From NCBI GenBank assembly GCA_020723935.1, contig DYHY01000007.1, forward strand, positions 1 to 53,297: 53,297 nt of DNA, read 5' to 3'. The translations under genes and the position numbers were made by a program. The notes under the pieces were generated by a model. That model saw nothing but the letters and a program-made list of their open reading frames with translations. It was not told the origin of the DNA and did no database searches. Numbering within the stretch: the stretch's first letter is position 1; each line of letters begins with the position of its first letter. Below are positions 1-53,297 of this stretch, piece after piece. This stretch comes from Candidatus Micrarchaeum sp. Lineage in GTDB: Archaea > SpSt-1190 > DYHY01.

Positions 1-1
1 C

Positions 2-772
2 TGCTTCCTCTGGATGCTCCCGTTCGGCAGGAGGAAGGTGATCACCTTCCATGGATACGAGAGGGACCCCGTCGACCCGCTGCACTTCTGGCTGCACAGG
101 ATCGCCGAGCGCGGGACGCGGGACAACTTCTGCGTCGGAAGCTACCTCGTCAAGCACTACAAGACACGCTGCCGCCGGGAGAATGTGTTCGTCGGCGCCG
201 TCGACTCGGGGAAGGTGAGGCGAAACGCCCTCCCCCTGGGGAAGAAGCACGCCAGCAGGATACTGTTCCTCACCCGCCTCGCCTGGGACACGCAGATACG
301 CGAGTACGCAGAGGCGATGCGCGGCCTCCCAGGCATGCGCCTGGACGTCTACGGCGACGGCCCCCTGAGGAAGGAGATAGAGGAGAGGGTGAGGAAGGAG
401 AAGCTCCTTGTGAGGGTCTTTGGCTCGTGGCCAGGGGACAGCAACGACCTCATGAGGAAATACAGGTTTGTCTTCGCATCCAGGTACCTCACGCTCCTGG
501 AGGCCCTCGCTAACGGCGACATCGTCTTCTCCGTCTACAACACACCCGTCATGAAGGACGTCCTGGAGTGCGTCGGGGCGCCGGCCAATTCTCTTGTGAT
601 ATGCAGGACGCCGGAGGAGATAGCGGCGCGCCTGAAGGGCCTTGCGGCGAGCAAGAGGTCCCTGGAGAAGGCTTCGCAGGACGCGAGGAAGTTCGCGCTC
701 CCGCTGACATGGGAGAGGATCGCAGGGACCTATCTTGTTACCTACCAGAGGGTCATTGGCGGGGACCTATAG
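2..772 (+). CDS. Glycosyltransferase, GT4-like C-terminal part (5' end outside window)
   Basis: The reading frame is open to the left edge, so the N-terminus is missing; the first ATG inside the window is at 14. A Rossmann-like core is followed by the pattern ILFLTRL ... LDVYGDGPL ... VFGSWPG ... ASRYLTLLEALANG, the usual order of the donor-binding half of GT-B enzymes (GDGP loop, then the acidic EAL segment). It probably transfers a nucleotide-activated sugar to a cytosolic glycan intermediate; donor and acceptor cannot be read from sequence. The start of the EAL segment lacks the classic ExxGxxxxE spacing, so the family is called loosely. Its 3' end overlaps the convergent oxidoreductase gene by 20 bp. 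Confidence 0.7.
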   Translation, partial: CFLWMLPFGRRKVITFHGYERDPVDPLHFWLHRIAERGTRDNFCVGSYLVKHYKTRCRRENVFVGAVDSGKVRRNALPLGKKHASRILFLTRLAWDTQIREYAEAMRGLPGMRLDVYGDGPLRKEIEERVRKEKLLVRVFGSWPGDSNDLMRKYRFVFASRYLTLLEALANGDIVFSVYNTPVMKDVLECVGAPANSLVICRTPEEIAARLKGLAASKRSLEKASQDARKFALPLTWERIAGTYLVTYQRVIGGDL

Positions 773-1697
773 AGACGGGCTTGCCCTTGCGCATCGACTT
801 CACGCAGGCCTCGATGACCTCCACTATCTCGGCTCCGACCTTCCCGTCCGCGGACGACACCGTCTTGTCCTGTATGCAGGAGAGGAAGTGGGAGAGCTCG
901 TCGCCTATCGTGTTGTTTGGCACAACCGGTACCGCGGCGGCCGCCTTGGACGCGACGTCGTATTCCTCTATCGCCTGGGAGAGGCAGTCGACGAAGACGG
1001 ACTTCTTTGACCCTATCAGGGCGAAGCGCCTTATCTTCCTGGGCGTGACCCAGGAGACGTTGAGGTTCACGAGCATCCGCCCCATCTTCGCGTGCACGTA
1101 GGCGGCCTCCTCGCCGACATCCTTCCTGCAGGTGTTCCCGATGCAGAAGACCCAGTCGGGGTTCCTGCCGAAGATGTTGTTTATGATGTCGAAGGGGTGC
1201 GGTGCGAGGTCGAAGAGGATGTCTCGCCCCTGGAACACGGGCTCCAGGTTCGTCCAGGTGAGCTCGGTTAGGTATATTTCCCCCAGCTCCCCGCGCCTCG
1301 CCATCTCGCGGGCACGCTTGATCGCGTTGTTGAACCTGAAGACGTGGCCGACCGCCAAGAGGAGCTTCCTCTCCTCGGCCAGGGCGACGAGCTTCCTCGC
1401 CTCCCTGCCAGAGAGCGTCATGGGCTTCTCGAGGAGGACGTGCTTCCCCTTCTTGAGCGCCTTCCTGCATATCTCGTAGTGTGTCTCGTTGGGCGTGCAG
1501 ATGCTCACCGCCGAGACCGACCTGTCAGAGAGGATCCTTGCGTAGTTCTCGGCCGTCTTGACGTGGAATTTCTCCTCGCAGGCCTTCCTGTTCGCCTCGA
1601 GGAGGTCGGAGATTACCACTTCGGTCCCCGGGATCGCGAGGTATTCGGCTACGTGCTTCTTGCCCCAGTATCCGGCGCCTATCACCCCGACCTTCAT
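753..1697 (-). CDS. Gfo/Idh/MocA-family NAD(P)-dependent oxidoreductase (WbpB/WlbA-like)
   Basis: 314 aa, a normal length for the family. The N-terminal Rossmann fold starts with MKVGVIGAGYWGKKH (GxGxxG, residues 7-12), followed by SICTPNETHYEI and the signature HVLLEKPMTLS, whose EKP lysine is the usual catalytic or binding residue. It lies last in a minus-strand run after a DegT aminotransferase and a hexapeptide acetyltransferase, 7 nt from the upstream gene. That trio matches WbpB-WbpE-WbpD, which oxidise, aminate and acetylate C3 of UDP-GlcNAcA on the way to UDP-2,3-diacetamido sugars. The substrate is inferred from neighbours; the family call is firm. Confidence 0.85.
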   Translation of the reverse strand: MKVGVIGAGYWGKKHVAEYLAIPGTEVVISDLLEANRKACEEKFHVKTAENYARILSDRSVSAVSICTPNETHYEICRKALKKGKHVLLEKPMTLSGREARKLVALAEERKLLLAVGHVFRFNNAIKRAREMARRGELGEIYLTELTWTNLEPVFQGRDILFDLAPHPFDIINNIFGRNPDWVFCIGNTCRKDVGEEAAYVHAKMGRMLVNLNVSWVTPRKIRRFALIGSKKSVFVDCLSQAIEEYDVASKAAAAVPVVPNNTIGDELSHFLSCIQDKTVSSADGKVGAEIVEVIEACVKSMRKGKPVSIGPRQ

Positions 1698-1704
1698 GTC
1701 CAGA

Positions 1705-2883
1705 TCACTTCCTGAAGAACTCGAGGATCTTGTCCGAGATGCGCGAGACGTCCTTGGACGAGAGCTCGGCGTACATCGGCAGGCATATCACGTCCTTCGA
1801 GAGGCGCTCGGCCCTGGGGAAGCTGCCCTCGGGGTATCTCCCAGGGAAGAGGTCCTTGTAGAGCGGCTGGAGGTGTATCGGTATCGGATAGTTGGTCCCG
1901 CAGAATATGCCGCCTTCGGCGAGGAACCCCTTGAGCTTGTCCCTCTCCGCAGTCCTTGCCGCGTAGAGGTGGTAGTTCCCGAACGTGTTCTCCGAGGGCC
2001 GCTCCTGCATGGGGAGGGCGAGCTTGTCGGCCACCTTGCCCAGCTTCCTGCGGTAGATCGCCGCAAGCTTCCTCTTTGCCCTGTTCCATTTGTCCAGGTT
2101 CCTGAGCTGCACGAGGCCTATCGCCGCGTTCACCGTGTTGAGGCGCGAGGTGTAGCCGAGGGTGTCGTGCTCGTACTGGCTCTTCCTCCCGCAGTCCCGG
2201 AGCTTCTCGACTGCCTTTGCGAGCTTGTCGTCGCTCGTCGTGACGGCCCCGCCGTCGCCCCCGACCGTGAGGTTCTTCGTCGAGTAAAACGAGAAGGCCG
2301 CCGCGAGGCCCAGGGACCCGCACTTCCGCCCCTTGTACACGGAGCCGTGGGCCTGGCATGCGTCCTCTATCACCAGGATCCCCGCCTTCGCGGCGGCATC
2401 CAGGATCGGGTCCATGTCCGCAGGCATCCCGTAGAGATGGACGGGGAGCACGGCCTTGGTGCTCGGCGTCAGCGCCGCGGGAATCCTGGACGGGTCCAGG
2501 CACAGGTCCGCCTCGGCGATGTCGGAGAATGTGGGCGTCGCGCCGGCGTGCAGCACCGAGTTGGACGTCGCTATGAAGGACGCAGGGGTTGTGAGGACCT
2601 CCTGCTCCTTGGACTTTATCCCGAGGGCCATCATCGTGAACTGGAGGGCGAACGTGCCCGAGCTCGTCGTCACGCAGTGGGTGACGCCGCAATACTTGGC
2701 GAACGCTTCCTCGAACTTGTAGACGCTATCGCCCATCACCATTTTCTCGTTCTGCAGCGCGGAGACGGTGGCCTTGGCCATTTCCTTGTCAAAGACGGGC
2801 CGCGACACGAATATCTTCTTCCCCGCAGCCGCCTCTGCCTTCCCCTTCTTGCCAGCCGTTTTCGTCTTGTTCTTTCCAGCCAT
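1705..2883 (-). CDS. DegT/DnrJ/EryC1-family PLP sugar aminotransferase (WbpE-like)
   Basis: About 392 aa. The PLP fold is marked by TSSGTFAL (phosphate loop), VIEDACQAHGS (Asp that pairs with the pyridine nitrogen) and SFYSTKNLTVGGDGG, with the Schiff-base Lys in the STKN motif. It is expected to aminate a 3-keto nucleotide sugar made by the downstream oxidoreductase. I chose the ATG at 2883 over the GTG at 2895, which overlaps the previous stop region, because an AGGTGAGG Shine-Dalgarno lies 6 nt before it. The first 22 residues are a lysine-rich tail (KNKTKTAGKKGKAEAAAGKK) not typical of the family; it may be a poorly conserved leader. Confidence 0.9.
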   Translation of the reverse strand: MAGKNKTKTAGKKGKAEAAAGKKIFVSRPVFDKEMAKATVSALQNEKMVMGDSVYKFEEAFAKYCGVTHCVTTSSGTFALQFTMMALGIKSKEQEVLTTPASFIATSNSVLHAGATPTFSDIAEADLCLDPSRIPAALTPSTKAVLPVHLYGMPADMDPILDAAAKAGILVIEDACQAHGSVYKGRKCGSLGLAAAFSFYSTKNLTVGGDGGAVTTSDDKLAKAVEKLRDCGRKSQYEHDTLGYTSRLNTVNAAIGLVQLRNLDKWNRAKRKLAAIYRRKLGKVADKLALPMQERPSENTFGNYHLYAARTAERDKLKGFLAEGGIFCGTNYPIPIHLQPLYKDLFPGRYPEGSFPRAERLSKDVICLPMYAELSSKDVSRISDKILEFFRK

Positions 2884-2889
2884 TGTTAG

Positions 2890-2897
2890 CCTCACCT
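2890..2897 (-). promoter_or_regulatory. Shine-Dalgarno AGGTGAGG for the DegT aminotransferase
   Basis: On the minus strand AGGTGAGG overlaps the TAG stop of the acetyltransferase gene and ends 6 nt before the ATG at 2883. It decides between that ATG and the GTG at 2895, and suggests translational coupling of the two genes. Confidence 0.6.
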
Positions 2898-3378
2898 AGA
2901 ACTCCGCTTCGCCAGCGACCTTCGCCGGGCATCCGACCACGATCTTCCCTGCGGGGACGTCCTTTGTCACGACCGCTCCCGCGCCCACGACCGCCCGCTT
3001 CCCGATCCTCACGCCGCACACGATCGTCGCGTTCGCCCCTATCGCGGCCCCGTCCTCGACGACCGTCTCCGTCACTTTCCAGTCCGCGCCCGACTTTATG
3101 TTCCCGTCGGGGTTCGCGGCGCGCGGCTTCTTGTCGTTCGTGAAGACCACGTGCGGGCCGATGAACACACCGTCGCCTATCGTGACGCCCGTGGGGATGA
3201 ATGCGAAGGGCTCTATCTTGCAGTTCTTCCCTATCCTCACGGTCTTCTGGATCTCGACGAAGCAGCCGACCTTCGTGTTGTCGCCTATCTCGCATCCGAA
3301 GATGTTGACGAAATCCCTGATGGTGACGTTCTTCCCGAGCCTGCAGTTCTCTATTACCTTCGTGGTTCCCTCGGCCAT
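2896..3378 (-). CDS. Left-handed beta-helix sugar N-acetyltransferase (WbpD/WlbB-like)
   Basis: 160 aa made almost entirely of hexapeptide repeats (for example IGDNTK, IGKNCK, IGDGVF, IGANAT, IGKRAV), the left-handed beta-helix of acyl-CoA-dependent acyltransferases. The C-terminal VVTKDVPAGKIVVGCPAKV is the usual end of WbbJ/WlbB-like sugar acetyltransferases. It likely acetylates the 3-amino sugar made by the DegT enzyme encoded directly downstream. It is the first gene of the three-gene minus-strand operon, with a TATA-like box about 30 nt before the ATG. WlbB relatives act on UDP-2-acetamido-3-amino-glucuronate; substrate assignment here depends on context. Confidence 0.85.
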   Translation of the reverse strand: MAEGTTKVIENCRLGKNVTIRDFVNIFGCEIGDNTKVGCFVEIQKTVRIGKNCKIEPFAFIPTGVTIGDGVFIGPHVVFTNDKKPRAANPDGNIKSGADWKVTETVVEDGAAIGANATIVCGVRIGKRAVVGAGAVVTKDVPAGKIVVGCPAKVAGEAEF

Positions 3379-3403
3379 ATCGGGGGGAGTGCGGCCGGCC
3401 GGG

Positions 3404-3412
3404 GTTTTAAAG
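3404..3412 (-). promoter_or_regulatory. TATA-like box for the acetyltransferase-aminotransferase-oxidoreductase operon
   Basis: CTTTAAAAC on the minus strand in otherwise GC-rich DNA, centred about 30 nt before the ATG at 3378, the spacing of a leaderless archaeal transcript. Confidence 0.55.
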
Positions 3413-3444
3413 AATGCCGGGCCCGCCGTGGCGGCCCGCCGGAC

Positions 3445-4218
3445 CTACCAGACCTTCCAGCCCGCCCGCCCCTCGTTCCACTCCTTGTTCAGGAGCTCGT
3501 TGTCGCGCAGGGTGTCCATGCATTTCCAGTATCCCTTGTGGAGGAAGGCCATAAGCTGCCCGTCCTTGGCAAGGTTCCGCAAGGGCTCCAGCTCGAAATG
3601 CGTGAGATCCCCCTCTATGTAGTCCAAGACCTTGGGCTCGAGGGCGAAGAACCCGCCGTTTATGGCCCCGGTCCCGACCTGCGGCTTCTCCGTGAAGGCC
3701 TCCACCTTCGTCCCGTCCATCACTATCTCGCCGAACCTGGAGGGCGGCCTCACCGCCGTGACGGTCGCCAGCTTCCCGTGGGCCCTGTGGAACTTCAGGA
3801 GCTCGGCGATGTTGACGTTGGAGACCCCGTCCCCGTAGGTCGCAAGGAACGTCTCGTTCCCGAGGTACTTCCTCAGGCGCTTGATCCTCCCGCCCGTCTG
3901 GCTGTCGGCGCCGGTGTCCACGAGCGTTATGTCCCAGTCCTCCTTCGTGAAGCCGTCGTGCACGTCGACCCTGTTCCCTGAGAGGTGGATGGTTATGTCG
4001 TTGTTCAGGTTGTAGTAGTTGAGGAAGTACTGCTTCACCATCTCGCCCTTGTACCCGAGGGCGACGACGAAATCCTTGAAGCCGTAGTGCGAGTACGCCT
4101 TCATTATGTGCCAGAGGATCGGGCGCCCCCCGATCTCCACCATCGGCTTGGGCTTGATGATCGTCTCCTCCTTGAGGCGGGTCCCCAGGCCTCCGGCAAG
4201 GATCGCGACCTTCGTCAT
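3445..4218 (-). CDS. rfbF: Glucose-1-phosphate cytidylyltransferase
   Basis: 257 aa, the normal length of RfbF/DdhA. The N-terminal signature VAILAGGLGTRLKEET with KPKPMVEIGGRPILWHIM is the nucleotidyltransferase loop and the family-specific GGRPILWH block; later TYGDGVSNVNI carries the metal-binding Asp, and GGFFALEPKVLDYI and GYWKCMDT complete the pattern. It makes CDP-glucose from CTP and glucose-1-phosphate, normally feeding CDP-3,6-dideoxyhexose synthesis. No CDP-glucose 4,6-dehydratase is in this window, so the end product is open. It has its own TATA-like box about 27 nt upstream and sits between the diacetamido-sugar genes and a 2-epimerase. Confidence 0.92.
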   Translation of the reverse strand: MTKVAILAGGLGTRLKEETIIKPKPMVEIGGRPILWHIMKAYSHYGFKDFVVALGYKGEMVKQYFLNYYNLNNDITIHLSGNRVDVHDGFTKEDWDITLVDTGADSQTGGRIKRLRKYLGNETFLATYGDGVSNVNIAELLKFHRAHGKLATVTAVRPPSRFGEIVMDGTKVEAFTEKPQVGTGAINGGFFALEPKVLDYIEGDLTHFELEPLRNLAKDGQLMAFLHKGYWKCMDTLRDNELLNKEWNEGRAGWKVW

Positions 4219-4240
4219 AATGCCGCGTTACATCGGCGCG

Positions 4241-4250
4241 TTTATAAAAT
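4241..4250 (-). promoter_or_regulatory. TATA-like box for rfbF
   Basis: ATTTTATAAA on the minus strand, centred about 27 nt before the ATG at 4218. It overlaps the last codons of the upstream epimerase gene (stop at 4242), so rfbF probably has its own promoter inside the end of that gene. Confidence 0.55.
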
Positions 4251-5378
4251 GTTCTTCTGGAGAAACGAGACGATTTCGCGCGCGGCCCGCCCCTCACCGA
4301 AGACGTTCGCAGCCGGCGCGGCCTTGCCGCCGAAATGCCCCGCCTTCTTGTTCCTGAGGGATTCGAGGGCGGAAAGTATCTTCCGGTCGTCGGTCGTGCG
4401 GATGGACGCGCCGGAAAGCTCGGACTCTTGGCGCTCGCTTCTCTCCCTGAACTGGATGCAGGGGACGGAGAGGTACGCGGCCTCCTCGGTCTCCCCTCCG
4501 GCGTCGGTTATTATGGCGCGGGCGCCCCCGAGGAGTGAGAAGAACCTCCTCTGCGGGAGGAACCCGAGGACCTGGACCTTTCTGGGCGGCTCCAGCGAGA
4601 ACCTCTTGAGCATCCGCGCTAGGTTCTCCGTCATGAGGAGCTTCGCCCTGAACGGGGAGCGCTCCAGGACGCGCAGGAACCTCTCGAGGCGCTTCCTTGA
4701 GTGTATGTTCTCGTGGCGGTGGAGCTTGGCGATTATGTAGTTCCGGAGCTTCCGCCGCCCCGCCTTTCCCGGGCGCCCCAGGGAGAGCACGTCGATGTTC
4801 GTGTTCCCCGTGACGACGATCCTGTCGCGGGGTTTCCCCTCCGCGAGGAGGTTTCCGGCGGCGTAGTATGTCGAGGCGAAGAACCAATCGGAGAGGGAGT
4901 CGGCCACCCGGCGCGAGATCTCCTCCGGGAAGGGCTCGGAAAGCGAGCCCGAGCGCAGGCCCGCCTCGACGTGGGCGAGGAGCGGGCGCGGGAAGATCGT
5001 CCTCACGGCCAGGGCTCCGGCCGCGGTGGTCATCGTGTCGCCGTGGACGAGGACGATCCTGGGCTTGATGGCAGAGAGCCTTTCGCGCAGCCACAGGAAG
5101 GCCGAGAAGGACCAGGCGGACGCGGAAAGCCTGGAGGAAAACCTGCCCCTCCCCTTTGCGGAGGCATCGAAGACGAAGTCGGGCGCGGGAATGCCGTGCT
5201 CCCTGAGCTCTGCTTCTATGTTGTGCTGGCCCGTGTACACGAAGGAGTACGCTATCCTGCGGCGCGCGAGCTCGTGCATGACTGGGGACATCTTGATGAG
5301 CTCGGCCTTGGTCCCCAGGACGATTGCGACGCGCGCGGGCCCGCGGCGGCGTCCTCCTCCTTCCTTCCTTGCGGCCAT
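4242..5378 (-). CDS. UDP-N-acetylglucosamine 2-epimerase family (WecB/WbpI-like)
   Basis: About 378 aa, typical of non-hydrolysing UDP-GlcNAc 2-epimerases. Recognisable blocks in order: LGTKAELIKMSPV, VYTGQHN, LVHGDTMTTAAG, HVEAGLRSG, EPFPEEISRR, the catalytic-histidine region HRHENI, and ITDAGGETEEAAYLSVPCI near the end (the family usually has TDSGG, so Ser is Ala here). It could invert C2 of UDP-GlcNAc or of the UDP-diacetamido-glucuronate made next door (the WbpI step). I prefer the ATG at 5378 over an in-frame ATG at 5420 because a TATA-like element lies about 29 nt upstream, and the extra 14 residues would cover it. Confidence 0.85.
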   Translation of the reverse strand: MAARKEGGGRRRGPARVAIVLGTKAELIKMSPVMHELARRRIAYSFVYTGQHNIEAELREHGIPAPDFVFDASAKGRGRFSSRLSASAWSFSAFLWLRERLSAIKPRIVLVHGDTMTTAAGALAVRTIFPRPLLAHVEAGLRSGSLSEPFPEEISRRVADSLSDWFFASTYYAAGNLLAEGKPRDRIVVTGNTNIDVLSLGRPGKAGRRKLRNYIIAKLHRHENIHSRKRLERFLRVLERSPFRAKLLMTENLARMLKRFSLEPPRKVQVLGFLPQRRFFSLLGGARAIITDAGGETEEAAYLSVPCIQFRERSERQESELSGASIRTTDDRKILSALESLRNKKAGHFGGKAAPAANVFGEGRAAREIVSFLQKNIL

Positions 5379-5402
5379 CTCGCTGCGGGAATCTCGCCGC
5401 GG

Positions 5403-5428
5403 ATAAATAATGATTGGCATTTATTAAC
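5403..5428. promoter_or_regulatory. Divergent promoter region between epimerase and GT2 genes
   Basis: An AT-rich island in GC-rich DNA. Minus-strand ATTATTTAT (5403-5411) lies about 29 nt before the epimerase ATG at 5378, and plus-strand ATTTATTAAC (5419-5428) about 26 nt before the GT2 ATG at 5450. The two boxes are inverted relative to each other and only about 8 nt apart. Confidence 0.55.
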
Positions 5429-5449
5429 TAGGAGGCGGGCCCATCTAAG

Positions 5450-6139
5450 ATGGCCGCCCTCAAGAGGCCCCTTGTCGCCGTGATACCCGCCCACAACGAG
5501 GAGGGGCGCGTCGGAAGGGTCGCACGCGGGGCGGCCGCGATCGCGGACTGGGTCGTGGCCGTGGACGACGGCTCGGCCGACAGGACGCTCCACAACATGC
5601 TGTCCACGGGCGGGCGCAACGTCGTCGCCCTGAGGCTCCCGACCAACTGCGGCAAGGGCGCCGCGATGAGGGCGGCATTCAGGTACGCCCGCTCGGCCCT
5701 CGGGGCCAAGACGGTGATTGCCCTGGACGCCGACGGCCAGCACGACCCGCGCGAGATGCGCGCCCTGATATCGGCTTTCGAGAGGGGAAACTACGACCTC
5801 CTCGTCGGGTGCAGGAGCGGGCGGGACGGGAGGATGCCCCTTGTCAAGCGGCTGGGGAACTGCACGTTCCGGGGGATGTCGCGCCTCCTCTTCGGCGTCA
5901 CCGTATCTGATCCCCTCTCGGGCTTCCGGATCTTCGGCGGGCGGGCGCTCGGAATCGAGTGGAAGTCCCCGGGATATTCCGTGGAGATGGAGGTCCTTGC
6001 CGAGGCCGCGAGGAGGGGCCTGAAGGTCGGCGAGTGCCCCGTATCCACAATCTACAACGACAAATATAAGGGGACGGACGTCCTGAGCGGCGCGAGGATC
6101 ATGCTAGACATGGCCAAGTGGAGGGTTTTCGGATGGTGA
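5450..6139 (+). CDS. Glycosyltransferase family 2, polyprenyl-phosphate sugar transferase type (DPM1-like)
   Basis: 229 aa, a single GT-A domain without membrane segments. Motifs: VAVIPAHNEEGRVG at the N-terminus, VVAVDDGSADRT (nucleotide binding), NCGKGAAMRAAF, and IALDADGQHDPREM (the DxD-like metal site). DGxSGFRxF-like DPLSGFRIFGGRAL and the final YNDKYKGTD fit dolichol-phosphate hexosyltransferases. It probably charges a polyprenyl phosphate with a sugar at the cytosolic membrane face. Its stop overlaps the start of a small DUF2304-like membrane protein (ATGGTGA), a common pairing. Confidence 0.88.
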   Translation: MAALKRPLVAVIPAHNEEGRVGRVARGAAAIADWVVAVDDGSADRTLHNMLSTGGRNVVALRLPTNCGKGAAMRAAFRYARSALGAKTVIALDADGQHDPREMRALISAFERGNYDLLVGCRSGRDGRMPLVKRLGNCTFRGMSRLLFGVTVSDPLSGFRIFGGRALGIEWKSPGYSVEMEVLAEAARRGLKVGECPVSTIYNDKYKGTDVLSGARIMLDMAKWRVFGW

Positions 6140-6492
6140 CCTTTTTCGGGATACAGATTGTCGGGATCGGCTTCGGCCTCCTCATGGGATACCTCGCCTT
6201 CGTCTCGCTCAAGAAGGGCGAGCTTTCCAGGGTGGGCTTCGGCCTGTGGGGGCTCATCTGGGCCTCCTTCCTCTTCGCGGTCGTCTTCCCCGACGCCCTC
6301 TCCGGGATAGTCGGGAGGCTCAACATCATAAGACTCATGGACTTCCTGACTATAGGGTCGTTCATGCTCCTCTTCGGGATGAGCTTCTGGATGTACAAGG
6401 TGGTGGGGAAGCTGGAGAAGCGCGTGACGGAGATGGCGGTTGATCGGGCCGTCGCGGACGCCCCGAAGAAGGGGCCGGGCCGCCGGCGCTGA
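6133..6492 (+). CDS. Small membrane protein, DUF2304-like
   Basis: About 119 aa with three predicted membrane segments (near FGIQIVGIGFGLLMGYLAFV, LWGLIWASFLFAVVF and LTIGSFMLLFGMSFWMY), then a charged cytosolic tail that may form a short coiled coil (KVVGKLEKRVTEM). The size, layout and position right after a DPM1-like GT2 match DUF2304. The ATG at 6133 overlaps the GT2 stop as ATGGTGA, so the two are probably translationally coupled; an upstream in-frame ATG at 6118 is less likely. Function is unknown; it may anchor or assist the glycosyltransferase. Confidence 0.7.
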   Translation: MVTFFGIQIVGIGFGLLMGYLAFVSLKKGELSRVGFGLWGLIWASFLFAVVFPDALSGIVGRLNIIRLMDFLTIGSFMLLFGMSFWMYKVVGKLEKRVTEMAVDRAVADAPKKGPGRRR

Positions 6493-6497
6493 AGATA

Positions 6498-8132
6498 TCA
6501 GGCGCCCTTGCCCAGGTACCTCAGGACGAGCGAGCCGCCCGTCGCCTCCGGGTTGATGAACTGCTTCTCCACAAAGAACCTCGTCGGATAGTCGGAAGGC
6601 AAGCTCAGGGCGTATTTGGGCTGCGCCCAGTCGTAGTTGTCGATCTCAAGGTACGTTGCCCTGGTGGAGTCCAGCTCGCGGAAGAGATCATCGGCGGTCG
6701 CCGGCATCGGGCGCACGTCCCGCGCGGAGAAGAGGCCCACTATCCTGTGCGCGCCCGCGAAGACGACGTCGCCCGCCTCCGTGTTCTGCCCTATCCACTG
6801 CGCGGAATACTCGATTTCAAGGTATCCCCCTTTCTTGGAGTTGAAGAGGGCCGTCCCGGCCGGGATCGAGAGGAGGCAGAAGACGCAGACTATCGCAAGC
6901 GGCCCCGCCATCCGCGCCCAGGAGGGGGCTTTCAGGGAATCGAGGGCCCGCCCGGCCGCCCAGTGCAGGAGCGCGACGAAGAGAATCGCGCAGACGGGGA
7001 GTATCGAGAGTAGGTATCTTGCGTCGTAGGGGACCCCCGGGAGGCGCGTGAGGGGGCCCACTATCAGGACTGTTGCGAGGGGCGCGATCTCCCTCCTCGA
7101 GGGGAGGGCGAAGAGGCCCAGAGCCACGAGGATAAGGAGGAGCCAGCCGCCGAAGAAGGGACCCAGGGTCTGGACAGCCGCGGGCCCGCCGAAGAAGTAC
7201 TGCAGGGACTGGAGCATGTTGGGGATGTTGGGGAGGACGGTCTTCTCGACAAGGGCCCTGTCGACGACGCTGTAGAAGCCCATCACCGAGCCGGCCGAGA
7301 GGAGGATCCATGCGGCGACGGGGAGGCAGAGGGCGGCGGCGCCAGCCGCGATGGATTTGATCGGGAAAGGCCCCTTGCGCGAATCCATGAGGACGCTTGC
7401 GATCGCCGCAAGGGCTGCGGCGCACAGGACGATCGCGTTGGGGACGCGCACGAAATAGGCGAGCGCGGCGGCCACGCCGAAAAGGGCGCCCTTCGCGACG
7501 CTCCCGGGGGAATCCATCCATGCGACGAGGGCGAGGAGGCCCAGGGCTATCGCCGCCGCGTCGTAGACGTCCAGGAGGATCCTTGCGGAGTAGAAGAGGA
7601 ATATCGAGTTCGCGGCGACGAGGGATGCCGCCATCAGGGCGAACGGGCCGGAGCCGCCGAGGAGGCGCTTTGCCAGGAAGAATGTGGCGAGGATCGCGGA
7701 GCATCCGGCGAGGAGCGTGCCGGTGTAGAACGGCGCCTTGGAAAAGCCGGTGAAGAGCGAGAGGGCCCCCGAGACGATGGGAAGTGCGGGGAAGACGCCG
7801 CCCTCCACCCCAAGGACGAGGCCCTTTCCCGCGAAGAAGTTGCGGCTCGCGCCCATGTAAAAAGCCTCGTCGGGCCAGAGGCCGTGCGGGGTGAAGGCCA
7901 TGGAGCCGGCGATCGCGAGGTATGCGGCGAGGAGGATGAGCAGCGCCTGCCCGGCGGGGAACTGGCAGTCCTTCACCTCAAGAGGGCGGTGACTGTGGCG
8001 GCTGATGTGGGCTGCGGGCTCCTCGCTCCTGGCTTGGCGGATCGGCGCGGCCGGCGCGCTCCTATCTACCTCGCCTTCGTCTTCTTGGCTTTCTTGCGCC
8101 GCACCGGTTTTGGCCTCGGAGGAGTCTGTCAT
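6498..8132 (-). CDS. GT-C fold membrane glycosyltransferase (ArnT/PMT-like)
   Basis: About 544 aa. A charged cytosolic N-terminus of about 55 residues precedes roughly ten membrane segments. The first extracytoplasmic loop carries PHGLWPDEAFYMG, whose Asp-Glu is the typical acidic motif of GT-C enzymes that use polyprenyl-phosphate sugars. The C-terminal 100 residues are a soluble domain with SAQWIGQNTEAGDVVFAG, common in PMT-2 relatives. It likely transfers a sugar outside the cell membrane. I chose the ATG at 8132, about 25 nt after a TATA-like box, over the in-frame ATG at 8186, which would cover that box. It converges with the DUF2304 gene with only 5 nt between stops. Confidence 0.75.
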   Translation of the reverse strand: MTDSSEAKTGAAQESQEDEGEVDRSAPAAPIRQARSEEPAAHISRHSHRPLEVKDCQFPAGQALLILLAAYLAIAGSMAFTPHGLWPDEAFYMGASRNFFAGKGLVLGVEGGVFPALPIVSGALSLFTGFSKAPFYTGTLLAGCSAILATFFLAKRLLGGSGPFALMAASLVAANSIFLFYSARILLDVYDAAAIALGLLALVAWMDSPGSVAKGALFGVAAALAYFVRVPNAIVLCAAALAAIASVLMDSRKGPFPIKSIAAGAAALCLPVAAWILLSAGSVMGFYSVVDRALVEKTVLPNIPNMLQSLQYFFGGPAAVQTLGPFFGGWLLLILVALGLFALPSRREIAPLATVLIVGPLTRLPGVPYDARYLLSILPVCAILFVALLHWAAGRALDSLKAPSWARMAGPLAIVCVFCLLSIPAGTALFNSKKGGYLEIEYSAQWIGQNTEAGDVVFAGAHRIVGLFSARDVRPMPATADDLFRELDSTRATYLEIDNYDWAQPKYALSLPSDYPTRFFVEKQFINPEATGGSLVLRYLGKGA

Positions 8133-8150
8133 CGGCGAAAACCTGCAAAT

Positions 8151-8161
8151 CTCTTTTAAAG
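8151..8161. promoter_or_regulatory. Shared symmetric TATA element between two divergent genes
   Basis: CTCTTTTAAAG is nearly palindromic and is the only AT-rich patch between the two start codons. It sits about 25 nt before the minus-strand ATG at 8132 and about 24-30 nt before the plus-strand GTG/ATG at 8181/8187, so one element could serve both directions. Confidence 0.5.
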
Positions 8162-8186
8162 AGTTTTTGAGGCGGGCCGGGTGCAT

Positions 8187-9611
8187 ATGGACGAACTAGG
8201 CAAGGAGGGCCCGGCGGCGCGGCAGATCCTGGAGCTTGCGCTTCCCCAGAGGAGCGCCCTTCCGGTCCTCGTGGACCAGGAGCTGATACGCTCCGAGGCG
8301 CAGAAGTGCGGCCTCGTCCCCCTGATAGTCACCTCCACCAAGCCCGATTTCTACAAGCAGTGGCCGCTCATACCCGCCGCGGGGCGCGCGGGGATGCCCG
8401 CCCTCGTGATGAACACGGGCCAGCATTTCGACTCGCTCCTGGGCCATGGCCTGGACGAATTCGGGATAAGGAAGAGGCTTGCCATCGACCTGCAGATACG
8501 TGGGGACCTCTCGGAGAAGACGAGCGAAGTGGTCCTCAAGCTCAAGCTCGTCGCAGCCTACCTTTCTGGAGAGTTCCCGGACAAGGTGTTCCTCCCAATA
8601 GTCCACGGGGACACGCACGCGGCGGGGATCGTCCCCCTCGGCTGGATGTTTGCGACGAATCAGAAGGCCGCGCAAAACGAGGCGGGCCTGCGGGCGATGT
8701 CGCCCAGCTTCAGGAACGTGAAGGACCAAAGGAGGTTCATCTCCGACCAGCTTGACGCGCGCAAGTGGGCCATCAACCGGACGGAGCCCTTCCCCGAGCA
8801 GTATGACACGTTCATAGGCGGGGCGGCCTGCCACCACCATTTCGCGCCGACTGGCCTCAACAGGGAGAATCTCGAGCGGGAGGGCTACCTGGCGAGGAAC
8901 ATCCCGGTCGTCGGGAACTCCATCGTCGAGGCGCTCAGGGAGAAGATGAAACGCGGCCCCTCAGTGTCCGTCTTCTCGGACATGCCGGCCCTCGAGAAGG
9001 GCGAGTGGGTGCGCGTTGACGTCCACCGCAGGGAGAACATGCTCGGCGACAGGTTCAGGGCGATAGTCTCAGGCGTGAAGCGCCTCGTGGACGCCGGCGA
9101 GAACGTCGTCTTCATAGAGATGAATGCCAACAGGTTCGCGATAGAGCAGGAGGGCCTGGGTCCCGAGATCGAGAGGCTCAAAGAGAGGAAGAACTTCCTC
9201 TACACGCCGCTCTGGCGCGAGTACGGGCAGGTGGTGGAGTTCCTGACGAGCGGCAGATGTTCCGCTATACTCACGGACAGCGGGAGCATGCAGGAGGAGT
9301 TGAACGAGCTGCGCCGCGGCCCAGCATGCATAACGTGCAGGTTCAGCACGGACCGCCCCGAGAGCGTCTTTGAGGGGCGCTCCAACATCCTCGCCCCGCC
9401 GATCTCGGGGGAATACCTCGGCGGCTTCGTGCGCCTGGCGCTGGGGGGGCGGACCGCGGGGGGGCGGCGCAGGCTCTACGGCAAAGATCCCAGCGACAGG
9501 ATCATGCGCTTCCTGAAGAGGAGGAAGGGCGAGTTCCCGTTCGAATGGGCGCACGAGAGGGCCGGCGTGAAGTACGCAAAGCTCTCGCAGGGCCGGAGGT
9601 TCTTCCTCTAG
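8187..9611 (+). CDS. Divergent, long UDP-GlcNAc 2-epimerase-like protein
   Basis: About 474 aa, some 100 longer than classical WecB. The fold signature is clear: VTSTKPDFYKQWPLI, VMNTGQHFDS, IVHGDTHAAG, VDVHRRENM and ILTDSGSMQEELNELRRGPA, then STDRPES. Compared with WecB, the usual HVEAGLRS reads NEAGLRAM (His lost) and the PEExNR block reads PEQYD, so the active site differs from the other epimerase in this window. A HHHF motif near residue 215 is unusual. It could epimerise a different UDP-HexNAc derivative or have lost activity. The start is ATG 8187 or the in-frame GTG at 8181; both fit the TATA box. A methyltransferase gene follows after 4 nt. Confidence 0.8.
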   Translation: MDELGKEGPAARQILELALPQRSALPVLVDQELIRSEAQKCGLVPLIVTSTKPDFYKQWPLIPAAGRAGMPALVMNTGQHFDSLLGHGLDEFGIRKRLAIDLQIRGDLSEKTSEVVLKLKLVAAYLSGEFPDKVFLPIVHGDTHAAGIVPLGWMFATNQKAAQNEAGLRAMSPSFRNVKDQRRFISDQLDARKWAINRTEPFPEQYDTFIGGAACHHHFAPTGLNRENLEREGYLARNIPVVGNSIVEALREKMKRGPSVSVFSDMPALEKGEWVRVDVHRRENMLGDRFRAIVSGVKRLVDAGENVVFIEMNANRFAIEQEGLGPEIERLKERKNFLYTPLWREYGQVVEFLTSGRCSAILTDSGSMQEELNELRRGPACITCRFSTDRPESVFEGRSNILAPPISGEYLGGFVRLALGGRTAGGRRRLYGKDPSDRIMRFLKRRKGEFPFEWAHERAGVKYAKLSQGRRFFL

Positions 9612-9615
9612 CCCG

Positions 9616-10299
9616 ATGGCTCCCGGGGAAAAGGAAGGGGCGCGGGGCAGGAGGAGGCGCGGCCTCCTGCGCAAGGCGGTCGATTTCCTGACATTCCCCG
9701 TCCGTGCTTTCACGCTGTTCCACGACGACTTCCTGTTCCTCTCGTCCCTCGCGGCCGAGCGCTTCGACTACGTCGCGGGGGAGGTGCGGGGCAGGTGCCT
9801 TGACGTCGGATGCGGCAGACACAACAGGTTCATAGCCGAGCACCTCGGGGGGGAGGGGGTTGGGGTGGACGTCTACAAGTACAAGGGCCTCAGGGACGCC
9901 CAGATACTGAGGAACCCGGCCAGATTCTCCTTCAGGTCGGGCGCGTTCGGGACCGTCACGTTCATAGCCAACATCAACCACGTCCCCGAGCGCCTGAGGG
10001 ACGCGGAGCTCTCCGAGGCTTACCGGTGCCTCGCTCCCGGCGGCAGGATCGTCGTCACGATGGGGAGCCCCCTCGCTGAGATCATCGTGCACAAGGTCGT
10101 CTATCTCTACGACAGGATCCTGGGGACTGACCACGACGTGGACACCGAGCGCGGGATGGAGGAGGAGGAGGCATACTACCTCACGGATTCCGAGATAGTT
10201 TCGAGGCTGCGCAAAGCCGGCTTCGCGAACATCAGGAAGAAGATGTTTTTCACCCAGTGGTGCCTCAACCACATGTTCGTCGGGGAGAAGGGGAGCTAG
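9616..10299 (+). CDS. Class I SAM-dependent methyltransferase
   Basis: 227 aa. Motif I is CLDVGCGRHNRF near residue 60, followed by GVDVYKYKG (acidic end of strand 2), a motif-IV-like stretch at FGTVTFIANINHVPE and the post-motif LAPGGRIVVTMGSPL. This is the Methyltransf_11/UbiE-like core. The target is not evident; its position directly after an epimerase in a glycan locus suggests a sugar or glycolipid methylation. The first 30 residues are basic (KEGARGRRRRGLLRKAV) and may contact membrane or nucleic acid. It converges on the PHP-domain gene. Confidence 0.75.
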   Translation: MAPGEKEGARGRRRRGLLRKAVDFLTFPVRAFTLFHDDFLFLSSLAAERFDYVAGEVRGRCLDVGCGRHNRFIAEHLGGEGVGVDVYKYKGLRDAQILRNPARFSFRSGAFGTVTFIANINHVPERLRDAELSEAYRCLAPGGRIVVTMGSPLAEIIVHKVVYLYDRILGTDHDVDTERGMEEEEAYYLTDSEIVSRLRKAGFANIRKKMFFTQWCLNHMFVGEKGS

Positions 10300-10309
10300 T
10301 CTAGTCCTG

Positions 10310-11029
10310 TCAGCGCGCCGGCTTCGCGGACAGGATCTTCCGCACTTTGATGACTGATGTCGAGAGCCTCGTCAGGATGGGCGCCTGCCTGACCTGCACC
10401 GCCGAGGTCTTCTTGGAAAGGATTGCGGACCTGAGGGCCGCGAGGGCCTTTTGCGCCGGGAGGCTCTCGGGGATCTGCGCGATCGTGGCGGCGTTCCCTA
10501 TCTCCCCGTAGGTGTGCGCGTCGCTCCCGCCCGTGACGGGCAGGCCCGCTTCGGACGCGTAGAGGAGCGCCTTCCTGTTCGCGCCCCCGCCCAGGCACCT
10601 TGCGTTGAATATCTCGACTGCATCGAAGAGGTCTGCTTCGCCCGTCTGCGGCTTCACAGCGTCCCTTCCCGCGCTGTCGAAGGGGTGGGGGACGAGGACT
10701 AGCCCCCCCTGCGACCTTATCTTGGCCGACACCTCGCAGAGTGGCCCGCGCGCTATCTCCTTCTTCAGGAACAGGCCTATTACGTCCCCCCGGTCGGTCG
10801 TCTTCACCTCTTCGGCAGGTATGAACGAGAACAGGGAGTCGCTCAGGCGCGCCTCCGGGAGCGTGAGCCTGCCGTGGTCTGCAATGGCGACGCCCGAAAG
10901 GCCGCGGGAGATGGCGGCAGCCCTTATCCGGGAAGGCTCCATCGCGCAGTCGTGGGACGCCTCCGAATGGACGTGCAGGTCGAAGAAGCGCAGGATGCGC
11001 GGGCGGGCCGCGGCGGCCTCGCGGGTCAT
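10310..11029 (-). CDS. PHP-domain metal-dependent phosphoesterase
   Basis: About 239 aa. PHP metal ligands are visible: FFDLHVHSEASHD (HxH), AIADHGRLT, VLVPHPFDS and GGSDAHTYGEIG. This is the stand-alone PHP type (YciV/TrpH-like), often a nuclease or phosphatase. The ATG at 11029 overlaps the stop of the upstream flippase-like gene (ATGA); a longer open frame reaching to 11590 runs antisense-like through that gene and lacks homology, so I rejected it. The substrate is unknown; coupling to a membrane flippase-like gene is the only context. Confidence 0.8.
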   Translation of the reverse strand: MTREAAAARPRILRFFDLHVHSEASHDCAMEPSRIRAAAISRGLSGVAIADHGRLTLPEARLSDSLFSFIPAEEVKTTDRGDVIGLFLKKEIARGPLCEVSAKIRSQGGLVLVPHPFDSAGRDAVKPQTGEADLFDAVEIFNARCLGGGANRKALLYASEAGLPVTGGSDAHTYGEIGNAATIAQIPESLPAQKALAALRSAILSKKTSAVQVRQAPILTRLSTSVIKVRKILSAKPAR

Positions 11030-12039
11030 GGCGCGCGCTCCCTTCCCCGGGACTGGACGCCCCCAACCCTGCGGACTGCCTCGAGCGAGAGCAGGGCGCC
11101 AGCTATTATCACGGGCCAGAAGCCGAAGAGCCTGTCGAGGATGAGGGCCGCGGACGATATGTAGGAGGGAACTGAAAACAGGGAATAGAGGGCGATCGCC
11201 GCCACTTCCGAGCTCCCGATCCCTCACGGGATCGTGGAGACGACGCCCGCGACGATCGAGATCGCCCCGACCTGCGCCACCTGCGGGAGGGTTATCGCGG
11301 GGAAGCCTAGGACGTACCTTATCAAGAAGTATATCCTCCCGAAATCCAGGGCCCAGGCGGCCCACGATATTAGGAACGCGAGGTAGAATTCCTTCCTCGT
11401 GTGGATCCACGAGACCGACCGCGGGACCTCGCTGAACTTCCCCCTGAGGAGGCGCCTGAAGACCAGGGAGGAAATGGGGGGGAACCAAAGGACCGCCGCG
11501 CAGGCCAGGAATATGGCGAGGACCGCCGCGAGGGAGAGGAGGACGGATGTGGACGTCTTTCGCACGGAAAGGAGGAAGGTCGCGGCGCACGAGAGGAGGA
11601 TGAGGAGGTCAAAGAGCCGCTCGATGAAGAGGGAGCCTATCGTCCTCTTCGGGGAGATGCCTGTCTTCCTTTCGAAGAAGAAGCAGCGCAGGAGATCGCC
11701 GGCCTTCGCCGGCGTGACTAGGGACGCGGCGAGGCCCGAGATGAGCGGCGCCGCGCTTTGGCGCTTCCGCGAGGGGACTCCGGAGGCGCGCAGGAGCAGG
11801 TTCCACCTGACGACGCGCACGAACACGGATGCGCACGTCATCGCGAGGAGCGCGGCGACGTGCCAGGGCCGCACGGAGAGGAGGGCCTCGCCGAGCTTCT
11901 TCGAGTCAGTCAGGAGGAACATCCCGGCGACGACCGCCATGAACAGGACGACTGCTCCCGCGGCGAAGGCGACCTTGAGGGCCGCCGACCCCGCCCGCGC
12001 GGGCCTACTGGGGGAATTCCTTGGAGACCGCTTCCGCAT
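11026..12039 (-). pseudogene. Flippase-like integral membrane protein (LPG_synthase_TM/UPF0104 family) with in-frame TGA
   Basis: A 337-codon frame interrupted once, by TGA at 11224-11226 (codon 272). Both sides belong to the same family: about six hydrophobic segments before it, with GLAASLVTPAKAGDLLRC and GSLFIERLFDLLILL, and STIP-stop-GIGSSEVAAIAL after it. Family members usually have P-G-G-(L/I)-G there, so the TGA most simply stands for GGA (one-base change). Other genes here end in TGA, so general recoding is unlikely. Relatives act as lipid-linked glycan translocases or lysyl-lipid synthase membrane parts. The gene is coupled to the PHP gene. It could be a sequencing error, a true pseudogene or a readthrough site. 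Confidence 0.75.
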
Positions 12040-12793
12040 CCTTCCCCTCTTCTATCGGGATCCACTTCCCGGACACGACGCAGCCAGAGAGCCGGTTGGT
12101 CGCGATGAGCCCTGGGAACACGTCCTTCTCCAGGCTCTTTGCGCTCTCGGGGATTGCGGAGAAGATCTTGGAATCGAACACAAGGACCCCAGCGCTCACG
12201 AGGTAGCTGTCCGATTTCGAGGGCTTCTCGTTGAAACCGACGACCTGGCGGCCCTGCAGCTCGACGACGCCGTATTTGGTGGGCGTGCGCACGGTCGTGA
12301 GCGCCATCGTCGCGATTGCGCCGGTCTGCTTGTGGAAGCTCACGAGTTCCTGCAGGTCGAAGTTGAAGTAGTTGTCCCCGTAAATGAGGAGGAAAGTGCT
12401 CGTAAGATGGTTTTTGGCCTTCCTCAGAGTCGCGGCGGTTCCCACCCGCTCCTTCTGCTCCATATACCTGATTTCAAGGCCTGTCTTGGTGCCGGAGCCG
12501 AAATAGTCCGAAACCGTCTTCCCGCCGGGCGAAAGGGTACCGAGGAGGACCTTTTCGAACTTCTGGTCCCGTAGGAGGGCGAGGGTCCTCGCGAGGAGGG
12601 GTTTGTCCCCTATCCTGACCATGCAGTCCGGATCCCCCGCCAGGATGAACGCGTCCACCGTTGAGGACGTGAATTTCTCCTCAAGGAGGCTTTCCACGGC
12701 GTGGGAGCGGTTCCTCACGCGCACGTTGTCGACCGTCGAGTCCAGCTTTCGCAGTAGGTCGTCCCGAATCGTTATGGATATCCGCTTACGCAT
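12005..12793 (-). CDS. Ribbon-helix-helix domain fused to a degenerate sugar nucleotidyltransferase
   Basis: 262 aa. Residues 1-42 (KRISITIRDDLLRKLD ... NRSHAVESLLEEK) match a CopG/MetJ-type ribbon-helix-helix DNA-binding domain. Residues 45 to the end resemble an RfbA/GlmU-type NTP transferase: FLLIYGDNYFNFDL (metal-binding Asp), TPTKYGVVEL, VGFNEKPSKSDSYLVSAGVLVF and the final KWIPIEE. The signature loop is destroyed: AFILAGDPDCMVRIGDKPLL replaces AGGxGTRLxPxTxxxPK, so catalysis is doubtful. A sugar-nucleotide-responsive regulator is a plausible inference. It lies divergent from another sugar nucleotidyltransferase gene, with an AT-rich promoter region between. The flippase gene starts inside its 3' end (35 bp overlap). 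Confidence 0.8.
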   Translation of the reverse strand: MRKRISITIRDDLLRKLDSTVDNVRVRNRSHAVESLLEEKFTSSTVDAFILAGDPDCMVRIGDKPLLARTLALLRDQKFEKVLLGTLSPGGKTVSDYFGSGTKTGLEIRYMEQKERVGTAATLRKAKNHLTSTFLLIYGDNYFNFDLQELVSFHKQTGAIATMALTTVRTPTKYGVVELQGRQVVGFNEKPSKSDSYLVSAGVLVFDSKIFSAIPESAKSLEKDVFPGLIATNRLSGCVVSGKWIPIEEGKDAEAVSKEFPQ

Positions 12794-12832
12794 GTGAGTA
12801 TGGCTGCGCCTTCCCTATTTGCGGGGAAGCAA

Positions 12833-12848
12833 TCTATTTATTTATAAA
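12833..12848. promoter_or_regulatory. Divergent AT-rich promoter between the two nucleotidyltransferase genes
   Basis: Plus-strand ATTTATTTATAAAG lies about 28 nt before the ATG at 12869. The same stretch read on the minus strand gives AAATAAAT, about 43 nt before the RHH-fusion ATG at 12793. An RHH protein regulating its own divergent promoter would bind here; no clear operator repeat is visible. Confidence 0.5.
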
Positions 12849-12868
12849 GGGGCACCAAAATGCTCCAC

Positions 12869-13951
12869 ATGAAGGCGGTAATTCTGGCGGGCGGCAAGGG
12901 CGAGGAGATGCTGCCGCTCACGCTGACCCGCCCCAAGTCGATGCTCCTCGTGATGAACCAGCCGATCCTGAAGAGGATAATGGAGAGCCTCCCGAAGGTC
13001 GTCAACGAGATCTTCGTGACGACGGACTACGGGGCGCCCTACATAAGGAAGTATTTCCAGGACTCCAAGAAGAAGCTCGGGCGCAAGGTGACGATAATCG
13101 AGGAGGAGAGGCCCCTTGGCACCGCCGGCTCGATAAAGACCCTGGAGAAGGAGCTGACGTCCACCTTCTTCGTCCTCCAAAGCGACGTGGTGTCCTCCGT
13201 CGACTACTTCAAGATGCTCGAGTTCCACAAGGAGAGGAAGGCGAAGGTGACGATGTCCACCTTCCGCGTCCAGAACCCGGTGGAATACGGGATAATCGGC
13301 GTCAACCAGGACGGCAGGGTCATGAAGTTCCTGGAAAAGCCCAAGATTGATCAGGTGTTCTCGACGATGGTGAACGCCGGGACGTACGTCTTCGAGCCGT
13401 CAATCTTCGAGGAGATCCCGCACCACGGGATCTGCGACTTCTCCAACGACGTGTTCCCGAGGATCATCAGGAAGGGCGAGAACGTCTCGGCCTTCGAGTT
13501 CCGCGGGATGTGGACGGACATCGGGTCCTTCCAGAACTACCTGCACGCGCACAAGCAGCTCCTCGAGCGGTCGATGACCTTCTCGATACAGAGCAAGTCG
13601 GGCGCCCGCACAGTCCCCCCGGCCCTCGTCGGTCCGGGAGGCAAGATCGGGGCCGCCATGTTGGGGCCAAACATCTGCGTCGCGGACAAGGTGACGATCG
13701 GGAAGGGCGCAAAGGTCTACGACTCGATAATCTACGACAACGCCAAGATCGGCGACGGGTGCATAATCAAGGGGAGTATCATCGGGGGCGGGTGCAAGAT
13801 CGGGAAGGGAGCAGTCATAATAGACGCGATGCTCGGGGACAAGGTGAGCGTGAAAGACCGCGTCAAGGTGAGCTCCTACAGCCGCATCTGGCCGGGCAAG
13901 AAGGTCGCAAAGGACGTCTCCGAGAAGGAGTGGCTGGGCTTTGTGGGCTAG
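12869..13951 (+). CDS. Sugar-1-phosphate nucleotidyltransferase with C-terminal left-handed beta-helix
   Basis: About 360 aa. It has an N-terminal NTP-transferase domain (MKAVILAGGKGEEMLPLT ... RPKSML; FFVLQSDVVSSVDY; VEYGIIGVN; FLEKPK; VNAGTYVFEP; WTDIGSFQNY) and a C-terminal run of hexapeptides (IGKGAKVYDSIIYDNAKIGDG and similar). This is the archaeal mannose-1-phosphate guanylyltransferase/GlmU-like two-domain layout. The signature GxGTRLxPLT reads GKGEEMLPLT, so the usual arginine is missing. It may make an NDP-sugar for the phosphohexomutase gene directly downstream. The ATG at 12869 fits a TATA box 28 nt upstream better than the ATG at 12860. Confidence 0.85.
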   Translation: MKAVILAGGKGEEMLPLTLTRPKSMLLVMNQPILKRIMESLPKVVNEIFVTTDYGAPYIRKYFQDSKKKLGRKVTIIEEERPLGTAGSIKTLEKELTSTFFVLQSDVVSSVDYFKMLEFHKERKAKVTMSTFRVQNPVEYGIIGVNQDGRVMKFLEKPKIDQVFSTMVNAGTYVFEPSIFEEIPHHGICDFSNDVFPRIIRKGENVSAFEFRGMWTDIGSFQNYLHAHKQLLERSMTFSIQSKSGARTVPPALVGPGGKIGAAMLGPNICVADKVTIGKGAKVYDSIIYDNAKIGDGCIIKGSIIGGGCKIGKGAVIIDAMLGDKVSVKDRVKVSSYSRIWPGKKVAKDVSEKEWLGFVG

Positions 13952-14002
13952 GCAGGCCCAGCGAATTATTTTATAAACCGAAAAACCCTCATACGCCGTA
14001 AT

Positions 14003-15400
14003 ATGGGGAATTCCAAGATCAACCCCGGGATTTTCCGGGAATACGACATCCGCGGCCTGATAGGCGAGGACCTGGACGAAGGGAAGATGAACCTCATGGG
14101 CAAGGCCTTCGGGGCGTACCTTCGCTCCAAGAAGGTCTCCAAGATGGTTGTGGGGCGGGACAACCGCGCCACCTCGGCGCCCTACCAGAAGGCCCTCACG
14201 GACGGCCTCATGTCGACCGGCGTATCGGTAGTCGACATCGGGGAGATAACGACCCCGTGCATGATCTTCGCCAGCGTCTTCCTCGGGGCGAAGGCCGGCC
14301 TCTCGGTGACGGCGAGCCACAACCCGCCCAAATACAACGGCCTGAAGTTCGTTCTCAACGGTCGCGACGTCGGGGGCGAGGTCATACGCGGGATCTACAA
14401 GATAGCCGATGCCGGGGAGTTCCCGTCGGGAAAGGCAGGCACGTACGAGAAAAAGGACATTTCCAAGGACTACCTCGCGGCTCTCGCAAAGGACGTGAAG
14501 CTGAAGCGGAGGTTCCGGGTCGCGGTGGACGCTGGGAACGGGATCGCCGGAGGCTTCGCCGTCGCGCACCTGAGGAACCTCGGCTGCGAGGTCTTCCCGG
14601 TCAACTGCGAGAGCGACGCTAGCTTCCCGAACCATCTGCCCGACACAGTCAAGCCCGAATACTACCCGCAGCTGATAGACGCGGTGAGGAAGAACAAGGC
14701 CGACTGCGGCCTGATGTTTGACGGGGACGGCGACCGGGTCGCGGCGGTGAACGAGTTGGGTGAGATTGTCTGGGCAGACATGCTCCTCCTCCTCTTCGCG
14801 CGCGAGATCCTGGAGAGGGCGAAGGGGGCCAAGGTCGTCGTGGAGATAAAGTGCTCGCAGGGAGTCCTTGACGACATCAGGAACCACGGCGGGGTCCCGA
14901 TACTCTGGAAGACCGGGCGCACCAACATCGAGGACAAGATGTTTGAAGAGGGTGCGGTCCTCGGGGGCGAGATGAGCGGGCACATGTTCTTCAACCACGG
15001 CGGCGTGATGTGGTTCTCCGAAGCGCTCTACGCGGCGGGCAAGCTCCTGCAGATAATGGACAAGAAGGGGCGGCCGCTCTCCGAGCTCCTCGGGGACGTC
15101 CCAAAATACCACACGAGCCAGGAATACCGCGTCGCGTACACGGGAGAGAAGGAGGAGGGCAAGTTCGCCCTGATGAAGACGATACTCTCCGACTTCAAGA
15201 AGGAGTGGGGCAGGGGGGTCATTGACATTGACGGCGCGCGCGTGGTCCTCCCGAACGGCTGGGCGCTTGTGCGCGTGTCCAATGGCGAGCCCGTCTTCTC
15301 GATGAGGTTCGAGGGGAAGACCGAGGAAGACCTCAAAGGCATAACGGCAATCTTCAAGGAGTTTCTCGCGAAATACCCGGAGATCAAATTGCCATTTTAA
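14003..15400 (+). CDS. Phosphomannomutase/phosphoglucomutase (alpha-D-phosphohexomutase)
   Basis: 465 aa with all four superfamily signatures: phosphoserine loop SVTASHNPPKYNG, metal loop LMFDGDGDRV, sugar-binding GGEMSGHMFF, and the phosphate-binding end RVSNGEPVFSMRFEG. It interconverts hexose-6- and hexose-1-phosphate (Man, Glc or GlcN), supplying the nucleotidyltransferases upstream. A TATA-like ATTTTATAAAC about 30 nt before the ATG gives it its own promoter even though the upstream gene is co-directional with a 51-nt gap. Sugar specificity among ManB, PGM and GlmM cannot be settled from sequence alone. Confidence 0.93.
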   Translation: MGNSKINPGIFREYDIRGLIGEDLDEGKMNLMGKAFGAYLRSKKVSKMVVGRDNRATSAPYQKALTDGLMSTGVSVVDIGEITTPCMIFASVFLGAKAGLSVTASHNPPKYNGLKFVLNGRDVGGEVIRGIYKIADAGEFPSGKAGTYEKKDISKDYLAALAKDVKLKRRFRVAVDAGNGIAGGFAVAHLRNLGCEVFPVNCESDASFPNHLPDTVKPEYYPQLIDAVRKNKADCGLMFDGDGDRVAAVNELGEIVWADMLLLLFAREILERAKGAKVVVEIKCSQGVLDDIRNHGGVPILWKTGRTNIEDKMFEEGAVLGGEMSGHMFFNHGGVMWFSEALYAAGKLLQIMDKKGRPLSELLGDVPKYHTSQEYRVAYTGEKEEGKFALMKTILSDFKKEWGRGVIDIDGARVVLPNGWALVRVSNGEPVFSMRFEGKTEEDLKGITAIFKEFLAKYPEIKLPF

Positions 15401-15452
15401 GATAGTGAAAATGGCAAATATTAAAAGGGTGTGCGGCGAGGCCCGCCTCCAG

Positions 15453-15808
15453 ATGGCCGATGCACCGGAGCCGACCGCCGAGCACGAAGCCCTGTATTTG
15501 CGGGCCTACCGGGCGGCGAGGGGCGCAGTCGCCGCGTACATCAGCGGGCGCGAGAGCGTGCACGCTCCGAAGCTCTGGGGCACCGCGGGGGATTCCCGTC
15601 CGAGTGGAGCCTCGGCGGGACGGAGGCGATGCTGTGCGAGGCGCACAGGTACGGGGAGATCGCCGGAATAGCCCCGGAGGACGAGGCCGCGAAATATCTG
15701 ATATGGGTCTTGACCCTAAAGGGCCCCGAGAGGGAGGAGCTCTCGCACAAATGCAAGGCCTACGTCATAGAGCACGGGCTGCTAGGCAAGAGCGCGCGGG
15801 CGCCCTGA
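15453..15808 (+). pseudogene. Unrecognised small protein split by a single-base loss
   Basis: Two frames together make one plausible protein of about 118 aa: the first reads MADAPEPTAEHEALYLRAYR ... PKLWGTAGD, the second resumes with FPSEWSLGGTEAML and ends KAYVIEHGLLGKSARAP. The switch falls at a run of five G (15587-15591); adding one G restores a continuous frame. I do not recognise the family. It is soluble, mixed alpha-helical in appearance, without cysteines beyond one and with no membrane segment. A TATA-like ATATTAAAAG lies about 30 nt before the ATG at 15453. Confidence 0.55.
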
Positions 15809-15820
15809 GAGGGGCCCTTC

Positions 15821-16099
15821 CTAGACGATGTCCTCTTCGGAGACGATGAGGAAGTCTCCGACCGATATCACGGCGCTGAAGGGCACGCGGAAGACGCCCG
15901 ACTTGTCGCCGGCGATGATGCTGCGGCTGTAGTCGGTGGGCTTTGCTATGAGTATGTCGATGAGCTCGCCCGTGCGGGGGTCGAAGCGGATGTCGCCGAC
16001 CTCGCCAAACTTCCTGCCTTCCTTGCTCACAATGACCTTCCCAAGGAGAGTCCTTGAGTGCTTCTGTATTTCCTCGTTTCCTGCCTGCGGGGGTGCCAT
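15821..16099 (-). CDS. PRC-barrel domain protein
   Basis: 92 aa covering one PRC-barrel: LLGKVIVSKEGRKFGEVGDI followed by DPRTGELIDILIA and VFRVPFSAVISVGDFLIV. Stand-alone archaeal PRC-barrel proteins are common and poorly understood; relatives occur in RimM and in photosynthetic reaction centre H subunits, and some archaeal ones are linked to cell division (CdpB type). Nothing in the neighbourhood narrows the role. A TATA-like ATTTATATAG lies about 47 nt upstream and AGGTGA about 11 nt upstream, so this gene likely has a leader with a ribosome binding site. Confidence 0.85.
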   Translation of the reverse strand: MAPPQAGNEEIQKHSRTLLGKVIVSKEGRKFGEVGDIRFDPRTGELIDILIAKPTDYSRSIIAGDKSGVFRVPFSAVISVGDFLIVSEEDIV

Positions 16100-16231
16100 C
16101 TTGAAGTTTCACCTAGATGCTTGAATGCAAGACCGCCGCTTTCTATATAAATGTTTTTGGCCCCGATGCGGGTTTAATCGTTTTTCGTCGCAATCGGCAT
16201 CCTTCCGGCCGCTTGCGGGGGTTTCGGCGTG

Positions 16232-16885
16232 TCAGAGGCCGAACAGCAAGACTGCGAGGACCCCGCCGAAGACGGATGCCAGGAAATTCACACCGTGCTT
16301 CGTGAGGTGGCCCCTGTTCTCCAGGATCGCGCCGAGGAGGCTGTCGAAGTTCGCCCCGCTGAAGCCTATCGCCGCGCCGACGAGGAGGTATTCGGACACC
16401 GGATGCCCGCGGAAGAGAACGAAGGCCAGGGCCCCGAAGAAGACGCCCGTCGCGGTCGCCGAGACCTCGCCCAGGAACGAGACGCCGCCGTTGGTCCCCG
16501 GGACGACCCTTCGCTTCAGGTCTGTTATCATCCTCGGGTGCGCCGTGGAGGTCTGCCCGACTTCGCCCGCCATCTTGTCTGCGGCGACCGCGCACATCGC
16601 GCCGAAGAATATCTCGGGCCTGCCGAATATCGCGGCAATTGTGGCGAAGGATCCGTTCGCCACCACGTTCTCCCATCCGCGCGGCCCGTGCACGCCCTTC
16701 CTCCTCTCGCCGAAGCGCGTGAAGAAGGCGGAGAGCAGGAAGAACACAAGCATCAGGAGGAAATAGGGAATCCCGGCGAGCCAGACGAGGATCGCGCCCA
16801 TCGCCGCGGCGGCGAGGAGGCCCCGCAGGTCAAGCGTCCTGAAAGCCAAGTTCCCCAAGGCTTCTTTCGTCGACTGGCGAGCCAT
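16232..16885 (-). CDS. DUF92/TMEM19-family integral membrane protein (VTE6-like)
   Basis: 217 aa with about six membrane segments. Family blocks include NGSFATIAAIFG, CAVAADKMAGEVGQTS, HPRMITDLKRRVVPGTNGGVS and GEVSATATG. Plant members (VTE6) phosphorylate phytyl phosphate; cyanobacterial relatives do the same for prenyl phosphates. Here it could act on polyprenyl or geranylgeranyl phosphate, and a VTE5/SEC59-like kinase is encoded at 21992-22570. Its start lies 56 bp inside the end of the UPF0201 gene, and a TATA-like box sits within that upstream gene about 28 nt before the ATG, so it may be transcribed independently. Confidence 0.82.
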   Translation of the reverse strand: MARQSTKEALGNLAFRTLDLRGLLAAAAMGAILVWLAGIPYFLLMLVFFLLSAFFTRFGERRKGVHGPRGWENVVANGSFATIAAIFGRPEIFFGAMCAVAADKMAGEVGQTSTAHPRMITDLKRRVVPGTNGGVSFLGEVSATATGVFFGALAFVLFRGHPVSEYLLVGAAIGFSGANFDSLLGAILENRGHLTKHGVNFLASVFGGVLAVLLFGL

Positions 16886-17291
16886 CGACCGTCCTTGGCG
16901 CGAGATGGTTTATAAAATCGGGGAATGTGGCCGTTTTGATCCAGATGCGCACGGCGCCGAGCGGGCTTTCCGAGTCCGTGTCGACTATGGCCACCTTCCC
17001 CGCGCAGAGTGCCTGCTTGTGCAGGAGGAGCACCGCGGCGCCCCCCGACAGGGATTGGAAGAGGCGCGCGCGCGTGGTGTCCAGGATCCTCCTTTGCGAA
17101 AGGAGGCCCTTGAGCTTCTCCAGGTCCTGCGGGCTTTCGGACGAGCCGGCGAGCCGGTGGGGCCCGCCGGCGTCCCGCGCGTCGAAGGTCATCGTCGGAA
17201 ACACCAAATAGAGTGCCGCCCTCACGCGGTCCTCGGATTCCGTCGGGTGGAGCGGGACGGATACCTCGAGGGAGAAATCCGGCGGGCCCAT
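16830..17291 (-). CDS. UPF0201 family RNA-binding-like protein
   Basis: 153 aa. Segments such as SLEVSVPLHPTESEDRVRAA, ALYLVFPTMTF, DLEKLKGLLSQRRILDTTR and GKVAIVDTDSESPLGAVRIWI match archaeal UPF0201, an RL5-like fold related to exosome-associated proteins. It is nearly always encoded next to the UPF0200 P-loop kinase, as here: its ATG follows the UPF0200 stop by 2 nt. Function is unproven. The last 18 codons overlap the DUF92 gene. Confidence 0.8.
   Translation of the reverse strand: MGPPDFSLEVSVPLHPTESEDRVRAALYLVFPTMTFDARDAGGPHRLAGSSESPQDLEKLKGLLSQRRILDTTRARLFQSLSGGAAVLLLHKQALCAGKVAIVDTDSESPLGAVRIWIKTATFPDFINHLAPRTVDGSPVDERSLGELGFQDA
16908..16918 (-). promoter_or_regulatory. TATA-like box for the DUF92 gene, inside UPF0201 coding sequence
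   Basis: GATTTTATAAA on the minus strand, about 28 nt before the ATG at 16885, and the only AT-rich patch in this part of the UPF0201 gene. Confidence 0.55.
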
Positions 17292-17293
17292 CT

Positions 17294-17848
17294 TCAGAGG
17301 GCCGAAAGGACCGCCCTTGCCCTGGCCTTGAATTCGGCGAGGGTCCCCCTGTTCTCTATCCTGACGTCCGCCATTTCGAGGAGCTTGGGTATCCCCCATG
17401 CGCCCCCGGCGTTCTCCTTGTGCTCGAGTATCTCGACGGTCACGTTGTCGTCCCAGCGCTTGCGCGCGAGGATCCTCTGGAACCGCAGGGGCTTGTCGGC
17501 GAAGATCCCGACGAGCTTCAGGCGCGGGAACTCCTTCCTGAGGCACGCGACCTCCTCCTCTGTGCGCGAGTCGTCGAAGCACACGAGCCCTGCTCCGGAG
17601 GCGCGGGCGGCCTTCGCGGCCTCGACAGCTATCCAGTCGGGCCCTATCTCCTTGCGCATCTCGTCGCCGACGTGCTTGAGCGTGAGGGGCCCCTTGTCTA
17701 TCTTGAGCTCCTTCGCCTTGCGCTCGACCATGTCCCTGAAGGCGAAGACGGACCAGCCGCCCTCGCGCGCCGCGTCGCAGAAAGTGCCCTTGCCGCTCCC
17801 GGGCATCCCAACGACGGCGATAACCTTCGCGGGCTCAGCCGTCGACAA
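17294..17848 (-). CDS. UPF0200 family P-loop nucleoside/nucleotide kinase-like protein
   Basis: 184 aa. Walker A is VIAVVGMPGSGKGTF (residues 9-23), followed by FAFRDMVERKAKE, GPDWIAVEAAKAA and a late adenylate-kinase-like lid FQRILARKRWDD. This is the archaeal UPF0200 (MJ1399-like) family, similar to dephospho-CoA and adenylate kinases; its substrate is not established. The start appears to be TTG at 17848, which overlaps the end of pyrH by 14 bp, as no ATG or GTG precedes the Walker A motif. It forms a tight pyrH - UPF0200 - UPF0201 operon. Confidence 0.85.
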   Translation of the reverse strand: MSTAEPAKVIAVVGMPGSGKGTFCDAAREGGWSVFAFRDMVERKAKELKIDKGPLTLKHVGDEMRKEIGPDWIAVEAAKAARASGAGLVCFDDSRTEEEVACLRKEFPRLKLVGIFADKPLRFQRILARKRWDDNVTVEILEHKENAGGAWGIPKLLEMADVRIENRGTLAEFKARARAVLSAL

Positions 17849-18548
17849 CAGTCCCCGCCTTCCCTTCCATCGCCGCGGGCAGATCCTCGAACCTGCAGAG
17901 CGTCGTCTTTATCCTGGAGCGCGATATCACCTTCGCGCCGACGAAGTCGAATATCGGGTAGTTGCCCGCCTTGCTTTCGAGGCCCTCGCAAACCTTTATC
18001 ATGTCAGAGAAGGACAGCCTCCTGATGAGCTTCGCGTCGGGAAACTTCTTGGGGTCCTTGTCGTAGACGCCCCCCACGTCCGTGAGGATGTAGAGGTGGT
18101 CGGCGTCTAGGTATTCGGCGACGACGGATGCGACCGCGTCGTGGCTCTGCCCGGGGATGAGCCCGCCCATCACGGGAAGGATGCCCTCCTCGACGACGTA
18201 CCTCGCTTGCTCAAGCGTCTCGACGAACCGGCCGTTCGCCATCTTCGCGACGACCCGCGCGTTGAGGCGGCCGATGAGGATCCCCAGCTCGTCCAGGAAC
18301 GCCTCGTTGACGCCCGCGCCGCGCAGCTCCGCGACGTACTGGCGCACGAGCAGGCCCCCGCCGATGACGACTGCGCACCGGTGGCCCTTCCTGCGCAGCA
18401 TCTCCAGGTAGCCTATGAACTCCTGGATGACCTTCGGGTCGGGCTTCCCGGGGAAGCCGACGGAGCCTCCCAGCTTTATCACGACAGTCTCGCCCTTCCC
18501 TTCCGCTCCCGCTTCCCTGCCCGCCTTGCCAGCCGTGTCCTTCGCCAT
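17835..18548 (-). CDS. pyrH: UMP kinase (archaeal amino-acid-kinase type)
   Basis: 237 aa. After a 20-residue lysine/glycine-rich N-terminal tail comes VVIKLGGSVGFPGKP, then VVIGGGLLVRQYV, LPVMGGLIPGQSHDAVA and LYILTDVGGVYDKDPKKFPDAKLI, the hallmark order of archaeal UMP kinases. It phosphorylates UMP to UDP in pyrimidine synthesis, which also feeds UDP-sugar supply. First gene of the pyrH-UPF0200-UPF0201 run. A TATA-like element shared with the divergent ligT gene lies upstream. The N-terminal tail is longer than usual for the family, and no later start codon precedes the core. Confidence 0.93.
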   Translation of the reverse strand: MAKDTAGKAGREAGAEGKGETVVIKLGGSVGFPGKPDPKVIQEFIGYLEMLRRKGHRCAVVIGGGLLVRQYVAELRGAGVNEAFLDELGILIGRLNARVVAKMANGRFVETLEQARYVVEEGILPVMGGLIPGQSHDAVASVVAEYLDADHLYILTDVGGVYDKDPKKFPDAKLIRRLSFSDMIKVCEGLESKAGNYPIFDFVGAKVISRSRIKTTLCRFEDLPAAMEGKAGTVVDG

Positions 18549-18576
18549 CCTAAAAACGCTAGGAATTCCGAACCCC

Positions 18577-18587
18577 TTTTATAATTT
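18577..18587. promoter_or_regulatory. Symmetric TATA element between pyrH and ligT
   Basis: TTTTATAATTT is the only AT-rich stretch between the divergent starts at 18548 (minus) and 18601 (plus). It lies about 34 nt from the pyrH ATG and about 19 nt from the ligT GTG, so it fits pyrH better; use in both directions is possible. Confidence 0.45.
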
Positions 18588-18600
18588 CCCGGGCGGGGGG

Positions 18601-19113
18601 GTGTGCTGCTTCGCGTGCATTGAGCCCGACGGGGTGGTGAGGAACGCCGTGTCCCGCGCCGCGCAGGGCCTGCGCGCCCCCGCGCTCCTCCCGGCGGCCC
18701 TGGCAAAATACGCGCCGCCCGAGCAATACCACATAAACCTGGAGTTCTTCGGCGACCTTTCGGACGCCGGGCTTTCCGCCGCCAAGGAGAGATGGGCTGG
18801 TCTCGCCGCGCGGACGGCGCCTTTCCGGAGGGCGGGAGGCCGAGGGTCGTCTTCGCCAGATGCTCCAGCAAGGAGAGGATCCTGGAGGGGCTGGGCGTCT
18901 CCGAGAAGGGTGGGACGTACCCGCCCCACCTGACGATCGCAAGGATCAGGGACCCGGGGCGGGCGCACTTCCTCCTGCGGTCCGCGCCCGAGGACCTGCG
19001 GACGGCGGTTTTCGGCGAATTCCGGGCGAGCGAGATACTATTAAAAGAAAGCATGCTGAGGCCCGGCGGCCCGGTGTACGAAACTATCGGGCGCTTCCCT
19101 TCTTCGGAGGGCA
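18601..19113 (+). pseudogene. thpR: RNA 2',3'-cyclic phosphodiesterase (LigT/ThpR), frameshifted
   Basis: The first frame starts at GTG 18601 (CCFACIEPDGVVRNAVSRAA ... PEQYHINLEFFGDL) and is lost after about codon 75. The remainder lies in another frame: RPRVVFARCSSKERIL, then TYPPHLTIARIRDPGR and LLKESMLRPGGPVYETIGRFP. One base is missing between about 18822 and 18850. The second HxT motif (HLT) is intact, but the first reads HIN, so a catalytic threonine or serine is absent. The second frame has no stop near the expected C-terminus and runs into the next gene, so another indel near 19100 is likely. The 3' limit is approximate. Confidence 0.7.
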
Positions 19114-19146
19114 GTGAAGAACGTGGTAGGAAAGGGATCTGGCGGG

Positions 19147-19665
19147 ATGCAGCAGCAGGCGCAGCCGGGAGCCGGGCCCAGCAACTACTATCCCCCCTCC
19201 CCGCAGGGCTGGGGGCAGCAGAGGCAGACCGGGCCCTACTGGAGCCAGAGCGGCTACACCGGATACTATTCCCTCCCCTCCAGGCAGGTCGTGAGGCCGG
19301 GCCAGGAGAGGAAGGCTTCGAGGAAAGCCCTCTACGCCGTCGCGTTCCTCATACTCGTCCTCGGCGTGTTCCTGATCTACAAGGGCGTCACCGCGACGCC
19401 CCCCAAGCTCAGCACGGAGCTCTCGGCAAAGATCGTCGCGATGTCCCCAGGGGACTCGGTCATCATCGGCGCGGTGTGCCTCCCGAACCTGTGCGGCGCG
19501 ACGCAGGAGGCGAGCCTCGTCGCGGTCGTCGGGAAGGACAACTACAAGGGGACTGTCAAGAACCAGGTCGGGCAGGAAGTCATGATCGCGAAGGCCACGG
19601 CGAGCCAGGTGCAGGCGCTGACCGAGAAGGATTGGATAACCTACATCGCCGTCGTCCCGCAGTGA
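19147..19665 (+). CDS. Single-pass membrane protein with Gln/Pro/Tyr-rich cytosolic head
   Basis: About 172 aa. Residues 1-50 are rich in Q, P, G, S and Y (QQQAQPGAGPSNYYPPSPQG), then a basic patch (QERKASRKALY) precedes one strong membrane helix (AVAFLILVLGVFLIYKGV), followed by an extracytoplasmic domain of about 100 residues with VCLPNLCGATQEASLVAVVG and KATASQVQAL. The outer part looks beta-rich, possibly an OB-like fold, but I do not recognise the family. The ATG at 19147 is preferred; an in-frame GTG at 19114 would add 11 residues. Confidence 0.65.
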   Translation: MQQQAQPGAGPSNYYPPSPQGWGQQRQTGPYWSQSGYTGYYSLPSRQVVRPGQERKASRKALYAVAFLILVLGVFLIYKGVTATPPKLSTELSAKIVAMSPGDSVIIGAVCLPNLCGATQEASLVAVVGKDNYKGTVKNQVGQEVMIAKATASQVQALTEKDWITYIAVVPQ

Positions 19666-19723
19666 TGGCCGTCTCTCCTCTTCCTAGCCGAAGCTCTCGG
19701 ACGAAGTCTTGCCTCCCGGCGAT

Positions 19724-20476
19724 TCAGCCGTAGACCGACGGGTATGCCTGCTGGTCCTCGAGGGAGCGCTTGGTCTGGCGCATGAGCTCGTTTATCTTCT
19801 TCTCGAGCTTCTCGGACGTCTTCAGGAGCGACGCCGTGTCCACCTTGATGTCTAGCTCCGCCGCGACGGCCGTGACGACGTCGGCCGCGGCCTTGGGGTC
19901 TGGCGTGTCGATCGAAGCGTCCGTCAAGTAGGCGTGGGCAGGCATCTTCTCCTCGCTGCAGTGGAGGAGGAGGATCCCGAGCAGGCCAGTGAGGAATCCC
20001 AGCTTTATGACCTTGAAATCGCTCTCCTTCTTCGCCGCGAGCTTGGCGACCTCGTCCTCGTCGGAGCCCACGACGTATATCTTGCTGGGGCCTGCCGGCT
20101 TCTCGCCGTCCTGGCGCGCTATCCCCCCGACCAAGATTATCTTGGACGCGTTGTGTTTCTTCGCCCAGCCGACGATGGACCTCGCGAGGTCGTACGTCAG
20201 GAACTCGGGGATCGCGGTGTCGGAGACGAAGACGACGACGTTGTCCTTGGCGTAGATCCTTATCGGGGAGCGCGGGCCGCCTTCCTTCACGATCGTCACG
20301 GGGGGGAGCTTGTCGGACTGGATGAACCCTATCTCCGCCATCTCCAGCTTCGTCGCTATGTATTCCGTCGCTATCGAGCCCACGAGGCCCACCGACGGGA
20401 AGCCCTCGATCACGACGGGCCTGTTCAGTGTCACGAACGACGTCTCTATTATCTCGACCTGGGACGCTTTCGCCAT
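19724..20476 (-). CDS. PAC2-family proteasome assembly chaperone-like protein
   Basis: 250 aa. The N-terminus reads PVVIEGFPSVGLVGSIATEY, the classic PAC2 start, followed by GFIQSDKLPPVTIV, VVVFVSDTAIP and KIILVGGIARQDGEK, and a C-terminal helical region (LLKTSEKLEKKINELMRQTK) likely to form a coiled coil. Archaeal members (PbaB-like) bind proteasome subunits through HbYX tails. The C-terminus here ends YPSVYG, so a canonical terminal HbYX is not present. A stand-alone gene with its own promoter region. Confidence 0.85.
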   Translation of the reverse strand: MAKASQVEIIETSFVTLNRPVVIEGFPSVGLVGSIATEYIATKLEMAEIGFIQSDKLPPVTIVKEGGPRSPIRIYAKDNVVVFVSDTAIPEFLTYDLARSIVGWAKKHNASKIILVGGIARQDGEKPAGPSKIYVVGSDEDEVAKLAAKKESDFKVIKLGFLTGLLGILLLHCSEEKMPAHAYLTDASIDTPDPKAAADVVTAVAAELDIKVDTASLLKTSEKLEKKINELMRQTKRSLEDQQAYPSVYG

Positions 20477-20545
20477 ATCGCTATCAGGGGGAGCGCGGCT
20501 AGGGGTGTATTTATGCTTATTACCGCCGCGGACGGGCCCTCTTCG

Positions 20546-20815
20546 CTAGAATTCCTCGTCTATCTCGCGGCCCAGGTTCACGACCTCGGCGCCGCCGACG
20601 CCCGGGAGAGCCCTCAGCTTCGTCTCGATGTCCTCCGTGCCGCCCTCCCCGTCGGGGACGGCGAAGATCGCCTCGATCGCCTTGAGGCCGAATGCGACCT
20701 CCCTCACCTGGTAGCCCCGGCAGCCGAGCTTCTTGACTTCCGAAACGAGCTTGTCTATGTCGACCTCTATGCCCTCAGGCATGACGCGTATCTGCGCGAT
20801 CACGGTTCCGCCCAT
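20546..20815 (-). CDS. ef1b: Translation elongation factor aEF-1beta
   Basis: 89 aa, the normal size for archaeal EF-1beta. The ferredoxin-like guanine-nucleotide-exchange core is evident: AQIRVMPEGIEVDIDKLVSE, GYQVREVAFGLKAIEAIFAV and the C-terminal GVGGAEVVNLGREID. It exchanges GDP for GTP on aEF-1alpha. The upstream Zn-ribbon gene ends 7 nt before the ATG at 20815, an arrangement found in many archaea; a TTG two codons earlier is a weaker alternative start. Confidence 0.95.
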   Translation of the reverse strand: MGGTVIAQIRVMPEGIEVDIDKLVSEVKKLGCRGYQVREVAFGLKAIEAIFAVPDGEGGTEDIETKLRALPGVGGAEVVNLGREIDEEF

Positions 20816-20822
20816 GCGCAAA

Positions 20823-20993
20823 TCACGGCCCCGTGAACCCGCAGGACGGGCATGTGTACGTGCGTCCGGCCTTGCGGCACTTGGCGCACCGGCTTATCTC
20901 CAGCTCCGCGCAGGAAGGGCACTTGAAAGACAGGCTCCCCGCGATGGCCCCGATCTTGAGGCCGCAGGAGAGGCAGCTCTTGTCGCTTTGCAT
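20823..20993 (-). CDS. Small Zn-ribbon RNA-binding protein (COG2888 type)
   Basis: 56 aa beginning QSDKSCLSCGLKIG. Four CxxC knuckles are seen: CLSC, CPSC, CAKC and CPSC, the last in TYTCPSCGFTGP at the C-terminus. This is the small archaeal zinc-ribbon family conserved next to aEF-1beta. It probably binds rRNA or tRNA during translation. The ATG at 20993 lies about 30 nt after TATA-like CATTTATAAAC, so it heads a two-gene operon with ef1b. Confidence 0.85.
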   Translation of the reverse strand: MQSDKSCLSCGLKIGAIAGSLSFKCPSCAELEISRCAKCRKAGRTYTCPSCGFTGP

Positions 20994-21085
20994 TGTGGAT
21001 TTTTCGCCGGGAAGGGCGTTTATAAATGTTCTCGGAAGCTGCGCATCGGGCCGGCCCGCGCTCCTCCCGGCGGCCCAGGGGAATA

Positions 21086-21093
21086 CTTATAAT
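21086..21093 (+). promoter_or_regulatory. TATA-like box upstream of tRNA-Arg
   Basis: CTTATAAT, about 50 nt before the mature tRNA 5' end. The distance implies a short 5' leader removed by RNase P. Confidence 0.4.
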
Positions 21094-21140
21094 ATGCTGG
21101 TTGGTGGTGGATTTTCCGCAAAAGGGAAGTTTCAGCACAC

Positions 21141-21214
21141 GGGCCTGTGGTATAGTTTGGACAGCATGGGGGCTTGCGGAGCCTTTGACCTGGGTTCAAA
21201 TCCCAGCAGGCCCA
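21141..21214 (+). tRNA. tRNA-Arg (anticodon GCG)
   Basis: A full cloverleaf can be folded by eye: acceptor GGGCCTG pairs with CAGGCCC (discriminator A at 21214), anticodon stem GGGGC/GCCTT (two G-T pairs), loop TTGCGGA with GCG at positions 34-36, four-base variable region TGAC, T stem CTGGG/CCCAG with loop TTCAAAT. The D stem GTAT/GCAT has one A-C mismatch. No CCA is encoded and there is no intron. GCG decodes CGC, a heavily used Arg codon in this GC-rich genome. Confidence 0.88.
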
Positions 21215-21256
21215 CTCGGGCTTCCTTCCTTATTCTCTTCCTTGTGCGGCTCCGCG

Positions 21257-21634
21257 TCATTTCATGGGGACCCAGTTGTACCCGTCGGTCCCCTCGAAGA
21301 TGGCCAGGATGTCTGGGGGAAGCTCGCAGAGGAAGACATTCCTTTTAAACAGGACTTCCTCGGCCTGCTTCGTCCCGATCGTGTTGTAGCCGCGCACCAA
21401 TACGCACGAGAACTCGTAGAGGGGGGTTTCCGGAGACTGCAGGGCGTATTCGGAATAGTCGGGCCCCTCTTTGTTGTAGTCGATGCGCTTCGTCACGCGC
21501 AGGATCTGGAACGGGTGCCCATTCCCCGCGTCTTCCCCATTCGCCGTCTCCCAGGCAGCGGGGAGGCTGGTCCTGTAGACGCTCGTCCCCTTGGAAACCC
21601 GGGCCTGCTCAGTCACCGCCCTCCTCACCCCCAC
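21257..21634 (-). CDS. Uncharacterised soluble protein
   Basis: About 125 aa starting with GTG at 21634 (a second GTG lies two codons later). It carries PFQILRVTKRIDYNKEG, a mid-region SPETPLYEFSCVLVRGYNTIG and an acidic C-terminus PPDILAIFEGTDGYNWVPMK. No membrane segment or metal cluster is visible. I do not recognise the family. A TATA-like GATAAAAAGG about 27 nt upstream supports a real leaderless gene, and codon use is like its neighbours. Confidence 0.6.
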   Translation of the reverse strand: MGVRRAVTEQARVSKGTSVYRTSLPAAWETANGEDAGNGHPFQILRVTKRIDYNKEGPDYSEYALQSPETPLYEFSCVLVRGYNTIGTKQAEEVLFKRNVFLCELPPDILAIFEGTDGYNWVPMK

Positions 21635-21768
21635 AGAGGGCGGATGCGCGGGGCCTTTTTATCTCTTTCAGTGGGGCGGGCCGAGCAGTGGCGAGGTCCG
21701 CGGCCGGGAACTGGCGGGATTCCGGGCCACGGGAAATGCTTTTATATCCCGCAAACCGGGCCGGTAGC

Positions 21769-21885
21769 GTGTCCAAAACATCGCACCCGTGGAAAAAGCG
21801 GCACGGAAAGAAAAGCCGCTGGAAATGGCGCAAAAAACGCAGGCGCCGGATGAAACGGGCGAAGCGCCAAAGGGTAGGGCTCTAG
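21769..21885 (+). CDS. rpl41e: Ribosomal protein eL41-like mini-protein
   Basis: A 38-residue, extremely basic peptide starting at GTG. Its second half, RWKWRKKRRRRMKRAKRQR, resembles eL41 (typical sequence begins MRAKWRKKRMRRLKRKRR), including the K-W-R-K-K core. eL41 is a single helix bridging the two ribosomal subunits. The first 15 residues (SKTSHPWKKRHGKK after the initiator) are an extension not usual in eL41. TATA-like CTTTTATATC about 26 nt before the GTG and coding-like composition support a real leaderless gene. Below usual gene-finder length, so easily missed. Confidence 0.6.
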   Translation: MSKTSHPWKKRHGKKSRWKWRKKRRRRMKRAKRQRVGL

Positions 21886-21991
21886 TTCGGCCGCCCTTTC
21901 TCTGTTTTCCAACGCTCCGGGCTCCGCCCCTGCGGGTTTCTGCCCTGCGCTCGGCACAGGCTCGGGAAATGCTTCCCAGCGCCGCGGGAAA

Positions 21992-22570
21992 TCACGCGAG
22001 GAAGCGCAGCACGACGCTCACCGCGAGGGGGATCGTCACGTTGTCGTCTATCGGGCTGAGGATCTCCGTGACAGTCCCGACGAGCGCCGTGAAGACGGCC
22101 ACCCAAGGCGAGAGGCTCGTGGCGAGGAAGAGGGGGACGAGGCTCGCGAGGAAGAAGCCGATCGCGCCCTCCAGGCTCCTCCCGGCGAGGAGCTTGTGCC
22201 TGCCGAAATACACACCCACGACAGTCGAGGCGCTGTCCCCCCAGCCGAGGACGAGTATCGGGATGTAGGCGCGCGAGCCCAGGAACACGACGGAGAGGCC
22301 TATCCCCACCATCCCGAGGATCGCGCCGTAGAAGGGGAACTGTTTGTCCTTGTCCCTGTCCGCGACCTTCTTGATGTACTTGGCTATCCGGAGGGATGGG
22401 GGGAGTATCTTCTCCTCCAGGCCGCTCACTATCGCGGCCGAGACGAACACCAGGCCTGCGAGGAGGATCGCGAGGACTGCCGCGGAAATGTGGAGGGGCA
22501 GGTAGAGGAGGAGGACAGCAAAAAGGCTGAAGGAAACGAGATGGAACGCCTGGCGCCGGAGCTCAAGCAT
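21992..22570 (-). CDS. Polyprenol (dolichol) kinase-like membrane protein, SEC59/VTE5 family
   Basis: 192 aa with about six membrane segments. Family motifs: ELRRQAFHLVSF near the start, AKYIKKVADRDKDKQFPFYGA, ILVLGWGDSASTVVGVYFG and GRSLEGAIGFFLASL. The GDxxAxxxGxxxG and K(S/R)xEG patterns are the CTP-binding elements of dolichol and phytol kinases. It probably phosphorylates a polyprenol or related prenyl alcohol in the membrane. It is the last gene of a minus-strand run with GT2 and two GT-C genes, which fits lipid-carrier supply for glycosylation. CDP-archaeol-type cytidylyltransferases are an alternative with similar topology. Confidence 0.82.
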   Translation of the reverse strand: MLELRRQAFHLVSFSLFAVLLLYLPLHISAAVLAILLAGLVFVSAAIVSGLEEKILPPSLRIAKYIKKVADRDKDKQFPFYGAILGMVGIGLSVVFLGSRAYIPILVLGWGDSASTVVGVYFGRHKLLAGRSLEGAIGFFLASLVPLFLATSLSPWVAVFTALVGTVTEILSPIDDNVTIPLAVSVVLRFLA

Positions 22571-22578
22571 CCAGCTTC

Positions 22579-23253
22579 TCAGCCCTCCGGGGCCGGGGAG
22601 GCGGAGAGGCGCATCTCCAAGCCCCCCATGGGGACGAATCCTGCTAGCGGCTCGCCATCCACGACAAGGAACGGGTATTCGGTCACGTTGTATGCCTCCA
22701 CTATCCCCGACACCACGGGGATCCCCAGGTCCGTGTCCACCGGGAAGACGAGCAGGCCCTGGCCCATGCGCCGCTTCTGCGCGTCCAGGACTATCCCCTG
22801 GCTCGTGCATACGGGGCAGTTCCTGTTCGTGTAGAGGTAGAGGACGGTCCTTGCCGAGGGGTTCCCGCAGACGGAGATCGCCTTCCTCGCGAAGAGCCAT
22901 TCGCGGACCAGGAGCGACGTGTACTGCTCCTTGAGGACGGTGAAGGATTCCCCGAACTTGCGCGACTCCTCGTACTGCATGAGCCGCCCGGCCATCTCGT
23001 CGGCGGCCTTGCCGGAGACCTCTATCTGCCTGAGGAGGAACGGGCAGGCGCGTTCGGAGCCGAGGACGTCGAGGAGCAGGCCCTCCGCCTCCAGGCCGTC
23101 GGTGCTCGCGCGCAGGGACGAGATGTCGGACTCCAGTGCCGAGACCTGCTGGCGGTTGAGGAGCGAGCCTATCGCTATCCCTGACAGGAAGACGAGGACC
23201 GTCAGGGCCAGGACTAGGAGGTGTCGCGAGATTTCAAACTCTTTCCCTGCCAT
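22579..23253 (-). CDS. Membrane-anchored thioredoxin-like protein with CPVC motif
   Basis: 224 aa: a signal-anchor helix (LLVLALTVLVFLSGIAIGSL, residues 12-31), a coiled-coil-prone stretch at 35-60, a cysteine in GSERACPFLL, then a thioredoxin-like domain at about 133-215 with YTNRNCPVCTSQ (Cys146 and Cys149) and VTEYPFLVVDGE, the cis-Pro region. The catalytic domain should face outside the membrane. It overlaps the GT2 gene by 40 bp and lies 8 nt before the polyprenol kinase gene, so it could form or repair disulfides in extracytoplasmic parts of the glycosylation machinery (inference). Confidence 0.8.
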   Translation of the reverse strand: MAGKEFEISRHLLVLALTVLVFLSGIAIGSLLNRQQVSALESDISSLRASTDGLEAEGLLLDVLGSERACPFLLRQIEVSGKAADEMAGRLMQYEESRKFGESFTVLKEQYTSLLVREWLFARKAISVCGNPSARTVLYLYTNRNCPVCTSQGIVLDAQKRRMGQGLLVFPVDTDLGIPVVSGIVEAYNVTEYPFLVVDGEPLAGFVPMGGLEMRLSASPAPEG

Positions 23254-24518
23254 TTGAACCTTGTTCCTTTCCTCCTGCGGAACGCGAGATAGTACGCGAC
23301 GGACATTAAATAGAATGCGGAAACGAGCGGGAAGTAGAAAATGGTGTACAGGACGAAGTCCCAGAGGTTGTCCCCCTTCCCGAGGATCGACTCCTTGGAC
23401 ATCCTGAAGCTAGCGTAGATCACGAAGAGCGAGAGGAAGCTGAACATCAGGAAGAACACGTTGAGGACGTTGAAGGAGTAGAACACCTTGTCCAGGCGCG
23501 GCATCCCGAAGGAGAACACGTCGAGGCCGACGAGCGAGAGGTCGCGCAAGAAGTCGCCGGCGTCCCTGACCGTGTCGAAGGCGGTGTTGAAGAGGAGGAA
23601 GGACATCGCAACTATCAGGATGAAGTTCACGGGGAGGATGAAGAGGCCCAGTTCCGAGAACTTGGGGTTGAGGAGGAAGTTCCGGTGCTTCTCGACGTTC
23701 TGGAAGTAGCCCACATACCAGCGCATCCTCTGCCTGAGGAGGCCGCCTATGTCCCTGGGGGCGACCGTCGTCGTCAGGCCGTCGGCGGAGCTGGAGATGG
23801 TCCAGCCCCTCTCCTTTATCCTGAACGCGATGTCCATGTCCTCGGTGAGGTTCCCCTCGTCAAAGCCTCCTATCTCGCGAAGGACGGCCGTCCTGTACAC
23901 GCTCCCCGGCCCCGGGACAACGTAGAGCGCGTCGAGGCGGCTCATGAGCTCGCGCAGGTATATCGAGAAGAAGTATTCGAGCCTCTGTATGCGCTCCAGG
24001 ACCGATCGCGGAGCGTCCACCTTCATGTTGGATGCCACGGCACCCACGCCGCCGTCCGTGAAGGAGGATATCAGCGCCTTCATCGAATGGGGCGCAAAGA
24101 AGCTGTCCGCGTCCAGGCAGCAGGCGAAGGGCGTCCTCACAAAGGGTATCGCCTGGTTGAGGGCGGCGGCCTTGCCCCCGTTCCTGCTGCGGCGCAGCAC
24201 CGAGATCCTGCCCTTGAAGGGGGTGAGGGCAGAGAGCGTCGCGTCGGTCGAGCAGTCGTCGATGACGAATATTCTGAGCTTCTCAGGGGGATAGTCGAGG
24301 GCCAGGCACGATCGGACGCAGCGGGCGACCGTGTCCTGGACGTTGTACGCGGGGATGAGGATTGTCACCGCCGGCCAGCCGCCCTTCTTCGGCTCGCGCG
24401 CGGCTTCCCTGCCCTTGGAGGGCGCCCGCTCGAAGAGCACGACTATCCAGTAGATCGCGCAGTAGAGGAACACAAAGTAGCAGACGAGGACGACTGCCGA
24501 GGGCATGGAAAATGCCAT
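23214..24518 (-). CDS. Membrane-bound processive-type glycosyltransferase family 2
   Basis: 434 aa. An N-terminal membrane helix (VVLVCYFVFLYCAIYWIVVLF) is followed by a cytosolic GT-A domain: ILIPAYNVQDTV, FVIDDCSTDATL, RNGGKAAALNQAI, CCLDADSFFAP (DxD), NLTEDMDIAFRI (ED), and LLRQRMRWYVGYFQN, a QxxRW motif. Three or four membrane helices close the protein. This is the layout of hyaluronan/cellulose/poly-GlcNAc synthase relatives, so a processive or lipid-linked transferase is expected. Its ATG overlaps the stop of the upstream GT-C gene (ATGA). Confidence 0.88.
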   Translation of the reverse strand: MAFSMPSAVVLVCYFVFLYCAIYWIVVLFERAPSKGREAAREPKKGGWPAVTILIPAYNVQDTVARCVRSCLALDYPPEKLRIFVIDDCSTDATLSALTPFKGRISVLRRSRNGGKAAALNQAIPFVRTPFACCLDADSFFAPHSMKALISSFTDGGVGAVASNMKVDAPRSVLERIQRLEYFFSIYLRELMSRLDALYVVPGPGSVYRTAVLREIGGFDEGNLTEDMDIAFRIKERGWTISSSADGLTTTVAPRDIGGLLRQRMRWYVGYFQNVEKHRNFLLNPKFSELGLFILPVNFILIVAMSFLLFNTAFDTVRDAGDFLRDLSLVGLDVFSFGMPRLDKVFYSFNVLNVFFLMFSFLSLFVIYASFRMSKESILGKGDNLWDFVLYTIFYFPLVSAFYLMSVAYYLAFRRRKGTRFKWQGKSLKSRDTS

Positions 24519-25912
24519 CAGGAGGGGGCCGAAGAGGCCAATTTTAAGACTTTGGAGTAGCCGTTGTCGAGGACCGGCGGGCCGGCCGTGACGTTCCTCC
24601 CGAGGAGCCGGGCTTCCGCGAGGTCTGTGAAGACGTACGCGGCCCCGTACTTTTCCCCAAGAAGGGAGAAATCCCCCGAGGAGTAGGCGCCGCCGATGTC
24701 GCGCTGCCGCTGCACCGAGTCCGCGATCCCCTCAGAGTAGCCGTCGATTATCGTCCTCGCGTGGCCGAGGAGGAACACCGAGGAGAAGTCAGTGTGGCCC
24801 GCGACGACGGCGCGGCCCTGTAGGTTCTCGTCAAGCCAGGAGACCGCCTGCGCGTCCTGCCTCTGGAGGATCGGGGAGACGTATCTGAGGGTCGGGGAGA
24901 CGAAGAGGGCGAGGGCGAGGATGAGGGCGATCGGGAGGGCCGCCCTGCGCGGGTCCCACCTCGAGGATGCGAGTGCGAGGGGGAAGGGAAGGAAGATCAC
25001 GAACCTCAGCGGGAGGAACGGGAACCAGAGGGAGGCGGCGAGGAGAAGGAGGAACGCGAGGCTTGCGGACGCCGAGAGGGCGAGCAGCGGAAAGGCTGCG
25101 AGGTGCGCGGGCGAGAGGGCGCCGGAAAGGATGGAGTGGAGGGTCCCCCTCGCGCCCCACGAGGGCGCGGTCGTCGGGAGGAGAAAGTACCAGGCGGCGG
25201 GGACGGCGAGCGACAGGAGGCCGAGGAGCAGGAGTGGGCGCGGGTTCCTTCGCGCGATCAGGATCGCAGCGCACACGAGGGAGAGGGCCGCGGCGGAAAG
25301 CGGATGGAGTGCGCCGAGCGCGAGAGCGAGGATGGCGAGGACGGGCCCGGGGAGGGACGCGTCCCTCCCCGTGAACGCCGCTGCGGTGAGGAGGGCGAGG
25401 GGGAAGAGGCTTGCGACAGACGGGAGGCCGGCCGAAGCCGAGAACATCAGGACCTCGGGGGATGCGGCGATCACCATCGCGCCGACGGCGGCGCCCCATC
25501 CCCTCCCCAGGAAGACGAAGGCCGCGACGCAAGCCAGGAAGAGGAAGGCTGCCGAGGATGCGCGAAGGAGGGCCTCGATCGGAAGGCCCGTCGAATCGTG
25601 CGCGGCGAGGATGAGGGAATAGTAGAAGGGGAGGTAGGTGTGCGTGCGCCCCCCCGCCGAAAGGGGGTCGTAGGGGAGGAGCTTCCCCTGGGAATCGGAA
25701 AGCGCGAGGACCCGGGCGTGGTAGAAATAATCCCAGCCTGAGGGCGCGCCCATCATGAGAGCGATCCTGGCGCAGACGAGGACCGCGAAGACCAGGCTAG
25801 GCAGAAGAATAGACCACGGATGGACCCTCGTCTTCGGAAGCGGGAATGCGGAAGCGCTCGATCCAGGGGGCGGGAAGGAGGATGTCGCCGGGGCCCTTGA
25901 CGCGGTAGGCAT
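24518..25912 (-). CDS. GT-C-like polytopic membrane protein (second of pair)
   Basis: 464 aa, about eleven membrane segments after a Pro/Ser-rich head. The first outer loop has GAPSGWDYFYHARVLAL, an acidic-aromatic motif like the first DxD-type loop of STT3/PMT-type GT-C enzymes. The C-terminal 110 residues are soluble and include AVSWLDENLQGRAVVAGH and YGAAYVFTDLAEARLL. Likely a glycosyltransferase using a polyprenyl-phosphate-linked donor. It overlaps the upstream GT-C gene by 116 bp if the ATG at 25912 is used; no closer start lies before the first helix, so the long overlap appears genuine. Confidence 0.7.
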   Translation of the reverse strand: MPTASRAPATSSFPPPGSSASAFPLPKTRVHPWSILLPSLVFAVLVCARIALMMGAPSGWDYFYHARVLALSDSQGKLLPYDPLSAGGRTHTYLPFYYSLILAAHDSTGLPIEALLRASSAAFLFLACVAAFVFLGRGWGAAVGAMVIAASPEVLMFSASAGLPSVASLFPLALLTAAAFTGRDASLPGPVLAILALALGALHPLSAAALSLVCAAILIARRNPRPLLLLGLLSLAVPAAWYFLLPTTAPSWGARGTLHSILSGALSPAHLAAFPLLALSASASLAFLLLLAASLWFPFLPLRFVIFLPFPLALASSRWDPRRAALPIALILALALFVSPTLRYVSPILQRQDAQAVSWLDENLQGRAVVAGHTDFSSVFLLGHARTIIDGYSEGIADSVQRQRDIGGAYSSGDFSLLGEKYGAAYVFTDLAEARLLGRNVTAGPPVLDNGYSKVLKLASSAPS

Positions 25913-27155
25913 CGAATTCCCCGGCCGACCTCTCAGTTATTAAGAAATACCCTGCCGAAAGGGCGGTTCTCGCGTAGGCTGCGTCCCCCGCCGCGCGCTT
26001 GGACGCGGCGAGCCTCTCATCGGAATCGCGCCTCCCGACGAAGTGGCCGTCGATGACGTCCTTCCTGTGCGCGACGTAAGCGACAAGATACCCGTCGCCC
26101 ACGGAGGAGGCGATCGTCGCCGAGGCGGGGGTGTTCTCGGCGGTCCATGCGAGCGCGGACATCGTCCCGGGCCGCAAGGGGGCCCAGGAGAGGGCGGAGA
26201 GCTTCAGGATCGCCCAGATGACGCAGGCGGTTATCATCCAGGCCTGCGCGAACTTGCGGCGCCTCGAGAGGAACGCCGCGCCCGCAACCACCGCCGCAAG
26301 CGAGGTTATGGTAAGGACCCGGTCCAGCTCGACCAGCCCCGCCGCGGCCGGAAGGAGGGGGAGGATCAGCTGCGGGAAGCCGGCGGGGAACGCGAGAGCC
26401 GCAAAGCCCAGGGCCGGCCCGCCCCGCGAGACGACGGTCAGGGGGTTTGCGCCCTCGAAGATCTGGCTCCTGAACGACGCGGGGACGTCCTGGTGGATGT
26501 CGGTGGGGCGCTCGGTCCCCGCATACGCATAGAACGCCAGGATGAGGGCTGCGGAGATCACGACGAGGAACACTCTGAACCGCGACTTGGAGAGGAGGAG
26601 CGCGAAGAGGGACGTGAAGAAGGCGATCGGATGGACAAGGGGGGCGGCGAGGAGGAGGACCGCGAGGACGCCGGCGCCCCGGTTGAGCTGGCTCGCGAGG
26701 AACACGGCGACGAAGAGGAGGAACAGCCAGAGCGAATCGGGGAGGAGGACCATTGTCGTCTTCCACACTAGGACCGGGACCGTCGCGAGGAGGGCGCAGG
26801 GCAGGACCGGGTTGACCCCCTGGCGGATCGCGTACGCGTACGCGGCGAGGAACGTGAAGGCGAAGAAAAGAGGCCCGAGGAAGGGGAGGACACTTTCAGG
26901 AAGGCCGGTCGAGAGGAGCGCCGATGCCGCGAGGAGGTGCAGGCCGGGGGGGTAGCTGAGGGCGCGGCCGCCCCAGGAGAACTGGTCGAACCGCGGGAAG
27001 CTTCCGGCCGAGAGGATCCCCTTGATTATGGACTCGTGGAAGAAGCTGTCCGCCCCGATGAGGCCGGGGTTCCCCTCGAGGATGAGTGGGGAGAGGCGCA
27101 GGGCGAGGCCCACGAGAAGGAACAGGACGACGAGCGCGCCCCTGAGCTTCACCAT
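25797..27155 (-). CDS. GT-C-like polytopic membrane protein (first of pair)
   Basis: 452 aa, about eleven membrane segments. After the first helix comes GNPGLIGADSFFHESIIKG, a D-x(2,3)-H-type loop as in archaeal oligosaccharyltransferase-like GT-C proteins, then FSWGGRALSYPPGLHLLAAS. The C-terminal soluble part holds LAWTAENTPASATIASSVGDG and YFLITERSAGEFDAYRV. It resembles its downstream neighbour in layout, suggesting an old duplication. Its start overlaps the truD stop (ATGGTGA). I do not see the WWDYG motif of STT3, so it is not called an oligosaccharyltransferase. Confidence 0.7.
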   Translation of the reverse strand: MVKLRGALVVLFLLVGLALRLSPLILEGNPGLIGADSFFHESIIKGILSAGSFPRFDQFSWGGRALSYPPGLHLLAASALLSTGLPESVLPFLGPLFFAFTFLAAYAYAIRQGVNPVLPCALLATVPVLVWKTTMVLLPDSLWLFLLFVAVFLASQLNRGAGVLAVLLLAAPLVHPIAFFTSLFALLLSKSRFRVFLVVISAALILAFYAYAGTERPTDIHQDVPASFRSQIFEGANPLTVVSRGGPALGFAALAFPAGFPQLILPLLPAAAGLVELDRVLTITSLAAVVAGAAFLSRRRKFAQAWMITACVIWAILKLSALSWAPLRPGTMSALAWTAENTPASATIASSVGDGYLVAYVAHRKDVIDGHFVGRRDSDERLAASKRAAGDAAYARTALSAGYFLITERSAGEFDAYRVKGPGDILLPAPWIERFRIPASEDEGPSVVYSSA

Positions 27156-28420
27156 GCCTTCGTAACCTCCCTGAGGACTTCCGTCGCGTAGGCCCCCTTC
27201 TCGAGGAAGAAGGAGAGGATGATTATTGAGCTTTCGGCCCCCTCCCGGACGGCCGGCTCAACGAGGCGCGCCCTCAGGCGCCTCCTCGCGCCCTCGAACG
27301 AGAGGCCTGGGCCCGCCGCCTTGGCCCTGAAGACGGAAAGGTCCTGTATCCCCGCCGCCGCGAGGGCCTGGAGCTCCATCTCGCCGGCGGTCCCGTCGGC
27401 AAGCTGCGCCTTGTAGCCGACGATCGGCCCGGAGGGCGAGACCTCGAAGGACGCTAGGCGCGGGTCGCCGGGGACGGCCTTCCTGAAGAACGTCGCGCCG
27501 CCCGAGAACATCCCGATGTCCCCGTCGATGAACCTGTCGAGGGAATTTATGCGGCCGGCGAGGACGCGGTTGAAGACGTCGGACTGGACGGCGGAGATGA
27601 AGAGGCGCAGGAGCTTGCGGGGGAAGACGGAGCGGAAGATCCACTCCGGATTCCTGGAGGAGAGCATGTCGGAGACGATGCGCCGCTCGAACGACGCTCT
27701 GGACGGGAAGGCGTCCAGGGCCTCGGCGAGCCTCCCTTCCGAGAAGAGCCTCCTCGCGGCCCGCGTCTCCTCGGGCTCCCCCGCGCCCTCGACGGAGACG
27801 TATGCGCCGATCGCCCCCGCAAAGTCGCCGAGGAGTAGGGCGCGCCCGACGATCGCTGAGACGTTCCGCCCCCCGCCGAACCTCTGCTCGCCGAAATAGT
27901 TGGGGATGCCGCGCCGCGAGAGGACCTCTGTTATGGGCGCGGCGTTCTCCGGATGATCGCATCCGCGCACGGTTATCGCGAACCTGTTCCCGGAAAGCAT
28001 CCCCGCGCGAAGCTTGTGCGCATGCCTCGAGACGGAGAGGACCTTGCCGTCCGGGAGGGAGATCGAGCGGACCGCGTCCTCGCCCACGCCCGCGACGGAG
28101 AGGAACTGGCGGGAGATCGCAGCCGCGTCCTTGAGGCCGGCGTATCCGATCTCGTCGCGCGCGACGCCCAGGGCCCGGGAGATGCGCTCGATAGCGGCGA
28201 AGGTCGGGATCCCGCGCTTCTCTATCTGGAAGATCAAATGGTCCCCCGCGCCCGAGAAGGGGAATGCTGGGACCTCCTCGACGACGAAATCCTCCGGGGA
28301 ATTCTTGATGGAGCCGCCCGTCCCGGGGAGGCTCGCCGTGAGAAGGGGCTTGTCCGGCGGCAGAATGGCCCCAGACGGGGATCTGGAGGTGGAAGCGTCA
28401 GAACTCAAGACCACAGTCAT
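27149..28420 (-). CDS. truD: tRNA pseudouridine synthase D
   Basis: About 423 aa. Catalytic block: RDEIGYAGLKDAAAISRQFLS, with the nucleophilic Asp in GLKDA. Also seen: NSPEDFVVEEVP at the N-terminus, HAHKLRAGMLSGNRFAITVRG, GIPNYFGEQRFG and EVSPSGPIVG. TruD modifies U13 in tRNA. I use the ATG at 28420; an in-frame TTG at 28471 is possible. The open frame runs on to 29008 but there it is merely antisense to the uspA-like gene. It is the first gene of a tight minus-strand run with glycosyltransferases, an unrelated pathway, so co-transcription may be incidental. Confidence 0.92.
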   Translation of the reverse strand: MTVVLSSDASTSRSPSGAILPPDKPLLTASLPGTGGSIKNSPEDFVVEEVPAFPFSGAGDHLIFQIEKRGIPTFAAIERISRALGVARDEIGYAGLKDAAAISRQFLSVAGVGEDAVRSISLPDGKVLSVSRHAHKLRAGMLSGNRFAITVRGCDHPENAAPITEVLSRRGIPNYFGEQRFGGGRNVSAIVGRALLLGDFAGAIGAYVSVEGAGEPEETRAARRLFSEGRLAEALDAFPSRASFERRIVSDMLSSRNPEWIFRSVFPRKLLRLFISAVQSDVFNRVLAGRINSLDRFIDGDIGMFSGGATFFRKAVPGDPRLASFEVSPSGPIVGYKAQLADGTAGEMELQALAAAGIQDLSVFRAKAAGPGLSFEGARRRLRARLVEPAVREGAESSIIILSFFLEKGAYATEVLREVTKAW

Positions 28421-28487
28421 CCAACTCCGAAAAGCCGTCCTGTGCGCTTCCTCATCATCCGCTTCCTCCAAGGGCCCCTTGCGAAGG

Positions 28488-28497
28488 AATAAAAGCC
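28488..28497. promoter_or_regulatory. TATA-like element between truD and the universal stress gene
   Basis: Plus-strand AATAAAAGCC lies about 26 nt before the ATG at 28518. On the minus strand it reads CTTTTATT, about 21 nt before the alternative truD TTG at 28471 and 72 nt before the ATG at 28420. Confidence 0.5.
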
Positions 28498-28517
28498 TTG
28501 GGTTAGTGGGACCTGGA

Positions 28518-28928
28518 ATGAAACGAATACTCCTCCCGGTCAAGGGGTCGAGGAACGACACGAAGGCCGGCGAGATTGCGGGGATAATAGGGCAGGAGCT
28601 CAACGGGGAGGTCACGATATTCCACGTAGAAGGCAGCGACCTCCTCACGCCGGAGCAGGCCACTGCGATAACGCGCATAAAGAACCGCCTGGATGACCTC
28701 AACGGCCTGGAATGCAGGATGGTCTCCGCGACGGTCAGCCCGGACGCGGCGGGCGCAATACTTTCCGAGGCCGCGAAGGGGGGGTATTCGTACATAATAA
28801 TGGGCGCGAGGCAGGACGCGGTCAACGGGACGAAGATCGTCGGGAGCACGAGCAGGTTCGTCCTCGAGAAGGCGCCCTGCCCGGTCATGATAGTCAAGGA
28901 TGTCGAAGAGGCGAACCTGAGGAAATGA
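28518..28928 (+). CDS. Universal stress protein (UspA family)
   Basis: 136 aa, one Usp domain. It starts KRILLPVKGSRNDTKAG and ends with the nucleotide-binding pattern YSYIIMGARQDAVNGTKIVG followed by STSRFVLEKAPCPVMIVKD, close to the G-x2-G-x9-G-(S/T) ATP motif (G-A-R ... G-S-T-S). ATP-binding members dimerise and bind ATP; the exact role is unknown. The stop overlaps the start of the NAC gene (ATGA), so the two are coupled. Confidence 0.88.
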   Translation: MKRILLPVKGSRNDTKAGEIAGIIGQELNGEVTIFHVEGSDLLTPEQATAITRIKNRLDDLNGLECRMVSATVSPDAAGAILSEAAKGGYSYIIMGARQDAVNGTKIVGSTSRFVLEKAPCPVMIVKDVEEANLRK

Positions 28929-29272
28929 CGCTGGACGTTAGGAACCTGCAGCGGATGATGAAGCAAATGAACACGCAGGAGATACCCGCCGAGAAGGTGG
29001 AGTTCCACCTGTCGGGCGGGAGGAAGCTGGTGATCGAGAAGCCCTCCGTCGTGAAGATGGAGGTGATGGGGCAGATAAACTACCAGGTCAGCGGGAACGC
29101 TAGGGAGGTACAGATAGACATCGGCCCCAGCCCCGCCTCCTCTGCGGCCGCCGAAGAGGGCGATGCGGATCTGGTCTCCTCGGCCACCGGCTCGTCGAAG
29201 GAAGACGCGCGCGCCGCGCTGTCGGAGACCGGCGGGGACATCGCCGCGGCGATACTGAAGCTCAAGAAGTAG
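28925..29272 (+). CDS. nac: Nascent polypeptide-associated complex protein (archaeal NAC)
   Basis: 115 aa. The NAC domain spans about 25-65 (EFHLSGGRKLVIEKPSVVKM ... GQINYQVSG) and a C-terminal UBA domain occupies about 90-115 (SKEDARAALSETGGDIAAAI). An acidic Ala/Ser-rich linker joins them. Homodimeric archaeal NAC binds ribosomes and nascent chains. The N-terminal basic helix LRNLQRMMKQMN-like segment (VRNLQRMMKQMNTQE) fits the ribosome-binding part. It is translationally coupled to the universal stress protein gene. Confidence 0.93.
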   Translation: MTLDVRNLQRMMKQMNTQEIPAEKVEFHLSGGRKLVIEKPSVVKMEVMGQINYQVSGNAREVQIDIGPSPASSAAAEEGDADLVSSATGSSKEDARAALSETGGDIAAAILKLKK

Positions 29273-29316
29273 AGGGGGCCGCGGGCCCCAGGAGAAAGAG
29301 GCAGTCTTCCCGCAGG

Positions 29317-30741
29317 CTATTCCTTGGGTTCCAAGGGGTCCTCGGAAGGCGGCGCCGTCTCGCCAGCTCCCTTCTCCTGCGCCCCGGCCGCTCCTTCTGG
29401 GGAGGGGCCGTGCGCGGGGGCGGGATGGGCCGGAACCGCGGCAGCGGGGACGGGTTCCGCTGCCTTGGCCGCCATCAGCTCCTCGAGCATGACAATGAAC
29501 GCGGGCCTGGTTATGAAGACGCCGCTGGCCATGCCGATGAGGGTCGTTATCGCAAAGCCCCTGACCGCGCCGAGACCTATGAAGAAGAGTGGGAGCATCG
29601 CCGCGATGCCGCTGCCGAAGGCGGCGAAGATTATGAAGGACGCGTTCTTTATCTGCTCCTTGAAGGAGAGCTTCTTTTTGTCAAGCCCGTACTTAAGGAA
29701 CTCGTCGGTCATTATTATCTCCTGGTTGACGCCCGTACCCAGGGACACTATTATCCCCGCAATGGCCGCGAGGTCCAGCTGCCAGATCCTCTTCATCGCG
29801 ACGGCGAGACCCAGGACGAGGAGCGCTTCGGCGACGACGGTGCTCAGTATCAGAAAGGCGATCCGTGGATCGCGGTACCTCAAGAAGACGACGAGGGCGA
29901 CCGCGAGGACCGCGATGAGGCCCGCGAGGAGCGTCCCCGACAGGAGGCGCTCGCCGAGCTTGGAGGAGACACGCTCGACGGACGAGAGCTCGATCTTGAC
30001 TGGGAGAGAGCCAGACTGGAGGATTGCCTTCATCTGGTTCATCCGGGAGAGGGTGGCTGTCCTGTTCTCGGCGCCCCCCTGGACGACGGGGTTGTTGAAG
30101 ACGCGGCCCTTGAGGTCGGCGGCTATCCTGAGGGAGTCGACGACCTTGTCGTCGATGAGGAGGTCTAGGCTCTCGTTGAGGAAGGACTCGGCGCCCGCGA
30201 TGTCGTCGAAGGTGAGGGAAAGGCGCGACGTCTCCGCCGCGAACTTGTCGGCGGCGGCGGGATCGGTTATCGTCAGGGGTATCATGAAGAGGTACCCCTT
30301 GTCCCGGGCCTGGATCCTGCTCTGGTAGACGTCGACCATTATCTGGGCGCCCGTGAAGATTGTGGCGTTCCCGATCCTGGCCTCGAACTTGCCCTGCCTC
30401 GCGACGACCTGGCGCACGTCGTCCTCGGTGAGGCCCGCGGCCTCCACGACGATGTACTTCTTCCCCGCGAGGTCGCTTTGGGAGAACACGCGCGTGTCCG
30501 AGAGGCCGAAGATGTTGAGGCGCGCGCGCATGATCTCCATCGACTCGTCGACCACCTTCGCGTCGCTCGTATCTGGCGAGAGGACGGCGCGCACGCCGCC
30601 CTTTATGTCGAAGCCCTAGGGGATGTTGGTCTGCCAGCCGTCGGGCGTGTAGCGCGGGGCGACCATCACGAGGGCGCCGACGAGGAATGCGACGACAAGT
30701 ATTATCTGCCACTTGCGGGCCAGAGCGAAGTCCATCGCCAT
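29317..30741 (-). pseudogene. secD: Protein translocase subunit SecD with in-frame TAG
   Basis: A 474-codon frame from ATG 30741, interrupted only by TAG at 30616-30618 (codon 42). Before it is the first membrane helix (WQIILVVAFLVGALVMV) and TPDGWQTNIP; after it GFDIKGGVRAVLSPD, the conserved start of the periplasmic domain. The rest is intact: five more membrane helices, AAIAGIIVSLGTGVNQEIIMTD, and an Ala/Pro/Glu-rich C-terminal tail. SecD usually has a hydrophobic or aromatic residue at this position (TTG or TAC/TAT are one base from TAG). SecD/F assists Sec export, so true loss would be surprising. Many genes here end in TAG, arguing against pyrrolysine recoding. It follows secF by 1 nt. 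Confidence 0.85.
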
Positions 30742-30742
30742 C

Positions 30743-31690
30743 TCAGGCCGCCGCCTTCCCCGTCTTCTGGCGTCTCTCGGCGGTCAGGAGGAGGACGCCG
30801 AGGTTCGTGAACCAAGTGTGTATCACGTCGAAGAACAGGCCGCCCAGGAGTATTATCGTCATGTCCTGCAGGAGGGCCGAGCCCGAAAGGAAGGTTATCG
30901 CGAGGAGCGCGGCGGCCGCGGTGCATATCATCGTCACCCCGGTCTTCATCGAGTGGAAGGCGCGGTCCATGACGTGGCCCTCGTGCCGGTTGAGGGTCGC
31001 GGTCGTTATGAGGATGTCGCTGTCTATCGAGAAGCCTATCAGGGTGAGGAGCGCGGCGAGGGTCATCGGGGAGAGCGCTATGCCGAAGAGGTTCATGACT
31101 GCGAGACCCCCGAGGAAGTCGAAGAAGATGCATGAGAGGACCGTCGCGACCGCGACGGGCGTCTTGAAGAGGAAGAGTATCATCAGGCCCATGAAGAAGA
31201 ACCCGAGGGCGAGGGCGATGTAGGCCCTGTTGAGGAACTCCTCCCCGACCGCGGGGCCGACGGTCTTCATGTTGTAGTCGGACTCGGCGGTCTGGAAGCC
31301 CTGGGCCGAGAGGGCGTCCTTGACGGCGGAGACGAGGGCCTGCGGGTCCGTATTTGGACCCGCCTCGAAATCGAGCGCCGCGAGGGACAGGCCTGTCGAG
31401 GAGTATGCAGAGGTGCCCGCGATGTGGACGGACGCGCCCCCGACGCTCCCGGATATCTTGGAGTGCAGCTTCGCGAGGTCCGGGCTGCCCGCCGCGGCCC
31501 AGTCGACAGTGACGATCGTGCCGCCCTTGAGGTCAATCCCCCGCTCGACGATCTCGCCGGTCCTCGCGTAGTTCGCGCCGAGGACGAGGAGGCAGAAGAG
31601 GACCGCGAGGGCTGGGACGATGAAGAACCGCTTGTAGTGCTTCTTGTAGAAGTCCTTAGCCTTCTCGATGAGAGGATGTTCGCCAGGCAT
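30743..31690 (-). CDS. secF: Protein translocase subunit SecF
   Basis: 315 aa: first membrane helix FFIVPALAVLFCLLVLGANY, then the domain beginning GIDLKGGTIVTVDW, and five C-terminal helices with the family motifs VGPAVGEEFLNRA, GLAVMNLFGIALSPMTLAAL and LIGFSIDSDILITTATLNR. It pairs with SecD encoded 1 nt downstream, the usual archaeal secF-secD order, and uses the ion gradient to help release secreted proteins. TATA-like AATAAAAAC lies about 43 nt upstream, implying a short leader. Confidence 0.95.
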   Translation of the reverse strand: MPGEHPLIEKAKDFYKKHYKRFFIVPALAVLFCLLVLGANYARTGEIVERGIDLKGGTIVTVDWAAAGSPDLAKLHSKISGSVGGASVHIAGTSAYSSTGLSLAALDFEAGPNTDPQALVSAVKDALSAQGFQTAESDYNMKTVGPAVGEEFLNRAYIALALGFFFMGLMILFLFKTPVAVATVLSCIFFDFLGGLAVMNLFGIALSPMTLAALLTLIGFSIDSDILITTATLNRHEGHVMDRAFHSMKTGVTMICTAAAALLAITFLSGSALLQDMTIILLGGLFFDVIHTWFTNLGVLLLTAERRQKTGKAAA

Positions 31691-31839
31691 TGTGTGAATC
31701 GCCGGTTTCGGAAGCGAGAATTGGGGTTTTTATTAGTGCCCCAGGACGAAAGGATATATATTTGGTTCGGGGATGGGCCAAAGCTGGGCATAATTTAAAA
31801 TATGCAAAGAAACCATTACTGATAGGTGATAAATTCCCC

Positions 31840-32085
31840 ATGTTCTGGATAATAATCGTCGTCCTCATTATGCTCGCCCTCATGTTCTTCGGCGAGGGGG
31901 CGAACGGCGCGTTCCTGGAGATGGCCTCCTTCGTGATACTCGCGGGGATGATAGCGCTCATCCTCGCGTCCGGGGACTTTTTGATAATCGCCCTCGCGCT
32001 CCTGCTCCTCGCAAAGAAGCTCCTTCCAAAGCGGGCCGTCGAGCACGAGTACGACGTGGACTCGGGCGCCTGGGGCCTCAAGTAA
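31840..32085 (+). CDS. Small two-helix membrane protein
   Basis: About 81 aa: two or three hydrophobic stretches (FWIIIVVLIMLALMFF; FVILAGMIALILASG; FLIIALALLLLAKKLL) and a short acidic C-terminus EHEYDVDSGAWGLK. I do not recognise a family. The ATG at 31840 has GGTGAT about 11 nt upstream; AT-rich ATAATTTAAAAT about 45 nt upstream is a likely promoter. The longer open frame to 31690 covers the divergent secF promoter and was not used. Confidence 0.6.
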   Translation: MFWIIIVVLIMLALMFFGEGANGAFLEMASFVILAGMIALILASGDFLIIALALLLLAKKLLPKRAVEHEYDVDSGAWGLK

Positions 32086-32203
32086 AATCCCGGACGGATC
32101 GGAGCCTCGGTTGGGCGGCGAGCCTTTTCCGGACCCCTCGGGAGCGCATTTGCGGCAACAGCATAGCATAAAAAGGGTGACCTGGCCGCCTTTCCTCAGG
32201 CTA

Positions 32204-32380
32204 ATGGGCAGAAAGCACAGCAAGCCGCTATCCGCAATTGTTTCGCAAACCAAAAGACTCGCCCAGAAGAAGAGGATGACCTTCGGGATGGTCTATTGCT
32301 CGAACAAAGCCTGCGGATGGGGCTGGGAAACTCGGGAAGGGGAGACTTGTCCGAACTGCGGGTCGCCCCCCGCCGAGTAG
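32204..32380 (+). CDS. Small zinc-ribbon protein
   Basis: 58 aa. A basic helix-like first half (GRKHSKPLSAIVSQTKRLAQ) precedes a ribbon YCSNKACGWGWETREGETCPNCGS with CxxxxC and CxxC pairs. The spacing resembles small archaeal zinc ribbons associated with RNA or transcription, but I cannot name the family. TATA-like GCATAAAAAGG lies about 33 nt before the ATG. Converges on the polD operon with 75 nt between, in which I see no other feature. Confidence 0.6.
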   Translation: MGRKHSKPLSAIVSQTKRLAQKKRMTFGMVYCSNKACGWGWETREGETCPNCGSPPAE

Positions 32381-32455
32381 AGGACAGGAAATCTCCCTGG
32401 GAGGAGAGAGCTCAGTGAGACCTGGCTCGTTATTGATGCCGGCCCGCCTCCGCCC

Positions 32456-35400
32456 TCAGGCGGCGGGGGAAAAGAAGGTGTCGAGGTTCTTCTGGTTCTG
32501 CTTGCCGAACATCGCGGAGAGGCGCTTCTGCAGAATCAGGAGCTCCTGCTGCATGTACGCTGGGACGTCGTAGTGCTCGGCGATCCTCTTGGACGCCTCC
32601 ATGTATTTCTCGATCGTCCCTTGGTGGACCGTGAGGATGAGCTTCCCCCTGCACGCAGGGCATCTCCCGATGAGGGGCACGCGCCGGTACTTCGCGTTGC
32701 ACTTGATGCAGCGGAACGACTGGCGGCAGAAGGTCCTCATGTTCCCCTTGATGTCCTTGATGAAGTGGGTCGAGAGCACGAGGTTCGCCACGTCGTCCTC
32801 GTTCACCGCCGTCAGGCGCTCGGCGAGGAGGAGCTGGGCTGCGACCTTGTCCACCATCGTCCCGAGCGAGCGGTATTTGGTGATCGACTCCGCGTTGAGG
32901 ATGCTCGCCGTCGCGTGGGTGAAGAGCGCGCCCTCGAACTGGGAGGGCTTGCCGAGGCGATCCTTCAGGCGCTCGATCGGGGTCGCGAGCGCGGTAGGCG
33001 GGGTGGTGTATTCGGCGGCCTTCTGGTAGAGCTCAAGCGTGTAGGAGGGACAGATGTCCAGCTCATGCACCTGGTTGTCGACCTCCGCCGGGTCAAGGAG
33101 GGTCGTGAGGACGAGCGGGACGTCCATCGTCGAGGAGCCGCGGCTGGAGGGGAGGAAGTCGCGCGAGAAGTTGAGGAGCGCCTCCATCAGGAGGAGGACC
33201 GAGTCCTCGTCCCCGTCGCAGTCGCGCCTCTTCGCGGCGTGGAACATCGGGTGAGCGTAGCCGACGCGGGCGCGGTTGAACCCGATGACCCTGCCGACGA
33301 TCCCGGCCGAGGTGTGCGGGGCGAGGCCTATCACGAGGTGGCCGACGAGGTCCTCCTTGGAGAGGATGTTGTAGTAGGGCTCAAGGCCGTAGAAGTCGGA
33401 GAGCAGCTCGTCGGTGAAATTCGCCACCTTCACGAAATAGTCCGCGCCGCTGATTATCCCGCGCTTGTCGTCGTGGAAGTCGGAGAGGAGGACGTCCTGG
33501 GGCTTGATCTCGAGGACCTGGTCGTCGCTCGAAAGCGGCTCTCCGTAGATGTCGTGCGTGTACCCTAGGGAGATGAGCCTCTCGGGCTTCACGTTTATCT
33601 CCTTGGGCTTGAAGTGAGTGAGCGGCGCGTCGGTCGAGTCGAACCTTATGGTGCCGTCCTTGTTGACGTAGAGGCCGTGCTTGGCGCGCAGGAACCCCTT
33701 CTCAACGCGCTCGGGGACCTTGGATTCGCTCGAAAGGCCCCTGACGCCCTTGACGAGCTCGGGCGTGCGCATCTTGAGCGCGGCCTCCGCCTGGCGGAAG
33801 TGACGGTCCAGGCTCACGTCGGCCATGGAATACTTGCGCGTGGGCAAGCCGCAGTGCATCTCCTCGTCCGTTATCTTCTGGCAGAGAACGCAGACCTGCT
33901 TTGCCAACGTCCTCCCGCCACAGGAGCAGCGCAGGAAGATGTTCCTCTTGCCGCAGAGGGAGCAGATGCGATACGCCAGCTGGGCGTTGTAGATCTTCTT
34001 CGCGGCCTCGTTCAGGGAGCGCAGCCTTCCGCCGGCCTGGCCTATCGGGAAGAGGATCTGGGGGCGGCCGTCCAGCAGGCGCCTTTCCGCCTTCTCCGGG
34101 CGGCCCATCCTGGCGCCGATGTAGGTCCCGCCCTTGTTCCTCACCTCGATCTTGGAGAGCCTGTTCACGAACTCTAGGGCCGGGAGGCCGGAATCCAGGG
34201 CCTTGTGCGCTTCCGGGTCTGTCGGGAAGCCGAGGGTGAAGAGGAGGGCGCGGCCGGGATTCCCAAGGGAGACTATCGTCCCCCCGTCTATCCTGTGCGG
34301 GACGCAGAGGAGCTCCAGGGTGCGCTTGATCTCCTTGGTGATCGGGATGGAGAGGTTGGCGAAGTTTCCCGAAAGCGAGATCGCCTCGCAGAGGCTCTTG
34401 AGGTCGGCCGTCGGGACGCGGTCGAAGAAGGGTGTGTGCGCCGGCGCCAGGGGGAGCTTCATCTTGGTCCCGAGGAGGACGGATTCGTCGAAGGAGACGG
34501 AGCCGGGCCTGTCCAGGATCTCCAGGAACCTGAGCGGGGGGATCCCGACGAACGTCGCGGCGGTCTCCGGGACGAGGGCCGCCAGCTCCATCGCCTTCCG
34601 GAGCTGCAGCGTCCATTCCTCCTCGCAGTAGCCAGCGGGGACGAGCTTGTGGCCGTTCGACACGAAGTCGCCGTAAGCTATCAGTATGTCGCCGACGAGG
34701 AGGATCTCCTCGAGCTGGTTGTCCCTGATGATCGCGTGCGCCTGCTCGGGCGTTGCGACGCGCATGACCTCGCCGGTCTTCAGGCGCGCGACGGGGGGCT
34801 CAATGGAATCGACGACCGCCGCCGTCGCGCCCTTGCCCGGGCGCTCCATTTTGAGTTGCGTCCCGATCGCTATGAAGTCTGAGAGGAGGGCCATAGTCGC
34901 CGGATGGATGCCGACGGTCGAGAAGCCGGTGTTCCTCGCCCTCCCGTAGCGCAGGCGGAAGCCCCCAGCGGTCGAGGGGAAGGAGAAGATGGGCCTGCCT
35001 CCTGGGACGTCCTCCATGAAGGTGAAGTTAGGGACTAGCTTTAGCTCCGCCGTCGCGGCCGTGGACGCGCCCGCCTTCTCGGCGTCCTCGGCGTGCAGCT
35101 TCTTCTTGAGCGCCTCGTATTCCTCCAAGAACAGCCAGTCGGAGAGGAGGAACTCCTTGCCGAACTGCTTCACGCGCTTGATGAGCTTTGCGGCCTTCTG
35201 GCCGATGGAGGAGACTACGAGGCACATCCCCCCGCGGATGCGGTTGCCCTCCAGGCGCGGGAGGTCCTTGAACGCTATCACTTCCATCTCCTCGGTGGGG
35301 TCCCCCGACACCTCGACGGGGATCCGCCTCACGAGGAACTTTATCTCCTCGCCCTTGATGCGGTACTGGAGGTTGACGACGCGCGTGTCGTAGTCGTCGA

Positions 35401-36007
35401 TCTCGGCGGCGAACCGCTCGACCTCCTGCTCGTCCGGATCGTACTCGCCGAAGCCCGCCAGGCGGCGGAGGTAGTCGGCGATGAGGACCGTGAACGCCGC
35501 GGCGGTTCCGCCGGCGGAGCGGATGGGCCCGGAGAAATAGACTGAGACGTACTTGCCTCCGTCGCGCCTCTGCTTGCTCTTCACTTCCGTGAGGCCTTCC
35601 AGGGGCGCGGTGACGATGCCCAGGGTGAGATAACCGATGCCGACACGGACGCCGGCTTCAATCCTCTCCTCAGGCGTCTTGAAGGCGATGAACCGCTCGT
35701 CGTAGACCTCCTTCGCGATCTTGAGGGAGGTCTTCTCCGAGCCCTTGCCGTTGTCCTTTTCGAGCTCCCGGATGCGCTCGGCGAGGCCCGAACCCTCGAG
35801 CTCCGGATATATCGTGGAGAGGAGCCCCTCGACGCGCGCGGCCGTGTCGTCGGCGAGGGCGATCTCGACCTTGTCTATCGGGTCCAGGAGCTTGGCGCGC
35901 GCCGCCTTGGCTATCGCATAGGCCCTGTCAACCTCAGCACGGATCTTGGTGAAATATGTGAGGGTGCCGGGCGAGGCTGCGAGCTTGATCGCTCCGGGCT
36001 CAGGCAA
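32456..36007 (-). CDS. polC: DNA polymerase II (PolD) large subunit DP2
   Basis: 1183 aa, the usual intein-free length. Signature stretches: KYVSVYFSGPIRSAGGTAAA near 160, RIRGGMCLVVSSIGQKAA, HTSAGIVGRVIGFNRARVGY, and the catalytic acidic site AAKRRDCDGDEDSVLLLMEA near 925. Cys pairs in CSLCGKRNIFLRCSCGG and CRQSFRCIKCNAKYRR ... CPACRG make zinc sites. The C-terminus QKNLDTFFSPAA is a PCNA-binding PIP box (QxxLxxFF). DP2 is the polymerase subunit of the replicative PolD. Its ATG lies 8 bp inside the DP1 gene, so DP1-DP2 are co-translated. Confidence 0.98.
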   Translation of the reverse strand: MPEPGAIKLAASPGTLTYFTKIRAEVDRAYAIAKAARAKLLDPIDKVEIALADDTAARVEGLLSTIYPELEGSGLAERIRELEKDNGKGSEKTSLKIAKEVYDERFIAFKTPEERIEAGVRVGIGYLTLGIVTAPLEGLTEVKSKQRRDGGKYVSVYFSGPIRSAGGTAAAFTVLIADYLRRLAGFGEYDPDEQEVERFAAEIDDYDTRVVNLQYRIKGEEIKFLVRRIPVEVSGDPTEEMEVIAFKDLPRLEGNRIRGGMCLVVSSIGQKAAKLIKRVKQFGKEFLLSDWLFLEEYEALKKKLHAEDAEKAGASTAATAELKLVPNFTFMEDVPGGRPIFSFPSTAGGFRLRYGRARNTGFSTVGIHPATMALLSDFIAIGTQLKMERPGKGATAAVVDSIEPPVARLKTGEVMRVATPEQAHAIIRDNQLEEILLVGDILIAYGDFVSNGHKLVPAGYCEEEWTLQLRKAMELAALVPETAATFVGIPPLRFLEILDRPGSVSFDESVLLGTKMKLPLAPAHTPFFDRVPTADLKSLCEAISLSGNFANLSIPITKEIKRTLELLCVPHRIDGGTIVSLGNPGRALLFTLGFPTDPEAHKALDSGLPALEFVNRLSKIEVRNKGGTYIGARMGRPEKAERRLLDGRPQILFPIGQAGGRLRSLNEAAKKIYNAQLAYRICSLCGKRNIFLRCSCGGRTLAKQVCVLCQKITDEEMHCGLPTRKYSMADVSLDRHFRQAEAALKMRTPELVKGVRGLSSESKVPERVEKGFLRAKHGLYVNKDGTIRFDSTDAPLTHFKPKEINVKPERLISLGYTHDIYGEPLSSDDQVLEIKPQDVLLSDFHDDKRGIISGADYFVKVANFTDELLSDFYGLEPYYNILSKEDLVGHLVIGLAPHTSAGIVGRVIGFNRARVGYAHPMFHAAKRRDCDGDEDSVLLLMEALLNFSRDFLPSSRGSSTMDVPLVLTTLLDPAEVDNQVHELDICPSYTLELYQKAAEYTTPPTALATPIERLKDRLGKPSQFEGALFTHATASILNAESITKYRSLGTMVDKVAAQLLLAERLTAVNEDDVANLVLSTHFIKDIKGNMRTFCRQSFRCIKCNAKYRRVPLIGRCPACRGKLILTVHQGTIEKYMEASKRIAEHYDVPAYMQQELLILQKRLSAMFGKQNQKNLDTFFSPAA

Positions 36008-37547
36008 GGGCAGAGCCGCCCTCCTCTTCAGTCCTCATGAGGTCAAGGATCTCGATCGAGCCGGTGCCAAGTTCCACATAGGGGATTTTCCCCGGCTGCG
36101 GATGATGGCCGATCTTCACCTGGAATGCCGTCCTGTCCTGGAAGGTCCCCGAGTTTATGACCCGTATCCCGCGGTAGACGGAATAGCCGAGCTTGTGGAC
36201 GTGGCCGGAATGGAAGACGTTGGGGACGCGCCCTATCACCATGTGGTCCTCGTTCTCCGGGAACATCCTCGTGTGCTCGTTGTAGAGGGGGATGAGGTGG
36301 CGCTTCCTGAGCTGCTGGATCATCGCCTGGTGGGGGTTGTCGTAGCCGGTCTTCCTCAGCGAGGGCACGGCCGCGATGATGCTGTCGAGAGCCGTCCCGT
36401 GGTACATCAGGAAATTGACGCCGTCTAGGGACAGGCTCGAGGGGGAGGAGGTCATGGTGAGGTTGCCCATGTTGTAGAGCGAGGGCGCGAACTGCTCCGG
36501 GATGATCGGCTGGGGGTCCGCGTCGCGCGAGGCGTCGTGGTTGCCCGGGCAGGCGAAGATCCTCACCCGCTTCGTTATCTTGTCTATCTGGTTCGCGAAC
36601 GCGTCGTACTGCTTCACGATGTCGGTGATCGCCAGGTCCTTCTGCTGGCCCTTGTAGACCCCGACGCCGTCGACGAGGTCCCCCGCGACGAGGAGGTATT
36701 TCACCCTGCGGGCGATGGCGTCGTTGCTGTTCATCCAGACGGCGAAGCGGTCGAAGAGGTCCTGCATGAACTGCTTGGAGCCGACGTGGACGTCGGAGAT
36801 GAGGACTGCGATCCCCTTGCTCTTGGAAGGCCAGCCGGAGGCCTGGGGGACGTCGGGGAAGAGTATTTCCTCGGCAAAAATCATCTCTCGGGAGGCCTGG
36901 CCGCGGACGGCGATTATCTCGTCCTCGACTATCTCGTCCGCCTTCTTGATGACGGACCCGTTCTTGGAGAGGAGGACCTTGGTCATCCCCGTCTCGTCCT
37001 CGATCTCCAGGATTATGTGCCCGCTCCTCGTCTGGCGCTTGGAGGTGACGAGGCCGATGATCGAGAGCTCCTCGCGCGGCTGCATGGAGGGAATCCTGTT
37101 GGCCGAGGCCAAGCTGCGCAGTTCCGGGCGGATGCGCAGGATCGCGGAGAGCTTCTTGTACCTGCTCGTGAAATGGTTGACAAAGTCGGAGACCTCCCCC
37201 TTCATGTCGAAGAGCTCATGGTATTCGTCCAGGATCCGCGTGCCCTCGTCCGAGGAGGACATCGTCGCCGGGCCGTTGCCGCCGACGCCCAAGCCCGTGT
37301 CTATCCCGGAGCCGCCCTCGAGGCGCCCGCCCATTTCGCCGGGAATGGCCTTGAGAATCGTGAGGGTGAGCCTGCCGCCGGAAATCGCCGAGACGTCCAG
37401 ACCCCGGAGGAAGTGGGGGTTCGTCTTCAGGAAATCCAGGGCCTGGGGCTCGATCATGACGCCCTTGTCGAGGAGCGAGACGACGACCTGCTCAACTGTC
37501 GGCAGGCTCTCCGAGCTTCCCGCCACCCCTATTTCCGTACCATCCAT
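36000..37547 (-). CDS. polB: DNA polymerase II (PolD) small subunit DP1, exonuclease
   Basis: About 515 aa. An N-terminal helical part is followed by an OB-fold near 165-235 (ELSIIGLVTSKRQTRSGHII) and a calcineurin-like phosphoesterase domain with all motifs: LISDVHVGSKQF, LLVAGDLVDGVG, FACPGNHDASRDA, and FHSGHVHKLGY. These are the Mre11-type metal ligands of the proofreading 3'-5' exonuclease. I start at ATG 37547; the in-frame extension to 37649 is arginine-rich and non-conserved. It lies between Orc1/Cdc6 and DP2, all read away from the candidate origin. Confidence 0.96.
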   Translation of the reverse strand: MDGTEIGVAGSSESLPTVEQVVVSLLDKGVMIEPQALDFLKTNPHFLRGLDVSAISGGRLTLTILKAIPGEMGGRLEGGSGIDTGLGVGGNGPATMSSSDEGTRILDEYHELFDMKGEVSDFVNHFTSRYKKLSAILRIRPELRSLASANRIPSMQPREELSIIGLVTSKRQTRSGHIILEIEDETGMTKVLLSKNGSVIKKADEIVEDEIIAVRGQASREMIFAEEILFPDVPQASGWPSKSKGIAVLISDVHVGSKQFMQDLFDRFAVWMNSNDAIARRVKYLLVAGDLVDGVGVYKGQQKDLAITDIVKQYDAFANQIDKITKRVRIFACPGNHDASRDADPQPIIPEQFAPSLYNMGNLTMTSSPSSLSLDGVNFLMYHGTALDSIIAAVPSLRKTGYDNPHQAMIQQLRKRHLIPLYNEHTRMFPENEDHMVIGRVPNVFHSGHVHKLGYSVYRGIRVINSGTFQDRTAFQVKIGHHPQPGKIPYVELGTGSIEILDLMRTEEEGGSALA

Positions 37548-37748
37548 CTGCCCAAAACCCCTAAAGCCGGCTCGGCTCCGCCTTGGCGTGCCTTGCCGTC
37601 GCCTTCTTCGTCCTTTTTCCGCTGCCCAGTGTCCCTGCTGGGTTCCCATGCCGGGTTTCTTCTTCTTCTTCGCAGGTGCCCGCCCGGCTCCCTTCGGGTT
37701 TTTATCCCTATTGACGCGCGGGGCCCGCCCGCGCTTCCCGCTCCTCCC

Positions 37749-38957
37749 TCAGTACGCCGCGACCACTTCGGCCCGCAGGGTCGCTGATATCTTGACAAGG
37801 GTCTGGTTGTTGACAAGGAGGTCTATGGTCTTGCTCCTCCCGTACCTGCCCTTGGAGACGACGTCCGCCGAAAGGATCCCGGTGCTCGCAAGCTCGTTGA
37901 TGAGGTCCGAGACCCTGCGCTGGGTCAGGCATTTCTGGCCGAAAAGGGGACAGACCGCCTTGTATTTCGTGTAGATGTCGCCCGTTGTGAAGTCCGGATG
38001 CGTCTCCTTGAGGGCGATTATGGTGTAGAGGACCGCCTTGGATTGGAGGGGCTGGTTCTTGACGAACTCGACCGCCGTCTCGGTGTCAAGCTTCTCGACG
38101 GCCATGTCGACGTGGGTCGCGTCGATCCTGGGCGCGCCGGACCTTTCGGCGACCTCCCCCGCCATCCTCAGGAGGTTGAGGGCGCGCCTTGCATCGCCGT
38201 GCTCCCTCGCCGCATACGCAGCGCACTTGGGTATCACCGACTGGTCTATCACCCCTGGCTGGAAGGCGACGGACGAGCGTGCCTCCAGGATGTCGCTCAA
38301 TTGGGTCGCGTCATAGGGGGCGAAGACGAGCTCCTCCTCGGAAAGGCTGCTCCTGACGCGCGAGTCCACTTGCTTCAGGAGGTTGAGGTCGTTCGTTATC
38401 CCGATTATGCTGACGCGCGAGCTTTTCAGCTCCGAGTTGATCCTCATCAGGTTGTAGAGGAGCTCGTTCCCGCACTTCCGTACGACGTTGTCTATTTCGT
38501 CGATGACAATCAGGACGAGGGATTTTTGGGTGTCGAGGGCCGAGCTGAACGCCTTGTAGATCTTCCCCGTCGGGAGGCCCGTCGCAGGGAGGGTCACCCC
38601 GAAATGGGATGCCAAAGTCGATATCAGTCTGTATTCGGTGTCCGCAACCTTCTTGAGCTGGGCATTGACATAGACCACCTTGAGCGGGAGCCTCTTTTCC
38701 CTAGCGAAGGACTCCATCTCACTGCAGACGAACCTCGTGCCGATGGTCTTCCCCGTTCCGGTCTTGCCGTAGATGAAGAGGTTGGACGGCTTGTCGCCCC
38801 GGAGGGCCGGTAGGAGGACGTTTGCGAGCATCTTCTGCTCCCTTTCCCGGTGCAGGAGCGCCTGAGGGCGGAATTCGTCCGAAAGGGCGCCCTTCTCCGC
38901 AAAGAGGGAGTCCCTCCTCAAGTATGTCTCGAACATTTCACGGAGGGAGGACTGCAT
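37749..38957 (-). CDS. cdc6: Orc1/Cdc6 replication initiator
   Basis: 402 aa. AAA+ domain: Walker A NLFIYGKTGTGKT (residues 59-71), Walker B LIVIDEIDN (149-157), sensor 1 IIGITNDLN, and arginine-rich HGDARRALNLLRMA (sensor 2). A winged helix occupies about 310-400 (GDIYTKYKAVCPL ... LTQRRVSDLINELASTGIL). It binds ORB sequences and loads MCM. The ATG at 38957 has AGGTGA about 10 nt upstream and TATA-like AATAAAAACC further up, which overlaps an ORB-like element, suggesting autoregulation. Confidence 0.96.
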   Translation of the reverse strand: MQSSLREMFETYLRRDSLFAEKGALSDEFRPQALLHREREQKMLANVLLPALRGDKPSNLFIYGKTGTGKTIGTRFVCSEMESFAREKRLPLKVVYVNAQLKKVADTEYRLISTLASHFGVTLPATGLPTGKIYKAFSSALDTQKSLVLIVIDEIDNVVRKCGNELLYNLMRINSELKSSRVSIIGITNDLNLLKQVDSRVRSSLSEEELVFAPYDATQLSDILEARSSVAFQPGVIDQSVIPKCAAYAAREHGDARRALNLLRMAGEVAERSGAPRIDATHVDMAVEKLDTETAVEFVKNQPLQSKAVLYTIIALKETHPDFTTGDIYTKYKAVCPLFGQKCLTQRRVSDLINELASTGILSADVVSKGRYGRSKTIDLLVNNQTLVKISATLRAEVVAAY

Positions 38958-38987
38958 TATGGGTTGTCACCTGAGGGAGTAAGCGAT

Positions 38988-39165
38988 GTTTCCAGGCGAA
39001 ACAGGGGTTTTTATTGTTTGTTGCTGCCTGTCCCCTGCTTCCGGTGGAACTCTTTCGGAAAACCTTCGTTTCCGGTGGAACTCTCCCGTGTTTTTCCTGT
39101 GGAGGGATTTTTTCAAATGGCTTACTTACTTATCTTTTCTATATGGAAAACTATATAATTGAACG
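38988..39165. other. Candidate replication origin (ORB-like elements plus AT-rich unwinding region)
   Basis: This noncoding stretch lies directly upstream of orc1/cdc6. Element A (38988-39010, GTTTCCAGGCGAAAC then AGGGGTTT) has the ORB layout of an imperfect dyad followed by a G-run. Elements B (39038-39052) and C (39068-39083) share TTCCGGTGGAACTCT, close to the archaeal mini-ORB TTCCAGTGGAAAC; D (39093-39105) is TTTCCTGTGGAGG. From about 39106 to 39165 the DNA is AT-rich (TTTTTTCAAAT ... CTATATAATT), a fair unwinding element. Archaeal origins commonly lie beside orc1/cdc6, and in Pyrococcus close to polD genes too. Confidence 0.65.
39039..39084 (+). repeat. Direct repeat of 15-bp TTCCGGTGGAACTCT (ORB-like)
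   Basis: Two identical copies at 39039-39053 and 39070-39084, start-to-start distance 31 bp (about three helical turns). Each contains the dyad TTCC-GG-TGGAA. The phasing would place two bound initiators on the same DNA face. Confidence 0.75.
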
Positions 39166-39167
39166 AG

Positions 39168-39961
39168 GTGGCTGCCAGAAACCCGAAAACCGAAGAGAAG
39201 CCAAGGGGTGAGTTCAAACGGGAGAAAACAGCGCAGGAACCCGAGAAGAGGGGGCAAGATCAAGGAAGGACAAGCTCTTCTTCCGGGGCGCCTTCGACCA
39301 CTGGCACAAGGGACACGACCATTTCCTCGCCTCGGTCGCCGGCTTCGGCAAGCCGGTCGTTGCCGGGCTCCTTGATCAGGAGAATGCCGCGACCCAGGAC
39401 ATTGACACCCGCAAAGCCGCCCTCGAGAAGCACCTCGCCACCCTCGGAGTCCCGCATGAAATCGTCCCATCGGGCCCGGAACTGAAAGCAGCCCTGCGCG
39501 ACGACCTCCAGTTCTTCGCCTTCGCGCCCGACGAAAAATCCTTCGCCGAGGAGGTCAACTCCCGCCGGGCAAAGGCGAGCAAAGCCTCCCTGATTTTTAT
39601 CGAAATCCCGCCCTACCTGGCCGAGGACAGGCAGCCCCTTTCCTCCACGCGAATTAGGGAGGGGATAATCGACAAAGAGGGCAAGGTCGTCAGGACGCAC
39701 AAGCTCCCCAAGACCAAGAGTACAATAAGGAACAATTTCGTCGAGCTCTTCCTCGAGGCTGACGGGCCCATCTACGGCTACCAGATCAACAAGAAGTACG
39801 TTCGCAGGTACGGCAGGATTTCCCTGCGCCTGACCTACTACCACCTGGCAAAGGGCGTCAAGGAGGGCTTGTTCCGGATCAGGGAGACGAAGACCCATTC
39901 CGGCGGCTATTCCTGGGGACCCAACTCCGAGAGGGTGTATTACGAGCTCGCCGGCGCCTGA
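39168..39961 (+). pseudogene. Phosphopantetheine adenylyltransferase fused to a PadR-like winged helix, one-base frameshift near N-terminus
   Basis: The main frame holds the nucleotidyltransferase motif LFFRGAFDHWHKGHDHFL (HxGH) and RQPLSSTRIREGII (SSTRIR), the marks of archaeal CoaD. From about 39735 it continues into NNFVELFLEADGPIYGYQIN, TYYHLAKGVKEGLF and SERVYYEL, which reads as a PadR-type winged helix. No start codon lies in the main frame. The probable start, GTG 39168 (about 28 nt after TATA-like CTATATGG), is in another frame, and adding one G to the run at 39250-39254 joins them into about 264 aa. It catalyses the fourth CoA step (dephospho-CoA synthesis); the fused domain suggests gene control by CoA status. 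Confidence 0.72.
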
Positions 39962-40028
39962 CCCCAAACAAGAACGGGAAACTCCCCCTATTCAAGCATA
40001 AATATCCCCCTTCCCGCCCGGGCGGGCA

Positions 40029-41399
40029 GTGGAACTGGAACTCAAACTGAAGGGGGCGCTTTCCCGCACGGCCGAAGCCCTCCGCGTGCTGGAAAACCCC
40101 CGGGTGATCACCCACCTGGACGCCGACGGGGTGACGAGCGGGTCGATAGTCTTCAAGACTCTCCAGCTTCTCGGCAAGAACCCCAAAATCGTCGCTATCC
40201 GCCAGCTCGACCCGGGCACTCTTTCGAGCGTTCCCGCCGAAGGCACATTCGTCCTTGTCGACCTAGGAAGCGGCCAGCTCCCGCTCCTCCAGCATGTCAA
40301 GGGCCCCGGAGTGATACTCGACCACCACGAGCCGGCAGGCCAAGTTCCGCCGGGAATAACCCATTTCAACGCCCACGAGCAGGGCCTCGACAGCTCCAAG
40401 GAGATCTCCTCAAGCGGCCTCGCATACCTAGTCTCGCGCGAGCTCGTTGATGCGCCTGAATTAATCCCCTTGGCGATAACGGGCGCCGTCGGCGACGTCC
40501 AGGCCCATAACGGCCTGGTCGGCCTCAACAGGAAGATCCTTGAAGAGGGGGTGAAAGCGGGGATTGTCCAGGCACGCCACGGCCTCCCGTTCTTCGGCAG
40601 GGAAACCAAGCCCGTGGAAGTGTTCCTGAGCTATGCCGCGGACCCCTACCTCCCGGGCCTAACCGGAAGCCTTTCCGCCTGTAGGGAATTCCTCGAAAAG
40701 CTTCGCATTGATCCCTCATTCCCCTACAATTCCCTCCCCTCTTCCGACGTCTCGAGGCTCGTCACGGCGCTGCACGAGCACGCCATCCAGACAGGCCTTG
40801 AGCCCTGGAAGATGAAGCGTCTCGTCTCGGAATTCTACATCTTCCCGCGGGAAACCGAGCGGACGGAAGTGCGTGACGCGACCGAGTTCGCAACCCTTCT
40901 CAACGCCTGCGGGCGTAACGAGGACTGGAGGACTGCCATCGACATATGTCTGGGCGATCGGGGCGATGCCTATGCGCGCGCAAAAACCCTCCTCGCCCAG
41001 CACCGGGAAAACCTCAAGCGCGGCCTCTCCGAGCTTGTCGAAAAGGGCGCAAAACCCGTCGGAAAGCACGTCCAACTCTTCTTCTCCCCCTTGACGAAGG
41101 CCACGATCATAGGAGTCGTCATTGGGATGGCAATCGGCGGCCGCCTCGTCGACCACGACCGAGTGATCCTCGGAGCCGCCGAGCAAGACGAGAAGACCCT
41201 GAAGATTTCCGCGCGCGGGACAGCAGACCTGGTCCGGACGGGCCTGAATCTCTCCTCAGCCGTCCGGGAGGCCGCGGCGACAGTGGGCGGCGTCGGCGGA
41301 GGCCACAACATCGCGGCCGGCGCCACGGTCCCCAAGGGCAGGCTGGACGAGTTCGCGGAGAGACTGGACGAAGCAATCGGGAAACAGATGAGATACTAG
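40029..41399 (+). CDS. RecJ/GAN-like DHH-DHHA1 single-strand exonuclease
   Basis: 456 aa. DHH motifs: VITHLDADGVTSGSIVFKTL (residues 26-45), TFVLVDLGSGQ, GVILDHHEPAG and ITGAVGDVQAHNG; the C-terminal DHHA1 part ends VGGVGGGHNIAAGATVP. This is the archaeal RecJ-like family including GAN, which joins GINS and MCM at the replication fork. The start is GTG at 40029, with TATA-like GCATAAATATC about 28 nt upstream, a leaderless arrangement. Its place next to the initiator and PolD supports a replication or repair role. Confidence 0.92.
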   Translation: MELELKLKGALSRTAEALRVLENPRVITHLDADGVTSGSIVFKTLQLLGKNPKIVAIRQLDPGTLSSVPAEGTFVLVDLGSGQLPLLQHVKGPGVILDHHEPAGQVPPGITHFNAHEQGLDSSKEISSSGLAYLVSRELVDAPELIPLAITGAVGDVQAHNGLVGLNRKILEEGVKAGIVQARHGLPFFGRETKPVEVFLSYAADPYLPGLTGSLSACREFLEKLRIDPSFPYNSLPSSDVSRLVTALHEHAIQTGLEPWKMKRLVSEFYIFPRETERTEVRDATEFATLLNACGRNEDWRTAIDICLGDRGDAYARAKTLLAQHRENLKRGLSELVEKGAKPVGKHVQLFFSPLTKATIIGVVIGMAIGGRLVDHDRVILGAAEQDEKTLKISARGTADLVRTGLNLSSAVREAAATVGGVGGGHNIAAGATVPKGRLDEFAERLDEAIGKQMRY

Positions 41400-41445
41400 G
41401 AAAAGCTTTCCATATCCAGCCAAACATCGGCAAACTTGAAACTAA

Positions 41446-41454
41446 CCTTAAAAG
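41446..41454 (+). promoter_or_regulatory. TATA-like box for the MazG/DUF2075 pair
   Basis: CCTTAAAAG, about 27 nt before the ATG at 41477. From here the DNA becomes distinctly richer in A and T until about 43730. Confidence 0.5.
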
Positions 41455-41476
41455 CCGCATTTTCTCTACCTCAAAA

Positions 41477-41839
41477 ATGGACGAACAAATCACTATTACT
41501 GAACTTAAGCAGAAAATCAAACTATTTTGTGAGGAAAGAGACTGGGACCAATACCACAACGCGAAGGAGCTTGCAATAGGCGTAATAACCGAGGCTGCGG
41601 AGCTTCTCGATCCATTCCGATTCAAGTCGCCTCAAGAAGTAGACGCCATGTTCAAGGATTCACAGAAACGCGAACAAATATCCGAGGAAATGGCAGCTGT
41701 CTTCTATTTCCTCATCAGGTTGGCACAAAAATATGACATAGACCTTTCATCTGAGCTTGTCAGAAAGCTCGAGAAGAACCACAAGAAATACCCTGTCAAC
41801 AAGGCCAAAGGATCAAACAAGAAGTACACGGAGCTGTGA
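41477..41839 (+). CDS. MazG-like nucleotide pyrophosphohydrolase
   Basis: 120 aa, all-alpha. The metal site shows as HNAKELAIGVITEAAELLDPF (ExxE) and REQISEEMAAVFYFLIRLAQ (ExxD-like, here E-E-M-A-A-V), the MazG/RS21-C6 pattern. The C-terminus carries the basic helix KNHKKYPVNKAKGSNKKYTE, common in the dCTPase-like subgroup (KYP motif). It hydrolyses an NTP or dNTP to NMP and PPi. Composition is AT-richer than the flanks, with more AAA/GAA codons. The nuclease-helicase gene follows after 3 nt, so the two form one unit. Confidence 0.88.
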   Translation: MDEQITITELKQKIKLFCEERDWDQYHNAKELAIGVITEAAELLDPFRFKSPQEVDAMFKDSQKREQISEEMAAVFYFLIRLAQKYDIDLSSELVRKLEKNHKKYPVNKAKGSNKKYTEL

Positions 41840-41842
41840 CTA

Positions 41843-43719
41843 ATGAGTCTCCAAAAAGATTCTATTATATTATATGAAGGCTCAATTGAACAGTTCAAAC
41901 AAGATGTCTTGTGCAGTCGGTTGATCGATATCTTAAGCGAAAACTATCGGAGATTCTACGGAGGAGTGAACCCTAGAGAGGCCCGCGCTTGGACAAATTC
42001 CTTACGCTGCGTGAAGGATGCATTCGAGATAGCTGAACTATCTAGAAATTATGTTGTCGTTGAGTACTGCCTTCCACACGCTTCCGGTAGAATAGATGTG
42101 CTTGTCTTCGGCAAAGACAGAACAGATTCTGAACACGTTGTACTCTTGGAGTTAAAACAGTGGTCGAATGACAGCATTTCGTCGTCTCCTATAGAGAAGA
42201 ATCTAATTGTCAACTACGGAACGTTCAAAAAGCCGTCGGAACATCCAGCACTTCAAGTCAAGTCCTAAGATACGACAGTTACCTTCGCAATTTCAAAGAA
42301 GTCTTTCAAGACAACTCAATATATCTCAGTTCCTGTGCGTATCTCCACAACTATTCGAGAACCACAGACAAGTTAATCTTTACGAAGCAGTTTGAAGAGC
42401 CGTTAACTAAGTTTCCCGTTTTTGCCAAAGAGGATGTAAAAATACTAGGCCAGTTTCTGAAACAACGACTTGAAGCAGGCTCCGGTCTGGAAGTTTTCGG
42501 CAAGTTCTCGAAGAGTCCGACAAAACCTTCGATGTATCTCCTAGACAACACAGCGAAGCTTCTCAAACGACAACGCCTTTTCACATTGATTGATGAGCAA
42601 GGCGTTGTCGAAAATACCATAATCCAAAAGGCCAAAGAGCTGGCAGGCACGCAAAAGAAAAGCGTAATTATAGTGAAAGGCGGGCCCGGAACTGGAAAGT
42701 CTGTGATTGCACTAGATGCAATGGCGGAAATAATGAAGATGGGTATTGAAGTTTACCATGCAACCGGGTCCTCTGCCTTCACGAAAAATGTCAGAGACAT
42801 AGTCGGACCCACCGCCTCGCCCTTCTTCAAGTTCTTCTATAATTTCACAAAAACGTCCGACGACCAGATCCCCGTTTTAATCTGCGACGAAGCCCATCGT
42901 ATCAGAAAAAACAGTAGCGACTGGGGTGTTCCGCTCCAGTTCAAGTCTAAGGTACCCCAAATTAACGACCTAATTAGACCCGCCCGTCTTTCAATATTCT
43001 TTCTGGACGAACGCCAAGTTGTCAGGCCGAACGAAATAGGGAGTATTGAACTCATCAAAACTGCAGCGAAGAATCTCGGCGTAGCGAACGAAGAGATTTT
43101 TGAATTTGAATTAACCACCCAGTTCAGGTGCGGAGGATCCGTTTCATATCTCCAATGGCTAGAGAATGTACTCGGAATGAATGAAAGTGACAAAACATAC
43201 TTGACCAAGGAAGACCGTATTCAGTTCACTATAGTGGACAACCCAGTCGAATTGAAACGACTAATGGATGAAAAGAACAATGAACTTAAAAATTCTGCTC
43301 GGATTGTTGCCGGATTCTGTTGGCCATGGAGCGAGCCGAGACCAGATGGAACACTTGTGGATGATGTTGTCATTGGAACTTTTAGAATGCCTTGGGAGAA
43401 GAAAGACGAGTTTTGGAGGTGGGCCCGGCACGATTCAGGCATGGAACAAGTAGGGACCGTTTACACCGCGCAAGGATTCGAATTCGACTACATTTTTGTG
43501 ATTTTCTCCGACGACTTGACATACAACAGCAAAACTCTTTCTTGGGAAGCGCATCCCGAGAAGTCGTATGATGCTATGGCCAAACGCGGGAATGACAGAT
43601 TCGACGAGCACCTGAAAAACATTTATCGCGTCCTTCTCTCCCGCGCCCATAAGGGTGTCTACGTATATTTTACCGACAAAGAGACTGAATCATTTTTCAA
43701 ATCAAGAATTTCAAATTAG
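41843..43719 (+). pseudogene. PD-(D/E)XK nuclease - SF1-like helicase (DUF2075) with one frameshift
   Basis: Read as one protein of about 625 aa broken by one missing base near 42256 (first part ends HPALQVKS, second resumes VLRYDSYLRNFKEV). The N-terminus has a PD-(D/E)XK-like core, ASGRIDVLVFGKD then VVLLELKQW (D85, E103, K105). The ATPase has Walker A IIVKGGPGTGKSVIA (about 279-286), Walker B VLICDEAHRIR, TTQFRCGGS and late motifs TVYTAQGFEFDYIFVIF and YRVLLSRAHKGVYVYF. This is the DUF2075/Schlafen-type family often found with defence genes. AT-rich and foreign-looking. The frameshift may be an error or inactivation. Confidence 0.82.
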
Positions 43720-43763
43720 TTGACGCCGTCATGAAGTTTGTTCGCAGCCGTTCGAGCTCAGTT

Positions 43764-45023
43764 CTATCTCGACTCTATCTCCATCCGCTCGAACCCGGCC
43801 GCCGCCGCGGCGAGGAGGATGACCGCCATCCCGGTCCAGAGGAGCAGGGAGACCGCCGGCGCGACGTAGGCGACGGGGGAAAGAGGAGTCCTTGACATCG
43901 CCCCGATGTCCTTGTCGTAGAGGGTCCCACCGCCGAGGGGAAGACGCCCGTGAACTGCCCGATGATCGACTGGATATCTAGAATTATGCGCATCGTCTTG
44001 ACGCCGTCCAGGAGGGAGAAATAGGCATTCCCCCTGTGATATTTCAGGTCCACCATGTAGAGGCTGCGGCTCCCGTAGAGCGGTCCCAGGAACCCCCGCA
44101 TCGTCCCGAAGCCCAGGAAGACGAAGAGGGCGATCCCCGCCAAGAACACGATCGCATTCGTCCTGTTCCGGAGCAGGGCGGAAAGCGAGAGGGAGAGCGC
44201 GCCGAAGACAAAGGAAGGCGACGAAGAGCGAGTGCAGGAAGACCCCCGGCACGAGCGAGAGGAGCTTCCCTAGGACCAGCATGTCCGTCCCGAGGATCGA
44301 GTGCATCTTGAGCGCGGAGAGGAGGATTGCCGCAAGCTCGAGAACGGCCGCGTTCAGGAGGAAGGCGAGGAACTTGCCGAGCAATATCTCGTGCCGCCGG
44401 ACGGGCTTGCTCACCAGGAGGAGGAGGAGCGTCCCGTCCTCCTTCGCGACAAAGCAAGCCGCCGCAGGTGACCGCGGAGAGGATCGCGAGAGGCACCCTG
44501 GCCGTCCAGAGGAAGGAGAGCACGATGAAGATCCCGGAAACGAACTGCGCCTGCATCGCGAGCAGGAGCTTCGCGAACGGGACTCCCGCAACGCCCGATC
44601 CGGCCAGCGCGGCGGAAGCTATTGCCGGCGCAACGAGGAGGATCGCCAAGTATGCGAGCGGCCTCCTGGCCGACGAGATGTCGCGGAGGGTCTTGGAGAA
44701 TATCACGTGCGCCCTCAGTTCTTCCCCCCCGTCCCCGAATGCGACGCCGGTCACGGGGCTAGCAGTCTGGACGAACGTCCGCAAGGTCTTCCCAATTCCG
44801 AAGACATACACCCCCGCCGAAGTAAGTCCCGACAAGGACGTCCTTCTCGCCCGGCGCGAGCTCCTCGACAGCCAGCCCTTCCGCCGTCAGGCAGGCGCCC
44901 GGAAATCCTGGTCTGGACGAGCTCCTTGCTGGCGGCAAGCGCGGGCGCCGCCGGAAGGACCAGCACGCAGGCAGCAAAAACGGCACAAGTAAGAAGCAGA
45001 ACCGATTGCCTGGTGCCCCGCAC
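43764..45023 (-). pseudogene. ABC-2-type permease with extracytoplasmic N-terminal domain, multiply frameshifted
   Basis: Pieces in all three minus-strand frames line up as one protein: a signal peptide from GTG 45023 (SVLLLTCAVFAACVLVLPAA), then LAVEELAPGEKDVLVGTYFG, then VYVFGIGKTLRTFVQTASPV, LAYLAILLVAPAIASAALAG, then AKEDGTLLLLLVSKPVRRHE and ILLGKFLAFLLNAAVL, then ALFVFLGFGTMRGFL, and finally APAVSLLLWTGMAVILLAA. The EDGTLLLLLVSKPVRR segment is typical of ABC-2 permeases (NatB/NosY-like). At least five frame changes in 1.26 kb argue for a genuine pseudogene or a very poor stretch of sequence. No ATPase gene is adjacent. TATA-like TTTATATAT lies about 27 nt before the GTG. Confidence 0.65.
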
Positions 45024-45070
45024 CCCGCCCAAGCGGTCCCGCCGATATATAAACAAACTGCGACAGCCCG

Positions 45071-45766
45071 CTATTTCCGCGGCCGCTTCAGAACCAGTTC
45101 CTTTTCAGGGGCGTCCGCCTTCAGGTTCGCCACGATCTTCTCCGCGACATCCGCGGGATCCATGAAATCCTCCCAGTCCGCGGGCTTCTTCTCGTCGTGG
45201 AAGTTCGTCCGCATCCCGCCCGGATAGACCGCGATCACGCGGACGCCCTCCCGCTCCGCCTCCAGGGCGAGCAACTTGGTGTAGCCGTCCGCCGCGAACT
45301 TGCTCGCGCAGTATGCGGGCGAGCGCTCCTGGCCCTTGAGGGCGACGGTCGATATTATGTTCACTATCGTCCCGCGGTTGTCCTGCCCGGCCATCCGCGA
45401 AAGCGCCGCCTTGGATCCGTTCATCAACCCGAAGACGTTCACCCCGAACATGTCCCGCACGCGCGCCATGTCGAGGTCCTTCGTCCCCTGGGGGATCCAG
45501 ACGCCGGCGTTGTTGACCCAGATGTCGATGCAGCCGAACCGGGATACTGCCTCGTTTGCGAGCTTTTCTACATCCTTTTCAACCGAAACGTCGGCGACGA
45601 AGAAGAAGGGAAAGACGCCAATTTTCGCCGCGGCTGCTTCCAAATCCACCCGCCCCCGGGAGGAAATGACGACCCGGGCGCCTTCCTTGACGAGCTCCTC
45701 GGCAAGGCACAAACCGAGGCCCTTGCTCGCGCCGGTGACGACCGCGACCTTTCCCCGAAGCTCCAT
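45071..45766 (-). CDS. Short-chain dehydrogenase/reductase
   Basis: 231 aa. Classical SDR motifs: VAVVTGASKGLGLCLAEEL (TGxxxGxG), FVADVS (acidic), WVNNAGVW (NNAG), NIISTVALKGQERSPAYCASK (catalytic Ser, Tyr and Lys of YxxxK) and VYPGGMRTNF. NADP use is suggested by the SSRGR motif after the second strand. The substrate is unknown. It follows the marC gene by 21 nt on the same strand. Confidence 0.9.
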   Translation of the reverse strand: MELRGKVAVVTGASKGLGLCLAEELVKEGARVVISSRGRVDLEAAAAKIGVFPFFFVADVSVEKDVEKLANEAVSRFGCIDIWVNNAGVWIPQGTKDLDMARVRDMFGVNVFGLMNGSKAALSRMAGQDNRGTIVNIISTVALKGQERSPAYCASKFAADGYTKLLALEAEREGVRVIAVYPGGMRTNFHDEKKPADWEDFMDPADVAEKIVANLKADAPEKELVLKRPRK

Positions 45767-45787
45767 CAGAACAAGCCTCTCCTTCTT

Positions 45788-46429
45788 TCAAGCGAGGAAC
45801 CCGAGCGCCTTGGCCCCTTCCTGAACGCCCACGAAGATGAACTGTACCGCTATCCCCGCTAGCATCAGGCCCATCACCCGCGTGAAGACCTTGCTCGCTA
45901 TGGGGCCGATCCTCTCGAAGAAGCCCTGCCCGAACTCCAGGATGAGCCAGGATGCGACGAAGACCAAAGGCAGGCACACGAGGACGACAGTCTTCTGCTC
46001 GACACTCGAAGCCGAGTCAAAGAGCACTATCCCCGTCGTTATCGCGCCCGGGCCCGTGAGCAAGGGGATTGCTAGCGGCGTCACGACCACGTCGTCCATC
46101 TCCTTTGCCACCTCCTTGTCGTCGTGGGAGTGTTCCGTCTTGGATTTCTGCCCGTAGAGCATCTCTATCGACACGAGGAAGAGGAGAATTCCTCCCGCTA
46201 TCCTGAACGCGTACATCTGCACGCCCATGAGGGAGAAGACGGCCTTGCCTGCGAACGAGAGTATGAAGAGGACGAGGCCCGCGACGAAGACGGCCTCCCT
46301 GATTATCCTCTTCCTGTCACCCTCTTTCTTGCCGGCGAGGATTGCCTGGAAGATGGGGACGTTCGCTATCGGATCGACTATCAGGAAGAGCATCGTGAAG
46401 GCGTAGAGCGCGAAGCCGAAATCGACCAT
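45788..46429 (-). CDS. MarC-family integral membrane protein
   Basis: About 213 aa with six membrane segments. MarC hallmarks: FLIVDPIANVPIFQAILAG near residue 20, FRIAGGILLFLVSIEML, and the second repeat VVTPLAIPLLTGPGAITTGI. A His/Asp-rich cytosolic loop (KTEHSHDDKEVAKEMDD) separates the halves. Function is unknown; the link to multiple antibiotic resistance was withdrawn for E. coli MarC. ATG 46429 fits the TATA-like AAATATAGC about 30 nt upstream better than the GTG at 46447. Confidence 0.88.
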   Translation of the reverse strand: MVDFGFALYAFTMLFLIVDPIANVPIFQAILAGKKEGDRKRIIREAVFVAGLVLFILSFAGKAVFSLMGVQMYAFRIAGGILLFLVSIEMLYGQKSKTEHSHDDKEVAKEMDDVVVTPLAIPLLTGPGAITTGIVLFDSASSVEQKTVVLVCLPLVFVASWLILEFGQGFFERIGPIASKVFTRVMGLMLAGIAVQFIFVGVQEGAKALGFLA

Positions 46430-46461
46430 TCTGGCGTCGATATGCACCTCCGAAGCTATAT

Positions 46462-46925
46462 TTAGTGCTTTGTGCGGCCCTCTCCCGCCGCCGCAGCGAG
46501 CTCCACCACCGTCCCGGGCGCCCCCCGGAACGGCGCGACCGAGACGGAGAGCACCCTGAACAGGCCGCCCTTGCGCTTCAGCATTGCCTCCGCGGTCCTG
46601 GGGTAGAACATCGCGTTGTCGTAGATGAAGACGTGCTCCTTGACGGACGATCCGACCTTCGCGCCCAAAAGGCGAGGTCGTCTTGGATCTCCGCCACGCC
46701 CGTCGGGTCGTCCGGAATCTTGCCCTCGGCAGCCTCTCGCGGGGTCGCGGCGCATGTCAGATACCAGTACACCCTGTATCTGTCGTACTTCTCGAGAAGA
46801 TGGCACATCCTCGTCTTCCCCACCGCGTTCGCCCCGACCAATTGGACTGGCCCCTTGCGGGAGTCAAGGACCCTCACGACCGCTTCCCAATCGTCCGGAC
46901 CCACTAAAACACGTTCCTGAGCCAT
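46462..46925 (-). pseudogene. Small P-loop ATPase-like protein, frameshifted
   Basis: Two frames join into about 154 aa. The first begins AQERVLVGPDDWEAVVRVLD with Walker A PVQLVGANAVGKTRMCHLL, and continues VYWYLTCAATPREAAEGKIP to AEIQDDLAF. The second resumes with GAKVGSSVKEHVFIYDNAMF and ends ELAAAAGEGRTKH. The switch lies near 46665-46675 (run CCCAAAAGG on the plus strand) and one missing base explains it. VFIYDNAMF may be the Walker B strand. It resembles RadA/RadB-like or small KaiC-like ATPases, but the assignment is loose. Confidence 0.55.
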
Positions 46926-47034
46926 GCAAGCAAACGCGCGTTTTTCGGTTTTAGGATTTCCGCGACCCTTCCGCCGTGGCTAGGAAGCGTCCCCCTCCCG
47001 CCAGAACGAAGGGAATGCTCCGCGCGCCGGCCGC

Positions 47035-47736
47035 TTATTTCGCGACTGTGGAGGAGGGCGAATCGGCGCCGGATTTTCCCGGCCTGTCCGTCCACCAAAG
47101 CCAAGTGAGCCAGGCAAGCAGGATCGCCGCTATCATCCCAAACTTCCAGAGGATCGCGTGGACGAGGCCCACGAGTTCCGGACGGGCCACCCCGTAGAGG
47201 AGTATGACGACGAGCCGGGCGATGTTGGTTGCGTAGATCACCGGAACGCCCACGACAATCCCAGCAAGCCTCTTCCAGCCGTTCCGTCCGGGGGTGGCGA
47301 GGACGAGCGCGGCGAAGGCGAACATGTCCTTCCAAGCGACGCAGGCCTCGATGATCTCAAGTATCACCGTCCCAGCCCGGACAAGGTACCCATCCGCGAC
47401 CGCCTGGACGCCCAAATAACCCGAAATCGCCGCGACCTGCCGGGCGATTGAGACCTGCGCCCAGGTGAAATCGGCCTTCATATAGAGGAGAAGGTAGACT
47501 GGCAGGGAAAGGAACGTGAACTTGATCAAGAAGAGGGAAATCGTCCTCCACTCGGCAAGTATCCTCCTCCTCCCCCTCCTCCTCGCCGCCGAAATGCCGT
47601 CACGGACGTCCTTGGGCCCCGGAAGCTTGGAGAAGGGAGGAAAGAGCAGTACCCTGACGAGATCAGCTCGAGGAGGCGACGAACCTGAGGTAGGCCTGGT
47701 TCCAGCGCCTTTCCTCGTCCCTCGAGAGCATACCAT
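47035..47736 (-). CDS. Archaeosortase/exosortase-family transpeptidase
   Basis: About 233 aa with roughly seven membrane segments after a basic N-terminus. The family catalytic triad is visible in order: Cys in EIIEACVAWKDMFAFAALVL, Arg in YATNIARLVVILLYG (NxxR), and His in ELVGLVHAILWKFG. The Cys-x-x-W variant matches archaeal exosortase-like groups. Archaeosortases cut a C-terminal tripartite signal and attach surface proteins to a lipid. No substrate gene with such a signal is seen in this window. The start is uncertain: ATG 47736 overlaps the DUF460 gene by 74 bp, and a TTG nearer the first helix is possible. Confidence 0.8.
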   Translation of the reverse strand: MVCSRGTRKGAGTRPTSGSSPPRADLVRVLLFPPFSKLPGPKDVRDGISAARRRGRRRILAEWRTISLFLIKFTFLSLPVYLLLYMKADFTWAQVSIARQVAAISGYLGVQAVADGYLVRAGTVILEIIEACVAWKDMFAFAALVLATPGRNGWKRLAGIVVGVPVIYATNIARLVVILLYGVARPELVGLVHAILWKFGMIAAILLAWLTWLWWTDRPGKSGADSPSSTVAK

Positions 47737-48724
47737 CCTCCTCCGATACGAGCGCGAATTCCCCTTCAAATAGGCTTCGCCCGCCGGCGACCCTCACCTG
47801 CTTGCAGGGGAGGAGCGGGTTCGCCTGTCCGCGTTCGTAGAAGACCGCCTTGACCTTTCGCGCAAGGATTTCCTGCGCCCTCAATCCAGACGTCTCCCGC
47901 ACGAGGAGGAGCATCCCCACCTGCTCGCCGAGCTTGAGAATCACAACCCTAGAGCCGGAAAGCTGCCCGATCGAGCGCTTCACGCCCTCGGAGGAGACGG
48001 ACGCGCGCTCCAAAGCGGCCCTGTTCTGGACGAGGACCACTGGCTTTAGGAGATGCGTTTCCACGCTCCTCGGACGTTGGAAAGCCTCGGCCCGCCTTTT
48101 CCGGAGCTCCTCCTTCTCGCGTTCCGTTTCCTTGAGCCTCTCGACGCTCTCCTCCAGGGCCCGCACGCGCTCCTTGAGCAGGCGTATCCTCAGGAAATCC
48201 GGCTGCTTCACCCTGGCCGGGACGGGCTCGGGCTCAAGGACCCGTTTCTCCTCCTCGGAGACGTTCTTGGCGAGGCCCTTCAGGACGAGATAGACCCTCT
48301 CCTTCCAGCCCTCCGGGAATTTCCGCCGCGCCCGGTCGATCACCTGGCTCGTCGAAAAGAGGCAGAAAAGCGCCGCGGCCGCGGCGTCGCGCTCGTGGAC
48401 GTCCAGGCCCCCCGCGGTGTTCTCGAAGACAATGCGCTTCTTCTCCAGAATCGAGAGCGAGGTTTCCGGCGCCCACGTCCTGCAGCCGAAAGCGGCCGCA
48501 AGCTTCCTCGTCGCATCCTGCGCGGGCGCGACATCGGATGCGAAAGCCGCGGGGACGCAGTGATCCCCTATCAAGCTCACGGCGTCCTCAAAGGACATCC
48601 CGGCCCGGCTCCGGGCGAGGATCAGCCGCCCGTCGAAATCGACCGCGGCGACCGCCGAGGTGTTTCCCGGGTCGAAGCCGACGATTGCATATTCGCGGCC
48701 GTCCAGGTTTTCTTGCGGGACCAT
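47663..48724 (-). CDS. DUF460 RNase H-fold nuclease-like protein (COG2433)
   Basis: 353 aa. The N-terminal half has an RNase H/RuvC-YqgF-like start AIVGFDPGNTSAVAAVDFDG and a later acidic GGLDVHERDAAAAALFCLFS. A coiled coil follows at about 175-220 (RLLKERVRALEESVERLKET), then a C-terminal globular region. This matches the archaeal COG2433 family, whose function is unproven and which is suspected to act on nucleic acids. It follows the dephospho-CoA kinase gene by 4 nt in a minus-strand operon. Confidence 0.82.
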   Translation of the reverse strand: MVPQENLDGREYAIVGFDPGNTSAVAAVDFDGRLILARSRAGMSFEDAVSLIGDHCVPAAFASDVAPAQDATRKLAAAFGCRTWAPETSLSILEKKRIVFENTAGGLDVHERDAAAAALFCLFSTSQVIDRARRKFPEGWKERVYLVLKGLAKNVSEEEKRVLEPEPVPARVKQPDFLRIRLLKERVRALEESVERLKETEREKEELRKRRAEAFQRPRSVETHLLKPVVLVQNRAALERASVSSEGVKRSIGQLSGSRVVILKLGEQVGMLLLVRETSGLRAQEILARKVKAVFYERGQANPLLPCKQVRVAGGRSLFEGEFALVSEEDGMLSRDEERRWNQAYLRFVASSS

Positions 48725-48728
48725 CAGC

Positions 48729-49223
48729 TCACCCTTTGATCAGGCGCCTTGCACGCGCCTTCCTGGTCTGGGTTATCCCCATTATGCACATGCCCTTCTT
48801 CGGGATGCCGTAGATCAGGATCGAGCCGACCGGGGCGAGCGCGATCACCGCAAGGCCGGCGAGGTCCTCCTCGCCCTCCACGGCGACGGAGCAGGGCTTC
48901 CTTACGGAGAGGTCCACCGCCTTCCAAAGGGCCTCGGTTATCGTCCCCGCTGGATTTTTCGCGCGCACTTTCGCCTTGCCGACGGAAGCCTTCCCGATTG
49001 CAGCCAGTTCGCTCCTTGGAATCCTGCGCCTGCGGGTCCTGCCGTCGTGGAAGATGCTCCAGGTCGCCCCAGCCGGGACGGCGAGGATGCTCGCGTCCCC
49101 GACCACGAAGACCTTGCCCTTGGTGCGCCAGCCCGCCGGAAGATCGCCCCGGACGATCCTGCCGCGCCGCTTCGCGCGCAGGAAGCGCAGATGCTCGTCC
49201 TTGAGGATGTATTTGAGCTTCAT
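48729..49223 (-). CDS. GTP-dependent dephospho-CoA kinase (DUF359)
   Basis: 164 aa. Diagnostic segments: VFVVGDASILAVPAG, IFHDGRTRRRRIP, AKNPAGTITEALWKAV and VEGEEDLAGLAVIALAP followed by GSILIYGIPKKG. These match the archaeal GTP-dependent dephospho-CoA kinase family, which performs the last CoA step and is unrelated to bacterial CoaE. Family members usually read IVDxxTxR; here the Asp is in FHDGRTRR. The ATG at 49223 overlaps the stop of the upstream isomerase (ATGA). The partner enzyme (phosphopantetheine adenylyltransferase) is encoded at 39168-39961. Confidence 0.9.
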   Translation of the reverse strand: MKLKYILKDEHLRFLRAKRRGRIVRGDLPAGWRTKGKVFVVGDASILAVPAGATWSIFHDGRTRRRRIPRSELAAIGKASVGKAKVRAKNPAGTITEALWKAVDLSVRKPCSVAVEGEEDLAGLAVIALAPVGSILIYGIPKKGMCIMGITQTRKARARRLIKG

Positions 49224-50104
49224 TTCCCGGCCCCCTCTCCCTTCCCCGTTTTGCCGCCGGCCTCCCACGCCTTCACCAGGTCCAGGCACCTGACAAGGGT
49301 CCTGTCCGACACCTTCTCGACGGGCCCGCGGGCTTCCTTGAGGACCTCAATCGTCATGAATTTCGCGCGCGTCTTCTTCTTGAGGAGCTTCATCTGGGCC
49401 GCGAGGTCCAGCTCCCCTGAGAAGACCGGATAATGGTCTATCCCCTTCTTGATGTTGTGGAAATGGACCGCCGCCATCCTCTTCCCTAGCGCCGAGACCC
49501 ACTTGGAAAGGTGCCTGTCGTCCTTCCCGACGGCTTCGTTCGTCACCCAGTTGATTATCCCGGCGTGGCCGACGTCCAGGCAGAAATTCACCTTGGACGA
49601 ATTCACTATGGCCTCGACATACGCGCCCATCCCGAAAAGCGGCTCCGGCGTGTTCTCGAAGGTCGCGACGATGCCCAGCTTCTTCCCGACGGCCGCGATT
49701 TCTCCGCAGCTCTGGACCGACGCCCGCAGGACCGCCATTTCGACTTCCTCCTCGGACAGGCCCGAGAAATCCTCCCCCGCGTCCCCGTGGAAGTTGAAAT
49801 AGAGGGGCGAGAACTGCCTCGTCCAGGAAAGGAGGTTCGCCATGAACTCGACGGAAGCCATCCTTATCAGTTCCCGCGGGCTCCCTATCTCCATCCCGGC
49901 CGGCGGGGCGTGGAAGGAGAAGGCAATCTCGTTCTTCCTCGCGGCCGAGAAGATCTTGCGGAGTTCCGTCTTCCCCAAAGTCTCCGGCCAGGGGAAATCC
50001 AGGCTCACCTCGACGTAATCGAAGCCGAGGGTTGCCGCCCGCTCCACCTCGTCCTCAATCGACGAGATATTGCCGTGCCAGACAGGAAGGCCGTACCGGA
50101 ACAT
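49220..50104 (-). CDS. Xylose isomerase-like TIM-barrel protein (AP endonuclease family 2 / sugar isomerase)
   Basis: 294 aa. TIM-barrel landmarks: GFDYVEVSLDFPW, IAFSFHAPPAGMEIG, YFNFHGDAGEDF, IVATFENTPEPLFG (metal Glu), FCLDVGHAGIINW (Asp and His), and AAVHFHNIKKGIDHYPVFSG (His, Asp). The ligands Glu-Asp-His-Glu of the family are present. Members are sugar isomerases/epimerases or endonuclease IV; the HAPP loop and absence of the endo-IV signature favour an isomerase-like enzyme of unknown substrate. First gene of a run continuing through dephospho-CoA kinase, DUF460 and archaeosortase. Confidence 0.82.
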   Translation of the reverse strand: MFRYGLPVWHGNISSIEDEVERAATLGFDYVEVSLDFPWPETLGKTELRKIFSAARKNEIAFSFHAPPAGMEIGSPRELIRMASVEFMANLLSWTRQFSPLYFNFHGDAGEDFSGLSEEEVEMAVLRASVQSCGEIAAVGKKLGIVATFENTPEPLFGMGAYVEAIVNSSKVNFCLDVGHAGIINWVTNEAVGKDDRHLSKWVSALGKRMAAVHFHNIKKGIDHYPVFSGELDLAAQMKLLKKKTRAKFMTIEVLKEARGPVEKVSDRTLVRCLDLVKAWEAGGKTGKGEGAGK

Positions 50105-50185
50105 CCTTTCGCGCGCAAATGCGCGCCCCTTTTCACTCTATCGCTTTCCAGGAGGCCCCCGAATCCGGGCTTTTTGTCCGAAGAC

Positions 50186-50195
50186 AGTTTTAAAA
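50186..50195 (+). promoter_or_regulatory. TATA-like box for the Lrp/AsnC-family gene
   Basis: AGTTTTAAAA, about 47 nt before the ATG at 50237, giving a short leader. It is the only AT-rich patch between the divergent isomerase and Lrp genes. Confidence 0.45.
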
Positions 50196-50236
50196 AGGGA
50201 CCAAATGGCCGGCAGCGCGAAGGCGAACGAGAGAAG

Positions 50237-50683
50237 ATGCACAAAGGCGTCGACTCCAAGATAATCGCCCTCCTTGAGGAGAACGCAGCGCTCACGAACT
50301 GGGAAATAGGGGAGAAGCTGAAGCTTCCGACGACGACGGTGCACAACCGCATCAAGAAGCTCGAGGAACGGGGGATTATCAAGAAGTACAAGGCAGTCCT
50401 TGACAAGTCGAAGATGGGGAAGCCGATAACGGCGGTTGTCCACGTCAACCTTGACTTTTCCGGGTACAGCGGGAAGGACAAGATGTCCCAGGAGGACGTC
50501 TGCAAGAAGATCAAGAAGGTGGCGGGAATCGAGGGCGTGATGATAATCACGGGCGACTACGACATAATCGCCAAGGCTTCCGTCGGCACGAAGGAGGAGC
50601 TTTCCGGCCTCGTATCCGAGATACGGAGCATGGACGGCGTCACGAAGACGGTGACGAGCCTGGTCCTTCAGGAGTTCGACTGA
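50237..50683 (+). CDS. Lrp/AsnC-family transcriptional regulator
   Basis: 148 aa. The N-terminal HTH spans residues 4-50 (DSKIIALLEENAALTNWEIG, then LPTTTVHNRIKKLEERGIIK) and a C-terminal RAM/AsnC ligand-binding domain follows (TAVVHVNLDFSG ... GVMIITGDYDIIAKASVGTK). The GDYD loop is typical of effector-binding Lrp proteins. The insertion SGYSGKDKMSQEDVCKKIKK in the RAM domain is characteristic of archaeal members. It may regulate the divergent isomerase-archaeosortase operon, but no operator repeat is evident. Confidence 0.92.
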   Translation: MHKGVDSKIIALLEENAALTNWEIGEKLKLPTTTVHNRIKKLEERGIIKKYKAVLDKSKMGKPITAVVHVNLDFSGYSGKDKMSQEDVCKKIKKVAGIEGVMIITGDYDIIAKASVGTKEELSGLVSEIRSMDGVTKTVTSLVLQEFD

Positions 50684-50887
50684 TTTTTCTGGGTTAATTC
50701 AATTACAGAATATCAGGTTGACTTCTGATTTCCTTCTTTTTAGAGTTCATTAGAGTCAAAAAAACCCATATTTTTGTTCTTTCTGAATTCCAGTAACGAA
50801 CATCGGTTCTTTCGTGGCCACCACGCGCGCCAGAGGCGCGAAAATATGAACTTCCTCTATCCACCTTCCGGCCGGTTTATGCGTCCG

Positions 50888-53297
50888 CTACGCATCGCTC
50901 CAATAGATCCTCGTCCTTGCGTACGTTTTTTCGGCCTTAATTATCTCGCCAAGCAGTGCTTCCTCGTCCTTCCTCCCGACTTTCGCAAGGACGCGCCCCG
51001 CCGTTTCCGGCCCTATTCCGTAGCCGGCGAGGACGAGGAAAGCAGTCTTTCCGTAGCTCAAGTAAAGGTCGGCCGTCTTCCTCGCCTGCCTAAGAGTCCT
51101 CTTCTCGGTTTCCGTCGGATCCGTCTTCGCAAGGAGCTGCTGGCTCTCCTTCCGAAGAACTCCTATCAGCTTCGCGCCGCAGGAGGGGCATGCGAAGCCC
51201 GTGTTCTTGACGGTCACTTCCGACTTCCATTTCTTGCAGTTGAAGCAGACGAGGGGCATGCGCCTGTCCTCGAGGCGCGATTTCACGATTTCCAGGACCT
51301 TCTTCCTCGGGTATCTCCCGAAGACAATCTCGGGGTTGTACTTGTCAATCATGCGCTCCGAGAACCGGGTGACCTTGTCAAGGAACCTTATTTTGAGCTT
51401 TCCTTCCTTCAAACGCTTTGAAATCTCCTTCGTCTTCGGGACGTCCATCTTCTCGAAGAGATATTCGTTCATCGTCTCCTCGAAGACGACCGAGCCGAAA
51501 TACACGTCAACGAGCTTCTGGATGGATATCTTGGAGAAGACCGCGTCGCGCGAAATCACCCCAAACTTCTTCGCTATCTGCAGGAACCTCTGCTTGAAGG
51601 AGGGGCTGTTCTTGAGGATGGAACGAAGGGACATCTCTATCTTCTCCTCGTCCATCGAAACGAGGATCTCGCGCAGGAACGCCCGGTCGTAGCCCGTCCC
51701 CGGGAACTTGATGAAGATCCTGTACGGATCCGTGCGCAGGCCGACGCTTTCGCCGTATTTGAGGGAAAGGTAGGAGGCTAGAAGCCTGCCAAGAGTCTCG
51801 TTCGTCTTGTTCCCGAAGAAGGCCCGGATGACGACGAAATCCACGCCGCATTCTATTCCGAGCTCATCTTGGGGAAAGGCGCCGCATTTCCTGACGTCCT
51901 CCTCAACAAGATCCCTCGTTTCCTCGTCCCAGAAGCGCGAATACCTGGATTCAAGGCCCGAGAAATCCTCCCGCAGATTCCCGACCTGGCTTGCGACGAT
52001 GTATTCGACGGGCATGAGTTCCCCCGACCATTCGGGCACGTTGTACGCCTTTTGTGCCTCCTCAACGAAGATCTTCTTTTCCTCCTTGGAAATCACGCGC
52101 CAGGAAAGGCCGCGGCAGATGAAGGAGCTGCCCAAGTCGAGCTCCGCCCCGAATTCCTCGTCGATTTGGGCTATTTTCTCCTTGCTATCCAATTTCACGA
52201 CGTCGAATTTCTTGATGTCCTTGATCATTGACAGGTTGTGGAAAAAAAACTCGAATGCAGGCCGTTTTATCCCGAGCGTCCCATCTTCAGCCACTTTCAG
52301 GAGCCGCAGGCGCAACATCAGTTCCAAGACGTCCTGGAATTCGGCGGCCGTCAGGAGCTCGAAGTGCTTGGTCTTCCTGAACGTCTCGAAAGCGCGCGCC
52401 GGGGTATAGCCCCTCTCGAAAGCCATGGCAGTCAGCTGGTTTGCCAATACATCCAACGGCTTGTTCTCGACCTCGAAGGGCTCCAGGACCCCCGACACGG
52501 CGAAATCGGCTATTACCGTCGCCTCAAGGGCGTCGTCAGGATCGACGACAAAGATTTTGCCTTCGGAAACCTGGGCGAGGGTGTGTCCGGCCCTTCCGAC
52601 ACGTTGGGTTATGGCATCGACGCGCCTGGGGGACATATATTGAACGACCAAATCGACATGTCCTATGTCTATTCCGAGTGCCATGGACGATGTCGCGACA
52701 ATTGCGCTCAATTCTTTGCTTTTGAAGTCCTTTTCAGTCCTTATTCGCGAATCTTTTGAAAGCGATCCGTGATGGACACTCACCCGTTCTTCTAGCTTCT
52801 TTAAACGAAAACCAAGGATTTCTGCAGTTTCTCGCGTGTTTACAAAGACAAGAATTCCCTTTTTTACATTGATAAGCTCATAGAGACGTTTTATTCTCGA
52901 GTAGGTGCTCGGCGTCGTGCTTATTTCGTCGGCTATTTCCTCGTCCTCTTCGGAGCTTTTCGGCGCTTCTATTTTTATTTCGAACTTTTTTTCGTCTTTG
53001 GGATTTATTATCAACACTTCCTTGCTGGAAGAGCCGCGCATGTATTTTGACACTATTTCCGGATTAGAAACAGTAGCCGAAAGACCTATCCTTACAAAAT
53101 CACGGTTTATTCGGTTTTTTAGCCTTTCCAACCCCACCATGAGCTGGCAACCGCGCTTGTCGTTGATGATTTCATGGATTTCGTCTATCAATACGAACTC
53201 GACGTTCTTCAGATGCTCCTGCATCCTCTTGCCGATGAGAATTGCTTGGAAGGTTTCGGGCGTCGTGATGAGGACGTGTGGCGGATCCTTCGCTTGG
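50888..53297 (-). CDS. Lhr-type superfamily 2 helicase (N-terminus outside window)
   Basis: The frame is open to the right edge, so roughly the first 150 residues including Walker A are missing. Visible SF2 motifs: PHVLITTPETFQ, FVLIDEIHEI (DEIH), RIGLSATV (SAT), GILVFVNTRETAEI, AIVATSSMALGIDIG and DAITQRVGRAGH (QRxGRxG). The C-terminal region is the Lhr-specific DUF1998-less core plus a zinc ribbon (VCFNCKKWKSEV ... CPSCGAKLIG). DEIH rather than DEAH is typical of Lhr. It is a 3'-5' DNA/RNA-hybrid helicase implicated in replication-coupled repair. The flanking 200-bp gap at 50684-50887 is AT-rich with a CGCGC/GCGCG hairpin near 50826-50842. Confidence 0.9.
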   Translation of the reverse strand, partial: QAKDPPHVLITTPETFQAILIGKRMQEHLKNVEFVLIDEIHEIINDKRGCQLMVGLERLKNRINRDFVRIGLSATVSNPEIVSKYMRGSSSKEVLIINPKDEKKFEIKIEAPKSSEEDEEIADEISTTPSTYSRIKRLYELINVKKGILVFVNTRETAEILGFRLKKLEERVSVHHGSLSKDSRIRTEKDFKSKELSAIVATSSMALGIDIGHVDLVVQYMSPRRVDAITQRVGRAGHTLAQVSEGKIFVVDPDDALEATVIADFAVSGVLEPFEVENKPLDVLANQLTAMAFERGYTPARAFETFRKTKHFELLTAAEFQDVLELMLRLRLLKVAEDGTLGIKRPAFEFFFHNLSMIKDIKKFDVVKLDSKEKIAQIDEEFGAELDLGSSFICRGLSWRVISKEEKKIFVEEAQKAYNVPEWSGELMPVEYIVASQVGNLREDFSGLESRYSRFWDEETRDLVEEDVRKCGAFPQDELGIECGVDFVVIRAFFGNKTNETLGRLLASYLSLKYGESVGLRTDPYRIFIKFPGTGYDRAFLREILVSMDEEKIEMSLRSILKNSPSFKQRFLQIAKKFGVISRDAVFSKISIQKLVDVYFGSVVFEETMNEYLFEKMDVPKTKEISKRLKEGKLKIRFLDKVTRFSERMIDKYNPEIVFGRYPRKKVLEIVKSRLEDRRMPLVCFNCKKWKSEVTVKNTGFACPSCGAKLIGVLRKESQQLLAKTDPTETEKRTLRQARKTADLYLSYGKTAFLVLAGYGIGPETAGRVLAKVGRKDEEALLGEIIKAEKTYARTRIYWSDA

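Follow-up and report, generated by a model that had tools for sequence, protein, structure and literature searches.

The window that we analysed, i.e. the whole stretch of 53,297 bp, is contig 31 of an archaeal genome of 1.14 Mb in 47 contigs. It carries an orc1/cdc6 gene of the Orc1-1 type, followed on the same strand by the genes for the small (DP1) and large (DP2) subunits of PolD. On the other side of orc1 lies a divergent gene with an adenylyltransferase-like and a winged-helix part, and the interval between the two is occupied by ORBs, an AT-rich core and a short palindrome (Table 1).

Table 1. Genes and sequence elements around the orc1/cdc6 upstream region of the window (ORB scores are out of 18 fixed consensus positions).
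Feature	Position	Strand	Basis and remarks
PolD large subunit DP2	32456..36007	-	TIGR00354 above cut-off
PolD small subunit DP1	36000..37649	-	NF003118 above cut-off
orc1/cdc6 initiator, Orc1-1 type	37749..38957	-	TIGR02928 above cut-off; Cdc6_lid and Cdc6_C Pfam domains
ORB A TTCCAGGCGAAACAGGGGTTTT	38990..39011	+	13/18; just downstream of probable orc1 TATA box
Probable orc1 TATA box AATAAAAA	39008..39015	-	Aligns with ATTATAAAC-type sequence of relatives
ORB B TTCCACCGGAAGCAGGGGACAG	39028..39049	-	12/18
ORB C TTCCACCGGAAACGAAGGTTTT	39059..39080	-	15/18; best ORB
ORB D CTCCACAGGAAAAACACGGGAG	39083..39104	-	13/18
AT-rich core, presumed duplex unwinding element	39105..39165	.	80% A+T over 40 bp (39124-39163)
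Palindrome TTTCTATATGGAAA, member of TTTCNATATNGAAA	39136..39149	.	In AT-rich core; presumed winged-helix operator
ORB E ACCGAAGAGAAGCCAAGGGGTG	39189..39210	+	14/18; inverted relative to B-D; matches the inverted ORB of relatives in alignment
Divergent gene: adenylyltransferase-like part, then winged helix	39269..39961	+	PRK00777 E 1e-16, below cut-off; winged-helix homology
Winged-helix domain, C-terminal	39689-39961	+	Homology and confident model

The PDB entry nearest to the Orc1 protein is 2qby_A, Sulfolobus Orc1-1 (E 8e-94, versus 9e-44 for Orc1-3), and in a tree of 39 Orc1 sequences the protein of the window falls on a deep branch beside its class-mates and DPANN lineages. A search of 61 related genomes detected Orc1 relatives in 56, and we gathered 80 named loci, the members of this comparison set being not independent of each other and some of the genomes fragmentary. 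The synteny of orc1 and DP1 is near-universal: DP1 comes next after orc1 in 89 of 107 loci. Two loci of the DPANN-like kind stem from records titled "Patescibacteria group bacterium" (L093) and "Methanosarcinales archaeon" (L041); these titles are probably wrong.

The preliminary description of this DNA had assigned the divergent gene to an adenylyltransferase. An adenylyltransferase-like part is indeed present, but the gene lacks a usual start codon and also encodes the C-terminal winged-helix domain. In its frame, which opens behind the TGA at 39209, the conserved DKLFFRGAFDHWHKGH is not preceded by any ATG, GTG or TTG (39209-39290); this points either to an unusual start or to a frameshift or assembly indel. 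In the structure model the winged helix is predicted with confidence (pLDDT about 68-89 for residues 150-230), and the adenylyltransferase-like part is unreliable (pLDDT mostly <50). The winged-helix model resembles Fur-type, ArsR-like and PadR domains with Z scores of 9-10.7, many of them tied. By sequence the domain is 41-43% identical to a Woesearchaeota-type winged-helix protein. No Pfam or NCBIfam cut-off was reached, the best score being that of a homologue (L030) with PadR, 21.3 of 27 bits; the domain of the window itself gave no match in the PadR Pfam search, and a profile search of the PDB returned no sequence relative.

ORBs and the AT-rich core

ORBs were scored against the consensus TTCCANNNGAAACNAAGGGGTG (18 fixed positions, cut-off at least 12), which was fixed after the relatives had been inspected and agrees with the published motif. 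Five sites reach the cut-off within 38990-39210. The four ORB-like elements noticed earlier are all real, the weaker A and D included, but the count is five, with E lying just outside the interval then described. The two exact 15-bp copies 31 bp apart were likewise recovered (TTCCGGTGGAACTCT, 39039-39053 and 39070-39084), and the neighbouring AT-rich stretch was borne out. A motif search through the 1.14-Mb genome, proposed at the time as a check, found the 12-mer TTCCGGTGGAAC only at these two copies. The idea of a repeat dispersed through the genome was thus discarded, TTCCGGTGGAAC being absent elsewhere and the ORB cluster being unique in the 435 kb of the genome (six contigs) that served for ORB density and GC skew. 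These 435 kb hold 131 other sites of at least 12/18, and every other 300-bp stretch has two at most, i.e. there is no second cluster. By a hand calculation about 0.07 ORBs are expected in 222 bp, where five were found (P about 1e-8); the density scan rules out a chance cluster.

It had also been suggested that GG in the core of the repeats was a lineage-specific version. This does not hold: B, C and D are minus-strand ORBs, so that GG is simply the CC of TTCCACCGGAAAC seen from the other strand. In minus-strand orientation, C is gagTTCCACCGGAAACGAAGGttt and B is gagTTCCACCGGAAGCAGGGGac, with the canonical core TTCCACCGGAAACGAAGG. The core is not peculiar to this lineage because the opposite strand reads as a canonical ORB with the usual TTCCANNGGAAAC, as in the published motifs. 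The motif common to the DoriC records is TCCA[CG]T[TG]GAAA[TC][GA]AAGGGGT, and that of haloarchaeal ORBs, TT[TC]CACC[GCT]GAAAC[GA][AC][GA]G[GT]G[GT], has the same CACC as here (PMC4164010).

Across 110 orc1 upstream regions we counted 307 ORB matches versus 17 in shuffles, and both orientations occur in 70 of the 88 regions that have at least two ORBs. The tail of ORB E, AAGGGGTG, is the top enriched 8-mer of these 110 regions (31 regions versus 1.0 expected). In the window, inverted ORBs flank the AT-rich core, with B-D in minus orientation on one side and E in plus orientation on the other. Counted from orc1, the core lies at about -206 to -167, between D at -147 and E at -253. Five relatives of the same class (family f2) likewise have ORBs near orc1, an AT-rich core, and one inverted ORB at -241 to -261; their cores, with 87-95% A+T over 40 bp, align with that of the window, and the origin region as a whole can be aligned across the class, with six class relatives.

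The GC skew is +0.052 on the left side of the origin and -0.062 on its right, and among 540 breakpoints (14 kb on each side, on the six contigs) the largest breaks are at 37-39 kb of the window. Third-position skew, taken with a rough gene caller, also shifts, from +0.011 to -0.221 in plus genes and from +0.150 to +0.002 in minus genes, the latter expressed as plus-strand skew. Four reference genomes (G014, G036, G027 and G048), however, show the reverse sign at their orc1 loci, and contig 24, without a known origin, has a nearly equal break (-0.123). The cumulative skew at 36-39 kb is a maximum rather than a minimum; the leading strand would therefore be rich in C, in contrast to the other origins examined. 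The skew check that accompanied the earlier proposal of an origin hence had a mixed outcome, with the largest break near the expected place but of reversed polarity and with a similar one on contig 24. It was dropped as a decisive test; the GC skew is consistent with an origin and does not decide.

The reading of this locus as oriC is well supported by the ORBs, their inverted layout around the AT-rich core, the alignment with relatives, the orc1-polD synteny, the uniqueness of the cluster and the skew break. We consider it highly probable that 38958-39211 is the orc1/cdc6-adjacent chromosomal origin of oriC1 type. It belongs to a known kind: its membership of the oriC1 type is given by the Orc1-1-type gene, the clustered ORBs and the inverted flanks of the AT-rich core. 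In Sulfolobus, Orc1 binds ORBs with fixed polarity, replication begins in the AT-rich region, and a motif in the core is required together with the ORBs on both flanks (PMC12141716). By analogy, Orc1 would bind the five ORBs, with B, C and D on one side of the core at 39105-39165 and the inverted E on the opposite side, and would melt the core and load MCM, as established for Sulfolobus Orc1-1.

Alternatively the ORBs might chiefly regulate orc1 transcription, with initiation elsewhere, e.g. at a second orc1 paralogue. The unusual polarity of the skew would agree with this, as would ORB A, which abuts the probable orc1 TATA box, and the existence of a second orc1, a divergent paralogue of 30% identity on contig 38 of the same genome (L113:6758-7840). 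Yet the ORBs extend to 253 bp upstream and lie on both sides of the AT-rich core, like those of known oriC1 (PMC12141716), and the second orc1 is preceded only by a TATA-like element, with no ORB cluster in the 40 kb of its contig that were sampled; an ORB origin at that paralogue was rejected on these grounds. We regard this alternative as improbable. A regulatory role of ORB A beside the origin function is another matter: autoregulation of orc1 through this element, as proposed earlier, is plausible in this lineage because the aligned orc1 TATA box stands immediately upstream of the element. In the alignment it is missing from the f2 relatives.

The core palindrome and the winged-helix protein

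The AT-rich core contains a palindrome that is conserved in the AT-rich cores of relatives. Its form TTTCNATATAGAAA occurs once in the whole genome, in the core, and the 435 kb sampled hold no other site that fits the fuller consensus with at most one mismatch. Upstream of orc1, TTCNATATAGNAA was found in 15 of 109 regions, where dinucleotide shuffles give 0.1 on average and the reversed control gives none; its density is 24 matches in 45 kb of orc1 upstream regions versus about 2 in 680 kb of the remaining loci. Inverted ORBs that face outwards flank the palindrome in 9 of 16 cases, including the window.

The palindrome is also linked to the winged-helix gene. In four f2 relatives (G005-G008) a gene divergent from orc1 encodes the winged-helix domain; a copy of the palindrome precedes the start of this gene by about 45 bp, and further copies are in the core. 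Altogether it is found near the start of 16 of 21 winged-helix genes with up to 2 mismatches of 12 (0.67 expected from shuffles), or of 13 of 18 when the three genes that had been found via the palindrome are excluded; at the stricter limit of one mismatch the figure is 11 of 21 (0.03 expected). Conversely, each of 12 genomes chosen solely because a palindrome-like motif stands upstream of orc1 encodes the winged-helix protein. Among unselected relatives, a half-site is present at the origin in ten genomes with the protein and in G041, which was not tested for the protein. The exact palindrome is missing from some genomes that encode the protein. In a further class relative (L202, on contig 112 of G009) an ORB-like element and TTTCCATATTGAAA stand 44 bp before the winged-helix gene; this gene sits at the end of its contig, orc1 is on a different one, and the assembly seems to be broken at the origin.

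An unbiased sample was taken from the class of G047, which is another class than that of the window. Strong winged-helix matches were obtained in 49 of its 111 genomes, 48 of them also with a detected orc1. In 26 of these 48 carriers the winged-helix gene lies next to orc1, 0.3-2 kb upstream on the same strand, and where both genes are on one contig they are adjacent in 26 of 30. Among the 35 exact palindromes listed for winged-helix carriers, at least five stand no more than 300 bp upstream of orc1 (expectation for 600 bp, 0.02) and at least three at the winged-helix promoter (expectation, 0.007). This co-occurrence overstates independence because the carriers of the regulator are partly related.

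The Woesearchaeota-type genomes have few further copies of the palindrome, upstream of the winged-helix gene, ftsZ, gyrA, purA/purP, pyrG and some other genes, identified by Pfam. Copies also precede the RNase P p30 gene and grpE (for all these genes: L157, L161, L158, L166, L189, L191, L192, L187 and L174). The genes so preceded form a candidate growth or cell-cycle regulon.

The core palindrome TTTCTATATGGAAA is most likely the operator of the winged-helix domain of the divergent gene. Bound there, the protein could adjust origin firing, orc1 expression or both, and the targets of the same protein in relatives probably include its own gene, ftsZ, gyrA, purA/purP and pyrG. Whether such an origin-linked regulator ties initiation to division and nucleotide supply we would rate at about an even chance. 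We give similar weight, neither for nor against, to the more general proposal of a new winged-helix family, encoded beside orc1 in many DPANN-grade archaea, that would bind TTTCNATATNGAAA at oriC and at its own, ftsZ, gyrA and nucleotide-synthesis promoters. The adenylyltransferase-like part fused to the winged helix might sense a nucleotide, but that is a guess.

The palindrome could instead belong to another protein, e.g. a CdrS-like ribbon-helix-helix regulator, with the winged-helix gene merely as one of its targets. In Haloferax, CdrS recognises a symmetric site and regulates ftsZ1 (PMC8406309), and one copy of the palindrome precedes a gene for a 46-aa ribbon-helix-helix-like protein (L163). 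That is the one such gene seen, however, whereas 16 of 21 winged-helix genes, from distant families, have the site and the presence of the winged-helix protein tracks the site at origins, and we consider another binder unlikely. Somewhat less doubtful, though still the lesser prospect, is that the palindrome affects only the transcription of orc1 or of the divergent gene and has no part in origin opening. The f2 copy about 45 bp before the divergent gene is placed as a promoter operator would be, but the copies in the core stand over 100 bp away from the TATA box of orc1, and they are retained in genomes whose winged-helix gene has another location or is transcribed towards the origin.

Relation to known origins and regulators

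The locus resembles the oriC of Pyrococcus and other Thermococcales (cdc6-polD region) in having ORBs and an AT-rich stretch upstream of orc1/cdc6 and then the PolD genes. It differs by its five ORBs in about 220 bp, by the divergent winged-helix gene, and by the core palindrome, which was not seen in the Thermococcales loci examined. With oriC1 of Haloarcula hispanica it shares the ORB core TTCCACC.GAAAC, the G-string and an AT-rich region between inverted ORBs. Sulfolobus oriC1 (ORB2/ORB3, ucm, UBP; PMC12141716) also has inverted ORBs around an AT-rich core with a short extra motif. UBP, however, is a beta-rich saddle (beta-hairpin) protein with about 329 genomic sites (PMC12141716), while the candidate binder here is predicted to be a winged helix; it has few sites, and its gene is often at the origin. 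A UBP homologue as binder was rejected, the described fold being different and the PDB profile search giving no match.

Among regulator families, PadR (PF03551) has the fold predicted here (Z 9-9.8 to 3elk, 5x11 and 5z7b, tied with ArsR-like and Fur domains) and palindromic operators with autoregulation, as presumed for the window; the window-type domain differs in scoring below the Pfam cut-off and in its link to replication origins. The cell-cycle regulators CdrS and aCcr1 are similar in that a single small regulator of division and other genes is proposed. They are ribbon-helix-helix proteins, unlike the winged helix modelled here, and CdrS is not described as origin-encoded (PMC8406309).

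So far there is hardly any description of replication origins from uncultured archaea with small genomes, and our searches of openly accessible papers found none of DPANN origin architecture or of the winged-helix protein. A main origin of the ancestral ORB/orc1/polD type is a useful yet expected result. The palindrome and its probable binder would be a first candidate factor linking origin firing to division and nucleotide supply in these archaea; if the proposal is true, the family would be a coordinator of replication and division that works like the ucm-binding protein and is unrelated to it. With one small protein and a 14-bp site, the idea can be tested in vitro.

At 2-4 kb from the origin, the window has an A+T-rich island (41000-43800; 45-51% G+C versus about 63%) that was probably acquired. 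It contains a gene for a Schlafen-group-3-type helicase (42532-43719), near a MazG-like gene.
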